Notes under the pieces: generated by a model
Databases searched by the model: none
The model's input: only the letters and a program-made list of their open reading frames with translations
Told to the model about the DNA's origin: nothing
Shown here: positions 1 to 64,000 of the stretch, one piece after another
How the letters are laid out: every line of letters begins with the position of its first letter
Numbering within the stretch: the first letter of the stretch is position 1
Source: Alkaliflexus imshenetskii DSM 15055
GTDB taxonomy: Bacteria > Bacteroidota > Bacteroidia > Bacteroidales > Marinilabiliaceae
Assembly: GCF_000517065.1 (NCBI RefSeq)
Contig: NZ_KI912105.1
Location: forward strand, 2,490,820 to 2,554,819
Direction: 5' to 3'
Length of the DNA: 64,000 nt
Program-made: the position numbers and the translations under genes

Positions 1-1
1 A

Positions 2-991
2 GATGATTTTCTCAGGGTTGAACATACCTCTGACACTGATGTGTCGGATATTCTGGTTGTTAATCAGCGCTTAGACAAAAATCACTCTATTGCCTATGTG
101 CCTTATGGCCCCGAACTTGAGCCTGTGGATGGCGCCGAAGGTGTCTTTATCGAAGAGTTATCTGAATGTTTACGTGAATATTTGCCATCCGATACCATAA
201 TGATTCGTTACGACTTGTCGTGGGAGTCTTTCTGGGCACGCGATCCGGATTATTATCATGATGATGGCATTTGGGCTGGGCCACCGGATGTTCCAATGCA
301 GGAGCTACGGTTTAATTTCGACACTGTGAATTGGAATATTAAAAAGGCACACACCAATATTTTGCCGGCACACACCATTTTCCTTGATTTAACCCTACAG
401 GAGGATGAGCTTATGGCATCCATGAAGCCCAAAACCCGTTACAACATTGGCTTAGCTCAACGCAAAGGAGTGACAGTGCGTGAATTGGCGATGGAGGATT
501 TGGATGTTTGGTATGAATTGTACCGGCAAACAACAATTCGAAATGGCCTGTTTCTTCATCCGCGTGACTACTTTGAGGCGGTTCTATTGGCGCGTGCCAA
601 CAATACCGCATCTCCTGCACAGGTGAAGTTGCTGCTTGCCGAGGCTGAGGGTATGCCCTTATCTGCAATGTTTTTGGTACTTTCGGGTAAACGGGCAACA
701 TATCTTTATGGTGCATCTGCCACGGTGAATAAAAACTTTATGGCAAGTTATGCGTTGCAAAAAGAGGCCATGCTCATTGCCAAAGCACACGGATGTAAGG
801 AGTACGACCTTTTTGGTGTCTCCCCCGGACCCGATGAATCTCATCCAATGTATGGTTTGTATCGATTTAAAACAGGTTTTGGCGGCAGGATGTTTCATTC
901 GCTTGGTAGTTGGGACTATCCATTTGATGAAAAGGTGTACGGGTTTTATACGGCTCATGAAATGACGGCTGCAGGTTACCATATCCGATAA
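2..991 (+). CDS. FemAB/FemX-type peptidyl (aminoacyl) transferase, 5' end outside window
   Basis: The reading frame is open from base 2 with no stop, and the first possible start in the window (GTG at 41) lies inside a conserved-looking stretch, so the gene very likely begins upstream of the window. The protein matches the FemAB/peptidoglycan-bridge aminoacyltransferase superfamily, a double GNAT fold. The sequence KPKTRYNIGLAQRKGV is the family's typical mid-protein motif, and the end (YGLYRFKTGFGG then a conserved GSWDYPFD) matches the FemX C-terminus. Known members add amino acids from aminoacyl-tRNA to lipid-linked peptidoglycan precursors. Bacteroidota members are poorly characterised, so the substrate is unknown. 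A GNAT gene follows after 12 bp, probably co-transcribed. Confidence 0.8.
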   Translation, partial: DDFLRVEHTSDTDVSDILVVNQRLDKNHSIAYVPYGPELEPVDGAEGVFIEELSECLREYLPSDTIMIRYDLSWESFWARDPDYYHDDGIWAGPPDVPMQELRFNFDTVNWNIKKAHTNILPAHTIFLDLTLQEDELMASMKPKTRYNIGLAQRKGVTVRELAMEDLDVWYELYRQTTIRNGLFLHPRDYFEAVLLARANNTASPAQVKLLLAEAEGMPLSAMFLVLSGKRATYLYGASATVNKNFMASYALQKEAMLIAKAHGCKEYDLFGVSPGPDESHPMYGLYRFKTGFGGRMFHSLGSWDYPFDEKVYGFYTAHEMTAAGYHIR

Positions 992-1003
992 AAGTGCGTT
1001 TCT

Positions 1004-1585
1004 ATGGTTGATGGTTTGTTGATACGAAATACCGATGGCTCCAGTAGTGAACTGGAACAGGCTGTTGCGCTCCTTAATTCAGGTTTGGGAGAGGGGTATT
1101 ATACACTTAACCATATAAGTGCTGCGCTTCTGAATGAAAAGGGTTCTTTCTTGCTTGTAGCGATGTTAAATGCCGATCTGGCAGGTGTTTTTTTCGGCGA
1201 AGTATCTCAGCCTGATAAAGAATCACCGGTAATTACCAAAGTGCGCAATGCAGGCTTCGTTTTACCCACCTGCTACATTGGGTTGATGAGAGGGCTTGTA
1301 GTATCTGCAAAACATCGCAATGCCGGCGTTGGTAACGCTTTGTTTGTATCGTCAATAACTGAGTTTGTAAAACGGGATGTCCAATGTCTTGTTGGCACTC
1401 TTTGGAATCATCCCCAAAATGCCGTGGAGACGTTTTTTTTGAATACTGGATTTGCTTTTTTGGGACAAGTCACACGTTTTTGGTGGGCAGATAGTGTTCA
1501 ATACCAATTTGCATGCCCTGTTTGCGGAAATCCATGTCAATGTTCTGCTTCGATATATTTGAAGCAGAACATTGAAGCAGGTTAA
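1004..1585 (+). CDS. GNAT-family acetyltransferase with C-terminal CxxC-CxC cluster
   Basis: A 193-residue protein with a GNAT-like core: a hydrophobic strand followed by GLVVSAKHRNAGVGNALF at about residues 100-117, resembling the acetyl-CoA-binding R/Q-x-x-G-x-G/A loop, then a helix and a strand ending in FFLNTGFAFLG. At the C-terminus Cys171, Cys174, Cys178 and Cys180 form a CxxC-x3-CxC cluster that looks like a metal site. No substrate can be assigned. The gene follows the FemAB-type gene closely on the same strand. Its stop codon overlaps the stop of the convergent phosphatase gene, and its last codons contain a strong hairpin. Confidence 0.6.
   Translation: MVDGLLIRNTDGSSSELEQAVALLNSGLGEGYYTLNHISAALLNEKGSFLLVAMLNADLAGVFFGEVSQPDKESPVITKVRNAGFVLPTCYIGLMRGLVVSAKHRNAGVGNALFVSSITEFVKRDVQCLVGTLWNHPQNAVETFFLNTGFAFLGQVTRFWWADSVQYQFACPVCGNPCQCSASIYLKQNIEAG
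1539..1573. terminator. Perfect 13-bp hairpin inside the 3' end of the GNAT gene, likely bidirectional terminator
   Basis: Bases 1539-1551 are the exact reverse complement of 1561-1573, with a 9-nt AT-rich loop. The hairpin lies just before the overlapping stop codons of two convergent genes (1583-1585 plus, 1582-1584 minus). On the plus strand it is followed, beyond the stop, by the short T-rich stretch AAATTTT. Termination in both directions is inferred from position and symmetry. Confidence 0.5.
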
Positions 1586-4500
1586 ATTTTAATGCCGATA
1601 AAAACTACATCGTCCACTTGTTCCTGTTCGCCTTTCCAATTGAAGAAGGTTGCACGGATGATTTTCATCTGTTCCTTCATTGGCAGATGGTGAATGTTTT
1701 CAAGCATTTTCCGGACATTGGCAGTCATGAACTTCTTTCCGTCGGGACCGCCAAACTGGTCGGAATAACCATCAGAGAAAATGTATAAGGTGTCGTTAGG
1801 CGCAAGTTTGTACTCTATATCTACAAATTTGCTCTCGTCCTCCATTATCGAATCACCGATGCTACGTCTGTTGCCTTTGTAAGTAACCATTTCACCATTA
1901 ATAAATAGGTATACTGGTCGTTTGGCCGAGGCAAGGCGTACTTTTCCGGTGTGTCTGTCTATCTCAACCATAGAGATGTCCATTCCATCGCGAGTGGTGT
2001 CTTTCAGGTTTTTCTGGAGCAGGATTTTTATCTCCATATCCAGAAGTGTGAGTATTTGAGATGGCGCGTGCACATCGTTGCGCTTCACAATGTCGTTAAG
2101 CAAAGTTGACCCAATCATCGACATAAAAGCACCCGGCACACCATGACCGGTACAGTCGGCAGCACACACCAGATATTTATCTCTGAATGGATGGAACCAA
2201 TAGAAGTCGCCGCTTACAATGTCTCGCGGTGCAAAAAACACAAACGAGTCGTTGAATTGCTCTTCAAGCAACTCTATTGGGGGCAGAATTGAAGATTGTA
2301 TGCGTTTGGCATAGTTGATACTATCGGTGATGTCTCTGTTTTTGCGTTCAATCTCTGCTTTTTGCAGTCTCAGAATAACGGTCTGTGAGTTTACTTCACG
2401 TTGCAGGGCTTCTTTCTGCCTGCGCAAATTTCTTTCTCTGATTACGATTATAAGGTAGACCGAATAAGAGAGTACGAACAGAACTATCAGATAGAACCAA
2501 GCTTTTTTCCAAATTGGTGGCGCAATAACAATGCGAATAGAGAGTGGATCCCGGTTGTAAATACCATCGGAGTTTGATGCCCGTATCTGTAACAGGTATT
2601 CTCCGTCCGGCAGGTATTCATATTCACGGAAGGTGGTATTGCCCAGATTGACCCATTCGGCAGGAGCCGAGTCGCCTTTGCGTTGCAGCTTGTACTGGTA
2701 CGTTACATCTTTGGGATTCTTAAAGCTTATGCCGATAAACTCGAAACGAAACTTATATCTCTCACCATAAGGATAGGGAAGATCAATTAAATCCGTTGCG
2801 ACATGCTCAACACCTGATACCTTGATGGAGGTGAAATTGAGATTTGGTGCCACCCTGTTTTCAATATCTTTTTCGGGAAGATAGTTGATTACGCCCTGGC
2901 TGGATGCAAACCATAGGTTTTGGTTCTCATCGGCAACAACCTGATAAAAGTCGGCACCAAGTTCCTGTTGGTAGTCAAAAACACGGATTCTTCCGGTATT
3001 GAGGTCGATACAGCTTAATCCCGGGAAATGCGTTACCCATAAACGGTTAAATCTATCCGGTACAATGCCATAGCAGAAGTTTTTGGCGAGTCCTTCCGGC
3101 ACACCCAGATGTGTTTGTGAGTCTTCGGTGTATTTTATAACGCCTTTACCGTGGGTAGCCAGCCAGATGTTTCCATTGTTGTCAAATGTCATTCCATACA
3201 CATCGGTGGGTGTGTCGGTGATGCGGTGTACTTCAATGTTGTTGGATTCGATGCGGCAAACACCGCTGTTTTTTGGGCCTATCCAGATGTCTCCGGCAGG
3301 CGATTTGTAAACAAAATTGATGTTGTTATGCGGGAGGCCGTTTTCAGTTGTGAGATGTGTCACGGTTCGCTGTCGGGTATCCAGTTTGTAAAAGCCTCCT
3401 ATTGTTGCCAGCCATATTTCATCGCCATCACCAGATATTCCATTGATTTTTTTACCTGTTAGTGTGGACGAGTAGTAGTATGAACTAAAACTGAAAGCTC
3501 CTTTTTTTCTAAAGAAAAGGCCATTGTTGCCTGTGGCTACCCAAATAGTGCCTTGCTCATCTTTATAAAAACCAGTTATTTCATCACGTGGGAGCCCCAT
3601 TGCCACGTCGTAAAACTCAAAATCGGTAAAGCAGTATGGGTCGGCCAGAAGGAGTCCGTTCTCCAAACCAATCCATAGCTGACTGCCATCCAGAAAAACG
3701 CTTCTGGCTTTGTTGTCCTGAAAGCCAATTACCGACAGGTCATAGAATATCATGCTCTCGTTTGTAAGCGAAGATACACCGCCACCGTAGGTTGCAAACC
3801 AGTAGTTTCCCTCTGTGTCGGAAAGAATGCGCTTTACAAAATTGTTGCTAAGTCCGTTGGTCGACGAAAAGGTGAAGGAGTCGGAAAACTCCTTTTTTAC
3901 GGGGTCATAAAAGAGTTGAATTACGCCATTACCCCAAGTTGCCAATAAGAGGTGCCCTTCGTCTTTCTCTTCAATGTCCTGAATGTTTTCATATTCGAGG
4001 TTGAAATGGATACAAAGGTCGTTGTTGATAATGTGAGATGCTTTTGAAACTCCGGGGATAAAGTGAAAGAAACCTTCATCTTCTGTTCCTATCCAATATT
4101 CACCTGTAACACCTTTACGCTGTTTAATTACCGTAATTGTGGTGGAGGGTATTTCAAAAAAGCGCTCTATACTTTCAATTTTACCATCGTTGGTAACGTT
4201 TAGTTTTAGAAGCCCATCGGAGGTGCCAAGTAATACCTGATTGTTATCGAGCGGAAAAATGCTGTAATAAAGCGTGTAATCCAACTGACCCATGTCAAAC
4301 CATGTGGTTATGTTCATGTATCGGTCAATTTTCACAAATCCACTATTCTGAATAACTGCCCAGATGTTGCCATGGCTGTCCTGGTTCATGTTGCGGATGG
4401 GGCTGTTGGTACCTGGAATCTCAATGGGGGTGAAGCGTCCGTTGTTAAAAACAGAAATGTTCCCATTGTTATGCCCAATCCATACTTTCCCATCGCGAGC

Positions 4501-4776
4501 TACTAAAAGGGACATGATGAAATCATCTGCCAGCGAATCTCTTTTGGTGAACGACTCAAAACGGATACCGTCATACCTCACCAATCCTTCGCCAGTGCCA
4601 ATCCAGAGAAAACCATCCTTGCCCTGCTCCAGTGAATAGATGAAATTCTGGGGCAGACCCATATATGAGTCGTAGTGTTTGAACTGAAACGTCTGTGAAT
4701 GCGCGTTCCAGTTCATGAAAATGCTTAACAATACTGTTAATAGAAAAAACGTCACCTTTTGGGGCTGGTATATCAT
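1582..4776 (-). CDS. Two-component-propeller sensor with SpoIIE-type PP2C phosphatase output
   Basis: A 1064-residue membrane sensor. After an N-terminal signal or anchor segment (FFLLTVLLSIFMNWNAHSQ) come many Reg_prop-type blades from about residue 35 to 650, with recurring G-x-(I/L)-W-(I/V)-G/A-T motifs such as GFLWIGTGEGLVRYDG. A Y_Y_Y-like domain (about 690-760) follows, then one transmembrane helix (about 768-790, AWFYLIVLFVLSYS), a coiled coil (about 790-835) and a C-terminal SpoIIE/RsbU-like PP2C domain with the metal Asp motifs SGDFYW, ADCTGHGVPG and FSDGYSDQ. In this family architecture the propeller senses a periplasmic signal and the cytoplasmic phosphatase dephosphorylates a partner, often an anti-sigma antagonist. 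The partner is not visible here. The start overlaps the preceding gene's stop by 4 bp (ATGA), so it is the last gene of the T9SS-linked operon. Confidence 0.85.
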   Translation of the reverse strand: MIYQPQKVTFFLLTVLLSIFMNWNAHSQTFQFKHYDSYMGLPQNFIYSLEQGKDGFLWIGTGEGLVRYDGIRFESFTKRDSLADDFIMSLLVARDGKVWIGHNNGNISVFNNGRFTPIEIPGTNSPIRNMNQDSHGNIWAVIQNSGFVKIDRYMNITTWFDMGQLDYTLYYSIFPLDNNQVLLGTSDGLLKLNVTNDGKIESIERFFEIPSTTITVIKQRKGVTGEYWIGTEDEGFFHFIPGVSKASHIINNDLCIHFNLEYENIQDIEEKDEGHLLLATWGNGVIQLFYDPVKKEFSDSFTFSSTNGLSNNFVKRILSDTEGNYWFATYGGGVSSLTNESMIFYDLSVIGFQDNKARSVFLDGSQLWIGLENGLLLADPYCFTDFEFYDVAMGLPRDEITGFYKDEQGTIWVATGNNGLFFRKKGAFSFSSYYYSSTLTGKKINGISGDGDEIWLATIGGFYKLDTRQRTVTHLTTENGLPHNNINFVYKSPAGDIWIGPKNSGVCRIESNNIEVHRITDTPTDVYGMTFDNNGNIWLATHGKGVIKYTEDSQTHLGVPEGLAKNFCYGIVPDRFNRLWVTHFPGLSCIDLNTGRIRVFDYQQELGADFYQVVADENQNLWFASSQGVINYLPEKDIENRVAPNLNFTSIKVSGVEHVATDLIDLPYPYGERYKFRFEFIGISFKNPKDVTYQYKLQRKGDSAPAEWVNLGNTTFREYEYLPDGEYLLQIRASNSDGIYNRDPLSIRIVIAPPIWKKAWFYLIVLFVLSYSVYLIIVIRERNLRRQKEALQREVNSQTVILRLQKAEIERKNRDITDSINYAKRIQSSILPPIELLEEQFNDSFVFFAPRDIVSGDFYWFHPFRDKYLVCAADCTGHGVPGAFMSMIGSTLLNDIVKRNDVHAPSQILTLLDMEIKILLQKNLKDTTRDGMDISMVEIDRHTGKVRLASAKRPVYLFINGEMVTYKGNRRSIGDSIMEDESKFVDIEYKLAPNDTLYIFSDGYSDQFGGPDGKKFMTANVRKMLENIHHLPMKEQMKIIRATFFNWKGEQEQVDDVVFIGIKI

Positions 4777-5756
4777 CTTACAGGTGTTTTCGGTTTTATA
4801 CCTATGCTGTATTTATATTTTGGGATTCCACCAATTGGAATACTGTAAAACGGCATCAATTCTCCATATTGGTTTTCCAGATAAATGACCACGTTATTGT
4901 TTTTGATATTGGCACGGCGGTCTTTTATCATTTGTATGTCGAGTGAGCTGTTAATGTCGTCTTTTGTAATTTCATGGGTGCTGGTAGCCCAATTGTTGTC
5001 GCCCGATACGGCCATGCGTTCACCATTCTTTGATGGTGAAATGATGCGGATGATGCCGTCATTGTCCCAGTCGAAATTGCTTTGTTTGATTGCTACCACT
5101 CTGTCGTCAATATACGGGTAAATGTGTGAAACTTCATTTACATTGTCGTGCAATCTGAACTTGTATTTGAAATAAAACGCAAAAGCGCCTTCTATCGCTC
5201 TGTTTTCGGTGTTGCTCGTGCTAAGAAACAGGCGGTATAAATTGCCGTCGTCGCCTTCAAGGCCTTCCACCACCAACTTGAATACATAGCCACCATATTC
5301 GGGTAACAGCTCGCCCTCGGAAGGGTTAAAAGGGCCAAAAGTAAACCATCTGCCATCCCAACGGGCATCGTTGCCGAAGGTTCGCGAACCCAACAAGGTT
5401 CCGCTGCGGAAATTTCCGTCACGTTTGATTCTTCGTGCATCCTCGTGCGAACAGGCTTCCTTTCCGCCATAAACAGAAAAGTTTGTTCGGGTGTTCCATT
5501 CTCCTTTTTGCTCGTCGAGTGTGCCCCCCACATCGGGGTCAAATACCCGGATAAAGATTGGCTGAGTAAATGTTTCTGGCACCGAGAAGAAGATGATTTG
5601 AATGAAGTCGTCATCGCCCCAGGCTTTATCCCCGTCTCTTCCAAAGGTGACCAGGGCGGGGATGTTTTCATCTACCGCCGGAACCGGCTGGGCACGTAAC
5701 AACGGTGCAGCTATAATTATCAGAAATAAAAGAAGTTTGTATCTTGCTTTAATCAT
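4773..5756 (-). CDS. Secreted protein of unknown function in T9SS-linked operon
   Basis: A 327-residue protein with a clear signal peptide (KLLLFLIIIAAPLLRAQ) and no recognised domain. It is rich in aromatic and acidic residues, with stretches such as FGPFNPSEGELLPEYGGYVFKLVVEGLEGDDGN that suggest beta-strands, and FDWDNDGIIRII, which resembles a calcium-binding DxDxDG loop. It lies 11 bp after the PD40-PKD gene and overlaps the phosphatase sensor by 4 bp, so translation is probably coupled to both. Its job is likely periplasmic or outer-membrane and connected with the sensor or with the secreted adhesin. That is inferred from position only. Confidence 0.6.
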   Translation of the reverse strand: MIKARYKLLLFLIIIAAPLLRAQPVPAVDENIPALVTFGRDGDKAWGDDDFIQIIFFSVPETFTQPIFIRVFDPDVGGTLDEQKGEWNTRTNFSVYGGKEACSHEDARRIKRDGNFRSGTLLGSRTFGNDARWDGRWFTFGPFNPSEGELLPEYGGYVFKLVVEGLEGDDGNLYRLFLSTSNTENRAIEGAFAFYFKYKFRLHDNVNEVSHIYPYIDDRVVAIKQSNFDWDNDGIIRIISPSKNGERMAVSGDNNWATSTHEITKDDINSSLDIQMIKDRRANIKNNNVVIYLENQYGELMPFYSIPIGGIPKYKYSIGIKPKTPVR

Positions 5757-5767
5757 CTGGTCTCTTG

Positions 5768-7174
5768 TTAGTTTACGATTATTGTGCGGTATGAACAGAT
5801 TTGGTTTCCGTCCCAGTATGCTTCACATTTCACCCTATACTCTCCTCTCTTACGGAAAATATGATGTACGGTTTCCCCTCTGCGTCGTTCTCCATCACCA
5901 AAATCCCAAAAATATTGTACATCGGAAACATCACCAAAGCCCGAAAGTGTTGCTTGAAGGGTGATGGATTCGCCTTGTTTGGTGGTTTCAGGGAGCGTGA
6001 AGTAAACCTGCTGAGCCAGATCGAGCATCAGTTCGTAATTGGCAACAGAATAGAGTTCCTCACGTGTGACAGAGTCAATCACGTTTAACGATATCTCAAA
6101 AAAGCCCGGACCGGGGAAGCAGTGATCCACCGACTCGCCAAACCCTACGTGTCCGTCGCTAAATTCCCAGCGATACTCCACCGCAACAGAATCATTGTCG
6201 ATGGCGCTCTCCTCAAAAAAGGTGAAGCAGAAAAGATCTTCGACTACCTCGGTTGGATTGACGCAAAAGAGAATTTCATACTGAAAATGGTATATGTTGT
6301 CGATTCCGCTTCGGTTGGATGCAAAATATCCTGAGGTTTCATCATTCATAATGAAACAACTGAAATCGTCAAATTCACTGTTGATGGGGGCATTCATTAG
6401 AACGGGAGTTGACCACCCCTCTTCCTGGCGTATGGTATAGAAAATATCCATTCCGCCAATGCCTGCATGCCCGTTGGATGTAAAATATAGTTTTCCGGAT
6501 GGATGATAGAATGGGAACAATTCTCGTCCGGGTGTATTAACTGTTTCGCCCAAATTTTGTGGCTCGCTCCATCCGGCGTTTGTTCTGCGTGCAAAATAGA
6601 TGTCGGTTTCTCCATAACCGCCTCTTTTGTTTGAAACAAAAAAGAGCATGGTACCGTCGCTGCTCAAGGAGGGTTGCCCAACGGAATATTCGCCAATGGA
6701 TAATGGTATTTCAGCGGGAAGACTCCAGCCGGAAGCGGTCTTTTCAAGCAGGAAAAGTCCCAGTTGAACCTCTCCGGAGGTTTTTCTGGCCTGCCGTAGC
6801 GATTGGTTTTTTCCAAGAGTTGATATCATCTGCTGGCCGTTACCTGAAATGGTTACCGACCCGGCAGTAAGGGCTTGATTTCGAAAGGCATCAAACGGTG
6901 TGACTCTGCCGGTTTTGCCATTTGGCAGTATGGGACTTTGATATAGTTGATAAAGATGCTCGTTGTTTTGGTTGAAAACGTTTACAAACACGCTGCTCTT
7001 CCGGTTGGATATGAAATAGATGGTTGAATCGTGCACAAAAGGAGCAATTTCGCTTGAGGTTGCAGAATTGAGCTTCAACGGTGTGATGGAAATGTCCTGT
7101 GCAGCAACTGTATTACTTGTCAGCAGACCGATGAACAGTATAAACAAGGTGTAGTATATGGTTGAATTGGTCAT
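5768..7174 (-). CDS. PD40 beta-propeller and PKD-domain envelope protein
   Basis: A 468-residue exported protein with a signal peptide ending near AAQ. The middle carries WD40-like PD40 repeats, recognisable as SSDGTMLFFVSNKRGGYGETDIYFARR and YHPSGKLYFTSNGHAGIGGMDIFYT. The C-terminal third has two PKD-like domains, shown by EYRWEFSDGHVGFGESVDHCF and VQYFWDFGDGERRRGETVHHIF. PD40 proteins are common partners of PorP and OmpA-like proteins in Bacteroidota type IX secretion and gliding loci, where they act in the periplasm. Spacing is 10-11 bp on both sides, so it is an internal gene of the minus-strand operon. Confidence 0.8.
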   Translation of the reverse strand: MTNSTIYYTLFILFIGLLTSNTVAAQDISITPLKLNSATSSEIAPFVHDSTIYFISNRKSSVFVNVFNQNNEHLYQLYQSPILPNGKTGRVTPFDAFRNQALTAGSVTISGNGQQMISTLGKNQSLRQARKTSGEVQLGLFLLEKTASGWSLPAEIPLSIGEYSVGQPSLSSDGTMLFFVSNKRGGYGETDIYFARRTNAGWSEPQNLGETVNTPGRELFPFYHPSGKLYFTSNGHAGIGGMDIFYTIRQEEGWSTPVLMNAPINSEFDDFSCFIMNDETSGYFASNRSGIDNIYHFQYEILFCVNPTEVVEDLFCFTFFEESAIDNDSVAVEYRWEFSDGHVGFGESVDHCFPGPGFFEISLNVIDSVTREELYSVANYELMLDLAQQVYFTLPETTKQGESITLQATLSGFGDVSDVQYFWDFGDGERRRGETVHHIFRKRGEYRVKCEAYWDGNQICSYRTIIVN

Positions 7175-7184
7175 GGTCGGTCAA

Positions 7185-8099
7185 TTAAAAGAACTTAGGA
7201 CTCACGGTTTGTATCTTATAGCCAAAATCAAACTGGATGGATACTTCATGGCTGCCATTGTTCAGAAATCCTAAATCACCCGTTGGGTAGTCGTAGCTGT
7301 AGGCAACTCTGAATTGTGGTGACACCTGCCATCCCAAATGGGCAATCCATTCCTGATTGGTGCGATAGGTCAGACCTGTCCACACTAGTTTGTGTATGAT
7401 GATGCTTGCGGACAAATCGAGTATGGTAGACTCTTCTGAGTTGAATCTTAGCAATGCCGATGGCTGAAATGATACCGCTTGTTCGGGAGCAAATAGGTAT
7501 CCGGCAGTGATGAGAAAATCGGTTTTTGAAGGTTCGAAAAATGGAGACTCTTTCTCGAATGCACTTTTGTAAAAGAGGTCCGAAACCGAAAAACCAGCAA
7601 AGAATCGACTGTTATACCACGCTACACCAAATCCGGCCTGAGGGTCAATTTGGGTTTCATTCTCTCCAAAGGCGTCATCGCCGGGCTCTAATAGCATGAT
7701 GTCATCCCACCCCGATTTTGACGAAACAAATCCTGCATTGATACTAAATGCCAAGCGAGAGTTGTTTTCCATTCGAATACGATAGGTATATGCAGCAGAA
7801 AATCCGGTGTTTTGTGCTATGGCAAATTTCTCGTTGAAGAGAGTGAATCCCAAAGCGATATTGTCGTTTTTAAGCGGGGCATGAGCCGAAAGGAAGTGGG
7901 CATAAGGTGAATTTGGCACGTTTATCCACTGTTTTCGGTAACCGGCAAACATGGTCATTGTTTCTCGGGAGCCAGCAAATGCCGGGTTTATGGCAAACTG
8001 ATTGTGCATATACTGACTCATGGGCAGCTTTTTTTGAGCGTATCCATCCGTCTGTAACAGAATCAGGAGCAATATGGTTATGGTTAGGATGTATTTCAT
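7185..8099 (-). CDS. PorP/SprF-family outer-membrane protein
   Basis: A 304-residue outer-membrane beta-barrel of the PorP/SprF family. It has a signal peptide (ILLLILLQTDGYAQ), then the diagnostic start KLPMSQYMHNQFAINPAFAGSRETMTMFAGYRKQW, followed by amphipathic strands, ending with an aromatic C-terminus (PKFF). In Flavobacterium johnsoniae SprF is needed for secretion of the type B CTD adhesin SprB, and paired sprB-sprF-like genes are frequent in Bacteroidota. Here the gene sits 10 bp downstream of a type B CTD protein, so it is very likely that protein's dedicated partner. Confidence 0.9.
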   Translation of the reverse strand: MKYILTITILLLILLQTDGYAQKKLPMSQYMHNQFAINPAFAGSRETMTMFAGYRKQWINVPNSPYAHFLSAHAPLKNDNIALGFTLFNEKFAIAQNTGFSAAYTYRIRMENNSRLAFSINAGFVSSKSGWDDIMLLEPGDDAFGENETQIDPQAGFGVAWYNSRFFAGFSVSDLFYKSAFEKESPFFEPSKTDFLITAGYLFAPEQAVSFQPSALLRFNSEESTILDLSASIIIHKLVWTGLTYRTNQEWIAHLGWQVSPQFRVAYSYDYPTGDLGFLNNGSHEVSIQFDFGYKIQTVSPKFF

Positions 8100-8109
8100 G
8101 TTGTCCTGT

Positions 8110-10347
8110 TTATCTTAATGAACGTTTAATCACGAGGAAGTCCTTTATTGGGGTAATTCCATCGCCTTGAAAGATGAAATAGTAATAACCATCGGGTACT
8201 GGTCTGTTGTTCAAATCGTTGCCATCCCAATTGTCAAAGTCACGCGTTTTGTAAACTACTTCACCGGCCTGGTTAAAGACTATCAGTTCGTTGTTTCGGA
8301 TAGATGAGGCGCCTAATATGGTAAAAGTATCATTTGTACCATCGTTATTTGGCGAAAAGCCGGTAGGGTGTTTTAAGCCTTTCACCACTATGGTGATTTC
8401 ATCTGAAACTGTTGGGCAATTGCCATTGGTAAGGCTCCAGCGTAAAGTGGTAGTACCAAATGTAAGATTCTCCACAAGGCTTTGCGCATCGTTTGCATTC
8501 ACCACGGAGCCATTACCGCTAATAACAGTCCATTGTCCCTGCCCAAAAGAGGGCTCTTTGGCGTTGAGGTATTCAGAAAATTTATGATAGAGTTCCATGT
8601 CTGAGCCAGCATCTGCGTCTGTCTGTAACGGGCTTTGGTAGAAGGTAATCGTTGTCTCATCAAAAGCGGTGCACAAACCGTTTGTTTCAGTCCAACGAAG
8701 TGTTATCGCCTGGTGACCTAAAATATTATTTACAGTAAAGGTGGATAGGGGCGATGTGGCATCACTGAATTGGTCTGTGTCAGAATCGCCTGATTGTATC
8801 GTCCAGATTCCGGCATTCAGAGGTGTGGATGCTGCAAGGGTAGCCTGAATACCACAGATTTGCTGGTCGGCACCAGCATTTGGGGCAGGCATTTTATCTA
8901 CCGAGAGCAAAAACGTCAGGTTATCGAAACTGGTGTTACAGCCGAATTTATCAGTGATTTTGGTTAATGCATAAGTAGTTGTAGCCAATGGCGAAAGGGT
9001 TTTGGCCTGATTGGGCGTAGCGGTGTTGATCTCTTCAAACGAACTGTTGTTTTCGAGACGGATGATCCATGGGGCATGCTGAGAGTTAGTGGATATGTTT
9101 AAAATGGCGCTGTTTCCTTCACATATCTGGCTGGTCGATAGTGTTGCATGCAAATCAGGCTCATCTACAAATTGAATAGTGACCTGATCAGATTCAATAC
9201 AACCATTGTTGTTTACTTCCCATGTGAAAGTATGAAATCCGGAGCCGGGAACTGTAACTGTGCTGTTGGGCAGGCCTGCCGATGCAAACTGCACCAGGGC
9301 GTTGGTGCTTTTCCATGTGCCGTTGCCAGTAGAAGGTGCTTCTGCGTTCAAGGTGTGCGATAATCCGCAGGCATGCATGTCGATTCCCGCATTTGCTTCC
9401 GGCTTAAGGTTTACCACAGTTGCTGTGCCATGCATCCGCTCAGATGGAGCCTCGCAGTTGTTGTTATCACTTACTGAAACGAGTGTGAATGTGGTTTGTC
9501 CGATAACGTTTCGGGGAATATTGATGTTGCTGTTAGCCTGGTTAGTAAGTGGGAAATTGCTGGTGCCGTCGGTATAAACCACATTCCAGGGGCCGAAGCC
9601 TTCTAATACGATGTTTATTTCAGCCATTCCTTCACGGCATATTTCAGATGAAGTGCTGATTGTAGCGGCAGGTGATCCGTTAAAATTGATGGTTACATCG
9701 TCATGACTCTCGCAAGCACCATTGGTTTGGATAAACCGTAATGTGAAACTGCCTGCAATGGAAGCGGTTATTGTTGCATTTGGGTCGTTTGAGTCGCTAA
9801 AGGTAAGCCCTGCAGGCACACTCCAGTTATAGGTGTTGCTAAGTGAAGATGGGCTCGCCAACAGATTGGCAGAGAATCCGCACACAGTTTGATCAACACC
9901 TGCATTGGGTACCGGTGTTTCATCAATAGTGAGTATGGCTGTTCCGGTTACGTTTGTAGAAAAAGAGGGTGAAGGATAGCTGCTGTTTCGCGCTGCAACA
10001 ATTCTTATATTTACCTTATTGCTGTGTGAGATGCGGTCGAAACTTCGTGAAAGGGTATAAACCCCATCCACCAAATCCTGTTCGTAAATGCCTGATATGG
10101 ATATCCATCCTCTCTCTATTAGTTCGTTATTTCCATTTGTATATAAAATTTCTGCATTGAATGGACCCGTTCCATAGAACCGTATTTTTACCTCAATATT
10201 ACCACTTTCACACACAGATTTGTCTGCTGTTATTAGCTCAGCCACAGGATTTTCTTGAGCCTTCAGGGTGTGGACGCCTGAAAGTAAAAAGAATACTGTG
10301 ATAATTATAAGTCGCTGCCACATCGGATTGTCCATTGAATAATACAA
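8110..10347 (-). CDS. Type IX secreted surface protein with type B (gliding-motility) C-terminal domain
   Basis: A 745-residue surface protein. The first Met is at 10347, but Met5 or Met9 (MWQRLIIITVFFLLSGV) could also start the signal peptide, which ends at LKAQ. The body alternates two Ig/PKD-like repeat kinds: one starting with S-x-x-ICEG-like motifs followed by a PW turn (starting near ADKSVCESG, TSSEICREG, TSQICEG), the other starting NAGxDxxxCG (NAGVDQTVCG, NAGIDMHACG, NAGADQQICG). The last ~85 residues are a CHU_C/TIGR04131 type B sorting domain: GFSPNNDGTNDTF, then IVFNQAGEVVYK, WDGNDLNNRPVPDGYYYF and a basic end. First gene of the five-gene operon. Adhesin function is inferred from the repeats. 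Confidence 0.9.
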   Translation of the reverse strand: MYYSMDNPMWQRLIIITVFFLLSGVHTLKAQENPVAELITADKSVCESGNIEVKIRFYGTGPFNAEILYTNGNNELIERGWISISGIYEQDLVDGVYTLSRSFDRISHSNKVNIRIVAARNSSYPSPSFSTNVTGTAILTIDETPVPNAGVDQTVCGFSANLLASPSSLSNTYNWSVPAGLTFSDSNDPNATITASIAGSFTLRFIQTNGACESHDDVTINFNGSPAATISTSSEICREGMAEINIVLEGFGPWNVVYTDGTSNFPLTNQANSNINIPRNVIGQTTFTLVSVSDNNNCEAPSERMHGTATVVNLKPEANAGIDMHACGLSHTLNAEAPSTGNGTWKSTNALVQFASAGLPNSTVTVPGSGFHTFTWEVNNNGCIESDQVTIQFVDEPDLHATLSTSQICEGNSAILNISTNSQHAPWIIRLENNSSFEEINTATPNQAKTLSPLATTTYALTKITDKFGCNTSFDNLTFLLSVDKMPAPNAGADQQICGIQATLAASTPLNAGIWTIQSGDSDTDQFSDATSPLSTFTVNNILGHQAITLRWTETNGLCTAFDETTITFYQSPLQTDADAGSDMELYHKFSEYLNAKEPSFGQGQWTVISGNGSVVNANDAQSLVENLTFGTTTLRWSLTNGNCPTVSDEITIVVKGLKHPTGFSPNNDGTNDTFTILGASSIRNNELIVFNQAGEVVYKTRDFDNWDGNDLNNRPVPDGYYYFIFQGDGITPIKDFLVIKRSLR

Positions 10348-10606
10348 GCTAGCCCTTATGAAATCAAGTTTCAGAAGGGTTAAAAATTAGTTTTAAAAAG
10401 CTGGGATAGGAGGGTAAGGTGATATAAATAACGGCGCTACAAATGAATTATTATGTAATCATTTGCGCCTATCACATTTATACTGCGATGTAATTTTATG
10501 AATTTTTAACTTGAAAAAAAAGCGTATGCCACAAAATAAGCGGTGAACGTTATTGTAATTATGGTGAGCATTATCTTTTTTATGACAAACGACGGTAAAA
10601 AGAATA

Positions 10607-12082
10607 CTACCATCTAAAGATGGAACGCTCGCGTGGCGGGTTTCTACGCAGTTCTTCGCGCTGAAATGACCTAAGCCGGTCAACAAAAAGTTCTCTGAAG
10701 TTTTCTTCAGGTGCAGGCGCTGGCGAGAGGGATAGTTTTCCGTTGGGATCTATGAGGTAATATGCCGGAACAGCCTGAATGTTATAATCGAACAGAACCC
10801 GGGGCGATGCACCGAAATGCAGAAAATCCCATTTGTATTGCTTGTTATTTTTCAGAAACAGCTCCATGTCCTCATAATGATCATCGATTACAATGGTTAC
10901 AAGTTGCAGTTCTCTTCTAAAGACGCGCTGAAACTGTTCCAAAGTTTGTAAATCGCGCAGGCAATTGAAACTTTTGGTATGTACAAAATTGAGATATACA
11001 AACTTTCCTTTAAAATCCTCAAGTTGTCTGCGTTTTCCATCCTGATCAATCAGGCTGAAATCTGGTGCATCGGTACCGGGACGCAGCAACGCCATTTTTC
11101 TGTAGAACTGAGTAGCCAAAGCTCTTGTGTTGGCGGTGGATGCGTAGTCGCGCGCTGATGCCGTAATGGCCAAAATGGTGTTTTCTGCCAAATCCTTTCG
11201 ATAAAATGCCTCGTACAGTGCAAACAACACCACCGATTCGTTCAGTTCTCTGTTGTTGGTAAACAATGTGTCTTTGGCAGCGTTATTGGCAATGGAGTCA
11301 AATCGCTCCCTGTTGCGAATGCTACTCAGAAGTGACTCTCTGGCATCGTCGGAATATTTTCCGGGAAAGAATCCGGTGAAAAGGGTTGTGAAAATGTCCC
11401 AGAATGCGGGCAAGTTGTAGTTTATGGGGCTATGGCTCAGATATTCGGATATGAATCGTCTGTCTTGCCTTCTAAGCGTCATGTGCCACAATTTCAAATA
11501 CCTTAACTCTTTGTGCCGGTCAAAGGTGGGGTGACTGAAGGTAAAAAGCGTGTCGAGCCGGGTTTGTATTTCTTTTGCTTTGTCGGCATTGGAATGCACG
11601 AACAATTCAACAGCATTGCCATGAAACAGGTAATCAAACATTGCATCAAACTCGGTGATGTTTCGGTTGAGCAGCTGTGCTTCCCGGTTGGCTATGCCAA
11701 GCATGACCTCTTCGGGCTGAAAATGCGGATTTATTCTTTCGGATTGCGTACGCGGCTGAAAAGGTGGAAATACAAGTTGGTAGCTCTTACCCGGTTCTAT
11801 GTATGCCGATGCTCTGAATCTTCCCAAATCGGCAAAAATATAAGTGGGTTCGGCAAGTGCAAATGTGAAATCAAAATGGCCATTGTCATCAATACGCATC
11901 GATGCCACTGGAACTGACTCCGGAATGATGAAGTTGGAATAACGTTCGAACACCAGATTGATACCGGCATACTCAGGCTGATGGCCTGTGAAACGCACGC
12001 TGTCGGCAGGCACATCGGTAGTTGCCGAAGCCTGCGCCAATATCAATAGCATTAGTCCGCACAGTATTCCGCTCTTTCTCAT
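10607..12082 (-). CDS. TlpA/AhpC-TSA-like thioredoxin-fold lipid-envelope protein lacking CxxC
   Basis: A 491-residue protein with a signal peptide (SGILCGLMLLILAQASA). A long N-terminal region of about 330 residues follows the layout of Bacteroidota TlpA-like proteins. The C-terminal thioredoxin fold begins at PGTDAPDFSLIDQDGKRRQLEDFKGKFVYLNF. Where TlpA or ResA carry WCxxC, this protein has HTKSFNCLRDL, with a single Cys. The cis-Pro loop is kept (AVPAYYLID). Without a CxxC it cannot act as an ordinary dithiol oxidoreductase, so a one-Cys or non-redox role is likely. The ATG overlaps the coaD stop by one base (TAATG), so the two genes are translationally linked. Confidence 0.75.
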   Translation of the reverse strand: MRKSGILCGLMLLILAQASATTDVPADSVRFTGHQPEYAGINLVFERYSNFIIPESVPVASMRIDDNGHFDFTFALAEPTYIFADLGRFRASAYIEPGKSYQLVFPPFQPRTQSERINPHFQPEEVMLGIANREAQLLNRNITEFDAMFDYLFHGNAVELFVHSNADKAKEIQTRLDTLFTFSHPTFDRHKELRYLKLWHMTLRRQDRRFISEYLSHSPINYNLPAFWDIFTTLFTGFFPGKYSDDARESLLSSIRNRERFDSIANNAAKDTLFTNNRELNESVVLFALYEAFYRKDLAENTILAITASARDYASTANTRALATQFYRKMALLRPGTDAPDFSLIDQDGKRRQLEDFKGKFVYLNFVHTKSFNCLRDLQTLEQFQRVFRRELQLVTIVIDDHYEDMELFLKNNKQYKWDFLHFGASPRVLFDYNIQAVPAYYLIDPNGKLSLSPAPAPEENFRELFVDRLRSFQREELRRNPPRERSIFRW

Positions 12083-12561
12083 TATTTATTTTTTGATGCG
12101 ATAATAAGACGGTAAATGATGTCGGGAACAAACTTGGAAGCATCGCCGCCATGCATAATGATGTCTCTTACAATAGATGAGTTTACCGGCGTATGTTCGG
12201 GGGTTGTAAGCAGGAAAACCGAATCGATACCGGTCATTAGCCGGTTGGTTTGTGCGATGGCACGCTCATACTCAAAGTCGGCCGCTGTGCGTATGCCCCG
12301 AAGAATGAAATCAGCGTTTTTCTCCTTGGCAAATTCAACGGTTAGGTTTTCGTAAGGCTCTACAAGAACACGTTTTTCATCGGCAAACTGGGCCTTGATT
12401 AACTCCACGCGCTGTTCAATATTGAAGAAATACCTTTTTGTGGTGTTGTGTCCCACTGCAATGATGATTTTATCAAACATATTAAGGCCTCGGCGAACAA
12501 TGTTCTCATGCCCTACAGTGAATGGATCAAACGATCCGGGAAATATGGCTATTTTATCCAT
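12082..12561 (-). CDS. coaD: Phosphopantetheine adenylyltransferase
   Basis: A 159-residue cytoplasmic enzyme of normal family length. It transfers AMP from ATP to 4'-phosphopantetheine, giving dephospho-CoA, the penultimate step of CoA synthesis. The nucleotidyltransferase signature PGSFDPFTVGH is at residues 8-18, and the second motif around VNSSIVRDI, with ILRGIRTAADFEYE between, is typical of CoaD. The gene is divergent from the DUF2721 gene across a 291-bp gap and is followed with a 1-bp overlap by the TlpA-like gene. Confidence 0.97.
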   Translation of the reverse strand: MDKIAIFPGSFDPFTVGHENIVRRGLNMFDKIIIAVGHNTTKRYFFNIEQRVELIKAQFADEKRVLVEPYENLTVEFAKEKNADFILRGIRTAADFEYERAIAQTNRLMTGIDSVFLLTTPEHTPVNSSIVRDIIMHGGDASKFVPDIIYRLIIASKNK

Positions 12562-12852
12562 TACATGTGATTTTAATTGGAATGGTAAAAATGGGAGAAA
12601 TTAGTTGAATGAGCAAGTAGTTTTATCATCTGGCAATATTCTTAGTTTTTACTATTTTTATTTCTCCTATCCGAAATTAATCTGAAATTAAAACTTATAC
12701 CACTTTGGTAAGATTAGAAGACTTCAGATTAAAGTGTTGATTGTAACATGTTTTTGGTTATAAGGTTTTGATACATCACTGTTACATTTTTGTGTGGTTA
12801 GGTTGATAATTATCTGAAAGGTAAATGAATTAAATACTTGTTTTTTAGTGTT

Positions 12853-13251
12853 ATGGAGCAACTTACATTAACAACACCTGCGCTATTGTTTTCGGCCATT
12901 TCTCTGATTATGCTGGCTTACACCAATCGGTTTTTGGCTTATGCAGCACTGGTTCGAAGTTTGCACGACAAGTTTATCCTGTCGCCCGACGACAATATAA
13001 AGGCGCAGATTACCAACATGCAGAAGCGTTTGCAGTTAACCCGCATCATGCAAATACTAGGCATCTCCAGCTTGTTGCTGTGCGTGTTATGTATGTTTTT
13101 GGTGTATGTGGAGTGGCAGATGTTGGCAGAGGTGGTTTTTGGAGTGGCATTGGTTCTGCTCATCCTCTCGTTGGCTTATAGTATCAGGGAAATTCAGATT
13201 TCGGTTAAAGCGCTTGACTTGCACTTGAGCGATATGGAACGAATGGCGTAA
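12853..13251 (+). CDS. DUF2721-family membrane protein
   Basis: A 132-residue protein. The frame opens earlier at a TTG (12838), but the ATG at 12853 gives the natural N-terminus MEQLTLTTPALLFSAISLIMLAYTNRFLAYAALVRSLHD, which matches DUF2721. There are three predicted membrane helices: near residues 9-27, then LGISSLLLCVLCMFLVYV and MLAEVVFGVALVLLILSLAYS. Function is unknown in the family. Convergent with hisB, with a strong hairpin between. Confidence 0.7.
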   Translation: MEQLTLTTPALLFSAISLIMLAYTNRFLAYAALVRSLHDKFILSPDDNIKAQITNMQKRLQLTRIMQILGISSLLLCVLCMFLVYVEWQMLAEVVFGVALVLLILSLAYSIREIQISVKALDLHLSDMERMA

Positions 13252-13266
13252 ATCGTGTTTGAATGT

Positions 13267-13300
13267 TGCAAGAAAACGCCGTGTATGGCATTTTCTTGCA
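13267..13300. terminator. Bidirectional hairpin between DUF2721 gene and hisB
   Basis: Bases 13267-13280 pair with 13287-13300: 14-bp arms with a single non-Watson-Crick position (C/A), and a 6-nt loop. The A-rich and T-rich outer parts of the arms supply U-tracts for both directions. The hairpin lies 9 bp before the hisB stop and 15 bp after the DUF2721 stop, where a shared terminator of convergent genes is expected. Confidence 0.65.
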
Positions 13301-13309
13301 TACATTATA

Positions 13310-14440
13310 TTACAATACACCTTTGGTGCTTGGCAGCTGGTTGCTGAAGGGGTCTTTGCGGATGGCTGCTTTGATGGCTTTGGCAAGTGCCTTGAAGATG
13401 CCTTCAATTTTGTGATGCTCGTTAGCGCCTTCGGCTTTGATGTTTAGGTTGCTGAGCGAGGTGTCGCTGAAGCTCTTAAAAAAGTGGTGAAACATCTCCG
13501 TAGGCATATCGCCAACTTTTTCGCGCTTAAACTCTGCATCCCAAACCAACCAAGGGCGGCCACCAAAATCGATGGCCACTTGTGCCAGCACATCGTCCAT
13601 TGGCAGGCAAAAACCATAGCGATCGATGCCACGCTTATCGCCCAGCGCCTTTTTAAAGGCTTCACCCAGCGCCAGACCTGTATCTTCAATGGTGTGGTGC
13701 TCATCTACATGTAAGTCACCGTTCACCTGTATGGTGAGGTCGCATCCTGAGTGGCGTCCAATCTGTTCCAGCATGTGGTCGAAAAAATGCAGTCCTGTGT
13801 TGATGTTGCATTTGCCGGTACCATCCAAATCAAGTTCTATGTGGATGGTAGTTTCGGATGTGCTGCGATCTACCACTGCCGTGCGGTCGGTGCGAAAGAG
13901 GAATGCGGTAATTTCATCCCAGTTGTTGGTAATCAGTTGACAGTGTTCCGATAATCCAGACGTTTCCAGCATCTGTTTTCCCTGCTCGGGTGATTGCACC
14001 AGAATGGCTTTGCTGCCGAGGTTTTTGGCCAGTTCCACATCGGTGAGCCTGTCGCCAATCACAAAGGAACCGGCAAGGTCATACGCATCGGTGAAATACT
14101 CCGTTAACATGCCGGTTCGCGGTTTTCTGGTGGGTGCGTTCTCTTCCGGAAATGAGCGGTCGATGTGAATTTTTTCAAAATGAATGCCTTCCCCTTCCAG
14201 TGTCTTCAGCATTTTGTTGTGTGCCGGCCAAAAGGTCTCTTCCGGAAACGATGGCGTTCCCAGACCATCCTGATTGGTTACCATCACCAGCTCAAAATCG
14301 AGGCGAGATGCTATCAGGTGCAGGTTGCGGATTGCTTTTGGGTAGAACTCCAGCTTTTCAAGACTGTCAATCTGAAAGTCGGTAGGGGGTTCTATAATAA
14401 TTGTGCCATCGCGGTCGATGAAAAGGACTTTTTTTTGCAT
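13310..14440 (-). CDS. hisB: Bifunctional histidinol-phosphatase / imidazoleglycerol-phosphate dehydratase
   Basis: A 376-residue fusion catalysing steps 6 and 8 of histidine synthesis. The N-terminal HAD phosphatase has the nucleophile motif with Asp9 and Asp11 (FIDRDGTI) and later [20 protein letters not shown]. The C-terminal dehydratase has the paired metal motifs [17 protein letters not shown] and [16 protein letters not shown], and near the end [17 protein letters not shown] and [17 protein letters not shown]. The enterobacterial HisB phosphatase binds zinc through Cys/His in its insert; the matching segment here ([16 protein letters not shown]) has no Cys. It starts 4 bp after the esterase stop and is the last gene of the his operon. 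Confidence 0.97.
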
Positions 14441-14444
14441 GGTG

Positions 14445-15347
14445 TTATTCTGATAAGATTCTTGATTTTAGCCAAATTTCCAGATAGTTTATCCAGTATG
14501 CAACGGGAGAAGCCGGTCGGAATCCATATCCGTGTCCACCTTCGGGCAGGATGATTTTGGTTACATCGGCTCCTGCTTGGTGCATGTTACGTGCAAACAA
14601 CTCGCTGTTGTCAACCGGTACGCTTTTGTCATCAAAAGAGTGAATCAGTAATGTGTTAGGCATTTCCCCACCGACCTGTTTCTCCAGAGAAAATTGTTGG
14701 ATGAGGTTTGCGGATGGTGTCAGGCCCAAAAGTCGCTCCCGGCTTCCTGCGTGGGTATGTGACTCTTCCATGGTTATCACCGGATAGACGAGTATGGAGA
14801 AGTCAGGGCGTACATTAGAGGGCTTCAGGTGGGTGTTTACCGGAGAACCAAACAGCGTAGCAACAGAGGCTGCCAGATGCCCGCCTGCCGAAAAGCCCAT
14901 GATGCCTACTCTGGCCGGATCTATGTTGAATTCTGCCGCATGGCTCCTCACATAATGAATGGCTTGCTGACCATCCATCATTGGCACAAACGACCGGTTG
15001 TCAACAATCTCCGGGTCGGGTAGCCGGTATTTAAGCACAAATGCTTCAAAGCCTAATCTGGTGAACCATTCTGCTACCATTGTTCCTTCGTGACTAAAAG
15101 CCTGACGGGAATAACCACCGCCCGGTACAATGATGATTGCCGGCCTGGGTTTGCTGCTTTCCACAGCGCTAAAATGGTAAAGTTCAGGAATTGAAACGTT
15201 AGAAACGTTGTTGCCGTCCCACATCTCATTTTTGTTGTTCTCCGGTCTGTTGTAGGGCGGCACATCATCCCATAACGGAATTCTTGTCTGGGCGCTTGTT
15301 GTCATCGCTATAAATACTATGATGCATGTGGTGAATAGTTGTTTCAT
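14445..15347 (-). CDS. Exported alpha/beta-hydrolase (BD-FAE-like esterase) inside the his operon
   Basis: A 300-residue serine hydrolase. The frame is open further upstream, but Met at 15347 ([20 protein letters not shown]) gives a clean signal peptide and is preferred. Motifs: oxyanion loop [14 protein letters not shown], nucleophile elbow GFSAGGH, acid [10 protein letters not shown], and catalytic His in PEGGHGYGF. This pattern fits the acetyl-xylan/BD-FAE esterase group that removes acyl groups from plant polysaccharides. The substrate is not determined. It lies between hisC (79-bp gap) and hisB (4-bp gap), an unusual place for an exported esterase. It probably rides on the his transcript. 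Confidence 0.85.
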
Positions 15348-15426
15348 GCAAAATGGATTGGTTCTTTTAGATGTCTCAACATTTCCGGCTTGCAAACTGA
15401 AATTGCATTTTTTAATTAAAGTTTAA

Positions 15427-16464
15427 TCAACTACTGTAGGCTTTTAGCGCTTTAAGCAACGTGTTGTTCTCATCAGGAGTGCCCACAGTGATGCGCAGAC
15501 AACCTGCACATAGCGTAACCGACGAGCGATCGCGTATGATGATTTTCTTGTCTGTGAGGTAGTTGTAAATCTTTTTTGGCTCAGCTGTTTTAATGAGCAA
15601 AAAGTTGGCATCCGACGGATAGATGTGCTCAACCAATTCGAGTTTAACAAGTTCATTGGCCAATGTTTGGCGCTCCTTAAGCAACAGCGTAACCCACTCA
15701 TCGGTTTGGTTTTTGTGTTCTAAAAGTTCCAACGCTTTTTTCTGAGTAAGGATGTTCAGGTTGTACGGGTACTTAATCTTGCTCAACACTTTGATTATTT
15801 CCGGGCTGGCAAAAGCCATTCCTAACCGAATACCTGCCATTCCCCATGCTTTTGAGAAGGTCTGTAATATCACCAGATTTTGATACTGGTTCAGTTTCGA
15901 AAGAAAACTCTTTTCCGGAGCAAAATCAATGTAAGCCTCGTCAATTACTACTATGCCATCAAATTTGTTAAGCAGGGATGTAATGTCTTCTTCTTTGAAG
16001 CAATTGCCGGTTGGGTTGTTGGGCGAACAGAGCCATATTAATTTGGTGTGCTGATCAACTGCTTGTAGAAGCTCCGTTACATTTAGTTGGAAATCAGCAG
16101 TAAGCGCAACTTTTTTTACTGATATGTGGTTGATGTCGGCGGCAACCTGGTACATACCGTAGGTTGGGTCAATGGATACCACGTTGTCTATCCCTGGCTC
16201 GCAAAAGGCTCGATAAAGCAGATCGATGGGTTCATCAGACCCGTTTCCCAGAAAAATAGTGGACGGATCTACCTGTTTCAGTTTGCCAATTACAGCTTTT
16301 AGCTTACGCTGATACGGGTCGGGGTAGCGGTTGTAGGGTTCATTAAATGGATTTTCGTTGGCATCCAAAAAAATTCCTTCGCTTCCGGTATATTCATCAC
16401 GTGCCGATGAATAGGGTTTTAAATTTTGTATGTTGGCGCGCAATAATTGGTTGAGCGGCTTCAT
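15427..16464 (-). CDS. hisC: Histidinol-phosphate aminotransferase
   Basis: A 345-residue PLP enzyme (fold type I, class II aminotransferase) converting imidazole-acetol phosphate and glutamate to histidinol phosphate. Visible motifs: DANENPF near residue 34 (substrate arm), [14 protein letters not shown] (PLP phosphate region), CSPNNPTGN (Asn), DEAYIDF (Asp and Tyr), and the lysine motif [16 protein letters not shown]. Length and order are standard. It lies between hisD (53-bp gap) and the esterase. Confidence 0.96.
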
Positions 16465-16517
16465 TCGTTTGTGTTTTAGGTTGTTATGTTTTGAGCGCAG
16501 TGGTTATCTGTGCTCGG

Positions 16518-17801
16518 TTATTTTAGGCTTTCAAGTCTGATGGTCACGGCATTTTTGTGAGCTTGCAGCAGTTCTGCTTCGGCCATTTTTTCAATTACAG
16601 GACCCAGTGATTTCAGCCCCTCTTCCGTTATCTCCTGAAAGGTTATTTTGCGGATGTAACTGTCAAGATTTACCCCTGAAAAGGCTCGTGCATGACCGTA
16701 AGTTGGCAAAGTGTGATTGGTTCCCGAAGCATAATCACCGGCACTCTCAGGTGTGTAGTGCCCAATGAATACCGAGCCGGCATTTATCACTTTTTCTGCC
16801 ACCCCGGCAGCATTTTTTACCGATAGGATAAGGTGCTCGGGTGCGTAGAGGTTGCTCATCTGCATCATCTCGTCGAGGGATGTAAGCAGGATGGCACGGC
16901 TGTCGTTAAGTGCACCACTTGCTCCGGCCTCACGGGGCAGAACCTTGAGTTGATTTTCCACCTCCACAAGGGTTTGGTCGAGCAGTTGTGGACTGGTGGT
17001 GAGCAGTATTACCTGACTGCCGGCGCCGTGTTCGGCTTGCGATAGCAGGTCGGCTGCTACAAAGGCTGGATTGGCTGTTTCATCTGCCATCACTAGCACT
17101 TCTGATGGGCCTGCCGGCATATCGATGGCAGTGTCTTTAAGGCTCACCAATTGTTTGGCTGCTGTCACGTAGCGATTGCCCGGGCCAAAAATTTTATAAA
17201 CCTTTGGAACCGAATCGGTACCATACGCCATGGCGCCAATGGCTTGGATGCCACCAATTCTGAACACCTGCCTGATACCTGCCAAAGAGGCGGCATACAA
17301 GATGGCCGGATTTATCCTGCCGTCTTTATCGGGAGGTGTGCATAGCACTATCTCTTTACAACCTGCAATTTTAGCCGGTAGCCCAAGCATCAAAACCGTT
17401 GAGAAAAGGGGTGCAGTTCCTCCGGGCACGTATAATCCTACTTTTTCGATGGCTACACTTTTTTGCCAGCAGGTAACGCCCGGTTGCGTTTCTACCTTGG
17501 TTTGAAGCTGCCACTGGCTGGCATGAAATTTCTCCACATTGCCCGCCGCCACCTGAATTGCAGATTTTAGCTCATCGGAAAGAAGCGTCTCAGCCCTTTC
17601 AATTTCCTGTGGCGTAACCAGCAGGTCGCCACCGGCATAACCGTCAAATTTCTCGGTGTATCGCCGCACGGCCATGTCTCCATCCTTACGTATCTCTTCA
17701 AGGATGGAACCTACACTCTCATAAAGCCCTGATACATCACTCTCCGGACGTTGAAGTATCGTGGCCCACTCGGATAGTGGCGGGTTTACAAATCGTTGCA
17801 T
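16518..17801 (-). CDS. hisD: Histidinol dehydrogenase
   Basis: A 427-residue zinc and NAD-dependent enzyme that oxidises L-histidinol to L-histidine in two steps. Family motifs include VPGGTAPLFSTVLMLGLPAKIAGC, the long FGPGNRYVTAAKQLVSL followed by IDMPAGPSEVLVMAD, QAEHGAGSQVIL (zinc and substrate residues Gln/His), APEHLIL, and SAGDYASGTNHTLPTYGHARAFSGV near the C-terminus. All match the standard protein. It follows hisG by 12 bp. Confidence 0.97.
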   Translation of the reverse strand: MQRFVNPPLSEWATILQRPESDVSGLYESVGSILEEIRKDGDMAVRRYTEKFDGYAGGDLLVTPQEIERAETLLSDELKSAIQVAAGNVEKFHASQWQLQTKVETQPGVTCWQKSVAIEKVGLYVPGGTAPLFSTVLMLGLPAKIAGCKEIVLCTPPDKDGRINPAILYAASLAGIRQVFRIGGIQAIGAMAYGTDSVPKVYKIFGPGNRYVTAAKQLVSLKDTAIDMPAGPSEVLVMADETANPAFVAADLLSQAEHGAGSQVILLTTSPQLLDQTLVEVENQLKVLPREAGASGALNDSRAILLTSLDEMMQMSNLYAPEHLILSVKNAAGVAEKVINAGSVFIGHYTPESAGDYASGTNHTLPTYGHARAFSGVNLDSYIRKITFQEITEEGLKSLGPVIEKMAEAELLQAHKNAVTIRLESLK

Positions 17802-17813
17802 CTCAGTTTGGTT

Positions 17814-18674
17814 TTAGAGAATCATTTTTTCGATGGGGATAATCAGAATGCCTTCGGCACCATTGGCTTTGAGCTGGTCAATAACCTCCCAAAATTTGTT
17901 TTCCTGAATAACGGAGTGGATTGAACTCCATCCCTCTTCGGCCAGTGGTAGTACAGTGGGGCTTTTCATACCCGGTAAAATGTTTACAATTTGACTTACC
18001 TTGTCATTGGGGGCATTAAGCAGAATGTACTTATTGGAGTTGGATGCCTGAACTGCATTAAAGCGGAAGATAAGTTGATCAAGTAACGCCTTCTTCTCGG
18101 CGGATAGCTTCTTATTTGCCACCAGCAATGCCTCGGATTGCATCACCACTTCAACCTCTTTCAGGCTGTTGGCTACGAGCGTACTGCCTGAGCTAACGAT
18201 GTCAAAAATGGCATCTGCCAAACCAATACCAGGAGCAATTTCCACTGAGCCGGCAATCTCATGGATGTCGGCCGAAATGCCTTTCTCCTTGAAGAATTTT
18301 TTAAGAATCTCAGGATACGAAGTGGCAATTTTCTTGTTGTTGAACCACGTTAAGTCGGTGTAATTTTCGCTTTTGGGGATGGCCAGAGACAATCGGCATT
18401 TGCTAAAACCAAGACGCTTCACAATTTCCAGTTCAAAACCCTTCTCAGCATATTCGTTCTCGCCAACTACACCCAGGTCTGCCACGCCATCGGCTACCGT
18501 TTGTGGTATGTCATCATCGCGCAAAAAGAGCGCTTCAACCGGATAACCTGTGGCTGATGCAATCAAGCGGCCGCTGCCAAGGTTGAACTTTATACCTGAC
18601 TCCTTCATCAGAGCCATACTGTCGTCGTGTAATCTTCCTTTTTTCTGTAAAGCAATTCGTAATGTTGTTTCCAT
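17814..18674 (-). CDS. hisG: ATP phosphoribosyltransferase, long form
   Basis: A 286-residue enzyme for the first committed step of histidine synthesis, ATP plus PRPP to phosphoribosyl-ATP. The start LRIALQKKGRLHDDSMALMKESG and the PRPP loop DIVSSGSTLVANSLKEVE are typical. The extra ~75 residues at the C-terminus (from about residue 210, with VLPLAEEGWSSIHSVIQE) are the regulatory domain of the long form, which binds histidine as feedback inhibitor and does not need HisZ. First structural gene of the operon, 42 bp downstream of the attenuator terminator, so control is both allosteric and transcriptional. Confidence 0.97.
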   Translation of the reverse strand: METTLRIALQKKGRLHDDSMALMKESGIKFNLGSGRLIASATGYPVEALFLRDDDIPQTVADGVADLGVVGENEYAEKGFELEIVKRLGFSKCRLSLAIPKSENYTDLTWFNNKKIATSYPEILKKFFKEKGISADIHEIAGSVEIAPGIGLADAIFDIVSSGSTLVANSLKEVEVVMQSEALLVANKKLSAEKKALLDQLIFRFNAVQASNSNKYILLNAPNDKVSQIVNILPGMKSPTVLPLAEEGWSSIHSVIQENKFWEVIDQLKANGAEGILIIPIEKMIL

Positions 18675-18713
18675 GTGTCAGTTATTGGTATATTTTATAA
18701 ACAATTACAAAAC

Positions 18714-18743
18714 AAAAAAGGCTCACCACAGCGGGCAAGCCTT
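18714..18743 (-). terminator. Attenuator terminator of the his operon
   Basis: On the minus strand, 18743-18734 and 18727-18718 form a 10-bp stem (two G-U pairs) with a 6-nt loop, followed at once by a run of six T. This is an intrinsic terminator between the leader peptide and hisG. An alternative pairing exists: 18772-18767 (GTGGGC) can pair with 18736-18731 (GCCCGC). That uses part of the terminator's 5' arm, so the two structures exclude each other. Confidence 0.85.
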
Positions 18744-18775
18744 ACGTTATATTATGCACACAACAAGCCCACCCC

Positions 18776-18823
18776 TTAAGTAAGGAGATGATGATGAGCG
18801 TTGATGTGATGTGTAAAAATCAT
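18776..18823 (-). CDS. hisL: his operon leader peptide, 5 His in 15 residues
   Basis: The minus-strand frame from ATG at 18823 to TAA at 18778-18776 encodes MIFTHHINAHHHLLT, with His at positions 5, 6, 10, 11 and 12. It lies just upstream of an intrinsic terminator and of hisG, and about 23 bases downstream of a Bacteroidota-type -7 element. By analogy with enterobacterial hisL, scarce charged tRNA-His would stall the ribosome on the His codons and let the antiterminator form. The peptide is not expected to have a function of its own. Confidence 0.88.
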   Translation of the reverse strand: MIFTHHINAHHHLLT

Positions 18824-18845
18824 AGGTTCAAATCTTGAATCATTG

Positions 18846-18876
18846 CAAAACTATGATTTTTGCTTTGTAATTCCAA
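18846..18876 (-). promoter_or_regulatory. Predicted his operon promoter
   Basis: On the minus strand 18853-18846 reads TAGTTTTG, an exact match to the Bacteroidota -7 consensus TAnnTTTG. A weaker -33-like TTGG lies at 18876-18873. Transcription would start near 18840, giving a leader of about 17 bases before the hisL ATG, as expected for an attenuator transcript. Confidence 0.6.
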
Positions 18877-19090
18877 TTTTTTCTGTCGCAAATCTGACAG
18901 TTTTTTATGAGAATGTGTTTTGATAGTCTGATTTTCGCATCACCTATTTTTCTGAATGGTGTTTTGTGTGCCAAGAAATGATGCGATTTTGTCAAAGTGA
19001 TATGAAATTTTATCAAAATGCAATTAGTCAGCTTTTTACTGATGTATCGAATTGGAATTAATCGTATTTTAACTTGTTGAAATATCAGTT

Positions 19091-19852
19091 ATGAAGCAGT
19101 TATTTTTAATTCTAATTTCTTTCATTGTGGGCTCGTGTATAACCAAACCTGGCGCAAATGATTCGTTGAGGTTACTCGTTTTTACCAAAACAAACGACTA
19201 CCGTCACGAGGTAATTCCCTTAAGCATCGATGCCATGCGGGATATATGTAAAAACAACGGTTGGCTGATGACCCCTACTGAGGATTCTCTCATGTTTAGC
19301 GCTAATGCTCTTGAAGCTGTTGATGTAGTGGTGTTTATGCACACTTCCGGCGATGTGTTGGGGGAAGCTGAACGCGAGGCTCTGAAAAATTTCGTAGAGA
19401 GGGGTGGCGGATTGGTAACGATTCATTCGGGAACGGCAACACAAAACAGCTGGAGCTGGTATGTGAATGCTGTGGGAGCCATCTTCACAGGCCATCCGCC
19501 GGTGCAACCCGGCAAATTATTCATTGAAGACAGAACGCATCCCGCTACCTCATTTCTACCTGATTCTGTATGGATTCTGGAAGATGAATGGTATAGTTTC
19601 GACCGCAATCCGCGAAACAATGTGCATGTGCTCATCTCCATTGATGAAACATCTTACGATGTGGATGACAATCGCTGGTTTCCGGATGCCCAACAACGTA
19701 TGGGTGACCATCCTTTGGTCTGGTGTCAGGAAGTTAAACAGGGCAGGGTGTTTCAAACTGCTTTGGGTCATGAGCCGGCTCTATATGCCAATCCGTTGTT
19801 TTTGAAACATCTTGAAGGTGGTGTTAAATGGGCTGCCAATCTGGTAGATTAA
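19091..19852 (+). CDS. ThuA-like lipoprotein
   Basis: A 253-residue predicted lipoprotein: signal LFLILISFIVGSC with the lipobox Cys at residue 16. The rest is a ThuA-like (class-I-glutamine-amidotransferase-like fold) domain: LRLLVFTKTNDYRHEVIPLSIDAM at the start, VVVFMHTSGDVL, GGGLVTIHSGTAT, and GRVFQTALGHEPALYANPLFLKHLEGGVKWA at the end, all typical. ThuA-type proteins occur with sugar or glycoside-degradation genes, but their reaction is mostly unknown. It is directly followed by a beta-mannosidase, fitting a small carbohydrate-use unit. Confidence 0.85.
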   Translation: MKQLFLILISFIVGSCITKPGANDSLRLLVFTKTNDYRHEVIPLSIDAMRDICKNNGWLMTPTEDSLMFSANALEAVDVVVFMHTSGDVLGEAEREALKNFVERGGGLVTIHSGTATQNSWSWYVNAVGAIFTGHPPVQPGKLFIEDRTHPATSFLPDSVWILEDEWYSFDRNPRNNVHVLISIDETSYDVDDNRWFPDAQQRMGDHPLVWCQEVKQGRVFQTALGHEPALYANPLFLKHLEGGVKWAANLVD

Positions 19853-19905
19853 GCATTTCAAGTGTCCTTAGGTTTTATCGTTACAACAACCAAATTTTAA
19901 TCTAT

Positions 19906-22488
19906 ATGAAAATCACAATTACACATTTTTTTGTGTTTCTAATTTTATCAATTATGGTGTCCTGCACAAAAATGTCAGACCAAACGCCTGTGGTGATTGA
20001 ATTAAACGAAGGATGGACTTTCGCACAATCAGGGACAGAGCATTGGATGCCTGCTTCGGTGCCTGGTACAGTACATACCGACCTGATGGCCAATGAGGTG
20101 ATTGACGACCCTCACTACCGTTTGAACGAGAATGATGTGCAGTGGATTGAGAAGGAAGACTGGATTTATAAAACTGCCTTCGATGTTGAGGAGTCTCTTT
20201 TGTTGAACAACCGGCTTGAACTGCACTTCGATGGTTTGGATACTTATGCAGATGTGTACCTTAATGACAATCTGATTCTTGAGGCCGACAATATGTTTGT
20301 GGGTTGGCAGGTAGATGTGAAAGAATTTGTTCAGGCTGGTAGAAATGAACTGAAGATTTATTTCCATTCGCCGGTGCAGCGTGGATTGACCAAGCTACAA
20401 GCGCTGGACTATCTGATTCCCTCAATTAACGAGCAGGCGCCTGTTAATGAGCGTACCAGTGTATTCACCCGAAAGGCCCCATTTCACTATGGATGGGATT
20501 GGGGACCTCGCTTGGTTACTTCCGGAGTGTGGCGCCCGGTAAAGCTAAAAGCCTGGCACGATGCGATAATTCAGGATGTGTACATAGAAACACGCGCTGT
20601 TTCTAAAGAGCTGGCATCGCTTTCCGGTAAAGCAACGGTTGATGTGGAAGTTCCCGGTCGATACACGTTGTCATTATTAATCAACGGCAAGTCATCAGGT
20701 GTAAAACAAAAATTAAGCCTCGACAAGGGCATTAATGAATTCAACTTCGATTTTGACATTAAAAATCCCAGCTTGTGGTGGACAAATGGTCTTGGCGAAG
20801 CTTATATGTATGATTTTACTTTCAGTCTGGAGGGTGTTAACCTCGTGGCCGACAGGTATAACCTCGCTTATGGTGTGCGCACTTTACATCTGGTGCAGGA
20901 GCCTGACGAGGCTGGTCGTAGTTTCTATTTTGAACTGAACGGTGTCCCGGTGTTTATGAAGGGTGCCAACGTGATTCCTTCCGAAACGTTAACGCCATCT
21001 GTTACCCCTGAGCGATACAAACGATTGATTCAGGATGCCGTGGATGCCAATATGAATATGTTACGCGTTTGGGGTGGCGCCATTTATGAAGAGGATTACT
21101 TTTATGAGCTGTGTAACCGAAACGGTATTTTAATCTGGCAGGATTTTATGTTTGCCTGTAACCTTCAACCAGGTGATGAGGCACATCTTGACAACATCCG
21201 TAAGGAAGCAGAATATAACGTAAAGCGATTGCGCAACAATGCCTGTCTGGCTCTTTGGTGTGGCAACAATGAGAACCTGCACGGCTGGTTTGACTGGGGT
21301 TGGAAGGATATGTATGCGCCTGATGTTCGCGAGTTTATGTGGCGTACTTATGAACGCATTTTTTATGAGATTTTACCCGAAGTGGTGGCTAAGTATGATC
21401 CCAAAAACAGCTACTGGGCATCATCTCCGTCTTCTCACGGTAATGGATTGGCCGACCGCAAATCGGGTGATGAGCACGACTGGACAATCTGGTTTGGAGA
21501 AAAGCCTTTTTCGGCATACGGTGAGAATTTGCCCCGCTTTGTAAGTGAGTATGGCATTCAGGCATTTCCCGGTATGCATACCATTCGTGACTTTTCAGTG
21601 GAAGGTGATTGGGATATGAACTCACAGGTGATGCGTCATCGCCAACGTGGAGCAATGTCTTATATCGCCCCTGGTTTTGATGGCAACGATATGATTAAGA
21701 GATATATGGGTCGATATTACAACGTGCCGGATAGTTTCGAGCATTTTGTTTACGTGAGCCAGTTGCTGCATGCAAAATGTTATCGCACAGCCATTGAAGC
21801 ACACCGACGTAATATGCCCCATTGCATGGGATCTCTTTATTGGCAGTTAAACGACAGTTGGCCAACCATATCATGGGCCACAGTTGACTATTATGGCCGT
21901 TGGAAAGCTGCGCACTATGCCGTTCGCAAAGCCAATGAAGAGATAATTGTTTCGGTTGAGGTGAAAGATGATCATGCGCGAATTTTTGTGGTGAGCGACA
22001 GGCTTACATCCGTGGGGAATGCAAGGCTGCATGTTCGCCTGATGGATTTCAGCGGCCGGGAAATTCACTCCATCAATCAACCTGTAAAAATAGAGGCCAA
22101 CACATCTGCTGTGGTGATGGAGAGTGGATTGCAGGAGCTAAAGCAGCATTTTGCACTTAATTCGGTGTTTGCACATATAGAATTAAAGGAGGGCGCTGAA
22201 ACTTTAGCCGACAATATTGTCTATTTCTGTGAGCCGAAGGAGATGGTTTTGCCCTCTGCCAAAATATCTTCAAGCATAGAAAAAACGACTGATGGATACA
22301 CCCTTACATTCACGTCAAGTGTATTGGTGCGCAACTTATTTGTAGACACCCCTTATGCCGATGTGTTTGCTTCGGACAACTATTTTGACCTGGTGCCGGG
22401 CAAACCAAAAACCATAAGGCTTGTAACCAATCGTGTACTTCATGTGGATGACGACATTTTCTGGCTTTCGCTAAACGATTTGCAGTAG
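19906..22488 (+). CDS. Beta-mannosidase-type glycoside hydrolase family 2 lipoprotein
   Basis: An 860-residue GH2 enzyme. The frame is open upstream into the ThuA gene, but ATG at 19906 gives a lipoprotein signal (FFVFLILSIMVSC) and is chosen. Sugar-binding jelly roll: WIYKTAFDVEE and LHFDGLDTYADVYLND. Immunoglobulin-like domain, then the TIM barrel with FMKGANVIPSETL, MLRVWGGAIYEEDYFYELC and WCGNNENLHGWFDWGW (acid/base Glu in the NEN motif), and the predicted nucleophile Glu in RFVSEYGIQAFPG. This is the classic beta-mannosidase pattern. Likely cell-surface or periplasmic cleavage of beta-mannosides. Confidence 0.92.
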   Translation: MKITITHFFVFLILSIMVSCTKMSDQTPVVIELNEGWTFAQSGTEHWMPASVPGTVHTDLMANEVIDDPHYRLNENDVQWIEKEDWIYKTAFDVEESLLLNNRLELHFDGLDTYADVYLNDNLILEADNMFVGWQVDVKEFVQAGRNELKIYFHSPVQRGLTKLQALDYLIPSINEQAPVNERTSVFTRKAPFHYGWDWGPRLVTSGVWRPVKLKAWHDAIIQDVYIETRAVSKELASLSGKATVDVEVPGRYTLSLLINGKSSGVKQKLSLDKGINEFNFDFDIKNPSLWWTNGLGEAYMYDFTFSLEGVNLVADRYNLAYGVRTLHLVQEPDEAGRSFYFELNGVPVFMKGANVIPSETLTPSVTPERYKRLIQDAVDANMNMLRVWGGAIYEEDYFYELCNRNGILIWQDFMFACNLQPGDEAHLDNIRKEAEYNVKRLRNNACLALWCGNNENLHGWFDWGWKDMYAPDVREFMWRTYERIFYEILPEVVAKYDPKNSYWASSPSSHGNGLADRKSGDEHDWTIWFGEKPFSAYGENLPRFVSEYGIQAFPGMHTIRDFSVEGDWDMNSQVMRHRQRGAMSYIAPGFDGNDMIKRYMGRYYNVPDSFEHFVYVSQLLHAKCYRTAIEAHRRNMPHCMGSLYWQLNDSWPTISWATVDYYGRWKAAHYAVRKANEEIIVSVEVKDDHARIFVVSDRLTSVGNARLHVRLMDFSGREIHSINQPVKIEANTSAVVMESGLQELKQHFALNSVFAHIELKEGAETLADNIVYFCEPKEMVLPSAKISSSIEKTTDGYTLTFTSSVLVRNLFVDTPYADVFASDNYFDLVPGKPKTIRLVTNRVLHVDDDIFWLSLNDLQ

Positions 22489-22518
22489 TTTCCTCATTAA
22501 TAATGATTGAAAAAGTGG

Positions 22519-22557
22519 CGCCCCTGTAAGGATAACTCCAGACAGGGGCGTTTTTTT
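22519..22557 (+). terminator. Intrinsic terminator after the beta-mannosidase gene
   Basis: Bases 22519-22527 pair perfectly with 22542-22550 (9-bp GC-rich stem), followed by seven T. It lies 31 bp after the stop, a typical rho-independent terminator. Confidence 0.9.
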
Positions 22558-22593
22558 GCAGATGTTTTTTGTTCGGGTATCTTTTTGAGGTAT

Positions 22594-22789
22594 TTAGTTT
22601 TTGTCAGGTGCAAACTGCATGTCTTCCGTTTTGATATGATGGGTTATCCAATCTTTTATAAAGTTGGTCACTTCTACCGAGATTAACAGTTTGCCTTCAG
22701 ATATTTTCTGATAAAACGCCTCTGCCTTCTCCGCAAATGCCCGGTGTTCCTTTATATGGTTATCAATGTTCTTAAAACCGGAAGCGATG
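22594..22789 (-). pseudogene. 3' remnant of a third bacteriohemerythrin gene
   Basis: Read on the minus strand, this stretch encodes GFKNIDNHIKEHRAF and further residues closely matching the C-terminal half of the adjacent intact hemerythrin, ending in HHIKTEDMQFAPDKN and TAA at 22594. It begins directly after the stop codon of the intact gene at 22790, one base out of its frame, and has no start codon or N-terminal half. It keeps the equivalents of ligands His75, His79, His115 and Asp120 but lacks those of His19, His56 and Glu60. It looks like the leftover of a deletion between tandem paralogues. Confidence 0.85.
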
Positions 22790-23182
22790 TTACTTTTGGG
22801 CCACGAAGACAGCGTATTGTTTGTCCTGTGTCTTGATGTGATTGGTGATCCAGTTCTTTATAAAGTTGGTTACTTCAACAGATACCAAGAGTTTACCCTC
22901 TTTTATTTTTGACTGAAACGCTTCCACTTTTGAAATAAACTCCCGGTGTTCGTTTAAATGGTTTTCAATACCCGGGAAACCTATTTTTTGCATGTATATC
23001 TCCTCGTTGGCAAAATGTGTTTTGGTGTAAAACACAAGGTTGTCAATCAGTTTTCCCATGCTATCACGGGATGCGTTTTGCCGCAGACCTTCGTAAAAAT
23101 CGTTAAGTGCTGTAAATAGCGACTGATGTTCATTGTCGATGGCGTCATTGTTAACGCTGAATTCGTTGTTCCACTGTATCAT
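22790..23182 (-). CDS. Bacteriohemerythrin (first intact copy)
   Basis: A 130-residue single-domain bacteriohemerythrin that binds O2 at a non-heme di-iron centre. All seven expected ligands are present: His19 (DNEHQ), His56 and Glu60 (THFANEE), His75 and His79 (NHLNEH), His115 and Asp120 (NHIKTQD). Such proteins act in oxygen storage, delivery or sensing in microaerobic bacteria. It lies 29 bp downstream of a paralogue and directly upstream of a truncated third copy. Confidence 0.95.
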   Translation of the reverse strand: MIQWNNEFSVNNDAIDNEHQSLFTALNDFYEGLRQNASRDSMGKLIDNLVFYTKTHFANEEIYMQKIGFPGIENHLNEHREFISKVEAFQSKIKEGKLLVSVEVTNFIKNWITNHIKTQDKQYAVFVAQK

Positions 23183-23211
23183 ATTACTATTATATTAAAA
23201 AAAATGGATGG

Positions 23212-23607
23212 CTATTTGCCATCCACGAAATTTGCATATTGTTGGTCAACGCCTTTAATGTGGTTGATGAGCCAGGTTTTTAAGAAGTTGGTTACCTCAA
23301 GTGAGAGTATTAATTTGCCCTCTTTAATTTTTTCCTGAAACCCGGTGAGTTTGTCAATGTAAAAGGCGTGTTTCTCTTGATGGTCGGCCAGATCAGGATA
23401 GTTGATGGAGCGCATGAAGGCTTCTTCGCTGGCAAAATGATAGTTGGTGTAATCCAGCATCTCCTGCACCAGTCCTTCGAGTTTTTCTTTTGACTTGCTC
23501 ATCATCAATCCATCGTAGAAGTTATTCAGGATGGTTATCCATTTTTGATGTTCTTTGTCCAGGTTTTCGTTTCTTACCGAAAGATCCTGATTCCATTGAA
23601 TTAGCAT
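23212..23607 (-). CDS. Bacteriohemerythrin (second intact copy)
   Basis: A 131-residue bacteriohemerythrin. The frame is open for 49 more codons upstream, but ATG at 23607 gives the family N-terminus MLIQWNQDLSVRNENLDKEHQ, aligned with the neighbouring paralogue, and is chosen. The di-iron ligands are all present: His in DKEHQ, His and Glu in YHFASEE, His and His in DHQEKH, His and Asp in NHIKGVDQ. First gene of the tandem array. Confidence 0.93.
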   Translation of the reverse strand: MLIQWNQDLSVRNENLDKEHQKWITILNNFYDGLMMSKSKEKLEGLVQEMLDYTNYHFASEEAFMRSINYPDLADHQEKHAFYIDKLTGFQEKIKEGKLILSLEVTNFLKTWLINHIKGVDQQYANFVDGK

Positions 23608-23786
23608 AGCGTATGTTTTAGATGTTTGTAAAGATACTGAAAAGGCTGATTTCGAAAATGCGCAAATGTCATTTTTCATCATGTGGCAACTTTTCTTTCG
23701 TATTAATTCACTGCTTATTTTCCATATAATTGGTGGGCTGAAGATATAAAACATGCACTGTTTCGGATAATTTAATCATAAACCAT

Positions 23787-23794
23787 TAGTTTTG
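23787..23794 (+). promoter_or_regulatory. Predicted -7 element of pssA promoter
   Basis: The octamer TAGTTTTG matches the Bacteroidota -7 consensus TAnnTTTG and lies 18 bp before the pssA ATG. A convincing TTTG -33 element is not seen; TTTC at 23761-23764 is the nearest. Confidence 0.4.
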
Positions 23795-23812
23795 TAGCAA
23801 ATATTCTGAATC

Positions 23813-24538
23813 ATGCGAATCACTCGTTACATCCCCAATGCGCTTACCAGTGCAAATTTGTTTCTAGGTGCTGTTGGCACATATCTGGCAATTGCAGGCA
23901 GACCCGACTTAACTGCCTGGTGCATTCTTTTGGCAGCATTGTTCGATTTTATGGATGGATTCGCCGCCCGATTGTTAAAAGCATACAGCGATATAGGCAA
24001 AGATTTGGATTCACTTGCCGATTTAATCAGCTTTGGTCTGGCGCCGGCTGCGGTATTATCTTCTATGTTACACTTTTATTTCACCGGTGTTTGGGGTGGG
24101 TTGTTTTTTGCGTTGAGCCAAACGCAACAACTGATACTGCTGTTGCCATTTATACTCACCGTTTTTGCCGCACTTCGATTGGCAAAATTCAATAACGACA
24201 CACGCCAAACCGAAAACTTTATAGGCCTTACAACCACAGCAACCGGTATGTTCACCGTATCACTGGTTTATCTTGTTTACGGTGCCGATGGATGGGTGCT
24301 TATCTTTACCAATATGTGGGTTGTGTTAGGATTGGTAGCCCTTTTTTCGGCATTGCTTGTCAGCGAAATTCCCATGTTCTCACTCAAATTTAAGAGCTTT
24401 GGTTGGCGCGGAAATCAGAATCGTTATCTATTGCTTCTTGTTTCTCTGGTGGCTTTGGCTTGGTTGGGAGTAGGTGGTCTGGCAATAATAATACCTGTTT
24501 ATGTGCTCTACTCTGCCATATTGATGTTTGTGAAGTAG
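23813..24538 (+). CDS. pssA: CDP-diacylglycerol-serine O-phosphatidyltransferase
   Basis: A 241-residue integral membrane enzyme making phosphatidylserine from CDP-diacylglycerol and L-serine, the route to phosphatidylethanolamine. The CDP-alcohol phosphotransferase motif D-G-x2-A-R-x(n)-G-x3-D-x3-D is clear near residues 46-70 (DGFAARLLKAY then IGKDLDSLADL). The N-terminus RYIPNALTSANLFLGAVG and about seven to eight hydrophobic segments fit PssA. Convergent with the cyd operon, with a shared terminator. Confidence 0.93.
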   Translation: MRITRYIPNALTSANLFLGAVGTYLAIAGRPDLTAWCILLAALFDFMDGFAARLLKAYSDIGKDLDSLADLISFGLAPAAVLSSMLHFYFTGVWGGLFFALSQTQQLILLLPFILTVFAALRLAKFNNDTRQTENFIGLTTTATGMFTVSLVYLVYGADGWVLIFTNMWVVLGLVALFSALLVSEIPMFSLKFKSFGWRGNQNRYLLLLVSLVALAWLGVGGLAIIIPVYVLYSAILMFVK

Positions 24539-24547
24539 ACAAAAATA

Positions 24548-24568
24548 AGCCCTGAAATTTTCAGGGCT
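24548..24568. terminator. Terminator between pssA and the cyd operon
   Basis: A 9-bp stem (24548-24556 with 24560-24568) with a 3-nt loop. On the minus strand it is followed by TTATTTTT, a U-tract for the cyd transcript. It lies 10 bp beyond the pssA stop, so it may serve both directions. Confidence 0.75.
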
Positions 24569-24585
24569 CGTATTATACTTACATA

Positions 24586-24732
24586 TCAGTTCTGTGAAGC
24601 TTTTTCTTCTGCTTCCGTTACCTCTTTCCACTTTCTGTCAAAATAACGGATGGCCCAGGCCGATGCATAATATCCGGCTACAATCACCACTCCCCAGACA
24701 GAATACCATATCAATGCTGTTAAATAACTCAT
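24586..24732 (-). CDS. CydX-like 48-residue membrane protein
   Basis: A short frame on the minus strand, 17 bp after the cydB stop: 48 residues with one clear transmembrane helix (residues about 4-28, TALIWYSVWGVVIVAGYYASA) followed by a basic then acidic tail (RYFDRKWKEVTEAEEKA). It sits exactly where cytochrome bd operons carry a small single-helix subunit (CydX in proteobacteria) that stabilises the oxidase. The sequence is not obviously homologous to enterobacterial CydX, so the role is inferred from position and topology. Confidence 0.65.
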   Translation of the reverse strand: MSYLTALIWYSVWGVVIVAGYYASAWAIRYFDRKWKEVTEAEEKASQN

Positions 24733-24749
24733 TTGGCTTGGTTTGTACG

Positions 24750-25883
24750 TTAATAAATATGAGAGTCACCAGATGTGAGCTCCTCCTTGCTTATCTTTTG
24801 CTTATTGATAGCGCGCCATGCATACCAAATGTAGGCAATCACAAAAGGCACCATCAGCGAAACATAGCTCATTGCAGTTAGTGTGAAATGGCTGGATGAG
24901 CCATTCATGATGGTTATGGAGCTTTGAATGTCATAGCTTGATGGATAAAATGCCGTGTTGTTGAATCCTGCTACCAGAAATAAAGCAAATACTGTCAGAA
25001 TTACACCGGGGCCTGTAAACCAGATGCCATTGGATGTTGGCGTTAACAAGGATAGGCCAATGCCGTAAAGCACCAGAACAACTCCAATCAGGAAAAGGAT
25101 AAGCACAACAGGCATTTCGATGAAGTTCAGGAAATACTTGTTTGCCTGCATAAATATCTCTCCAGTTTCCGGATTGATGGCATATCCTTCGCTAAACATC
25201 AGCCAAATCACAAATGTCAGGAAAAACACCACAAACGGAATGGCATTTTGCCAAAGTGATTTGGTGATTCGTTGCTCCAGAGCAGGTTCGTCCACGCTGT
25301 TTTTGAAATAGAGCAATCCCAGCGTGCGGGCCAGAAACAGCACCGCCAGTCCCAGCGAAAGGTTGTGTGGGTTTAGCAGTAATTCAAGCCCTCTTGAGGA
25401 GGCTTCCCAACGCGACTGGTTGTACTCGTTTATTGAAAATGGTGAGCCGGTGAAAAATGTGGCCACCACTACACCCAGAAGAAAAGTGCCTACCGCACCA
25501 TTGATAAAGAGAAATACCTCATAGGTGCGTGCACCAAGGAAATTCCCCGGACGCGACCTGAACTCGTACGAAACAGCCTGTATGATGAAGGCGAACAGAA
25601 TCATCATCCATACCCAATAGGCGCCACCAAAACTGGTGCTGTAAAAGAGCGGGAACGATGCAAACATGGCGCCTCCAAATACCACAAGCGTGGTAAACGT
25701 GAACTCCCACTTGCGTCCAAGCGTGTTAATGAGAAGGGTGCGTTCAACTTCCGTTTTTCCCAAGGATAAGAAAAGTGTTTGGCCGCCCTGAACAAACATT
25801 AGGAAAACGAGTGCTGCACCAAGGATGGATACAATCATCCACCAATATTGTTGTAATGCAAGATGCGATAGTGTTTCAAACAT
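24750..25883 (-). CDS. cydB: Cytochrome bd ubiquinol oxidase subunit II
   Basis: A 377-residue membrane protein with about eight hydrophobic helices, the partner of CydA in the cytochrome bd oxidase. Typical features: an N-terminal helix with WWMIVSILGAALVFLMFVQGGQTLF, the RSRPGNFLGARTYEVFLFINGAVGTFLLGVVVATFFTGSPF region, and a C-terminal helix before the basic tail. The start codon overlaps the cydA 3' end by 8 bp, indicating coupled translation. The oxidase is high-affinity and suits an organism living at low oxygen. Confidence 0.93.
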   Translation of the reverse strand: MFETLSHLALQQYWWMIVSILGAALVFLMFVQGGQTLFLSLGKTEVERTLLINTLGRKWEFTFTTLVVFGGAMFASFPLFYSTSFGGAYWVWMMILFAFIIQAVSYEFRSRPGNFLGARTYEVFLFINGAVGTFLLGVVVATFFTGSPFSINEYNQSRWEASSRGLELLLNPHNLSLGLAVLFLARTLGLLYFKNSVDEPALEQRITKSLWQNAIPFVVFFLTFVIWLMFSEGYAINPETGEIFMQANKYFLNFIEMPVVLILFLIGVVLVLYGIGLSLLTPTSNGIWFTGPGVILTVFALFLVAGFNNTAFYPSSYDIQSSITIMNGSSSHFTLTAMSYVSLMVPFVIAYIWYAWRAINKQKISKEELTSGDSHIY

Positions 25884-27489
25884 TATTTGGGTCCTCCTTT
25901 TTTTTGGGTCCTATTTTAATTTGCGTTACCATAATCTTGATTTTTGCGATGAACAATATTACGAAGATGGCTGCAAACAAGAATGAGGTGATCATTACAG
26001 CCTTTGCATCAATATGTGTCACTGCGGTCATTGTGGGCATCAGATCCTGAACAACCCAAGGCTGACGACCCACTTCGGCTACTATCCAGCCCGATTGGGA
26101 GGCTACATAAGCCAATGGTATGCTCCATACGGCGGTCCAGAGTAGCCAGGTCTTGGTATGTAATTGATTGCGCATCACCAGAAACAGGAAAACGGCAAAC
26201 AAGACAAGAAAATAACCTCCCAGGATTACCATTATGTGAAAAGCATAAAAGGTAAGGGAAATGGGAGGCACCATTTTAAAGGCATTTTTCTCAAGCTGAA
26301 CCGGATCGGGATCATAGAAACTGCCGTAGCCGAAATATCTGAAATAATTGTCGATGAAGTCCTGATCCCTGAACTTAGCCTGTAAAAGTTGAAACTCTTC
26401 ACCGTTAGGGTCTGCCTTTTGAGCCTCTTTGTAAGCCGAAAGCATTTGCTGCGCTTCATAACCGCGACGAATTTTTTCGCGGTATGGCATAATGCCATGC
26501 TCTTCGTTGCCCATGATGAGGTCCTTAATGCCCGCTACATAGCTGTTTGGGTCGCCATAAGCCAGAAATGAAAGCATCGATGGAATCTCAACTTTTAACC
26601 AGAACTCGGCATGACTGTCCACATCCAGATGTTTGTGCAGGTCTTTTCCCTTAAGCACTCCAAAGGCCACAAGCGGGGCATTGGTGCGTCCCTCGTAAAG
26701 CGCCTCCATGGCTGCAAACTTCATGGGCTGTGTTTTTACTATCTCCTTGGCGGAGCTATCACCCGTGCCAATCAGAAACAATGTGCTGATAAGCCCAAAT
26801 ACCGAGGCTATTACAATGCTCCGTTTGGCAAAAAGCTGTTCGCGCTTTTTAATCAGAAACCAGCTGCTGACACCTATAACAAACAAGCCTGCCAGTACGA
26901 ATCCGGATGTGATAGTATGCAAAAACTTGTTTACGGCCGTCTCAGAAAACAGAATGGCCCAGAAGTTGACCATCTCATTACGCACTGTTTCGGGGTTGAA
27001 CATGGTGCCCACAGGGTTCTGCATCCAGGCATTGGCAACCAAAATCCAGACCGCCGAGAGGCTTGCCCCAATAGCTGTGAGCCAGGTTGCCGTAAGGTGG
27101 AAGCGCTTACTCACTTTGTCCCACCCAAAAAACATTATTGCAATAAAAGTACTCTCCAGAAAAAAGGCCATGATACCTTCGATGGCGAGTGGAGCGCCAA
27201 AAATATCTCCCACAAACCAGGAGTAGTTGCTCCAGTTTGTTCCGAACTCAAATTCGAGGATGATACCGGTGGCCACACCAATGGCGAAGTTGATGCCGAA
27301 GAGTTTCATCCAGAATTTTGTGATTCTTTTCCACTCTTCATCGCCGGTTTTGTAATAAATGGTCTCCATGAAGGCCAGCATATAAGCCAAACCCAGAGTT
27401 AGTGGTACAAACACCCAGTGAAACATAGCCGTGAGCGCAAATTGCCCGCGCGACCAGTCAACTAGTGTAAAGTCAATGTTCTCAAGCAT
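25876..27489 (-). CDS. cydA: Cytochrome bd ubiquinol oxidase subunit I
   Basis: A 537-residue quinol-oxidising subunit carrying hemes b558, b595 and d. It starts in the family style (DWSRGQFALTAMFHWVFVPLTLG, with the N-terminal heme-ligand His), then FGINFAIGVATGIILEFEFGTNW, HTITSGFVLAG (second heme His) and the quinol-site marker GRQPWVVQDLMPT near the end. The periplasmic Q-loop carries insertions (from about residue 260). Second gene of the small-cydA-cydB-small operon. Confidence 0.95.
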   Translation of the reverse strand: MLENIDFTLVDWSRGQFALTAMFHWVFVPLTLGLAYMLAFMETIYYKTGDEEWKRITKFWMKLFGINFAIGVATGIILEFEFGTNWSNYSWFVGDIFGAPLAIEGIMAFFLESTFIAIMFFGWDKVSKRFHLTATWLTAIGASLSAVWILVANAWMQNPVGTMFNPETVRNEMVNFWAILFSETAVNKFLHTITSGFVLAGLFVIGVSSWFLIKKREQLFAKRSIVIASVFGLISTLFLIGTGDSSAKEIVKTQPMKFAAMEALYEGRTNAPLVAFGVLKGKDLHKHLDVDSHAEFWLKVEIPSMLSFLAYGDPNSYVAGIKDLIMGNEEHGIMPYREKIRRGYEAQQMLSAYKEAQKADPNGEEFQLLQAKFRDQDFIDNYFRYFGYGSFYDPDPVQLEKNAFKMVPPISLTFYAFHIMVILGGYFLVLFAVFLFLVMRNQLHTKTWLLWTAVWSIPLAYVASQSGWIVAEVGRQPWVVQDLMPTMTAVTHIDAKAVMITSFLFAAIFVILFIAKIKIMVTQIKIGPKKKEDPNNV

Positions 27490-27500
27490 TGTATAAAGAT

Positions 27501-27707
27501 TTAAGGATTGGTTGAATTTTTAATGAAACAATTGGCTCCATCAGTACCAGGGATAAACATTGGTTTTATCGGATATCGAAGGTGCAGGCTACCGATGAGC
27601 ACACTGGTGTGTATTGCTGCAGCAGTAACCCAGATGGAGTGAATCCACTCGGTCATTTTATTAAATCCGTGTATGAAAAAATCAAAAATGCGTTTAAATA
27701 TGGACAT
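27501..27707 (-). CDS. Small protein upstream of cydA, DUF4492-like
   Basis: A 68-residue protein starting 11 bp before cydA on the same strand. The N-terminus FKRIFDFFIHGFNKMTEW resembles DUF4492, a short membrane protein typically found just upstream of cydA in Bacteroidota. One hydrophobic stretch follows (IWVTAAAIHTSVLIGSL). The rest (RYPIKPMFIPGTDGANCF) does not look like the usual DUF4492 tail, so the assignment is tentative. It could be an assembly factor for the oxidase. Confidence 0.5.
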   Translation of the reverse strand: MSIFKRIFDFFIHGFNKMTEWIHSIWVTAAAIHTSVLIGSLHLRYPIKPMFIPGTDGANCFIKNSTNP

Positions 27708-27949
27708 GAATTGATTTTTTTAAGCAAAATAGGAAAAAATCCCGATTATTAAGGCTGTTTTACAGCAGCATCTCGAGTCGCAAAATAAATAATTATTTCG
27801 GTAATAGGATACTTAATTGAGAGTTTTCTGTAACCTATAATTCAATATTGGTCAATTTGCAGCATACTCTGTCCGAAGTGAAAATGGCGAGAAGTTATTC
27901 TAAGTCTCTGGGAACGTGAGTGTGTTGACAGTTTACACCATTCGTCTTA

Positions 27950-28492
27950 TTATAAGATGTCCTTTCTGTACTCAATCCGTTTAGCCGGTATGTCGTAGAT
28001 CTCGGTAACCCGCGTCTCTTCGTTGTAGCCATGTTTTTGGGAGAATCTCAGCATAGCCGGATAAACTTTAAAGATGCCTACCATCACCGAAAGGGCGCCT
28101 TTGTAAGAAAACTCAGTGACGAGATAGTCACCATGCGGAATTATTTCAATTTTATATTTCTCACCTACTGAAGCGAGTAGCGCGCTGTCAGCCGTTTCAA
28201 TGATGCATCCGATGTGCGATCGCAGTTTCTCTTTTGAGGTGGTTCGAGGATTGTCATAATAAATACCACAGCCTTTGAAGGTTTCAATATGGAAATTGTT
28301 TAACAAGTCATAGTAAACTCTATCCATCACCTCAGGCGTTTGCTTGTAGTCGCCTGTTACCTCTTCGTAAACGAAAATTTCACCACCCGCTGGCAGACGT
28401 TTGACTTCAATTTTTTTGAATACATCGAAATAGGCAAAAAATGCAACGATGACAACAATAGCTATAATGACGATAATGAGTAACGTTTTCAT
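27950..28492 (-). CDS. Membrane-anchored GyrI-like (TEX264-type) ligand-binding protein
   Basis: A 180-residue protein with one N-terminal transmembrane helix (LLIIVIIAIVVIVAFFAYF) and a single GyrI/SOUL-like domain. Markers are FVYEEVTGDYKQTPEVMDRVYYDLL, the GIYYDNPRTTSKEKLRSHIGCIIE block and IPHGDYLVTEFSYKGALSVMVG. The block 'YDNP...LRS.IG' is the one also seen in TEX264-like proteins. GyrI-like domains bind small hydrophobic molecules; the ligand here is unknown. It faces the periplasm or cytoplasm from the membrane. Its upstream neighbour on the same strand is a C_GCAxxG_C_C protein 39 bp away. Confidence 0.65.
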   Translation of the reverse strand: MKTLLIIVIIAIVVIVAFFAYFDVFKKIEVKRLPAGGEIFVYEEVTGDYKQTPEVMDRVYYDLLNNFHIETFKGCGIYYDNPRTTSKEKLRSHIGCIIETADSALLASVGEKYKIEIIPHGDYLVTEFSYKGALSVMVGIFKVYPAMLRFSQKHGYNEETRVTEIYDIPAKRIEYRKDIL

Positions 28493-28531
28493 ATCCGGAG
28501 TTAATTTTGTGGTGTGTGGCTGTGAATTGAT

Positions 28532-28969
28532 TTATAGTATGGATTCAAGAATGCCGACAGCGCTTTCGACGCAGGGTGAGCAAATTTTATTTTTTAAGTC
28601 TTCGTCTTTAAATTTTTCTTGACCTTCCGGTGTTCGAAGGCTGCATCCCAATAGTTCCAGACAGCATGTGGTATGATGTCTGGCTTTGAAAGCGGTTTCG
28701 AAGTTCTGAACGAGGGTGTAGGTGCATTCCCTCGAGTTGCCATCGTCCGGAGCTTCTTGCCCATGTTTTAAGCCAATTACCATATAGGCGCCGGTAACTG
28801 CCCCACAGGTTTCGCCCAATCTGCCCATACCTCCGCCAAAACCACATGCAAGTTTTAATAGTTTCTCCTTGGGCACATCAGATATGTCGGCAAAAGCTGC
28901 CACAACTGACTGGCTGCAGTTGTAACCGTTAAAAAAGTGATGAATGGCAATACTTTTTTTGTCTGGCAT
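28532..28969 (-). CDS. C_GCAxxG_C_C family redox-type protein
   Basis: A 145-residue protein of the C_GCAxxG_C_C family (TIGR01909-type). Conserved cysteines: GYNCSQSVVAAF at residues about 15-26, KLACGFGGGMGRLGETCGAVTGAYMVIGL at about 38-66, then CCLELLGCSL and KICSPCVESAVGIL at the C-terminus. The many conserved Cys suggest metal or Fe-S binding or a redox role, common in anaerobes. The reaction is unknown. Confidence 0.85.
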   Translation of the reverse strand: MPDKKSIAIHHFFNGYNCSQSVVAAFADISDVPKEKLLKLACGFGGGMGRLGETCGAVTGAYMVIGLKHGQEAPDDGNSRECTYTLVQNFETAFKARHHTTCCLELLGCSLRTPEGQEKFKDEDLKNKICSPCVESAVGILESIL

Positions 28970-29207
28970 TGGGTTGGATTTAATTGTATCGGTGTTTTGT
29001 GTCGCAGATTCTTTTTAGTGTGTTAAATTTACGCAATTTAATTTTCTGGAAACAGTATGAAGCTGTTTAATTTATGTCTGTTTTCTTCATTTGATTATTG
29101 TATAAAATGATGCTCGGCCAGATTAGTCGATGATATGCTTTACTGTTTGAAAGTTAGCTTTAATCAGCGGTTGTCTGGCGCAGTTTAAATCACACAAAAA
29201 CCATTGT

Positions 29208-30323
29208 ATGATGTGCAAAATTTGTTATCTCTTTAGTATGCTTCTTTTGGTTGGCTTTGTTGCTTCATGCGGCTCATCGCAAGTTCAGGATACTACTGTG
29301 CCTCTATATATTGGCACATACACTTCCGGCAGTTCGGAGGGTATTTATATGGCCCGGTTTGATACGGTGAGTGGCAAGGCTGACAATCTCCAATTGTTGG
29401 CATCTGTTGACAATCCAAGTTTTTTAACGCTTGATGCGAATGGGAAGCTACTGTTTGCCGTTAGCGAACATACCAACAATAAGCCAAATCTCTACAGCCT
29501 GCATCGGGGGCGTAGCTGGGAACTGGCAGATAGTTTGGCCACCGGTGCACTCGCTTCATGCTATGTAAGCATTGTAGGTAAAGAGATGCTTGCCATTGCC
29601 AACTATGTATCGGGCGATGTCTCTTTTGTGTCGTTTAATAACAAAGGACGTTTTATTGATGAGGTTGCTGTGTTTAAGCATGTTGGTTCAGGTGCCAATG
29701 CGGCACGTCAGGAAGCTCCGCATGCGCATGCCATTGTGGCCGATAAGGAAGGGCGATTTGTCTATGCTGCCGATTTGGGCATCGATAAAGTGATGATTTA
29801 TGAAAGAGTGGCTGATACATTTGTGCCGGCAGGTGAGCTGGTGGCTGCTCCCGGTGCCGGACCACGACATATTGCTGTGCATCCGCAAGAGAAAATTTTG
29901 GCCGTGATAAATGAGTTAAATCTCACCATCGACTTTTACCTTAAGGATGAACGTGGCGCTTTTACCATCTATCACAGCACGGTAAGTCTGTTGGGCGATG
30001 AACATGACAATGGCAATTCAGCAGCAGACATTCATTTCTCTCCCGATGGCCGTTTTTTGTATGGTTCAGTGCGCGGTGCCGATAAAATTGTGATTTTTCA
30101 GGTGTTTGATGGGGATGATTTAAATGTTCGCCATCGTGGCGATGTGAGCGAAGGCATCAATTGGCCTCGCAATTTCACCATCGATCCAAATGGCAGATTT
30201 TTACTCGTAGCCAATCAGAACGGAAACAGTGTGGTTGTGCTTCACCGCGATGCCGAAACAGGCATGCTAAGGCCGTCAGGGCATCGCCTCGAAGTGTCTA
30301 TGCCGGTTTGCCTGAAGTTTTAA
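29208..30323 (+). CDS. Lactonase-family (6-phosphogluconolactonase-like) lipoprotein
   Basis: A 371-residue seven-bladed propeller protein of the YbhE/lactonase family. Two ATGs are adjacent (29208, 29211). The signal FSMLLLVGFVASC carries a lipobox, so it is probably membrane-anchored outside the cytoplasm, unlike cytosolic Pgl. Family motifs: YIGTYTSGSSEGIYMARFD, NPSFLTLDANGKLLFAVSE, EAPHAHAIVADKEGRFVYAADLGIDKV, GAGPRHIAVHPQ and NWPRNFTIDPNGRFLLVANQN. The export signal makes a role on phosphogluconolactone doubtful; a carbohydrate lactone is more likely. Confidence 0.85.
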   Translation: MMCKICYLFSMLLLVGFVASCGSSQVQDTTVPLYIGTYTSGSSEGIYMARFDTVSGKADNLQLLASVDNPSFLTLDANGKLLFAVSEHTNNKPNLYSLHRGRSWELADSLATGALASCYVSIVGKEMLAIANYVSGDVSFVSFNNKGRFIDEVAVFKHVGSGANAARQEAPHAHAIVADKEGRFVYAADLGIDKVMIYERVADTFVPAGELVAAPGAGPRHIAVHPQEKILAVINELNLTIDFYLKDERGAFTIYHSTVSLLGDEHDNGNSAADIHFSPDGRFLYGSVRGADKIVIFQVFDGDDLNVRHRGDVSEGINWPRNFTIDPNGRFLLVANQNGNSVVVLHRDAETGMLRPSGHRLEVSMPVCLKF

Positions 30324-30367
30324 TGTATAGTCGGCTGGTGTTGAGTGATGGTGTTTAGCTGTGTGGA

Positions 30368-30403
30368 TATCTTTGCACCGAAGTTATCTTATCAATATCT
30401 TTG
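30368..30403 (+). promoter_or_regulatory. Two tandem -7 elements before the YkgJ-type gene
   Basis: The octamer TATCTTTG occurs at 30368-30375 and again at 30396-30403, both exact matches to TAnnTTTG. The second ends 9 bp before the ATG at 30413, so transcripts from it would be nearly leaderless. No clear -33 TTTG element was found for either. Confidence 0.4.
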
Positions 30404-30412
30404 CCCTCCGGT

Positions 30413-30928
30413 ATGAAAGAAAAGGAAAAAGACGATGGATTTTTGCAGCAGTTTAAATCTGAAGCACAAAACAAAGCGCGTGAGAACAAATTGTTTCTCG
30501 AGAAGTTGAGAAAGAAAAAGCCTGCTGATTTGGATCTCACGGCTGAATCCTTGCACATAGCGGTTTTTGAAAAGCTTGATTGTTTGCAATGTGCCAACTG
30601 TTGCAAAACCACAAGCCCCATCCTCATAGATCGTGACATCGACCGCATTGCCAAGCGGTTGAGATTAAGGCCTTCCCAGTTGATAGAACAGTTTCTCAGA
30701 CTGGACGAGGATGGCGATTATGTGTTCAGGGAGGCTCCCTGCCCGTTTTTGTTGCCCGATAACTATTGTCTCATTTATGAGGACCGTCCCAGAGCCTGTC
30801 GTGAATATCCGCATACCGACCGCAAAAGATTTCACCAGATTCTTAACCTCACCTACCGCAACACTTTGGTGTGTCCGGCTGTTTTACAGGTTGTAGATGG
30901 GTTGAAGAAGAAATATTCCAATCTTTAA
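30413..30928 (+). CDS. YkgJ-family cysteine-cluster protein
   Basis: A 171-residue protein. A TTG at 30401 would add four residues, but ATG at 30413 is preferred. After a charged, helical N-terminal ~45 residues comes the YkgJ/CxxCxxCC cluster LQCANCCKTTSPILI, then DRDIDRIAKRLRL, and the second half CPFL, CLIYEDRPRACREYP. Eight-Cys clusters of this family (UPF0153) are predicted zinc or Fe-S chelators. The function is unknown. Confidence 0.85.
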   Translation: MKEKEKDDGFLQQFKSEAQNKARENKLFLEKLRKKKPADLDLTAESLHIAVFEKLDCLQCANCCKTTSPILIDRDIDRIAKRLRLRPSQLIEQFLRLDEDGDYVFREAPCPFLLPDNYCLIYEDRPRACREYPHTDRKRFHQILNLTYRNTLVCPAVLQVVDGLKKKYSNL

Positions 30929-30933
30929 GTGGG

Positions 30934-30960
30934 CTTGTTGACAATGAAATTTTATTTTTG
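30934..30960 (+). promoter_or_regulatory. Predicted porQ promoter
   Basis: TATTTTTG at 30953-30960 matches the -7 consensus TAnnTTTG, with CTTG at 30934-30937 as a -33-like element 15 bp further up. It lies 53 bp before the porQ start. Confidence 0.45.
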
Positions 30961-31013
30961 TCGTTAATCAATTTGTGTAGTCGCATCGATTTTGTAAACA
31001 ATTAATAGCCACA

Positions 31014-32042
31014 TTGAAAAATAAGTTTCTATATACCATCCTTTTGCTGGTGTTTTCACTTACTCAGGCAGTAGCACAGCGAGGAGGTGAATCATTGTTT
31101 GGAATCCTTCATCTTACACATTCGGCTCGCATGGCTTCCCTGGGCGGTAACCAGGTTGGTTTGGATGGACATGATTTATCGATGCTCATTCACAACCCGG
31201 CAATGCTTAACTCCGGATTTTCGCGTAATGTATCGTTAAGCTATGTGCCCTATATGGCCGACATAAACTATGGCTTTGGTGGCATTGCATGGGATTTTGA
31301 GGGTGTGGGTACTTTTGCGTTGGGATTTCTTCACGTTGGATATGGTTCTTTTGTAGCTGCCGATGAGTCCGGTATCATCACCGGCACTTTTTCTGCCGGC
31401 GAATCAGTCATGCAGATAACTTATAGCCGCCCGCTGTCGGAGCGATGGACTGCTGGCTTCTCTGTAAAGCCTCTCTACAGTCGTTTGGAAGCTTATGACT
31501 CTTGGGGTATTGCTGTGGATGGGGGGCTCTTTTATCGCAACCCCAATGGCTTATTCACCTACGGTATGGTGATTCGTAACTTTGGCCGTCAACTTACTTC
31601 ATACCATGATGGCCCGCTTGAAAATTTGTCACCCGATTTGCAACTTGGCGTTTCATATAAGCTCGAGCACGCGCCATTCAGATTCTCGATGACCGTGCAG
31701 GATTTGTTGTCAGGCTCACTCGATTATGACATTCCGGATTCGGGTAACAACAGAGTGGTTTTTGGTGATGGTTCAAACGATGATGACTTGCTCGATAAGA
31801 TGGTAAAGTATCTGACCCTTGGTGTTGAATTTGTGCCAACCAACAATTTTTATGTGGCCGCAGGGGTGAACCCCCGCCGCAGGCAAGAGCTTAGAGTCGA
31901 AAGCCGAACCTCAACCGTAGGTTATACATGGGGGTTTGGATTTAAAATATCCAAATTCAACTTTTCTTACGGCTCGGGTCGTTACCATTTGGGTGGCTCA
32001 TCAAATCACTTTTCCATTACCACCAACCTCTCGTCCTTTTAA
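31014..32042 (+). CDS. porQ: Type IX secretion system protein PorQ
   Basis: A 342-residue outer-membrane beta-barrel, starting at a TTG codon followed by a signal peptide (FLYTILLLVFSLTQAVAQ). The family start GGESLFGILHLTHSARMASLGGNQVGL and the block LIHNPAMLNSGFSRNVSLSYVPYMADINYGFGG are typical of PorQ (a PorV-like FadL-type barrel). In Porphyromonas PorQ belongs to the attachment complex with PorU, PorV and PorZ that anchors secreted cargo to A-LPS. The following genes are cmk and ispH, an order I recall from Porphyromonas gingivalis. It supports an active T9SS here. Confidence 0.85.
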   Translation: MKNKFLYTILLLVFSLTQAVAQRGGESLFGILHLTHSARMASLGGNQVGLDGHDLSMLIHNPAMLNSGFSRNVSLSYVPYMADINYGFGGIAWDFEGVGTFALGFLHVGYGSFVAADESGIITGTFSAGESVMQITYSRPLSERWTAGFSVKPLYSRLEAYDSWGIAVDGGLFYRNPNGLFTYGMVIRNFGRQLTSYHDGPLENLSPDLQLGVSYKLEHAPFRFSMTVQDLLSGSLDYDIPDSGNNRVVFGDGSNDDDLLDKMVKYLTLGVEFVPTNNFYVAAGVNPRRRQELRVESRTSTVGYTWGFGFKISKFNFSYGSGRYHLGGSSNHFSITTNLSSF

Positions 32043-32306
32043 TTTGGCGGAAATCAATTTTTCACTGGTTGGTTTTTTTTACCTTTGTAGCTTGTTTGGC
32101 AGTCTGGCTTGTAGTATTTGGTTTTATGTGAGATGAATATGTTTAATATGGCTGTGAGTTTTTAGGCGTCATCTAACCCGCTGAAATTCTAACATATTTC
32201 CATTTTTTGATTAAACAGACTTTAGTGGAATACTCCAGGCACCAATCTTTTTGGGCAGATTTGCACCATATTTTTTAACCTCCTGATTTGAATTAGCATC
32301 AGAACT

Positions 32307-33017
32307 ATGAGTAAAAACATAAACCAGATTATCGTGGCCATCGATGGTCACTCATCGTGTGGCAAAAGTACCGTGGCAAAGGAGATTGCCGCAAAATTTA
32401 ATCTTACTTATATCGACACTGGAGCAATGTACCGCGCCGTCACCTATTATGCATTGCAAAATGGTATTATTCAGGAGGGTTTCATTGATACGGATAAACT
32501 TGCGGCTTCCATTGATGATATTCACATTCAGCTAAAAAGAGATTCTTTATCTGGCAATGTGGTGACTTACCTGAACGGTGAAAACGTAGAATCGGCCATA
32601 CGTTCGCTGGAGGTTAGCAACCACGTGAGTGCCATCAGCGCATTGTCATTTGTGCGGAAACGTCTTGTACAGCTTCAGCAGGAGATGGGACAGCAGGGCG
32701 GCGTGGTGCTTGATGGTCGAGACATCGGCACTGTAGTTTTTCCCAATGCCGAGCTAAAGATTTTTATGACTGCATCACCTGAGATACGTGCTAAGCGCCG
32801 GTTTGATGAAATGACGCAAAAAGGTGAGCAGGTGGACTTTGAGAGTGTTCTGCAGAACGTTATAAGTCGTGACCACATTGACAGCACGCGCGCCGAAAGC
32901 CCGTTGAGAAAAGCTGATGATGCGCAGGTGCTGGATAATAGCCATCTTACCCGTGAAGATCAACTGCAATGGGTGATGGATAGGTTGATTGAAGGGGGAT
33001 GGCTAAATAATCGGTAA
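32307..33017 (+). CDS. cmk: Cytidylate kinase
   Basis: A 236-residue nucleoside monophosphate kinase phosphorylating CMP and dCMP with ATP. P-loop: AIDGHSSCGKSTVAKEIA (residues about 12-29); then YIDTGAMYRAVTYYAL and the DGRDIGTVVFPNAELKIFMTAS block, and RRFDEM, SRDHIDSTRAESPLRKADDAQVLDNS. All are classic Cmk features. The ispH gene starts 11 bp after its stop. Confidence 0.97.
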   Translation: MSKNINQIIVAIDGHSSCGKSTVAKEIAAKFNLTYIDTGAMYRAVTYYALQNGIIQEGFIDTDKLAASIDDIHIQLKRDSLSGNVVTYLNGENVESAIRSLEVSNHVSAISALSFVRKRLVQLQQEMGQQGGVVLDGRDIGTVVFPNAELKIFMTASPEIRAKRRFDEMTQKGEQVDFESVLQNVISRDHIDSTRAESPLRKADDAQVLDNSHLTREDQLQWVMDRLIEGGWLNNR

Positions 33018-33028
33018 GTTTATGCAGT

Positions 33029-33931
33029 ATGGTTAAAGCTTCATCACAACAACCTTCGGTTCTCATTGAGATTGACTCCAAATCGGGATTTTGTTTTGGC
33101 GTTTCGCGTGCTGTGAAATTGGCCGAAAGTGAAATGCAGAAGGGTTCAGCGTTGGCCTCTTTGGGCGATATTGTGCACAATGATGAGGAGATTAACCGAT
33201 TGAAGCAAATGGGGATGCAGTCTGTAAGCCTTTCAAATGCAGGTGCAATTCAGGAGGATACGGTACTTTTTCGTGCCCATGGTGAGCCGCCTTCTTCTTA
33301 TGATGCCATGCGGCAGGCGGGTAAAAAGGTGGTTGATGCCACATGCCCGGTTGTACTTAAGTTGCAGCAACGCGTGCGCGATGCCTGGCAGCAGTTGCGT
33401 CTCGAAGGCGGTCAGCTGGTTATTTATGGAAAACAAGGTCATGCCGAGGTTATTGGTCTTGTAGGCCAGACTAATGGCGAGGCACTTGTGGTTCAAACCG
33501 AGTTTGACCTTGCGTTGATTGATAAGAGTAAACCGACAGTGCTATTTGCACAAACCACCATGAGTTATGAAGGTCTGGAAAGAATGGAAGCTGCCATCCG
33601 CAATCAATTAGTGCCTGGGGTAGCCTTTCATACACATAAAACCATCTGCGCACAAGTAGGCAACAGGGTTCCACACCTTAAAGTTTTTGCCGCCAATTAC
33701 GATGTTATCTTTTTTGTGGGAGGGGAGCACAGTAGCAACGGGAAAGTGCTTTTCACGGTTTGTGAAAAAGTGAATCCCCGAACATTTTATATCTCCTCTC
33801 TTACCGATATAAATGAGAACATGCTGACACCCAGACCTCAGAAAATTGGGGTGTGTGGTGCTACTTCTACGCCCCAATGGCTTATGGAACAGGTGGCCGA
33901 CAAGCTTCGTGTGATGCTTGGGCTTGCTTGA
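33029..33931 (+). CDS. ispH: 4-hydroxy-3-methylbut-2-enyl diphosphate reductase
   Basis: A 300-residue Fe-S enzyme, the last step of the MEP isoprenoid route (HMBPP to IPP and DMAPP). The three cluster cysteines are visible: SGFCFGVSRAVKLAE near residue 20, DATCPVVLKLQQRV near 100, and KTICAQVGNRVPHL near 200. FRAHGEPP, GKQGHAEVIGLVGQTNG and GATSTPQWLME fit the substrate site. Downstream of cmk in one operon. Confidence 0.96.
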   Translation: MVKASSQQPSVLIEIDSKSGFCFGVSRAVKLAESEMQKGSALASLGDIVHNDEEINRLKQMGMQSVSLSNAGAIQEDTVLFRAHGEPPSSYDAMRQAGKKVVDATCPVVLKLQQRVRDAWQQLRLEGGQLVIYGKQGHAEVIGLVGQTNGEALVVQTEFDLALIDKSKPTVLFAQTTMSYEGLERMEAAIRNQLVPGVAFHTHKTICAQVGNRVPHLKVFAANYDVIFFVGGEHSSNGKVLFTVCEKVNPRTFYISSLTDINENMLTPRPQKIGVCGATSTPQWLMEQVADKLRVMLGLA

Positions 33932-34228
33932 ATTGCCACTCTTGTAGTTAAACATCATTGCAATCCACTTTCTGAAAGTTCGCTTGATGCACTCTATAAC
34001 TTTATCAACGCGCTTAATCCTTTCATAATGGTTTATAGTCGCAGTTTTAAGATTTTTCTGTCCTGTTTTTCCGTGTTTTTTACCGTGTGCGAGAACGGTA
34101 AATTTCTTAAGTTGAATAATGGCTGTAAAGTATTGAATTGTAGAGCCTTTGTTTTTGAGTCGGTTGTTAAGAAATATTAACCTGATTATTTTTTGCACGA
34201 AATAATTCACGAATCACTAATCTGATTA

Positions 34229-34236
34229 TATCTTTG
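34229..34236 (+). promoter_or_regulatory. -7 element (TATCTTTG) upstream of uxaB
   Basis: An exact match to TAnnTTTG, about 285 bp before the uxaB start. No convincing -33 element lies upstream. A 12-bp palindrome (34257-34268) lies just downstream of the predicted start site. Confidence 0.35.
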
Positions 34237-34444
34237 TAGTACAAAATCCTGTTTTGAGATTGCAATCTTTAATCGCGAAGGCGTTTGAGCAAGCAGAGAG
34301 TCTTTTGGTCTCACGTTTTATTGAGGTGGCGGCTAAAGTTCAGATAGAGCGTTTTTTAGTTGGTGACAGAATGGCGCGTTTTGCCAACGTGATGGTTTAA
34401 GTATCTGAGCGCAGCATAACAGAATATGGTTGATTTCTTCTGGG

Positions 34445-34458
34445 CGTTATCGATAACG
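34445..34458. promoter_or_regulatory. CG-centred 14-bp palindrome, candidate operator of the uxa genes
   Basis: CGTTATCGATAACG is a perfect palindrome 64 bp before the uxaB start. CG-centred palindromes of this size are typical operators of LacI-family regulators, which often control hexuronate genes. No regulator gene is present in the window, so the assignment is inference. Confidence 0.35.
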
Positions 34459-34521
34459 GGGCTGAAAATGGATTTTGTATATTGCAGAAAAACACACATA
34501 CATCATAAACAGAGAATAGAA

Positions 34522-36000
34522 ATGAAATTAAATCGTCAGACAGCAACTGCTGCAAATGTTTATCCCACAAGGATATTGCAGTTTGGTGAAGGGAATTTTT
34601 TGCGTGCATTTACCGATTGGATTGTTGACAAGATGAACAAAACCATCGACTTTAATGCAGGCGTGGATGTGGTTCAGCCTCTGGCAAATGGCATGGTCAA
34701 CATGCTTAACGACCAGGATGGCCTCTATCATGTGTATCTGAAAGGAATTAAAGATGGGCAACCGGTTCAGGAGTACACGCTCATCGACTGTATCAATGCC
34801 GGTATCAATCCATATACCGAGTATGAGAAATATGAGCAGTCAATTCTTAATCCCGATCTGAGATTTGTGGTTTCTAACACCACCGAAGCCGGTATTAGCT
34901 GGGATGCTAATGACAAGCTGGATATGACCCCTCAGAACTCTTTCCCCGGCAAAGTGGCTGCTTTACTCTATAAGCGTTACAAAGCTTTTAGTGGCGATGC
35001 TTCAAAAGGTTTGATTTTTTTCCCTTGTGAGTTGATCGACCGAAATGGCGATATCCTGAAGAAGTTCGTGCTTCAGCATGCTGGAAATTGGGGACTCGAG
35101 AAGGAGTTTATCAGCTGGGTGAATGAATGTTGCTGCTTCTGTAGCACTTTGGTCGATCGCATTGTGCCCGGATTCCCAAAGGATGACATCAAACAGATTC
35201 AGGAAGAACTTGGTTTTGAAGATAATTTGGTGGTAGTGGGCGAATATTTTCACTTCTGGGTGATTGAGGCTCCCGAGTGGGTGAAGAGTGAGTTTCCTGC
35301 TGAAAAAGCCGGGCTCGACGTGAAGTTTGTTAAAGATATGACCAAGTATCGCGAGCAAAAAGTTCAGGTGCTTAACGGATGTCATACCGGTAGCTATGCG
35401 GTTTCTTTTCTTAGTGGCATAGATACTGTGCGTGAGGCATTTGAAAGTTTGGATACGGGAGCTTTCATGCGCGACCTGGTTTACGATGAGGTGTTACCTG
35501 TGCTGGATGGCACCGAGGAGGAGCTTAAATCGTTTGCCAAAAAAATTCTCGAGCGTTTCAGAAATCCATATATCCGTCACCAATGGCAAAGCATCGCGCT
35601 TAATGCCATGTCGAAATGGGAAACAAGAAACCTCCCAACGTTGTTAAACTATTACGAGAATCATGGCATGTTGCCACAAAAGTTGGTTTTCTCGCTTGCG
35701 GCAATGATTGCCTACTTTAAAGGAGAAGCCGACGGGCAAAAGTATCCTGTTCAGGATGACCAGTGGATTCTCGACTTTTATCAGGAGGCCTGGGCTGCCT
35801 GCGATGGACGCCCAATCTCAATCTATCAGCTGGTTGAAAAGGTGTTGAAGCTTGAAAAGGTTTGGAAACGTGACCTCAACGAGGTGCCAAACCTCACCAT
35901 CTCGGTAAGTCATTACCTTTTCCTGATTCAGCAGGTTGGAATGAAAAAGGCGGTAAAAGGGGTGCTTAATCCCAATAACCCGCTCATGAAAATGTCTTAA
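34522..36000 (+). CDS. uxaB: Tagaturonate reductase (altronate oxidoreductase)
   Basis: A 492-residue NAD-dependent enzyme of the mannitol/hexuronate dehydrogenase family, reducing D-tagaturonate to D-altronate in galacturonate breakdown. The start is set at ATG 34522, because the frame upstream is non-conserved. Motifs: ILQFGEGNFLRAFTDWIVD at the N-terminus, FVVSNTTEAGI, LVDRIVPGFP and the block NGCHTGSYAVSFLSG. It is followed after 155 bp by uxaA, with a long intercistronic hairpin. uxaC and the KDG genes are not in the window. Confidence 0.9.
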   Translation: MKLNRQTATAANVYPTRILQFGEGNFLRAFTDWIVDKMNKTIDFNAGVDVVQPLANGMVNMLNDQDGLYHVYLKGIKDGQPVQEYTLIDCINAGINPYTEYEKYEQSILNPDLRFVVSNTTEAGISWDANDKLDMTPQNSFPGKVAALLYKRYKAFSGDASKGLIFFPCELIDRNGDILKKFVLQHAGNWGLEKEFISWVNECCCFCSTLVDRIVPGFPKDDIKQIQEELGFEDNLVVVGEYFHFWVIEAPEWVKSEFPAEKAGLDVKFVKDMTKYREQKVQVLNGCHTGSYAVSFLSGIDTVREAFESLDTGAFMRDLVYDEVLPVLDGTEEELKSFAKKILERFRNPYIRHQWQSIALNAMSKWETRNLPTLLNYYENHGMLPQKLVFSLAAMIAYFKGEADGQKYPVQDDQWILDFYQEAWAACDGRPISIYQLVEKVLKLEKVWKRDLNEVPNLTISVSHYLFLIQQVGMKKAVKGVLNPNNPLMKMS

Positions 36001-36010
36001 ACCTAATTGA

Positions 36011-36095
36011 ATGGCAAACAAGGCAGAAAGAAGGGGTTTTTGTTTTTCTGGCGACAGTTTATTGGTGTGTTGTCCTTTTCTTTCTGCCTTGCCAT
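36011..36095 (+). other. Long imperfect inverted repeat between uxaB and uxaA
   Basis: A 12-bp perfect pairing (36020-36031 with 36079-36090) is extended by five more pairs (36011-36015 with 36091-36095) across a four-base bulge. It begins 10 bp after the uxaB stop. It is not followed by a T-run, so it is more likely an RNA-processing or mRNA-stability element than a terminator. Confidence 0.5.
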
Positions 36096-36155
36096 TTGAT
36101 GGTTCAATAACAGTGTAGATTCGCGGAAAACCCGCGTCAATTTAAAGATAATACC

Positions 36156-37643
36156 ATGGCTAAATTTTTATTGGTAAACCCCAACGACAACGTGGCTGTT
36201 TGTCTCGAGGCAGGCAAGGCCGGTGAGCGCATCGAAGTAGGAAATTACCAGCTTAATCTGGTGGATGACGTTCCGGTTGGACACAAGGTGGCGCTCAAAA
36301 CCATTGGGCAGGGTGAAGATGTGATAAAGTACGGGGCGCCTATTGGTCATGCCACCCAGGAGGTTACTGTTGGAAAACATGTGCATACGCACAACCTAAA
36401 AACAAACTTGTCGGGTAACCTGGTTTATTCCTTCAACCAAAAGTTGAATCAGTTGCGTTATGGTAAGAGAGACCTCACGTTTAACGGCTTTAAGCGGTCA
36501 AACGGCAAGGTTGGCATTCGTAACGAACTCTGGATAGTTCCCACCGTGGGATGTGTTAACGGACAGGCTCAGCAAATCATCGACCGTTTTGTGCGCGAGA
36601 TGAACCCGACAGACATCGACAGTGTTGAAGTTTTCAAACATAGCTACGGTTGTTCCCAGTTGGGCGACGACCACGAGAACACGCAAAAGGCGCTGGCCGA
36701 TGTGATAAATCATCCCAACGCCGGAGGTGTACTGGTGATTGGACTTGGTTGCGAGAACAACCAAATCAAACATCTTAAAAAGTTTATTGGCGATTACGAT
36801 GAAAGTCGCGTTCGCTACATGGTGGCTCAAGAGGTGGAGGACGAAGTGGAAGCCGGATTGGCCATGCTCAAAGAGATTTACGCCATCATGCGTCAGGATA
36901 AGCGCGAAGCAGTGCCAGTTTCTGAACTGAAAGTAGGTCTTAAGTGTGGCGGTTCCGATGGATTTTCAGGCATAACTGCCAACCCGCTTGTGGGTGCCTT
37001 CTCCGACTTTTTGGTGGCGCAGGGTGGTACTACCATCCTCACAGAGGTGCCTGAAATGTTTGGCGCAGAAACCATCCTGATGGAGCGCGCCATCAATAAG
37101 GAGGTTTTTGAGAAAACCGTAAGCCTCATCAATGATTTTAAGGATTACTATAATAAACACAATCTGCCCATCTATGAGAACCCATCGCCCGGAAATAAGG
37201 ACGGCGGTATCTCTACCCTGGAGGACAAATCATTGGGTTGTACGCAAAAAGGCGGTACTGCAACTGTGGTAGATGTGCTTAAATATGCCGAACCAATCCG
37301 TAAAAATGGCTTAAACCTGCTGTCGGCCCCCGGCAACGACCTTGTGGCTGCTTCAGCGCTTGGTTTCAGCGGATGCCAGTTGGTGCTTTTCACCACCGGC
37401 CGTGGTACGCCATTTGGTAGTTTCGTGCCTACAATGAAGATTTCGACCAACTCGGATCTTTACAATAAAAAGAAGAACTGGATCGATTTCAACGCAGGGC
37501 AGTTGCTTGAAGGCAAAACCATGGACGAGTTGCTCGAAGATTTTATTCAGTATGTGATTAAAGTGGCCAACGGAGAGAAACTTAACCACGAGAAAAGTGG
37601 ATTCCGCGAAATTGCCATCTTTAAAACCGGTGTTACGCTTTAA
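36156..37643 (+). CDS. uxaA: Altronate dehydratase
   Basis: A 495-residue Fe-dependent dehydratase turning D-altronate into 2-keto-3-deoxygluconate. The N-terminal ~95 residues form the SAF/UxaA-N domain (starting FLLVNPNDNVAV, with GHKVALKTI and THNL), followed by the catalytic part: FKRSNGKVGIRNELWIVPTVGCVN, GLGCENNQIK, GLKCGGSDGFSGITANP and the C-terminal GCQLVLFTTGRGTPFGSFVPTMKISTN. Full length for the fused form. It works with uxaB just upstream. Confidence 0.95.
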   Translation: MAKFLLVNPNDNVAVCLEAGKAGERIEVGNYQLNLVDDVPVGHKVALKTIGQGEDVIKYGAPIGHATQEVTVGKHVHTHNLKTNLSGNLVYSFNQKLNQLRYGKRDLTFNGFKRSNGKVGIRNELWIVPTVGCVNGQAQQIIDRFVREMNPTDIDSVEVFKHSYGCSQLGDDHENTQKALADVINHPNAGGVLVIGLGCENNQIKHLKKFIGDYDESRVRYMVAQEVEDEVEAGLAMLKEIYAIMRQDKREAVPVSELKVGLKCGGSDGFSGITANPLVGAFSDFLVAQGGTTILTEVPEMFGAETILMERAINKEVFEKTVSLINDFKDYYNKHNLPIYENPSPGNKDGGISTLEDKSLGCTQKGGTATVVDVLKYAEPIRKNGLNLLSAPGNDLVAASALGFSGCQLVLFTTGRGTPFGSFVPTMKISTNSDLYNKKKNWIDFNAGQLLEGKTMDELLEDFIQYVIKVANGEKLNHEKSGFREIAIFKTGVTL

Positions 37644-37670
37644 TTTAAGGGTTAGTTATAGTTGTGAAAG

Positions 37671-37703
37671 AGGGTTGGTGCTTATGCATCAGCCCTTTTT
37701 TTT
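37671..37703 (+). terminator. Terminator after uxaA
   Basis: Bases 37671-37681 pair with 37686-37696 (11 bp including two G-U pairs, 4-nt loop), followed by a run of T. It ends the uxaB-uxaA unit. Confidence 0.85.
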
Positions 37704-37832
37704 GTCTGTTTTTTTTATGAAATTGCTTGTGATTGCGACCATATTTTAAAATGATGATTAGTTGTTAGAGCCAGAGTGGCTTGAGCACCTTCAAAGAGTC
37801 TTTTTGATGTCCTGAAAATTATTCAACTATCT

Positions 37833-38912
37833 ATGCACAACTTTTGGCTTCCATTTGTAGCAATACTGGCCTTGGTGTTGCTGGCTTCCTGCGATCCATT
37901 TGGCACCAAACACAAGGAGTCCGATGTTTTGTACCGTACTGCACAAACTGTGAATGTGCCTGATGTCCCGGATACCCTGCACGTGATGACGTGGAACGTA
38001 AAATTTGGAGGTGGACGCATCGATTTCTTTTTTGACTGCTTTGGCGACCGGGTGGTGATGTCACAGGATGAGGTGATTCGGCATCTTACGGATGTGGCCG
38101 ATTTTTTAAATGCCACCCAGCCCGATCTGTTGTTTATTCAGGAGATTGATGTGGATAGCAAACGTTCGGCATTTGTGGAGCAATTGGAGTGGTTGCTCAA
38201 CCATACGCATCTCAATTATGGTGTTTATGCGTCTCAATGGAAAGCCTCATTCATCCCTTCTAATGGGTTGGGGCGGATGAATTCGGGGGTGGCAATACTC
38301 AGCAGATGGCCACTTTCCGATGCCCGACGCATTGCTCTGCCTTTAATAAAAGAGCAAAATCCTTTGGTCAGGTATTTCTACCTAAAACGGTGCTTGCTCG
38401 AATGCACCATGGATATCAATGGCGGGCAGGTCACTTTGCTAACCACACACACAGAACCCTATGCTGCCGATGGAACCAAAAAACGACAACTCGACCAGAT
38501 TTTTAACCGCCTTGTGGAACTGGATGATGCTGGTGAGGCCTTTATTCTTGGCGGAGACTTGAATGCATTGCCTCCCGGAACTACTAAAGTGAAGGGTTTT
38601 CCTGACTCTGTATGTCCACCCGGAAAGTTTGATGCCGACGATTACTCTGCCGAAAGCGATTGGTTAATACCTTTTTATGAGCGTTTCCATTCTGCTGTGC
38701 CGCTCACTGTTTATCAGGCAGACAATGTTCCCTACTTTACACACACTGTGGATGGTAACGGTTTCTGGAACCGAAAACTCGATTACATTTTTTCCAACAG
38801 GTCTTTTGTCGAGGGGAGCGATGTTACCTGGCAGGATGCGCATCAGGGTGGGTATGCCACCATGCCTCTTTCCGACCATTGTGCAGTAAGTGTAAAGTGG
38901 ATGTTGAAATAA
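37833..38912 (+). CDS. Endonuclease/exonuclease/phosphatase-family lipoprotein
   Basis: A 359-residue predicted lipoprotein: signal FVAILALVLLASC with the lipobox Cys at residue 20. The EEP fold shows VMTWNVKFGGGRID (Asn and first metal site), DLLFIQEID (Glu), MNSGVAILSRWPL, the catalytic His in TTHTEPY, GGDLNALPPG, LDYIFSN, and the terminal SDHCAVSVKW with its Asp-His pair. Members cleave phosphodiesters or phosphomonoesters; the substrate is unknown. The lipoprotein signal places it outside the cytoplasm. Confidence 0.88.
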   Translation: MHNFWLPFVAILALVLLASCDPFGTKHKESDVLYRTAQTVNVPDVPDTLHVMTWNVKFGGGRIDFFFDCFGDRVVMSQDEVIRHLTDVADFLNATQPDLLFIQEIDVDSKRSAFVEQLEWLLNHTHLNYGVYASQWKASFIPSNGLGRMNSGVAILSRWPLSDARRIALPLIKEQNPLVRYFYLKRCLLECTMDINGGQVTLLTTHTEPYAADGTKKRQLDQIFNRLVELDDAGEAFILGGDLNALPPGTTKVKGFPDSVCPPGKFDADDYSAESDWLIPFYERFHSAVPLTVYQADNVPYFTHTVDGNGFWNRKLDYIFSNRSFVEGSDVTWQDAHQGGYATMPLSDHCAVSVKWMLK

Positions 38913-39018
38913 TCGAAGTGTTTAGGTTATTCATTGCATTTGAATAGGCAGCCTAAGTTGGTAAGAAAAAACGTTATTTCTACCTTTATCCTGATCGAAA
39001 TATTTTAAACTTATTGAT

Positions 39019-40005
39019 ATGAATTATAGAAAACTCGGGAAGACCGGATTCAATGTGTCTGAAATCTCGTTAGGTACGTGGCAGGTTGGTGGCAAATGGG
39101 GTTCAGAATTTGACAATGCTTCGGCTGATAAAATCATCAATACAGCCATCGACAGGGGAGTGAATTTTATTGATACCGCCGACGTATATGAAAATGGTCT
39201 GAGCGAGAAGGCTGTGGGGCGCGTGGTACGCTCCAGGTCTGAGAAGGTTTACGTGGCCACCAAATGCGGACGACAGATCAACCCTCACGTAAATGAAGCG
39301 TATCAACCAAAAGTGTTGCAACAGTTTGTGGAGGACAGCCTTCGTCGCACGGGACTGGAGAGGCTTGATCTGATTCAGCTGCATTGCCCGCCCACAGAAG
39401 TGTATTATCGGCCTGAGATTTTCGAGATGTTTGACAGATTGAAGGAGCAAGGCAAAATTGCCAATTTGGGCGTGAGTGTGGAGAAGGTAGAGGAGGGTCT
39501 CAAAGCCATCGAGTTTCCCAATGTGACTACGGTACAGATAATTTTTAATGTTTTCCGTCAGCGCCCGGCGCAGCTTTTCTTTGGCGAAGCCGTAAAGCGC
39601 GATGTAGGTATTATTGTAAGAGTGCCTTTGGCCAGTGGCTTACTCACCGGACTATTTAACAGGCAGACAACTTTCACTCCCGGCGATCACCGCACCTTTA
39701 ACCGCAACGGCGAAGCATTTGACAAGGGCGAGACTTTCTCTGGCATCAATTATGACCTTGGATTAACTGCTGTGGATGAGCTTAAAGCGCTCTTTCCAGA
39801 TGTTAAGAATTTGGCGCCGGTTGCGCTGCGATGGATTTTACAGCACAGCGCCGTGAGTTGTATCATTCCCGGTGCATCAAAGGTGGAGCATGTGGATTCT
39901 AACTTGTCGGTTTATGATTTTCCGTCGCTTACCCCTGAAAAAGTCAACGAAATCAACAATATCTATAACCGATACATCCGCAACGAAGTGCACCATTTAT
40001 GGTAG
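39019..40005 (+). CDS. Aldo/keto reductase
   Basis: A 328-residue AKR TIM-barrel enzyme. Catalytic Asp and Tyr in FIDTADVYENGLSE, Lys in VYVATKCGRQ, and His in LDLIQLHCPPTEVYY form the tetrad. The NAD(P)H-binding C-terminal part has CIIPGASKVEHVDSNLSV. The subgroup is the general oxidoreductase type (YghZ/Gcy-like); the substrate cannot be assigned. It stands alone, convergent with carB. Confidence 0.93.
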   Translation: MNYRKLGKTGFNVSEISLGTWQVGGKWGSEFDNASADKIINTAIDRGVNFIDTADVYENGLSEKAVGRVVRSRSEKVYVATKCGRQINPHVNEAYQPKVLQQFVEDSLRRTGLERLDLIQLHCPPTEVYYRPEIFEMFDRLKEQGKIANLGVSVEKVEEGLKAIEFPNVTTVQIIFNVFRQRPAQLFFGEAVKRDVGIIVRVPLASGLLTGLFNRQTTFTPGDHRTFNRNGEAFDKGETFSGINYDLGLTAVDELKALFPDVKNLAPVALRWILQHSAVSCIIPGASKVEHVDSNLSVYDFPSLTPEKVNEINNIYNRYIRNEVHHLW

Positions 40006-40029
40006 CCTAAACCTTGGCGGACAAATAAA

Positions 40030-40071
40030 AACTCCGGGAACAGCTTCAAATGAGCGCTTGTTCCCGGAGTT
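40030..40071. terminator. Bidirectional terminator between the aldo/keto reductase gene and carB
   Basis: A perfect 13-bp stem (40030-40042 with 40059-40071) with A-rich flank to the left and T-rich flank to the right, so both directions end in a U-tract. It lies in the 87 bp between convergent stops. Confidence 0.85.
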
Positions 40072-40092
40072 CTATTTTATGTCGATTGGAGA

Positions 40093-43000
40093 CTATTTGT
40101 ACTCGTCCCAGCTTTTTATGGAGATGTCATCCATACTCATTTTGCAAAATGCATTGATGAAGGCACTTGCCAACCTAGCATTAGTGATGAGCGGGATGTT
40201 AAAGTCGATGCTGCTGCGACGTATCTGGTAGCCGTTCTTCAATTCACCCTTGGTGAGGTTCTTTGGAATGTTCACAACCAAATCGAGCTTTTTATCGCGG
40301 ATATACTCCATGGTGTTGGGGCTCTTTTCCGGCTCGTCGGGCCAGTGAAGCAGGGTGGTTTCAACACCGTTTTCCTGGAAGAATTTGTGTGTACCGCCTG
40401 TGGCAAAAAGGTTGTAACCTTTCTCCATCAGCATTCGCGCGGCCGATAGCAACTCAATTTTGTCGCGCAATGGGCCCGACGAAATCAACACATTCTTTTT
40501 GGGGATGCGGTATCCAACCGATAGCATGGACTGAAGCACCGCATCGTGAATGTTGTCGCCAATACAACCCACCTCGCCGGTGGATGCCATGTCAACACCC
40601 AGCACCGGGTCGGCCTTTTGAAGGCGTGCAAACGAGAACTGTGGGGCTTTGATGCCCACGTAATCAAGTTCGAAAAGACTCTTGTTGGGTTTTTCTACCG
40701 GAAGGCCAAGCATTACACGGGTGGCTATGTCGATAAAGTTGACCTTAAGCACCTTTGATACAAATGGGAAACTTCGTGATGCGCGCAGGTTACACTCAAT
40801 TACTTTAATGTCGTTGTCTTTTGCCAACAGCTGCATGTTGAATGGACCGGAAATGTTCAGAGCAGCCGCAATTTTGCGTGTGATGCGTTTTACGCGACGA
40901 ATGGTTTCCACATAGAGCTTCTGCGGTGGGAACACAATGGTGGCATCGCCCGAGTGCACACCTGCAAACTCGATGTGCTCCGAGATGGCGTATGCTATTA
41001 CTTCGCCGTTACAGGCCACGGCATCAATTTCAATCTCTTTGGCTTGCTCAATAAATTCGGACACCACCACCGGGTATTGCTTCGACACGTTGGCAGCAAG
41101 TTCCAGAAAGTGCTGAAGTTCGTCACGGTTACTCACCACGTTCATGGCAGCACCTGACAGCACGTACGAAGGCCTTACCAGGACCGGGAATCCTACCTCG
41201 TCAACAAAAGCATAGATGTCTTCTATCGATGTCAGTTCGTTCCATCTGGGCTGGTCAATGCCAAGCTCGTCGAGCAGTGAGGAGAATTTCTGTCGGTTCT
41301 CTGCTCTGTCAATATCTTCCGGCGAAGTTCCCAATATGGGCACATTCTGACGGTGTAAGCGCATGGCCAGGTTGTTGGGTATCTGCCCGCCCATGGAGAT
41401 GACCACCCCTTTGGGAGCCTCCAGATCCACGATGTCAAGTACGCGTTCCAGCGTAAGTTCGTCAAAGAAAAGTCGGCTACATACGTCATAGTCGGTGGAT
41501 ACAGTTTCGGGATTGTAATTAATCATTACCGAACGGAAACCTTGCTCATTCACAGTCTCAACTGCGTTCACACTACACCAGTCAAACTCCACGCTGCTCC
41601 CGATGCGGTATGCGCCTGAGCCGAGTACCACCACCGAAAGTCCGTCCTTTTCAAACTCTACATCGTGCGTGCTGCCGTTGTAGGTCATATACAGGTAATT
41701 GATCTGCGCCGGAAATTCACCCGCCATGGTGTCAATCTGTTTCACAATGGGAAGGATGTTTCTGCTTTTTCGGTGGGCACGCACCTCTAACAGGCCTTCT
41801 TCCATTTTCAGGTTGGATGTTTTTAACACCGTCCGGGCAATCTGGAAGTCGGAGTAGCCAAGTTTTTTGGCTTCAATTAAAAGTTTATCCGGCAGGCTCT
41901 CCAGGGTTTGGTATTCACCAAGTTTGTTTTTCAGGTCGGTGATGTTCTTTAGTTTCTCAAGAAACCAGCGGTCGATGCGGCTAAGTTCATGGATCTCGTC
42001 CACGCTCATGCCTTGTTCAAGCGCTTCGGCTATTGCAAAGATGCGTTGGTCGGTTGGTTCGGTGAGTTCGGTGCGTACATCCTTATCTTTTAGCGGCTGG
42101 TTGCCAACAAATCCGTGCATCCCTTGACCCACCATGCGCAAGCCCTTCTGGATAACCTCTTCAAAAGTACGACCAATGGCCATGATTTCGCCCACGCTTT
42201 TCATGCTGGAACCAATCTGGCGCGATACGCCTGTGAATTTGTTAAGGTCCCAGCGTGGTATTTTACAAACCACATAATCTAATGCAGGCTCAAAAAATGC
42301 CGATGTAACTTTTGTTACGGAGTTTTTAAGCTCATGCAGACCGTACCCGAGGCCAAGTTTTGCAGCCACAAAAGCCAGTGGATAGCCGGTGGCTTTTGAT
42401 GCCAGCGCGCTTGAGCGCGACAAGCGGGCATTCACTTCAATCACGCGGTAATCTTCGGAGTAGGGATCAAGTGCATACTGAACGTTACATTCGCCTACGA
42501 TGCCAATGTGACGCACAATCTTAATTGCCAGTTCACGAAGCTTATGATATTCTGAGTTGCTCAATGTTTGAGATGGTGCTACCACGATGCTCTCGCCGGT
42601 GTGGATGCCCAGCGGGTCAAAGTTTTCCATGTTACATACCGTGATGCAGTTGTTGTAGGCATCGCGCACCACTTCGTACTCCACTTCCTTCCATCCTTTG
42701 AGCGACTCTTCCACAAGAATCTGTCCTGAGTAGGAGAAGGCGTTGTCGGCTCGCATTTTAAGCTCTTCAGGGCCGGAACAGAAACCGCTGCCCATTCCGC
42801 CAAGGGTATATGCAGCACGAACTATAATGGGGTAACCAATTTTTTCTGCTGCTTTTAGCGCATCGTTTACGCTGGTAACGGCAATGCTTTTGGGTGTTTT
42901 TACATCAATTTCGGCCAGTTTGCCCGCAAATATCTCACGGTCTTCCGTGTCGATGATCGATTTTACTGGTGTGCCCAGCACCTCCACATTGTATTTTTCC

Positions 43001-43317
43001 AGAAGCCCCTGCTCAAAGAGCTGCACTCCACAGTTCAGTGCGGTCTGACCACCAAAAGCAAGGAGAAGTCCATCTGGCTTCTCCTTCTTAAATACTTGCT
43101 CAACAAAATATGGGGTAACTGGTAAAAAGTAAATCTTGTCGGCCAGTTTTTCCGAGGTCTGTACGGTGGCAATATTGGGATTTATTAATACCGTGTAAAC
43201 GCCTTCTTCTTTTAAGGCTTTAATGGCCTGTGATCCGGAATAGTCAAACTCACCGGCTTCCCCAATCTTAAGCGCGCCTGAGCCAAGGATGACCACCTTT
43301 TTTACGTCTTTCTTCAT
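40093..43317 (-). CDS. carB: Carbamoyl-phosphate synthase large subunit
   Basis: A 1074-residue enzyme making carbamoyl phosphate for arginine and pyrimidines. The frame is open upstream, but ATG at 43317 gives the family N-terminus MKKDVKKVVILGSGALKIGEAGEFDYSGSQA. It contains two synthetase halves, each with an ATP-grasp domain (first: YPIIVRAAYTLGGMGSGF; second: FPVLVRPSYVLSGAAMNVV), and an oligomerisation domain between them. The C-terminal MGS-like regulatory domain (LLSAARMLMEKGYNLFATGGTH) is where UMP and ornithine bind in known enzymes. carA is 15 kb away. Divergent from argR, with ARG-box-like sites between. Confidence 0.98.
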   Translation of the reverse strand: MKKDVKKVVILGSGALKIGEAGEFDYSGSQAIKALKEEGVYTVLINPNIATVQTSEKLADKIYFLPVTPYFVEQVFKKEKPDGLLLAFGGQTALNCGVQLFEQGLLEKYNVEVLGTPVKSIIDTEDREIFAGKLAEIDVKTPKSIAVTSVNDALKAAEKIGYPIIVRAAYTLGGMGSGFCSGPEELKMRADNAFSYSGQILVEESLKGWKEVEYEVVRDAYNNCITVCNMENFDPLGIHTGESIVVAPSQTLSNSEYHKLRELAIKIVRHIGIVGECNVQYALDPYSEDYRVIEVNARLSRSSALASKATGYPLAFVAAKLGLGYGLHELKNSVTKVTSAFFEPALDYVVCKIPRWDLNKFTGVSRQIGSSMKSVGEIMAIGRTFEEVIQKGLRMVGQGMHGFVGNQPLKDKDVRTELTEPTDQRIFAIAEALEQGMSVDEIHELSRIDRWFLEKLKNITDLKNKLGEYQTLESLPDKLLIEAKKLGYSDFQIARTVLKTSNLKMEEGLLEVRAHRKSRNILPIVKQIDTMAGEFPAQINYLYMTYNGSTHDVEFEKDGLSVVVLGSGAYRIGSSVEFDWCSVNAVETVNEQGFRSVMINYNPETVSTDYDVCSRLFFDELTLERVLDIVDLEAPKGVVISMGGQIPNNLAMRLHRQNVPILGTSPEDIDRAENRQKFSSLLDELGIDQPRWNELTSIEDIYAFVDEVGFPVLVRPSYVLSGAAMNVVSNRDELQHFLELAANVSKQYPVVVSEFIEQAKEIEIDAVACNGEVIAYAISEHIEFAGVHSGDATIVFPPQKLYVETIRRVKRITRKIAAALNISGPFNMQLLAKDNDIKVIECNLRASRSFPFVSKVLKVNFIDIATRVMLGLPVEKPNKSLFELDYVGIKAPQFSFARLQKADPVLGVDMASTGEVGCIGDNIHDAVLQSMLSVGYRIPKKNVLISSGPLRDKIELLSAARMLMEKGYNLFATGGTHKFFQENGVETTLLHWPDEPEKSPNTMEYIRDKKLDLVVNIPKNLTKGELKNGYQIRRSSIDFNIPLITNARLASAFINAFCKMSMDDISIKSWDEYK

Positions 43318-43368
43318 TGTTGAGCTATGTTTAATTACAAGATTACCAATTGTATTCTCTCCGGGTTG

Positions 43369-43376
43369 CAAATTTA
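43369..43376 (-). promoter_or_regulatory. -7 element candidate for carB
   Basis: The minus strand reads TAAATTTG, an exact TAnnTTTG match, 52 bp before the carB ATG. The nearest TTTG upstream (43393-43390) is closer than the usual spacing, so the -33 element is uncertain. Confidence 0.4.
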
Positions 43377-43428
43377 CATCATCTTTGACCAAAAATCAGC
43401 ATCCTGCGTGATGTTTTTGCATATTTTA

Positions 43429-43442
43429 TGAATAAATATTTC
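43429..43442. promoter_or_regulatory. ARG-box-like site near carB
   Basis: TGAATAAATATTTC matches the E. coli ARG-box core TGAATWWWWATTCA at 12 of 14 positions. It lies upstream of the predicted carB promoter. Confidence 0.4.
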
Positions 43443-43546
43443 AAATGGCGCATCTGTAAAGCATTTAAAAGCGTCTGATTTCGATTCTGGTTTGGGATGA
43501 ATAACATCTATTTTTACTAATAAATTAAAAAAATGGGTCTTTTCTT

Positions 43547-43598
43547 TTTGAAATGCCATTTTTTGCATAATTTTGCACTTTTCCCGAATATTTATTCA
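43547..43598 (+). promoter_or_regulatory. argR promoter with paired ARG-box-like operators
   Basis: The promoter (TTTG 43547-43550, TAATTTTG 43568-43575) is overlapped by TGCATAATTTTGCA (43564-43577, 11 of 14 positions of the ARG core). CGAATATTTATTCA (43585-43598, 13 of 14) covers the predicted start site. The two are spaced exactly 21 bp, the geometry of paired 18-bp ARG boxes 3 bp apart in E. coli. ArgR bound here would block its own operon. Confidence 0.7.
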
Positions 43599-43695
43599 CT
43601 CGTGAAAATTGAGTATCTTGAAAAAATGATTATCCGGTTCAGGACGTTTACCTGTAAACAATTTGTAATCACTAATTAATACAGAATCTTCGGTT

Positions 43696-44178
43696 ATGAA
43701 GATTAAAACTCAAAGGCTTAATGCCATCGTAAACCTGATCGAAAACCACAAAGTGGGGAGTCAGGAAGATTTATTGATACTGTTGGAGAAGGGAGGTTTT
43801 AAAACCACTCAGGCTACCTTGTCGCGCGATTTAAAGGCTCTGAAAGTGGCCAAACAACCTGATCAGGATGGTGGGTATGTATATGTATTGCCTGATAGCA
43901 ACGACCAGGACGAGCCGGTGGTTACCCACGAAGAGTTTCCGCTTAGTGGTATTCTCTCAATTGAGTTTTCAGGCAACCTGGCTATTATGAAAACCCGCCC
44001 CGGGTTTGCAAATGGCGTAGCCTCCGTTATTGATAGTCATGGCCCTTTTGAAATATTGGGAACCATTGCAGGTGATGACACAATTTTAATCATCAGTCGT
44101 GAAAGTGTGTCACGCGAAGAGGTTATAGATTCACTTTCCCTGTTTGTGCCGGGAATTGGAGACAAGATAGTTTTGTAA
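43696..44178 (+). CDS. argR: Arginine repressor ArgR
   Basis: A 160-residue transcriptional regulator. The N-terminal winged helix shows TTQATLSRDLKALKVAK at about residues 36-52 (recognition helix SRDL). The C-terminal oligomerisation and arginine-binding domain has LSIEFSGNLAIMKTRPGFANGVASVID and the GDDT motif (TIAGDDTILIIS) near residue 125. In known cases the hexamer with L-arginine binds ARG boxes. First gene of the arginine operon, with paired boxes on its own promoter, so autoregulation is expected. Confidence 0.95.
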   Translation: MKIKTQRLNAIVNLIENHKVGSQEDLLILLEKGGFKTTQATLSRDLKALKVAKQPDQDGGYVYVLPDSNDQDEPVVTHEEFPLSGILSIEFSGNLAIMKTRPGFANGVASVIDSHGPFEILGTIAGDDTILIISRESVSREEVIDSLSLFVPGIGDKIVL

Positions 44179-44237
44179 TCGGACGCACAACGCCCGTTAG
44201 TATATTTAAAAACCAGGACAATTATTATTAGTCATAA

Positions 44238-44924
44238 ATGAACAACGAAGTAACAATTCATATTGCTTCAGAAAAGCATCTGCCTTATGTGGATGTGATA
44301 CTGCATACGATTGCTGAGGCGGCAAAGGTGAGGGGAACAGGTATTGCCAAGCGGAATCCTGAATATGTGCGTCTGAAGATGGTGGAGGGCAAAGCCATTA
44401 TTGCGCTTGCCGGGGAGGAGTTTGCCGGTTTCTGTTATATTGAGTCATGGGGTCACGATAAGTTTGTGGCCAACTCCGGTTTAATTGTTGCAGATAGTTT
44501 CCGTGGCCAAGGCTTGGCCCGGGATATCAAGAAAAAGGCTTTTGAACTTTCCCGCGAGAAGTATCCCCATGCAAAAATATTCGGTTTAACAACCGGGCTG
44601 GCAGTAATGAAGATTAACTCCGAGTTGGGTTACAAACCTGTTACTTTTTCGGAACTTACCGATGATGAACAGTTTTGGAAAGGATGTCAGAGTTGCATCA
44701 ACTATGATATTTTGATGCGTACAAATCGCAAACACTGCCTTTGCACAGGTATGTTGTACGATCCCGAAAAGGAGGAGAAGAGCAAAAAAGCACCCATCCC
44801 TGAAAAGAAACTGAAAGTGTATGAGAGATGGCTGCAGTTTAAGCGCTTTGTATTTTTGAAAGGTCGCAAGAACACAAACGGGAAGAAGAATTTCTTCCAA
44901 AAATTGGTGGCTGTTTTTGTGTAG
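44238..44924 (+). CDS. GNAT acyltransferase, candidate N-acylglutamate synthase
   Basis: A 228-residue GNAT-fold protein. The motif around RGQGLARDIKKKAFELSRE (residues 89-107) is the acyl-CoA-binding loop, with LIVADSF before it and GLTTGLAVMKINSELGYKPV after. Cys150, Cys153, Cys167 and Cys169 form a CxxC-x13-CxC cluster, followed by a basic tail of about 45 residues. It sits between argR and argG in a full arginine operon that lacks argA and argJ, so it most likely performs step one, acylation of glutamate. Whether the donor is acetyl-CoA or succinyl-CoA cannot be read from the sequence. Confidence 0.75.
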   Translation: MNNEVTIHIASEKHLPYVDVILHTIAEAAKVRGTGIAKRNPEYVRLKMVEGKAIIALAGEEFAGFCYIESWGHDKFVANSGLIVADSFRGQGLARDIKKKAFELSREKYPHAKIFGLTTGLAVMKINSELGYKPVTFSELTDDEQFWKGCQSCINYDILMRTNRKHCLCTGMLYDPEKEEKSKKAPIPEKKLKVYERWLQFKRFVFLKGRKNTNGKKNFFQKLVAVFV

Positions 44925-44997
44925 CCTTAATCATAATCACTTGAATTAACCACTATCAACAACATATTTCCCATTGGGGAACAAAAAAACAGGTCTC

Positions 44998-46203
44998 ATG
45001 AAGGAAAGAGTAATTGTAGCATTCAGCGGTGGATTGGACACATCTTACTGTGTAAAGTACCTTGCCAAAGAAAAAAATCTGGAAGTGTATTCGGCAATTG
45101 CCAACACAGGAGGTTTCTCTGATGCTGAGCTCAAAGAAATTGAAAAAAATGCCTACGCCCTAGGTGTGGTAAAACACGTAACTTTGGATGTTACCGATGT
45201 ATATTACAATAATTGCATCCGCTATATGGTTTATGGCAACATCCTTAAAAACAATACTTATCCTTTGTCGGTGTCGTCAGAGCGTATTTTTCAGGCTTTG
45301 GCCATTGTGGACTATGCCCGCGAAACCGGAGCTCAATATATCGCACACGGGAGCACAGGTGCAGGTAACGACCAGGTGCGTTTCGACCTTACATTCCAGA
45401 TACTTGCGCCGGAAATCAAAATTCTTACCCCAATCAGAGATCAGGTGCTTAGCCGTGAGGCTGAAATAAACTATCTTAAAAACGAAGGCGTGGAGCGCGA
45501 CTGGACGAAGATGGCTTACTCTATTAACAAAGGTCTTTGGGGAACCAGTGTTGGCGGAAAAGAGACGCTTACATCTGACAAAGCGCTGCCGGCCGGGGCG
45601 TATCCATCACAACCCAAAAAGGAGGGCAGTGAACGTCTTGAACTGGAGTTTGTAAAAGGTGAGCTGACAGCCGTAAACGGAAAAATATTTGCCAAAAAGG
45701 TTGATGCCATTCGCGAAGTGGAGCGTCTTGGTTCTGCCTATGCCATTGGTCGCGACATTCACGTGGGGGATACCATTATTGGCATCAAAGGACGTGTTGG
45801 TTTTGAAGCTGCAGCTCCCATTCTGATAATTAAGGCACACCACTTGCTCGAAAAACACACGCTTACCAAATGGCAGATGTATTGGAAAGAGCAGTTGGCC
45901 AACTGGTACGGCATGATGCTTCACGAAGCCATGTACTTGGAACCCGTAATGCGCGATGTGGAGGCATTTCTGGAGCACAGTCAGGTTAACGTTACCGGCA
46001 AAGTCTTCATCGACTTACACCCTTATCACTTTCAGATGGTGGGTGTCGACTCTGCGCATGATTTGATGAAGAGCGATTTTGGCGAGTACGGCGAAGTAAA
46101 CAGAGCTTGGAACGGGGACGATGTGAAAGGTTTTACCACCATAATCTCCAATTCGTTGAAGATATTTAATAATGTGAACAAAGGACAATTGGATATCAAA
46201 TGA
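44998..46203 (+). CDS. argG: Argininosuccinate synthase
   Basis: A 401-residue enzyme joining citrulline and aspartate with ATP. ATG at 44998 gives the classic start ERVIVAFSGGLDTSYCVKYLAKE (PP-loop SGGLDTS); the TTG at 44974 is not needed. Further motifs: IAHGSTGAGNDQVRFD, IKILTPIRDQVLSREAEINYLKNEGVE, and YSINKGLWGTSVGGKET, with RRVGFEAAAP-like FEAAAPILIIKAHHLLEKHTL. Its stop overlaps the argC start (ATGA). Confidence 0.97.
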   Translation: MKERVIVAFSGGLDTSYCVKYLAKEKNLEVYSAIANTGGFSDAELKEIEKNAYALGVVKHVTLDVTDVYYNNCIRYMVYGNILKNNTYPLSVSSERIFQALAIVDYARETGAQYIAHGSTGAGNDQVRFDLTFQILAPEIKILTPIRDQVLSREAEINYLKNEGVERDWTKMAYSINKGLWGTSVGGKETLTSDKALPAGAYPSQPKKEGSERLELEFVKGELTAVNGKIFAKKVDAIREVERLGSAYAIGRDIHVGDTIIGIKGRVGFEAAAPILIIKAHHLLEKHTLTKWQMYWKEQLANWYGMMLHEAMYLEPVMRDVEAFLEHSQVNVTGKVFIDLHPYHFQMVGVDSAHDLMKSDFGEYGEVNRAWNGDDVKGFTTIISNSLKIFNNVNKGQLDIK

Positions 46204-47168
46204 AGATAAGAGTTGGGATTGCAGGTGGTGCCGGCTATACGGCCGGAGAGTTGATTCGCATTTTACTCGGTCATCCAAATGCTGAGCTTTCATGGATACT
46301 CAGCGGCAGCCATGCCGGACAGCCAATATCCAAAGTGCATACCGATTTGCTTGGCGATACCACGTTGAGCTTTTCAGAGGAGCCTGATTTTTATTCAGTA
46401 GATGTGGTGTTTCTCTGTATGGGGCATGGCAAATCGGCCGCTTTCGTAAATGACAATGCCATACCCGGAAACGTGAAAATCATTGATTTAAGTCACGATT
46501 ATCGGTTAGATGCACCGGATAACGATTTTGTTTACGGGCTGCCCGAGATGAGCCGCGATAAAATCAAGAAAGCCAGCCGGGTTGCCAATCCCGGATGTTT
46601 TGCCACGGCCATACAGTTGGCATTGTTGCCGCTGGCCGCAGCTAATTTGCTCAATGAGGTGCATGTACATGCCATTACCGGCTCAACTGGCGCGGGACAA
46701 GCACCATCTTCCACAACCCATTTCAGTTGGCGTAACAGTAATATTTCTATATACAAAGCCTTTGAGCATCAACACTTAAAGGAAATAGGGCAATCGCTCA
46801 GGAGATTGATGCCTGGTTTTGATAAAGCGCTGAATTTTGTGCCATTGCGAGGCGATTTCACGCGTGGCATACTGGCGTCCGTTTATCTGGATTGCAACTT
46901 GTCCATCGATGAAGCACGCCAGATGTTTGACGATTATTATGCAGATGCACCGTTTACTGTGCGATCGGATCAGGACATTGACCTGAAACAGGTGGTCAAT
47001 ACCAATAAGTGTTTGCTCTATCTTGCTAAATATGAGGGTAAACTACATATCACCAGTATCATCGACAATCTTACCAAAGGGGCTTCAGGACAAGCGGTTC
47101 AGAATATGAATCTGATGTTTGGACTGGACGAAAAGGCTGGATTGTATCTGAAGCCATCGGCTTTTTAA
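46200..47168 (+). CDS. argC: N-acyl-gamma-glutamyl-phosphate reductase
   Basis: A 322-residue NADPH-dependent reductase of the ASADH-like family, third step of arginine synthesis. N-terminal Rossmann motif VGIAGGAGYTAGELIRILLGHP, the catalytic Cys in VANPGCFATAIQLALLPLA, then THFSWRNSNISIYKAFEHQHLKEIGQ and FVPLRGDFTRGILASVY (a variation of the usual F.PH..P motif). Family enzymes accept acetyl or succinyl forms. It overlaps argG by 4 bp. Confidence 0.94.
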   Translation: MKIRVGIAGGAGYTAGELIRILLGHPNAELSWILSGSHAGQPISKVHTDLLGDTTLSFSEEPDFYSVDVVFLCMGHGKSAAFVNDNAIPGNVKIIDLSHDYRLDAPDNDFVYGLPEMSRDKIKKASRVANPGCFATAIQLALLPLAAANLLNEVHVHAITGSTGAGQAPSSTTHFSWRNSNISIYKAFEHQHLKEIGQSLRRLMPGFDKALNFVPLRGDFTRGILASVYLDCNLSIDEARQMFDDYYADAPFTVRSDQDIDLKQVVNTNKCLLYLAKYEGKLHITSIIDNLTKGASGQAVQNMNLMFGLDEKAGLYLKPSAF

Positions 47169-47217
47169 GGTTGGCTCATTTCTGTTTTTATTGTTTGATT
47201 TTTTGATGAAGTCTGAA

Positions 47218-48348
47218 ATGCAATTATTTGATGTATATCCACTCATGAACGTAACACCCGTTAAGGCTGAAGGATGCCTGGTATGGGACAATGCCGGAAA
47301 TGAGTATCTTGATTTATACGGCGGTCATGCTGTTATTTCTATCGGTCACTCGCATCCGCATTATGTGAAGCGGATGACTGACCAGCTCAATAAAATTGGT
47401 TTCTATTCCAACTCGGTACAAAACCCAATGCAGGAGGAGCTGGCTTTGAAATTGGGACAGGTGAGCGGTCTTGTGGATTACAGTCTTTTTCTTTGTAATT
47501 CTGGTGCCGAGGCCAACGAAAACGCGCTTAAACTGGCATCCTTTCACAATGGTAGAAAACGTGTGGTGGCTTTTAGTAAGGCGTTTCATGGTCGCACATC
47601 TGCGGCTGTTGCTGCTACCGATAACCCGAAAATTCAGGCTGGTGTAAACAAAGGGCACGAAGTTGTTTTTCTTCCGCTCAACGACATTGAAGCTGTAAAA
47701 AGTGAATTGGCCAAAGGTGATGTGTGTGCCGTAATCATTGAAGGCATACAAGGCATTGCTGGCATTGTGGTACCCAATACCGATTTTCTGAAAGCACTAG
47801 AGACGCTTTGCCGGGCGCATGGTGTGGTTCTGATTCTGGATGAAATTCAATCAGGATATGGTCGTTCGGGGTCATTCTTTGCTTTTGAGGAAGCTGGCAT
47901 TTTACCTGACCTTATCACAACGGCTAAAGGAATGGGCAATGGTTTCCCCATTGGCGGACTACTTATTTCACCTGCTTTTGAGGCATCACATGGCTTGCTG
48001 GGAACCACATTCGGAGGTAATTACCTAGCTTGTGCCGCCGGTTTGGCTGTCCTCGAAGTTATCGAAAACGAGAAGCTTCTCGAGAACGCTCAAAAAGTTG
48101 GTGATTATCTCATTTCTGAATTGAAGAATTTTGACAAAATACGGGAAGTACGCGGGCGAGGCTTGATGATTGGTCTTGAGTTTGACCAAAGTGTGGCACC
48201 CATTCGCAAAACGCTTGTCGATGAAAAACGAATCTTTACCGGGGTTTCATCAACCAATATTATCCGGTTGCTGCCTCCATTAACATTAACACAAAACATG
48301 GCGCAACATTTTCTCGAAAGTTTAAATGATGTGCTGAAAAAAGTATAA
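47218..48348 (+). CDS. argD: N-acylornithine aminotransferase
   Basis: A 376-residue PLP class III aminotransferase forming N-acylornithine from the semialdehyde with glutamate. Start at ATG 47218 (MQLFDVYPLMNV) is chosen because relatives start like this; ATG 47206 or TTG 47191 are alternatives. Motifs: EYLDLYGGHAVISIGHSHP, FLCNSGAEANENALKLA, the Asp-Glu in LILDEIQSGYGRSGSFFA, and PLP lysine in TAKGMGNGFPIGG. In this operon it probably works on N-succinylornithine. Confidence 0.95.
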   Translation: MQLFDVYPLMNVTPVKAEGCLVWDNAGNEYLDLYGGHAVISIGHSHPHYVKRMTDQLNKIGFYSNSVQNPMQEELALKLGQVSGLVDYSLFLCNSGAEANENALKLASFHNGRKRVVAFSKAFHGRTSAAVAATDNPKIQAGVNKGHEVVFLPLNDIEAVKSELAKGDVCAVIIEGIQGIAGIVVPNTDFLKALETLCRAHGVVLILDEIQSGYGRSGSFFAFEEAGILPDLITTAKGMGNGFPIGGLLISPAFEASHGLLGTTFGGNYLACAAGLAVLEVIENEKLLENAQKVGDYLISELKNFDKIREVRGRGLMIGLEFDQSVAPIRKTLVDEKRIFTGVSSTNIIRLLPPLTLTQNMAQHFLESLNDVLKKV

Positions 48349-48381
48349 TATAGATAACTTTACCCTCAAACCCTGCTCAAA

Positions 48382-48987
48382 ATGATTAAATCTTATTGGA
48401 ATGAAGAATGGCGGGAAATTGATTTTCCTTCCGGCGCCCTTCGTAAAAAGTATGCCATTAGTAGTTACGGCCGCGTGATTAGCTATAAGGATGTGATGGC
48501 CAATGGCGAATTTGTAAAAGGAGGTTGCCTTAAAGGCTATAAAACGCTGCCGCTAAGGCCATTTGGAAAGTCAACAACCTATTACGTACACAAACTTGTA
48601 GCCGAGTATTTTCTTGAACGTAACGGCGAGCATCAAAAGTTTGTGATTCATCGCGACTTCAACAAAGCCAATAACTTTGTTGATAACCTCAAATGGGCCG
48701 ATAGCGAAGAGACCTTTGCCCATCAGCAAAAGAACCCGATGGTGATCGAAGGCCGCAGGAAAAACAAGGAACGCAAGCCCACCGAAGGGCCTAAGCTGAC
48801 TGCCACGCAGGTTATGCGACTAAAAAAGAAACTGCTGGATCCGGAGCGCAAAACAAAATTACGAATTATTGCACGTCAGTTTGGCGTAAGTGAGATGCAG
48901 TTGCACCGCATTCGCAAGGGCGAAAACTGGGGGCACGTTGAGGTTTCCTGCAAAGATAAAGAGGACCCAATTCCCGGGTGGGAGTAA
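48382..48987 (+). CDS. NUMOD4/HNH-type endonuclease-like protein inside the arginine operon
   Basis: A 201-residue protein, apparently complete. Residues about 10-33 match the NUMOD4 motif (WREIDFPSGAL, YAISSYGRVIS). Residues 66-110 match the HNH fold of phage and intron homing endonucleases: YYVHKLVAEYFLE (His70), then VIHRDFNKANN (His90) and NFVDNLKWADSEE (Asn102 and Trp105). A C-terminal helix-turn-helix follows (about 139-183, IIARQFGVSEMQLHRIRKGENW). It is 33 bp after argD and 80 bp before proC, in the same direction. It could be a domesticated DNA-binding protein or a resident homing element; nothing in the sequence decides this. Confidence 0.75.
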   Translation: MIKSYWNEEWREIDFPSGALRKKYAISSYGRVISYKDVMANGEFVKGGCLKGYKTLPLRPFGKSTTYYVHKLVAEYFLERNGEHQKFVIHRDFNKANNFVDNLKWADSEETFAHQQKNPMVIEGRRKNKERKPTEGPKLTATQVMRLKKKLLDPERKTKLRIIARQFGVSEMQLHRIRKGENWGHVEVSCKDKEDPIPGWE

Positions 48988-49067
48988 AGTTTTGGGTAAA
49001 AAATTTTGATAAACCGGGCACTTTAACTTTTTTAGAGTGTTATTGTTGCTTATTGATATTTAACGAC

Positions 49068-49871
49068 ATGATTGACGGAAAAATAGCCATTGTTGGAGGG
49101 GGAAACCTGGGCTCAGCCATTGCTAAAGGATTGGTTTTTACTCAGTCGGTAAAACCGGAATCAATTTGGGTTACACGCAGAAGGGCTCAGCTGCTTTCTG
49201 GTCTGACTCAGTTAGGCGTCACAACAGGGGCGGATAATCTTGCGGCTGTTAAGGATGCTCAAATCATATTTTTGGCTGTTAAGCCTTATCAGATGCGCGA
49301 GGTAATATCCGAAATAGAACCTGTAATTGCATCTGACGCAATTATCATCTCTCTGGCTACCGGAATCGACAACCGCACCCTGCTTGAGCTTACTGGTGGC
49401 CGAAACGCTGTTTACCGTGCCATGCCTAATACTGCAGTGGCCATTGGTCAGTCAATGACTTGCCTTTCGGGATTAAATGCTTCTGCACAACAGGATGAAA
49501 AGGTGAAAGTGCTGTTCGAAAAACTTGGCAGCGTGCTTTTCATTCCCGAAGAGCTAATGGCCGGAGCTACTGTGCTGGCAGCATGCGGAATTGCTTTTGC
49601 GCTCCGCTTTATCAGAGCAGCAACGCAGGGAGGCATCGAAATAGGTTTTGGTTCCGAGTTGGCACTTAAAATTGCATCCCAAACGGTAAAAGGTGCTGCA
49701 CATCTTATTATCGAAGGTGGCACACATCCCGAAGCCGAAATTGATAAGGTTACCACACCGCGCGGAATTACCATTTCGGGATTGAACGAGATGGAGCATC
49801 AAGGGTTTAGTTCGTCTCTTATAAAAGGGCTGATGACATCCTTCCAGAAGATTGAAAACAGTAGTAAATAG
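49068..49871 (+). CDS. proC: Pyrroline-5-carboxylate reductase
   Basis: A 267-residue NAD(P)H enzyme, last step of proline synthesis. ATG 49068 gives the start MIDGKIAIVGGGNLGSAIAKGL (Rossmann GGGNLG); the frame upstream is not conserved. Motifs: LAVKPYQMREVISEI, AMPNTAVAIGQSMTCL, and the C-terminal ETVKGAAHLI-like block QTVKGAAHLIIEGGTHPEAEIDKVTTPRGITISGLNEME. Followed by proB after 25 bp. Confidence 0.95.
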   Translation: MIDGKIAIVGGGNLGSAIAKGLVFTQSVKPESIWVTRRRAQLLSGLTQLGVTTGADNLAAVKDAQIIFLAVKPYQMREVISEIEPVIASDAIIISLATGIDNRTLLELTGGRNAVYRAMPNTAVAIGQSMTCLSGLNASAQQDEKVKVLFEKLGSVLFIPEELMAGATVLAACGIAFALRFIRAATQGGIEIGFGSELALKIASQTVKGAAHLIIEGGTHPEAEIDKVTTPRGITISGLNEMEHQGFSSSLIKGLMTSFQKIENSSK

Positions 49872-49896
49872 TTAACTAAACTGCGAAAACAAGGGC

Positions 49897-50973
49897 GTGT
49901 ATAAGTCGATTACCATAAAAATAGGTTCAAATGTGTTGACCCGTCCCGACGGGAAACTGGATCAGCTGCGCATCGGTCATATTACCGACCAGATTGCGTA
50001 TTTGCATAAAAAAGGCGTGAAGGTGATTCTTGTGTCATCGGGAGCTGTGGCTTCCGGACGCAGCATGGTTCCTTGTCCGCCCAGAAAGGATCCGGTCTCC
50101 GAACGCCAACTGCTCTCATCGGTTGGGCAGGTTAAGTTGCTTTCCATTTATTCAACATTGTTTGAAGCACATGACATCACCATAGCGCAGGTTTTGGTAA
50201 CCAAAGAGGATTTTCGTACCCGGGAGCATTATCTTAACATGAAAAACTGTCTCTCGGTGTTGCTCGATAACAACATTGTTCCCATCATTAACGAGAACGA
50301 TGCTGTATCGGTTACTGCGCTTATGTTTACGGATAACGATGAGTTGGCAGGTCTGGTGTCCACAATGATGAATACGCAGGCATTCTTTATTTTGAGCAAC
50401 GTGGATGGCGTATTCAGCGGCGATCCTAAGGATAAGGACTCTTTTCTCATCGAAAAAATTGAAAGTGCTGCTACCGACCTTTCGGCCTATGTTACTACCC
50501 AGAAGAGTAATTTTGGACGGGGAGGTATGCTTACCAAAGGCAGAGTGGCACAAAATACCGCTGCTGCAGGTATTGCCGTTCACATAGCCAATGGCACCCG
50601 CGACCATGTGATTGCCGATCTGGCCGAAAACAACGAGAACGTACCTCATACCCGTTTCATACCGGGAACACCACGCCCGGCAGTGAAAAAGTGGATGGCC
50701 TACTCCGCAGGTTTTACCAATGCCGAAGTTCACATCAACGAAGGTGCCCGCAACGCGCTCTACTCGCCAAGAGCTACCAGTTTGCTCTTAGCTGGCGTGG
50801 AGAAAATGTTAGGTGATTTTAAGAAGGGTGATCTATTGCGAATAATCGATCACAATAAAAAACTCATCGGCATTGGCAAGGCACAGTACGACCGTAAAAA
50901 GGCTGATGAGCATATAGATGATCATAAATACAAGCCTTTGGTGCATTACGATTATTTATTTCTGTTTCCTTAA
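49897..50973 (+). CDS. proB: Glutamate 5-kinase
   Basis: A 358-residue two-domain enzyme, first step of proline synthesis. It starts at a GTG codon (49897), giving M(V)YKSITIKIGSNVLTRPDG. Amino acid kinase domain: IKIGSNVL, VSSGAVASGRSMV, NENDAVSV, and FFILSNVDGVFSGDPKD. The NFGRGGMLTKGRVAQNTAAAGIAVHIANG segment closes it. A C-terminal PUA domain (from about residue 260) is present, the usual site of proline feedback control. Followed by proA. Confidence 0.94.
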   Translation: MYKSITIKIGSNVLTRPDGKLDQLRIGHITDQIAYLHKKGVKVILVSSGAVASGRSMVPCPPRKDPVSERQLLSSVGQVKLLSIYSTLFEAHDITIAQVLVTKEDFRTREHYLNMKNCLSVLLDNNIVPIINENDAVSVTALMFTDNDELAGLVSTMMNTQAFFILSNVDGVFSGDPKDKDSFLIEKIESAATDLSAYVTTQKSNFGRGGMLTKGRVAQNTAAAGIAVHIANGTRDHVIADLAENNENVPHTRFIPGTPRPAVKKWMAYSAGFTNAEVHINEGARNALYSPRATSLLLAGVEKMLGDFKKGDLLRIIDHNKKLIGIGKAQYDRKKADEHIDDHKYKPLVHYDYLFLFP

Positions 50974-51009
50974 GTACGCAAGTATAAGTTTTTTTTGATA
51001 TTACATACA

Positions 51010-52257
51010 ATGAGCACATTGTCACAAATAGTTAAAGCAAGGGAGTCGGCTCAACTGATGGTGCGAGTGGATAATGAAGCCAATCGAAAGGTATTGCTGG
51101 ATTTGGCTGATAAAGCCGAGCAGAGTATTCCGGAATTGCTTAAAGCCAACAAGTTGGATTTGGATAAGATGCCTGCAACTGATCCGCGCTTCGATCGCCT
51201 GAAGTTAACTGAAGAACGTATTAAAGGCATTGCCTCAGATTTGCGCAATGTTGCCAATATGAACTCACCCATTGGCGATGTGCTGGAGCAACGTTCCATG
51301 CCAAATGGACTTGAACTGAAAAAAATACGTGTGGCCTTGGGTGTGGTGGGTGTTATTTATGAAGCGCGCCCCAACGTAACATTCGATGTGTTTGCGCTCT
51401 GTTTTCGCACGGGCAATGTGGCAGTGCTAAAAGGTGGGCAGGATGCATGGAATAGCAATTGTGCCATCACCAAATTGATACATGAATGTCTCGTCTCAAA
51501 TGGCATCTCTCCTGAAGTGGTTCAGCTGTTGCCGCCCGAAAGGGAAGCTGCAACCGTGCTAATGGAAGCAGTGGGTTTGGTTGACGTGTTAATACCCCGT
51601 GGCTCACAAGGACTCATAAACTCTGTGCGCGACAACTCAAAGGTTCCTGTTATCGAGACTGGTGCAGGTGTGGTTCATACCTATTTTGATGAGTCAGCCG
51701 ATTTGGAGTTGGGTAAAAAGGTGATTTACAATGCCAAGACCCGGCGCGTTAGCGTTTGCAATGCGTTGGAATGTCTGGTAATACACAGCAGTCGTTTGAA
51801 TGACCTTGCTGCTCTGGTGGCTCCAATGGCCGATAAGTCGGTTTTAATCCTGGCCGACAACAACGCTTTCGAAGTACTTAACGGGAACTATCCGGACAAT
51901 TTGTTGCAGCCTGCTTCATCCGACGCTTTCGGAAAGGAGCATCTGGATTATAAATTATCGGTTAAAACGGTGGATAATATGGATGAGGCGCTGGCACACA
52001 TAGCTAAATACAGCACCAAACACAGCGAGGCTATAATTACCACAAGCCAAACCAATAAGGATCGCTTCTTTAAAGAGGTTGACGCTGCGGCGGTATATGC
52101 AAATACATCAACGGCTTTTACCGATGGGGCGCAATTTGGCATGGGTGCCGAGATAGGCATCAGTACGCAAAAACTGCATGCCCGTGGACCTATGGCATTG
52201 CCCGAACTTACTAGTTATAAATGGTTGATTGATAGTGACGGTTTAACCAGACCATAA
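51010..52257 (+). CDS. proA: Gamma-glutamyl phosphate reductase
   Basis: A 415-residue NADPH-dependent dehydrogenase of the aldehyde dehydrogenase superfamily, second step of proline synthesis. The ATG at 51010 is preferred to a TTG at 50995. Motifs: GVVGVIYEARPNVTFDVFALCFRTGNVAVLKGG, LIPRGSQGLINSV, PVIETGAGVVHTYFDE, and the catalytic-Cys region VSVCNALECLVIH. Late TDGAQFGMGAEIGISTQKLHARGPMALPELTSYKW is a strong family signature. Confidence 0.97.
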   Translation: MSTLSQIVKARESAQLMVRVDNEANRKVLLDLADKAEQSIPELLKANKLDLDKMPATDPRFDRLKLTEERIKGIASDLRNVANMNSPIGDVLEQRSMPNGLELKKIRVALGVVGVIYEARPNVTFDVFALCFRTGNVAVLKGGQDAWNSNCAITKLIHECLVSNGISPEVVQLLPPEREAATVLMEAVGLVDVLIPRGSQGLINSVRDNSKVPVIETGAGVVHTYFDESADLELGKKVIYNAKTRRVSVCNALECLVIHSSRLNDLAALVAPMADKSVLILADNNAFEVLNGNYPDNLLQPASSDAFGKEHLDYKLSVKTVDNMDEALAHIAKYSTKHSEAIITTSQTNKDRFFKEVDAAAVYANTSTAFTDGAQFGMGAEIGISTQKLHARGPMALPELTSYKWLIDSDGLTRP

Positions 52258-52269
52258 AAAACATCTCCT

Positions 52270-53232
52270 ATGAAAAGATTTTTAACTCCTGCCGACCTGG
52301 GCGACCTTCGCAAGGCACTTGAGGATGCTAAGAGCGTAAAGAACAACCCCTATGCCGATCAGGCTCTGGGACGTAATAAAACCTTGTTGCTGATATTCTT
52401 TAACTCCAGCTTACGTACCCGTTTGAGCTCGCAACGTGCCGGGTTTAACCTTGGTATGAATGTAATTGTTCTCGACATCAATAACGACGGATGGAAACTC
52501 GAAACAGAGTTTGGGGTAGTGATGGATGGCGATAAGCCGGAGCACATACGTGAGGCAGTGCCTGTTATGGGACAATATTGCGACATTATTGGTGTGCGCT
52601 CTTTTGCCCGTTTCGAGAGCAAGGAGGATGATTACAGTGAGAAGATTCTGAATCAGTTTATCGAACTGTCGGGAAAACCTGTAATCAGCCTTGAGTCTGC
52701 TACGAGGCATCCGCTCCAGGCTTTTGCCGATCTCATCACCATCGAAGAGTATAAAACAAAACCTCGCCCCAAAGTGGTACTCACATGGGCACCTCACCCC
52801 AGAGCGCTTCCGCAGGCTGTTCCAAACTCTTTTGTGGAATGGATGAAAATTGCGGATGTGGATCTGGTTGTTACCCATCCCGAAGGCTATGATTTGGCGC
52901 CTGAATTTATGGAAGGTGTAACGTACGAACCCAATCAGCAAAAGGCTTTCGAAGGCGCTGATTTTATCTATGCTAAAAACTGGGCGAGTTTCAACCAGTA
53001 TGGCCAAATACTTAGCAAGGATCGTTCATGGACGGTGGATGAGGCTAAGATGGCGCTTACAAACAATGCAAAATTTATGCACTGCTTGCCGGTTCGCCGA
53101 AACATGATTGTGACCGATGGGGTAATTGAAAGCCCTAACTCCATTGTGGTTCAGGAGGCGGCTAACCGTGTGGTGTCGGCACAGGTGGTTTTAAAGCGGA
53201 TGCTCCAGACCATTGCTGAGGCTTACGATTAA
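52270..53232 (+). CDS. argF': N-acylornithine carbamoyltransferase, predicted N-succinyl type
   Basis: A 320-residue transcarbamylase. Phosphate loop SSLRTRLSSQ at residues 46-55, HPLQAFADL (HPxQ), and HCLPVRRN near the end. Pro90, in DGDKPEHI, matches the residue that separates the Bacteroides N-succinylornithine enzyme (Pro90) from the Xanthomonas N-acetylornithine enzyme (Glu92). The close match to the Bacteroides fragilis SOTCase (recalled, e.g. GMNVIVLDIN, VPNSFVEWM, FEGADFIYAKNWA) supports the succinyl form. The product would be N-succinylcitrulline. Located between proA (12-bp gap) and argB. Confidence 0.93.
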   Translation: MKRFLTPADLGDLRKALEDAKSVKNNPYADQALGRNKTLLLIFFNSSLRTRLSSQRAGFNLGMNVIVLDINNDGWKLETEFGVVMDGDKPEHIREAVPVMGQYCDIIGVRSFARFESKEDDYSEKILNQFIELSGKPVISLESATRHPLQAFADLITIEEYKTKPRPKVVLTWAPHPRALPQAVPNSFVEWMKIADVDLVVTHPEGYDLAPEFMEGVTYEPNQQKAFEGADFIYAKNWASFNQYGQILSKDRSWTVDEAKMALTNNAKFMHCLPVRRNMIVTDGVIESPNSIVVQEAANRVVSAQVVLKRMLQTIAEAYD

Positions 53233-53349
53233 AACTGTTTTTGTTGATGGCACTGTTTTGTGTGAAACAAAGTGTGGCCTTTGCTTAGTGCTCAGACTTG
53301 CACTGCCTTATGGTGTTCTGAAGAATTATACATCAAAGATTTCTATTCG

Positions 53350-54129
53350 ATGCAGGATTTAACAATAGTAAAAGTTGGTGGAAAGGTTGTGGAGGAACCG
53401 GAAAGCCTGAAAAAGTTACTCAAGGATTTTTCGGCCATGCCATCACCCAAAATTCTGGTTCATGGCGGTGGACGTTCGGCAACAGCTATGGCTGCCCGTC
53501 TGGGTATTGAAACAAAAATGGTAGAGGGGCGAAGAATCACCGATGAAGCTATGCTCGAAGTGGTTACCATGGTATATGGTGGTTTGGTGAACAAGAACAT
53601 TGTGGCCGGACTTCAGGCTCATGGGCAAAATGCTCTCGGCATGACTGGCGCCGATATGAATATCATTCGCTCTAAAAAACGGGAAAAAGGTGACGTTGAT
53701 TATGGGTTTGTGGGCGACATAGAGTCGGTGGATGCCAACGCCTTTGCCACTCTGCTCACAAGTGATGCGGTACCTGTGATTGCGCCGCTTACCCACAATG
53801 GAGAAGGACAATTATTGAATACAAACGCTGACACAATGGCCTCGGCGATTGCTTCAGCTCTGGCAGGTACTTTTCGGGTTACTCTGGTGTTTTGCTTCGA
53901 ACTTAAAGGTGTGATGATGGATGTAGCGGATCCGTCATCGGTAATTTCACTAATCACTCCGGAGAGTTATCAGAATTTAAAGACCGCAAAGATTGTGGTT
54001 GATGGTATGATACCCAAGTTGGACAACGGCTTTGCGGCATTGCAGAAGGGCGTTTACCAGATTCGAATTACCAACACCGATGGACTAGCTGATGGGCCGG
54101 AACAGGGCACCTTTTTGCGGTTGAAGTAG
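53350..54129 (+). CDS. argB: N-acylglutamate kinase
   Basis: A 259-residue amino acid kinase-fold enzyme phosphorylating N-acyl-L-glutamate, second step of the pathway. ATG 53350 gives MQDLTIVKVGGKVVEE; the frame is open further up but not conserved. Motifs: VKVGGKVV, LVHGGGRSATAMAARLG, the GADMNIIRSKK stretch, LNTNADTMASAIASALA and IVDGMIPKL-like VVDGMIPKLDNGFAAL. In known systems this kinase can be arginine-inhibited; no N-terminal extension typical of that is seen here. Confidence 0.94.
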   Translation: MQDLTIVKVGGKVVEEPESLKKLLKDFSAMPSPKILVHGGGRSATAMAARLGIETKMVEGRRITDEAMLEVVTMVYGGLVNKNIVAGLQAHGQNALGMTGADMNIIRSKKREKGDVDYGFVGDIESVDANAFATLLTSDAVPVIAPLTHNGEGQLLNTNADTMASAIASALAGTFRVTLVFCFELKGVMMDVADPSSVISLITPESYQNLKTAKIVVDGMIPKLDNGFAALQKGVYQIRITNTDGLADGPEQGTFLRLK

Positions 54130-54240
54130 TTGGTTGTGACGTGATTTGTTTCTGTTGCCAACATGGCCATCTTCCAATTTTTATTGTTTAAGGGTGTGCA
54201 ATTTCATAAAATGCATGTTATAATATAATTGCTTAATTCA

Positions 54241-55302
54241 ATGACCATAGATCAACTCCATAAAGATGCCGTTGAGGTGCTTACAAGGCTAATCTCAACG
54301 TCTTCCCTGAGCCGGGAGGAGGGCGATGCTGCGGATTTTATGGAGGCGTCATTAAAGCAGATGGGGTTTAATCCCAAGCGAAACAATCACAATGTATGGG
54401 TGGTTGCCCCGGCGTATGATCCACAGCGACCTACCATATTGCTCAATTCGCATCTGGATACTGTTAAGGCCACAGAAAACTGGCTGTTTGACCCGCTCAC
54501 ACCTCACCTTGAAGATGGCAAACTCACCGGTCTTGGCAGTAATGATGCCGGAGGGCCATTGGTGGCACTTATGGCCGCTTTCAGATACTTAGCAGCCCGC
54601 CCTCAGGCATATAACCTGATTTTTGCCGCAACAGCAGAAGAGGAGGTGTCAGGCGCAAACAATGTGGCGTCTATTCTGCCGTTTCTGGGTATAATTGACC
54701 TTGGCATTGTGGGTGAACCCACTCGCATGCAGATGGCTGTTGCTGAGAAAGGTCTGTTGGTTGTGGATGGTGTGGTTTATGGCAAATCCGGGCATGCTGC
54801 TCGCAACGAGGGTGTTAACGCCATAATGGAGGCTTTGCCAGTCCTCGATTTTTTCCGTAATTATCGATTCGAGAAAGTCTCTCCTTTTCTTGGAGAGGTG
54901 AAGATGACGATTACCGGCATCAATGCAGGTACGCAACACAATGTGGTGCCCGACAGATGCACTTTTATGGTCGATATCCGGGTGAACGAGTGCTATACCA
55001 ATGAGGAGGTGTTTAACATTCTTAAAAGCCAGCTTAACTGTGAGTTGAAAGCCCGCTCATTTCGCCTGAATTCATCCTCAGTGGCTCAAAACCACCCTGT
55101 GGTGCTGCGTGGACTTGATTTGGGGTTGGAGGCATTCGGGTCGCCAACAACATCTGATCAGGCGGTGATGCCTTTTGATACGCTTAAAATTGGCCCGGGC
55201 GATTCGGCCCGCTCCCATACGCCCAACGAGTTTATCATGCTCGATGAGATTTATCAGGGCATCGACTTGTATATTCGCCTGCTCGACGGATTGCAGTTTT
55301 AA
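54241..55302 (+). CDS. argE': N-acylcitrulline/N-acylornithine deacylase (M20 family)
   Basis: A 353-residue M20 metallopeptidase-like deacylase. The ATG at 54241 is favoured over the TTG at 54229. Metal and catalytic motifs: NSHLDTVK (His and Asp), GSNDAGGPL (bridging Asp), AEEEVSGA (catalytic Glu-Glu), VGEPTRMQMAVAEKG, and the final SHTPNEF (His). In a pathway with an N-acylornithine transcarbamylase the natural substrate is N-acylcitrulline, giving free citrulline for argG. It lies before argH. Confidence 0.9.
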   Translation: MTIDQLHKDAVEVLTRLISTSSLSREEGDAADFMEASLKQMGFNPKRNNHNVWVVAPAYDPQRPTILLNSHLDTVKATENWLFDPLTPHLEDGKLTGLGSNDAGGPLVALMAAFRYLAARPQAYNLIFAATAEEEVSGANNVASILPFLGIIDLGIVGEPTRMQMAVAEKGLLVVDGVVYGKSGHAARNEGVNAIMEALPVLDFFRNYRFEKVSPFLGEVKMTITGINAGTQHNVVPDRCTFMVDIRVNECYTNEEVFNILKSQLNCELKARSFRLNSSSVAQNHPVVLRGLDLGLEAFGSPTTSDQAVMPFDTLKIGPGDSARSHTPNEFIMLDEIYQGIDLYIRLLDGLQF

Positions 55303-55351
55303 AACTAATGATAACCACAGCACCCTGTATATGGGTGTTTAATATTTGGAG

Positions 55352-56686
55352 ATGACAAAACTTTGGGATAAAGGCACTGCCGTTAACAAGATGATAGAGG
55401 AGTTTACCATTGGCCGCGACCGCGAGCTGGATGTGGAGTTGGCTCCTTTTGATGTGCTTGGAACCATGGCACATATTACAATGTTGTCGGAAGTAGGGTT
55501 GCTGCCTAAAAATGATTTGGCGCTGTTGTTGCCTGAGTTGAAGAGGCTTTACCAACAGGCTCTGGACGGTAATTTTTGCATTGAGGATGGTATCGAGGAT
55601 GTGCACTCTCAGGTAGAGCTGATGCTTACCCGCTCGCTCGGCGACGTGGGAAAAAAGGTGCACAGTGGCCGGTCGCGTAACGATCAGGTGCTGCTCGACC
55701 TTAAACTTTATGCGCGTCAGCGAATCATGCAATTAACCGAATCTGTTTTACGACTGTTTACTGCTCTGCAAAAACGCAGCGAGGCGCATAAGGCTGATTT
55801 GATGCCTGGGTACACACATCTTCAGGTGGCAATGCCTTCGTCCTTCGGACTGTGGTTTGGGGCTTACGCCGAAAGTTTAGCCGATGATATGCATCAATTG
55901 TTGGCTGCCTGGCGCATCGTAAATCAAAATCCACTGGGAGCCGCAGCTGGATATGGAAGCTCTTTTCCGCTTAGCAGAAAACATACCACCGATTTGCTCG
56001 GATTCGATGATTTGAGCTACAATGTGGTATATGCCCAGATGGGACGCGGGAAAATGGAGCGCAGCGTAGCCATGGCAATGGCATCTATCGCCTCAACTGT
56101 AGGGAAATTTGCAATGGATGCCTGCCTTTATATGAGCCAGAATTTTGGTTTCATTGGCCTGCCCGATGAACTCACCACAGGATCCAGCATCATGCCACAT
56201 AAAAAAAATCCCGATGTATTTGAGTTGATACGTGCCAGGTGTAATAAGTTACAGGCAATGCCTCAGCAAATCATGATGATAACTGGTAATTTACCTTCTG
56301 GTTATTTTCGCGATTTACAAATCATTAAAGAGGTGTTTATTCCGGCTTTTGAAGAAATGCTGAGCTGCCTCGAACTGGCTACTTTCTCGGTAGAGAACAT
56401 GACGGTGAAGCAAGATTTAATGAAGAATCCTATCTATAAGTACGCTTTTAGTGTGGAAGAGGTAAATAACAGAGTGTTGCAGGGTGTTCCTTTCCGAGAA
56501 GCCTATAAACAGGTAGGTTTGGAGATTGAAGCAGGCACATTTAAAGCACCGGACAACATCTCCCATACTCACGAAGGTTCCATCGGAAATCTCTGTAACG
56601 ACGAGATTAAACGAAAAATGGACGAGATTCTATCTCAATTCTCGTTTGGCAAAATGAATGACGCAATCAGAAACTTAATCACATAA
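55352..56686 (+). CDS. argH: Argininosuccinate lyase
   Basis: A 444-residue member of the fumarase/aspartase superfamily, releasing arginine and fumarate. ATG 55352 gives MTKLWDKGTAVNKMIEEFTIGRDRELD. Motifs: EDVHSQVE, KKVHSGRSRNDQVLLDLKLYAR, PGYTHLQVAMPSSFGLWF, and the catalytic-Ser loop TGSSIMPHKKNPDVFELIRARC. Length is slightly short for the C-terminal end but all catalytic parts are present. Citrate synthase starts 15 bp later. Confidence 0.96.
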   Translation: MTKLWDKGTAVNKMIEEFTIGRDRELDVELAPFDVLGTMAHITMLSEVGLLPKNDLALLLPELKRLYQQALDGNFCIEDGIEDVHSQVELMLTRSLGDVGKKVHSGRSRNDQVLLDLKLYARQRIMQLTESVLRLFTALQKRSEAHKADLMPGYTHLQVAMPSSFGLWFGAYAESLADDMHQLLAAWRIVNQNPLGAAAGYGSSFPLSRKHTTDLLGFDDLSYNVVYAQMGRGKMERSVAMAMASIASTVGKFAMDACLYMSQNFGFIGLPDELTTGSSIMPHKKNPDVFELIRARCNKLQAMPQQIMMITGNLPSGYFRDLQIIKEVFIPAFEEMLSCLELATFSVENMTVKQDLMKNPIYKYAFSVEEVNNRVLQGVPFREAYKQVGLEIEAGTFKAPDNISHTHEGSIGNLCNDEIKRKMDEILSQFSFGKMNDAIRNLIT

Positions 56687-56701
56687 CTTAACGAAAAACA
56701 A

Positions 56702-58045
56702 ATGGCAGTAGTTGAAAAACTGGCGAAAGCCGCAGTGCAATCAAGCAGGATTGATAAGGAGTTATACAATACTTACAACGTAAAACGCGGATTGCGAAAT
56801 GCTGATTTCTCAGGTGTATTGGTCGGCCTTACCAATATTGGTGACGTGGTGGGGTACAAAAAAGATGAGAATGGAGTCATTCAACCCAAACATGGGGAAC
56901 TCTATTATCGGGGATACGAAATCACTGAGCTTACCCGGGGCTTTCAGGCCGACGGTCGTCACGGTTTTGAAGAAACTGCCTATCTCTTGCTTTCCGGAAA
57001 ATTGCCAAACAGCAGCGAGCTAAAAGAGTTCACTGACCTCATTAAACAGGAGCAGGAATTGCCCTTCTCCTTATCTAAAAACCTTATCCTTTCTCTACGC
57101 GGCAAATGCATCATGAACATGCTGGCGCGTACAGTACTTGGCTTATACACCGATGACGATGAGGCTGAAAATTATTCGCCTGAAAACCTTATTCGTCAGT
57201 CTATCAGTCTTATCGCACGCTTCCCTGTCATTGTGGCTTATGCCTACTTTGGAATGCGACACTCTTTTCAGCGCAGGTCTTTGATTATTCGTCATCCGCG
57301 GCCAGAGCTAAGCATAGCTGAGAACTTTCTGTATATGCTTAAGGGTGACAGATATACCAGGCTTGAAGCCGATTTGCTCGACCTTGCCCTGGTGCTTCAT
57401 GCCGAGCATGGTGGTGGTAATAACTCTACTTTTACAACCCGAGTGGTTAGTTCGGCGCAAACAGATACCTATTCGGCCATAGCAGCGGCATTGGGATCCC
57501 TTAAAGGTGGATTGCACGGTGGGGCCAATATTAAAGTCATCGAAATGATGAACAATATTAAAGATAACGTAAAGAACTGGAGCGACGAGAACGAAGTAGA
57601 CTCTTATCTGGATAAAATGTTGAACAAGCAGGCATTTGATAAAACAGGTAAGATTTATGGTATTGGTCATGCCATCTATACATTGTCTGATCCACGCTGT
57701 GTTTTGCTCAAAGAGCAGGCCAGACAACTTGCCAAGGAAAAAGGTCGCGAGGACGAGTACAATCTCTATGCATCCATTGAGAAACTGGCGCCCAAGGCTT
57801 TCTATCGCTTCAAAGGTGCCAATTCCAAAACAATTGCCGCAAATGTGGATTTTTATTCAGGGTTTGTTTATCAATGTCTCGATATTCCGGAAGAGCTCTA
57901 TACTCCTATTTTTGCAATTGCTCGGGTGCCCGGGTGGGCAGCTCACCGTATTGAAGAAGTTACATCTACCAGTGCCCGTATCATCAGGCCTGCCTATAAG
58001 AATGTTTGCGAGCGCCATCCATATAGACCGCTTAGCGAACGATAA
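56702..58045 (+). CDS. gltA: Citrate synthase (citrate/methylcitrate family)
   Basis: A 447-residue enzyme condensing acetyl-CoA and oxaloacetate. Family motifs: HGELYYRGYEITELT, HAEHGGGNNSTFTTRVVSSAQTDTYSAIAAALGSLKGGLHGGANIKVIEMM (catalytic His and substrate residues), IYGIGHAIYTLSDPRCVLLKEQA (catalytic His), NVDFYSGFVYQCLDI and the CoA/phosphate-binding RVPGWAAHRIEEV. A 2-methylcitrate synthase cannot be excluded by eye. It closes the arginine operon and would supply 2-oxoglutarate for glutamate. Confidence 0.92.
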   Translation: MAVVEKLAKAAVQSSRIDKELYNTYNVKRGLRNADFSGVLVGLTNIGDVVGYKKDENGVIQPKHGELYYRGYEITELTRGFQADGRHGFEETAYLLLSGKLPNSSELKEFTDLIKQEQELPFSLSKNLILSLRGKCIMNMLARTVLGLYTDDDEAENYSPENLIRQSISLIARFPVIVAYAYFGMRHSFQRRSLIIRHPRPELSIAENFLYMLKGDRYTRLEADLLDLALVLHAEHGGGNNSTFTTRVVSSAQTDTYSAIAAALGSLKGGLHGGANIKVIEMMNNIKDNVKNWSDENEVDSYLDKMLNKQAFDKTGKIYGIGHAIYTLSDPRCVLLKEQARQLAKEKGREDEYNLYASIEKLAPKAFYRFKGANSKTIAANVDFYSGFVYQCLDIPEELYTPIFAIARVPGWAAHRIEEVTSTSARIIRPAYKNVCERHPYRPLSER

Positions 58046-58054
58046 CAGATTTTT

Positions 58055-58082
58055 AAACCGGTCCATGTGGCCGGTTTTTTTT
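58055..58082 (+). terminator. Terminator of the arginine operon
   Basis: Bases 58055-58061 pair with 58071-58077 (7 bp plus a further G-U and C-G pair inside), followed by a run of T. It lies 10 bp after the citrate synthase stop and separates the operon from carA. Confidence 0.85.
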
Positions 58083-58222
58083 CATCCCCGCATTAGGAAT
58101 TGTATTTTTATGCAACACATGTCACATCTGTATTTTTCATGCGGATGTTGGATTGTGATTGATGTCTTATGGTTTGCATCAAGTGTGGTTGTTGATGGTT
58201 GCTGTGTGTAGAAATACTTTAT

Positions 58223-58284
58223 GGGATATTTATTCATTTTTCACAAATGCCCTTGTTTTTAATTGATGATTATTCTTAAATTTG
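58223..58284 (+). promoter_or_regulatory. carA promoter with an ARG-box-like site
   Basis: TAAATTTG at 58277-58284 matches the -7 consensus, with CTTG at 58252-58255 as a -33-like element. Upstream, GGGATATTTATTCA (58223-58236) matches the ARG core at 12 of 14 positions and shares the run ATATTTATTCA with the best box at argR. Co-control of carA with the arginine operon is inferred. Confidence 0.5.
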
Positions 58285-58321
58285 CATTCGAAATAGTTTT
58301 ACCTGATTAATTATAAGCTGT

Positions 58322-59407
58322 ATGCCTGAAGCTAGAGAGATTAAACTGGTGTTGGAAGACGGTTCCGTCTTCGTTGGGAAATCATTTGGTTGCCACAAGT
58401 CGGTAGCCGGCGAAGTGGTTTTTAACACGGCAATGACCGGGTACCCCGAGAGTTTAACCGACCCGTCCTACAAAGGGCAGATATTGGTCTCAACTTATCC
58501 TCTTATCGGAAATTACGGGGTGCCTTCCAAAGAAACGGAGAACGGCATCCCGAAATTTTATGAGTCTGACCGTATTCATATTTCCGGTTTAATTGTATCT
58601 GACTACTCATTTGAGTTCAGCCATTGGAATGCCGGACACAGTCTCAGTGAATGGCTTGTTCAGAATGAAGTTCCCGGTATCTTTGACATTGATACACGCG
58701 AACTCACCAAACTGCTGCGCGACAAAGGGCCGCTTCTTGGTAAAATTGTGGTAGAGGGTGAGGATGTTGCTTTCTACAACCCCGACAATGACAACCTTGC
58801 CGCGATGGTTTGCACAACAGAGCCTCAAGTTTATGGTAACGGTAAGCACAAAATTGTTTTGGTAGATACCGGGGCCAAGTACAACATTCTCAGATGTCTG
58901 CTCAAAAGAGACACCACCGTTGTTCGTGTGCCATGGGATTATGATTTTACCAAAGATGATTACGATGGCATAATGCTTTCAAACGGACCGGGTAACCCTG
59001 CGGTATATACGCAAACCATTGAGAATATTAAAAAAGCACTGCAAGGAGATAAACCAATTTTCGGTATTTGTTTGGGAAATCAGCTGATGGGAATTGCTGC
59101 CGGAGGATCAACGCATAAGCTTAAATACGGGCATAGGGCACATAACCATCCGGTACGTAAAGTTGGTACCGATACTTGTTATATCACCAGCCAAAACCAT
59201 GGATTTGTTTTGGATACCGATTCGTTGGCAAAAGATTGGGAACCTCTGTTTGTGAATATCAACGACAATACCAACGAAGGGATTCGTCATAAAAGCAAAC
59301 CATTCTTTTCAACGCAGTTTCACCCGGAAGCTTCCAGTGGACCTACCGATACCGAGTTTTTGTTCGATGAGTTTATTGGGCTGATTGAGGATTATAAGAA
59401 TAAGTAA
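58322..59407 (+). CDS. carA: Carbamoyl-phosphate synthase small subunit
   Basis: A 361-residue glutamine amidotransferase subunit supplying ammonia to CarB. N-terminal domain: LVLEDGSVFVGKSFG, GEVVFNTAMTGYPESLTDPSYKGQILVSTYPLIGNYG. Class I amidotransferase domain: MLSNGPGNPAVY, the nucleophile Cys in FGICLGNQLMGIAAGG, SQNHGFVLD and the catalytic His-Glu in STQFHPEASSGPTDTEFLFDEF. The gene stands alone with its own promoter, far from carB. Confidence 0.97.
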   Translation: MPEAREIKLVLEDGSVFVGKSFGCHKSVAGEVVFNTAMTGYPESLTDPSYKGQILVSTYPLIGNYGVPSKETENGIPKFYESDRIHISGLIVSDYSFEFSHWNAGHSLSEWLVQNEVPGIFDIDTRELTKLLRDKGPLLGKIVVEGEDVAFYNPDNDNLAAMVCTTEPQVYGNGKHKIVLVDTGAKYNILRCLLKRDTTVVRVPWDYDFTKDDYDGIMLSNGPGNPAVYTQTIENIKKALQGDKPIFGICLGNQLMGIAAGGSTHKLKYGHRAHNHPVRKVGTDTCYITSQNHGFVLDTDSLAKDWEPLFVNINDNTNEGIRHKSKPFFSTQFHPEASSGPTDTEFLFDEFIGLIEDYKNK

Positions 59408-59430
59408 CAGCAAGAATCTGTTAAGATTTT

Positions 59431-59458
59431 AAGGCTCGGCGTTCCCCGGGCCTTTTTT
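59431..59458 (+). terminator. Terminator after carA
   Basis: A 9-bp GC-rich stem (59431-59439 with 59446-59454, one G-U pair) and a 6-nt loop, followed by a T-run, 24 bp after the carA stop. Confidence 0.88.
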
Positions 59459-59504
59459 GTTATGTGATGAAACGCCGCGGTTTCTTAATGGCTTAAGTTA
59501 AAAG

Positions 59505-59553
59505 AAAAGGCAAAACAGCCCAAAGATATTCTCTTTGTGCGGCTTTGCCTTTT
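59505..59553. terminator. Long hairpin between carA and lpxA, probably lpxA terminator
   Basis: Bases 59505-59514 pair with 59544-59553 (10 bp), then 59518-59520 with 59541-59543 and 59521-59526 with 59532-59537, giving an extended stem with small internal loops. On the minus strand it ends in a T-rich stretch, so it serves lpxA. It lies 30 bp beyond the lpxA stop. Confidence 0.75.
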
Positions 59554-59583
59554 GTGTTAACGTATGTCAGAAAGGTATTCTGA

Positions 59584-60402
59584 CTATGCTTCTTCTTTTA
59601 CGCTTGCGCTGCTCTTGGATACAACAGCTTTGATAATACCTCGTTGTGAACCTTTGATAAATTCAACAATCAGGTCTCTCTCTTCTGACGGCTCCAGATA
59701 GGTGTTGATGTATTCTACAGCCTGACTGATATTAAGTCCTCTCTGGTATATGGCTCTGTACACTTCATGGATGGCAGCGGTCTGCTCCTTGCTAAATCCC
59801 CGGCGTTTTATGCCAGTGTAGTTAATACCCATGTAAGCAGCAGGAACGCCAAAAACTTTGGTAAATGGTGCCACATCCGAAAGTACACCGGCCATTCCTG
59901 AAACCATGGCGTGTGTTCCAATACGGCAAAACTGGTGGATTGCACTGGAACCACCAATCACGGCCCAATCTTCGACGATTACTTCGCCGGCAATTTGCAC
60001 GCTGTTGGCTATCACACAATTGTTGCCAACTTCGGTGTCATGCCCCAGGTGTGTATAGGCCATCAACAGGGTGTTGTTACCAACTTTGGTAAATCCTTTG
60101 GATGCAGTACCACGGTTGATGGTTACATATTCTCTAACGGTGGTGTTGTCTCCAATCTCAACAGTACTGTATTCTCCTCTGAATTTCAAGTCTTGTGGCA
60201 CGGCTGCGATTACAGCGCCAGGGAAAATTTTACACTCTTTTCCGATGCGCGCTCCCGGGTAAATGGTAGCATTGGCGCCAATCCAGGTGCCTTCTCCAAT
60301 TACCACATCTTTGTCAATCTTAGCAAATGCTTCTATTACTACATTCTTTCCTATTACTGCTTCGGGGTGAATCTCCGCACGCGGTGAAATCAATTGCTCC
60401 AT
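59584..60402 (-). CDS. lpxA: UDP-N-acetylglucosamine acyltransferase
   Basis: A 272-residue left-handed beta-helix enzyme adding the first (3-OH) acyl chain in lipid A synthesis. Hexapeptide repeats run from residue 10 to about 190 (HPEAVIGKNVVIEAFAKI, VIGEGTWIGANATI). TVREYVTINRGTASKG and the catalytic His in LMAYTHLGHDTEVGNNC are typical, as is GGSSAIHQFCRIGTHAMVSG. A helical C-terminal domain follows. It stands alone, without lpxD, lpxC/fabZ, divergent from a PagL-like gene. Confidence 0.95.
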   Translation of the reverse strand: MEQLISPRAEIHPEAVIGKNVVIEAFAKIDKDVVIGEGTWIGANATIYPGARIGKECKIFPGAVIAAVPQDLKFRGEYSTVEIGDNTTVREYVTINRGTASKGFTKVGNNTLLMAYTHLGHDTEVGNNCVIANSVQIAGEVIVEDWAVIGGSSAIHQFCRIGTHAMVSGMAGVLSDVAPFTKVFGVPAAYMGINYTGIKRRGFSKEQTAAIHEVYRAIYQRGLNISQAVEYINTYLEPSEERDLIVEFIKGSQRGIIKAVVSKSSASVKEEA

Positions 60403-60634
60403 TCGTTTTAGTTAGATGTACAACAAATAGCCGGGCTTGGGTAAATACATTCCCAAACCGGCTAAAGGTTAATTCTTTTTGTATGTCATTCCTTAGTATG
60501 ACAATCTTATCTAAGGTCACACGTACGCCAATTGCAATTATTTTTAAATTATTTTAGTTTGTCTCACTTACACTGGTTTGTTATATTGTAGTTTATATAA
60601 CTTCTTTCGGCTTGTTGTACGAATCCAATTGTGT

Positions 60635-61678
60635 ATGAGGTTTTTTTGTCTTTTGCCATTTTTGTTTTATTTTATCGAGGCTTCAAAAGGTCAGATTGTA
60701 TCTCGTCTGCGTGGTGAGGTTCAGTATGGTTTTATTATTTCGCATGCTCCTGACTTAAGGCCTCTTTCTGCAAATTACCCATACGGTTTTTCCCTTTCCT
60801 ATCAGCAAATGGCAACAAGCCAAAGGCATTGGAATGCCTGTAATTGTTTTCATTATCTGGGTGCAAGGTTTTCATATCTCAATTTTGGCGATTCCCAATC
60901 GTTGGGAGAGGCATATTCCATTTCAGCTATTTTCGAACCCCTCTTGTGGCGAAGTAAAGGTTTGTCGTTGAGTCTGCTAAGTGGTGTTGGTGCAACATGG
61001 CTCACACGCGTTTACCATCCCGATAACAACCCGTTGAATCAATTTTTTAGTGCAAGGATGAGTTTTCTTTTATCCGTGGCACCGGTAATACAGTATAATT
61101 TTTCGCCGGACTGGAGTCTACAATTGGCACTCAATTATAACCACATAAGCAATGGGGGGCAGCGACAGCCCAATAGAGGAATGAACTTTCCGCAGGTCGG
61201 ACTTGGAGTGGGTTATAATCTTAAGAAGTCTGTTCTACCATCCTACCCAAAGCTTGAACCTGATGGTGTATGGCATGGCTGGATTGAAGCGGGATACACC
61301 ACACTTAAAACCGGTGATGCACATGTGCGTCGTCCCGTATTTTCCATTGCAGGAGGATTTTATCACCCGTTTACCAGCATCAATGCAGCAGGCTTTGGTG
61401 TCGAGTTTTCTGATGATTATTCAATCCGTTCAAATACCAGTGATAAAAAGTACACGCTGGCACCCTTTGTTTCGCATCACTTATTGCTCGGCAGATTTGA
61501 CTTTTCTCAGCGATTGGCTTATTATGTGATAAAACCAGATGATGTAGCCAGTTATGGTTGGTATCAGCGTTACGCACTGCTATTTAATGCCACAAAGCGC
61601 TTAAATATTGGTTTTTCCATGAAGACGCACGGGCATGTGGCAGCAAATCTGGATTTGAGAGTGGCCTGGCTGTTTTAG
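60635..61678 (+). CDS. PagL-like outer-membrane acyloxyacyl/lipid A deacylase family protein
   Basis: A 347-residue protein. ATG 60635 gives a signal peptide (FCLLPFLFYFIEASKGQ); a TTG at 60578 is less likely. Strand-rich barrel with the PagL-type block LNYNHISNGGQRQPNRGMN, which carries His170 and Ser172 like the catalytic pair of PagL. The residue 14 positions after the His, Glu140 in Pseudomonas PagL, is Asn184 here, so activity is uncertain. PagL removes the 3-O acyl chain of lipid A. Its divergent neighbour is lpxA. The second half (from ~205) is a further barrel-like region. Confidence 0.7.
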   Translation: MRFFCLLPFLFYFIEASKGQIVSRLRGEVQYGFIISHAPDLRPLSANYPYGFSLSYQQMATSQRHWNACNCFHYLGARFSYLNFGDSQSLGEAYSISAIFEPLLWRSKGLSLSLLSGVGATWLTRVYHPDNNPLNQFFSARMSFLLSVAPVIQYNFSPDWSLQLALNYNHISNGGQRQPNRGMNFPQVGLGVGYNLKKSVLPSYPKLEPDGVWHGWIEAGYTTLKTGDAHVRRPVFSIAGGFYHPFTSINAAGFGVEFSDDYSIRSNTSDKKYTLAPFVSHHLLLGRFDFSQRLAYYVIKPDDVASYGWYQRYALLFNATKRLNIGFSMKTHGHVAANLDLRVAWLF

Positions 61679-61736
61679 GAATGGTTTTTGCTTGACATAC
61701 AAGGCGTTCAGTAATTTTCAACTTAATTCTACGGCC

Positions 61737-62138
61737 ATGAAAGCGTTGATTTTTTTAGCCATTGTTGCTCTGTTGTTTAATTCATGTGGTTCAACTAAAC
61801 CTGTTGACGCGCCCAATCAACTGTTAGAGGTAGCTGCCAGCGACAGTCTGGAGTATGAACTGATTATTTTTGACCCTGGTTTTGAAGCGTTTCTTGCCAC
61901 CAAGCCATCAGCGGAATTCTATTCTCAACACTATTATGAATCATGGAACCACAGATACGTTCTTGAATGGAATATCCGTCACCAAAACCCCCTTCGCTAC
62001 GGCGATTTCTACCAGACTCAAATTCATTATGATCCGCATGTGGATTATGGACTCGAATTAAACTACAGATTGTACAACTATTTTCAGTACATCGACGAAA
62101 AGTATGGTATAAGGCTTATTCGGCGCCGAGGGCGTTAA
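61737..62138 (+). CDS. DUF6146-type lipoprotein
   Basis: A 133-residue predicted lipoprotein. ATG 61737 gives signal LIFLAIVALLFNSC with lipobox; the frame is open to 61692 but less likely. The body matches the small Bacteroidota family I know as DUF6146: YELIIFDPGFEAFLATKPSAEFYSQHYYESWNHRYVLEWN and VDYGLELNYRLYNYFQYIDEKYGIRL. Function unknown. It lies 58 bp after the PagL-like gene in the same direction. Confidence 0.7.
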   Translation: MKALIFLAIVALLFNSCGSTKPVDAPNQLLEVAASDSLEYELIIFDPGFEAFLATKPSAEFYSQHYYESWNHRYVLEWNIRHQNPLRYGDFYQTQIHYDPHVDYGLELNYRLYNYFQYIDEKYGIRLIRRRGR

Positions 62139-62170
62139 TGTCTTTGCCCAATTGTTTTGAATGGTTTGAT

Positions 62171-63571
62171 TCACAATTCTGTATCTGGAGTTGGCGATTC
62201 CCGTTTCAGGTTGCCCCTGTAATATGAAAACCATATTCCTGCGGCGGCAATGGTTGTAAATACCAGGAAAGTAGATGCCATACTTCTTATAAAAATATGG
62301 TCTGCCACTGTCGAAATTTGTGTTTTTCCTATATACAAAGCAAAAAACAGAGAGACAATGGTCATACTAACCATTTGACCTACCACCCGCATGGTAGCCG
62401 ATATTCCCGATGCCAATCCATATTGATGTTTCTCTACGCTACTCATTATGGTATTCATGTTAGGCGAGGAGAACAGTCCAAAGCCAATACCCATAAAAAC
62501 AAGATTCAATATTATGATGTAGAGCGAGGTTGACGCGGTTAAAAAACTGAAAACCAAAAGCCCTGCGGTGCAAATGGCCATGCCTGTGGTGGCTAGTATT
62601 CGGGGCTGAATCCGTTCAGACAACCGGCCGGCAATTGGCGAAACAATGGTCATCATTATGGGTTGAAAGAGAATTATCGTTCCTGCCTGCTGTGGCGTCA
62701 TATCTTTGATTTTCTGAAGATACAGACTCAGCAGAAATACAATGGCAAATGTTGCGCTGTAATTGATGAGGGCCGCAATGTTAGAGTATGTAAACAGCTT
62801 ATTTTTCGTAAATAGTCTTAACTCTATTACGGGATGTTTTACGTTGTTTTCGATGATGGCAAACAGTACCAGTAAAATTGTTCCCAGCGCCATCAATCCC
62901 CAACCGGTCACATCAGGAATCCGCGATGTTCCGGCAACAAGTGAGATTAATGAGAGGGCATAAACCAATGAGCCTGATAGATTTATTTTTCTTGGCGTGG
63001 ATGAGGGTTTATCACTACCCAGATAAAGGAAGGTGATAATGGACGCAAATAGTCCCAGTGCCGATGAGAAAATAAATATGGATCGCCAGCCAATCTGTTG
63101 GGTTAAAACTCCTCCTGCAAAAGGCCCCAGTGCCAAACCCATGTAAACCGATGCCACAGAAATACCCAATACTCTGCCACGTTGCATGGGTGGAAAAATT
63201 GATACCAGTATGGCAGGCCCTGTGGTCATGGTCATGGCACCTCCAATGCCTTGAAGAAACCGAAATAGTATCAGTACGGTGCCAGACGGAGAGAGTCCGC
63301 ATCCCAAAGTTGTAATGGTGAAAATTACAACTCCGATTTTAAAAATGCGCCTTACACCTGTAATGTCTGCCCATCTGCCCATGGGCAGCAACAGAATGGC
63401 CGACGACAGCAAAAAGGCTGTGACAATCCAGCTCAGCGCAAGCGCGTTCATCTGAAAAGCCTGCTCAATTGCAGGGAGTGCTACATTTACAGCGGATATC
63501 AGGAAGGGCCCTAAAAAAGATGTGATGACAGCAATTCCCAGAGCTGTCTTTTGTGTTTTATCCCAACTCAT
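62171..63571 (-). CDS. MFS exporter of the EmrB/QacA (DHA2) type
   Basis: A 466-residue transporter with about 14 hydrophobic helices. It has the MFS start FLGPFLISAVNVALPAIEQAF, motif A-like LPMGRWADITGVRRIFKIG, motif B-like RFLQGIGGAMTMTTGPAIL, and motif C GLALGPFAGGVLTQQIGWRSIF, which marks drug/proton antiporters. The substrate is unknown. It starts 6 bp after the hydF stop, so it is probably in the same transcript. Confidence 0.85.
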   Translation of the reverse strand: MSWDKTQKTALGIAVITSFLGPFLISAVNVALPAIEQAFQMNALALSWIVTAFLLSSAILLLPMGRWADITGVRRIFKIGVVIFTITTLGCGLSPSGTVLILFRFLQGIGGAMTMTTGPAILVSIFPPMQRGRVLGISVASVYMGLALGPFAGGVLTQQIGWRSIFIFSSALGLFASIITFLYLGSDKPSSTPRKINLSGSLVYALSLISLVAGTSRIPDVTGWGLMALGTILLVLFAIIENNVKHPVIELRLFTKNKLFTYSNIAALINYSATFAIVFLLSLYLQKIKDMTPQQAGTIILFQPIMMTIVSPIAGRLSERIQPRILATTGMAICTAGLLVFSFLTASTSLYIIILNLVFMGIGFGLFSSPNMNTIMSSVEKHQYGLASGISATMRVVGQMVSMTIVSLFFALYIGKTQISTVADHIFIRSMASTFLVFTTIAAAGIWFSYYRGNLKRESPTPDTEL

Positions 63572-63577
63572 TCTTAA

Positions 63578-64000
63578 TTATTCAAAAGGTTCCATCGCCC
63601 GTTTGTATATTCCATGTATCCAGGCTATTGCCATGCCATAGTTGGTTACGGGTACACCTGCATCAATTGCAGGTTTTAATCTGTTGGTTAACTGCCGTCG
63701 TGTAATCATGCATCCTCCACACTGTATCACAAGTGCATAATCGGTAATAGGATGTTCTATGTTATCCAGTCCTGAAACCATGTGGAAGCTGATGTTCTTA
63801 CCTGTATAATTTGTGAGCCAGCGTGGTATTTTTACCCTGCCAATATCGTCGCAAGTTGTGTGATGCGTGCATGATTCAAGTATCAACACTTTGTCACCAT
63901 CTTTCAAGCTCTCTATTTTTGGAGTGCCTGCTTTGTAGGCTTCAAAGTTTCCTTTGTGGCGGGCAAGCAACACACTAAATCCGGTGAGCAGTATGTTAGT
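63578..64000 (-). CDS. hydF: [FeFe]-hydrogenase maturation GTPase HydF, C-terminal part
   Basis: Only the last ~141 residues are in the window; the frame is open to the right edge, so the gene continues outside. The cluster-binding motif is clear: ESCTHH, then 46 residues, then QCGGCM, followed by the family end VPVTNYGMAIAWIHGIYKRAMEPF. HydF carries a [4Fe-4S] cluster and passes the 2Fe subcluster to the hydrogenase. The residue before CxxC is usually His; here it is Gln. The presence of HydF implies an [FeFe]-hydrogenase elsewhere in the genome. Confidence 0.88.
   Translation of the reverse strand, partial: TNILLTGFSVLLARHKGNFEAYKAGTPKIESLKDGDKVLILESCTHHTTCDDIGRVKIPRWLTNYTGKNISFHMVSGLDNIEHPITDYALVIQCGGCMITRRQLTNRLKPAIDAGVPVTNYGMAIAWIHGIYKRAMEPFE

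Follow-up and report, generated by a model that had tools for sequence, protein, structure and literature searches.

A candidate His-leader-peptide attenuator upstream of hisG in Alkaliflexus imshenetskii and its occurrence among the Bacteroidota

The his genes and the leader region upstream of hisG

The window analysed here, a stretch of 64,000 nucleotides from Alkaliflexus imshenetskii DSM 15055, carries on its minus strand hisG (18674-17814), encoding the long form of ATP phosphoribosyltransferase (HisG, PF01634; HisG_C, PF08029), followed by hisD for histidinol dehydrogenase (16518-17801; PF00815), hisC, an aminotransferase gene named from its context (15427-16464; PF00155), and hisB, which encodes a bifunctional protein comprised of a HAD phosphatase-like part and an IGP dehydratase (13310-14440; PF00475, PF13242). 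The genes downstream of the leader described below are those of histidine synthesis. The bifunctional hisB represents the enterobacterial hisNB type of fusion, and a gene for a BD-FAE / alpha-beta hydrolase (14445-15395, minus strand; PF20434) separates hisC from hisB within the putative his operon. The genes hisH, hisA, and hisF lie elsewhere in the genome, at about 2.653 Mb (L278:787-3237), roughly 100 kb away from the window, and are preceded by a formyltransferase-like gene at a distance of about 40 nt. A second His leader was sought at hisH-hisA-hisF and none was found there, so that the pathway would be only partly under the control of the attenuator proposed below.

In minus-strand order, the leader region is flanked by a divergent ORF on the plus strand (19091-19852) on one side and by hisG on the other. 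Read from the sequence, it contains a putative Bacteroidota -7 promoter element, TAGTTTTG (TAnnTTTG; 18853-18846), and, 19 nt upstream of it, a weak -33 element, TTGG (18873-18876; consensus TTTG). Beyond TAGTTTTG, at a distance of 22 nt, lies the ATG of a short ORF (18823-18776, minus strand) for the peptide MIFTHHINAHHHLLT, with the codons ATG ATT TTT ACA CAT CAC ATC AAC GCT CAT CAT CAT CTC CTT ACT TAA. Five of its 15 codons specify His (four CAT and one CAC), i.e., a short ORF rich in codons for the end product of the pathway precedes hisG. Its stop codon TAA (18778-18776) is directly followed by the G-rich stretch GGGGUGGGCUUGUUGUGUG. ORFs of at most 20 codons with at least five His were obtained in only 1 of 20000 dinucleotide shuffles of the leader, which agrees with the statement in the initial annotation that this layout is not produced by chance. 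Another frame of seven codons, MIQDLNL (18842-18819, minus strand), starts at an upstream ATG at 18842 and has an ATGA overlap with the leader start. This frame was set aside because its first codon is probably situated at or upstream of the point where transcription begins, so that it may remain untranslated.

Three alternative hairpins are predicted for the leader RNA, all on the minus strand. In the 1:2 hairpin (18757-18811; -17.1 kcal/mol), the region of the His codons (18811-18795 and 18787-18782) pairs with region 2 (18777-18757), and region 2 would be sequestered in this way if the His codons carried no ribosome. The antiterminator or 2:3 hairpin (18733-18774; -19.4 kcal/mol) comprises 17 bp, 9 bp formed by 18774-18766 with 18741-18733 and an inner helix of 8 bp formed by 18765-18758 with 18752-18745; its region 2 sequence, GGGUGGGCUUGUUGUGU (also given as GGGUGGGC), begins 2 nt downstream of the leader stop, which places the stop codon next to region 2. 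The intrinsic terminator or 3:4 hairpin (AAGGCTTGCCCGCTGTGGTGAGCCTT + TTTTGTTTTG; 18743-18718; -14.0 kcal/mol), with a U-tract at 18717-18708, is located between the leader ORF and the first gene, 43 nt before hisG. Region 3 is common to both of these structures, and antiterminator (18774-18733) and terminator are therefore mutually exclusive. Judging from the three fold energies, the antiterminator would be the more stable structure when region 1 is masked, and the terminator would form when region 2 is masked. Taken as a whole, the leader folds with a stability only slightly above that of shuffles (z -1.33), and a terminator-like hairpin alone means little, because such sites are no commoner in the window than in shuffles (10 versus 10.8).

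The -7 element, the 15-codon ORF with its five His, the terminator, and hisG occupy the minus-strand positions that the initial annotation had assigned to them. It had also proposed an antiterminator sharing bases with the terminator, and in this respect it was right, although the register of 6 bp given for it (18772-18767 with 18736-18731) has to be replaced by the pairing of 18774-18758 with 18752-18745 and 18741-18733. The 6-bp register has a fold energy of -8.3 kcal/mol and is paired to 59.9% in 67 aligned units, which is no better than in shuffles.

Conservation and covariation of the leader in relatives

Comparison with 67 hisG upstream regions from the window's own GTDB family, i.e., Marinilabiliaceae relatives, clarifies that a His-rich leader ORF together with a terminator is present in 62 of them. 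The initial annotation had suggested looking in close relatives for exactly these two features and for covarying stems and conserved His codons in aligned hisG upstream regions, and all of these were encountered (His frame and terminator in 62/67 genomes). Among named sources, the closest hisG genes (85% identity) come from an uncultured Marinilabiliaceae MAG, Natronoflexus, and Alkalitalea. Each leader of the family contains at least three His, which make up 33% of the leader residues and are encoded by 461 CAT and 77 CAC codons; the rest of the peptide sequence differs freely between relatives. The promoter element is kept as well: of 91 distinct leaders, 87 have TAnnTTTG at a distance of 18-34 nt upstream of their ATG, compared with 5.6 expected by composition, and TTG is found at the -33 place in 80 of the 87 relatives having the -7 element.

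An antiterminator fold is predicted in 105 of 108 units. Since the length of the ORF varies, region 2 fell out of register when whole leaders were aligned with MAFFT, and an alignment starting from region 2 (A1) was used instead, for which at least six predicted 2:3 pairs were required (the 105 of 108 units qualified) and which consists of 67 units. In the register 18774-18766/18741-18733, 92.2% of the cells of the 2:3 helix are paired in the 67 aligned units, and 97.3% of the cells of the 3:4 helix in the 67 relatives, percentages that lean towards structure because the units of A1 were chosen by predicted 2:3 pairs and cut at region 2. Pairing of the 2:3 helix falls to 30-52% once the register is slid. 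Cells with a double change number 41 in the 2:3 helix compared to 17.7 in shuffles, controls that ignore the relatedness among units, and changes on both sides are seen in 7 of the 10 pairs of the 3:4 helix. Compensation is exemplified by region 2 GGURGGC with region 3 GCUURCC and by GGAUGAGC with GCUUAUCC. Judged from these alignments, antiterminator and terminator helices covary in the relatives, around a conserved core consisting of GGURGGC in region 2, GGCUURCC in region 3, and GGUAAGCC in region 4. As long as region 3 has yet to be transcribed, the best fold pairs the core of region 2 with the upstream region 1 in 102 of 104 units. Also, measured from the last base of the leader stop codon, the start of region 2 falls between -13 and +5 nt in nearly all units, a position at which a ribosome at the stop codon would cover it.

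A model of the conserved element (R1) finds its best match in the genome at hisG (64.2 bits) and the next at 29.9 bits, so that the element is single in this genome. Weak matches of R1 across the order were left out of the attenuator count, as generic terminators also reach such scores. Short ORFs with a His cluster on the hisG strand are frequent in the Bacteroidales, being present in 95 of 135 distinct upstream regions, whereas the reverse strand has them in 3 and shuffles in 0.8%; named genera with the element include Parabacteroides, Dysgonomonas, Bacteroides, Saccharicrinis, and Carboxylicivirga. In a sample of the phylum outside the family, 72 of 89 hisG genes possess a His-rich leader ORF, the corresponding count on the reverse strand being 0. 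The rarity among Bacteroidota implied by the initial annotation thus needs correcting, as the element is widespread in the phylum.

Proposed mechanism and alternative readings

Transcription of the hisGDC-(hydrolase)-hisB operon in A. imshenetskii is very probably attenuated at this leader by a ribosome-mediated mechanism. Sequence and covariation show the ORF, the three alternative hairpins with their conservation, and the promoter element, and from these we infer the mechanism, including activity of the promoter, translation of the ORF, stalling of the ribosome, and termination. RNA polymerase would start just downstream of TAGTTTTG and make a short leader, on which a ribosome would initiate at the 15-codon ORF. 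With ample His-tRNA, the ribosome would pass the five His codons up to TAA and cover region 2, and in a leader lacking a ribosome region 1 would pair with region 2. In either case region 3 would be free to pair with region 4, and transcription would end at the terminator near 18715-18708, yielding a leader transcript of about 130 nt. If His-tRNA is scarce, the ribosome would stall on the His codons, mask region 1, and set region 2 free, which would form the 17-bp antiterminator with region 3 and allow the polymerase to read into hisG. The his genes would then be switched on only when histidine is short.

Conceivably, the pair of terminator and antiterminator could be governed by a sensor other than the ribosome, such as a T-box binding tRNA, a histidine riboswitch, or an RNA-binding protein, the His run being incidental, since alternative hairpins alone say nothing about what senses histidine. 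Such control seems highly improbable, as neither a T-box nor a riboswitch was found by an Rfam search, His accounts for one third of the leader residues with both CAT and CAC in use, and the stop codon keeps its place beside region 2. Moreover, the His run is kept where the surrounding RNA is unrelated. While some families have the terminator GGCTTACC in common, others, which are Flavobacteria-like, possess the unrelated terminator CCCGTCTGAGT..ACGGG behind their His leaders.

A function in trans, in addition to the one in cis, might be attributed to the leader peptide or to the terminated RNA, following the reported precedent of peTrpL/rnTrpL in Sinorhizobium (PMC7298713), and a terminated RNA of the expected size could serve this purpose. 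We regard an additional role of this kind as very unlikely, given that nothing points to it and that the peptide is free to vary outside its His residues, and it would not exclude attenuation in any case. A reading of the hairpin as an ordinary terminator or insulator, next to a His-rich ORF that arose by chance, would fit the unremarkable number of terminator-like sites in the window, but this is refuted by the comparison with relatives in family and phylum as well as by the shuffles of the leader and has practically no probability left. Ribosome-mediated attenuation, as initially annotated, is by far the best explanation for an arrangement in which His codons, regions 2 and 3, terminator, and promoter are conserved, and the description of the locus as a complete his attenuator is borne out by the retention of ORF, three hairpins, and promoter element in the relatives.

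Relation to known attenuators and variants of the element

At the gathering threshold, Rfam gave no match to His_leader (RF00514) or T-box in the window, and neither was matched at E <= 10 in positions 18600-18960. The best leader family at the loose threshold was Thr_leader with 17.9 bits against 55, so that Rfam contained no matching family at strict or loose thresholds. In E. coli and Salmonella, hisL consists of a leader ORF with His codons and mutually exclusive antiterminator and terminator structures directly upstream of hisG. The element described here resembles hisL in its His-codon leader, its exclusive hairpins, and its position directly before hisG, and differs from it (RF00514) in having another core, a Bacteroidota promoter, five interrupted His codons, and a simple 1:2:3:4 arrangement. 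Candidate attenuators in some cases in Bacteroidetes/Chlorobi were reportedly described by Vitreschak et al. in 2004, in FEMS Microbiol Lett 234:357. According to a survey of 2010, no leader-peptide system had been demonstrated in phyla other than Proteobacteria and Actinobacteria, with the exception of the atypical ermC leader, before one in Firmicutes was reported (PMC2965389). His attenuators were described in 2022 for Firmicutes of the Bacillus cereus group, Eubacteriales, and Erysipelotrichales (PMC9413887); there, too, three to five His codons are followed by attenuator, antiterminator, and terminator hairpins before the his genes, a likeness in layout across different phyla.

Within the phylum, a transcript map of Flavobacterium psychrophilum (2021, ISME Commun) provides strong clues for leader-peptide attenuators before amino-acid operons, and its main text names no his and gives no RNA elements (PMC9723704). 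The sampled Flavobacteria-like families differ in their terminator, as mentioned above. A transcript map of B. thetaiotaomicron notes long 5' UTRs whose short ORFs recall leader peptides (PMC7366714), and a 2021 review on his genes of this superphylum mentions attenuation, in the passages considered here, for enterobacteria only (PMC8305728). The mechanism itself is not new, being that of enterobacterial hisL, and leader-peptide attenuation has already been inferred in the phylum for F. psychrophilum; what is well supported is a conserved form of its own with a broad distribution. Leader-peptide attenuation of histidine synthesis thereby becomes a testable general feature of the Bacteroidota, a phylum with unusual promoters and few Shine-Dalgarno sites, in which the tight coupling of transcription and translation needed by attenuation has been little studied. 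The alignment of units can serve as the basis for building a family for RNA libraries.

On balance, we favour the view that the element constitutes an undescribed, sequence-conserved RNA family (GGURGGC / GGCUURCC / GGUAAGCC), ancestral at least to the Bacteroidales, within a phylum-wide His-leader control of hisG, that one lineage has duplicated it in series to give a two-stage His switch, and that others retain a leader devoid of a terminator and suggestive of a different read-out, Rho-dependent or translational. Both variants, two attenuators in series and leaders without a terminator, are offered by nature for dissection. Two complete units of His leader and terminator in series precede hisG in fifteen genomes of the family, mostly from one Carboxylicivirga-like genus (L012, L013, L015, L017, L018, L026, L029, L113, L116, L117, L120, L121, L122, L125, and L128). 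The second ATG is located 16-31 nt after the first terminator, and TAnnTTTG is absent between the units. Tandem leader-ORF attenuators are known from Salmonella mgtCBR (PMC3641672), and no precedent for tandem attenuators responding to the same amino acid was found in the literature searched.

The hisG genes of ten Paludibacter-like genomes have no His leader (L067, L068, L069, L072, L082, L085, L104, L106, L109, and L111); they follow the terminator of another gene (GTCCGTTA..TAACGGAC) and show TAnnTTTG close to their ATG, a layout that looks like loss of attenuation. Elsewhere, no intrinsic terminator was detected behind the His leader in families f121, f129, and f142 and in part of f128 (L252-L256 in f121; L190 and L192-L195 in f128; L245 in f129; L269 and L274 in f142). 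Persistence of the leader without an intrinsic terminator suggests a different read-out, and control of these loci is possibly Rho-dependent or translational. In f121, f128, and f129, a short hairpin extends across the leader stop codon, for example CATTCCTCTTGAGAGGAAT. The hisG genes of f121 have an apparent TTG or GTG start.
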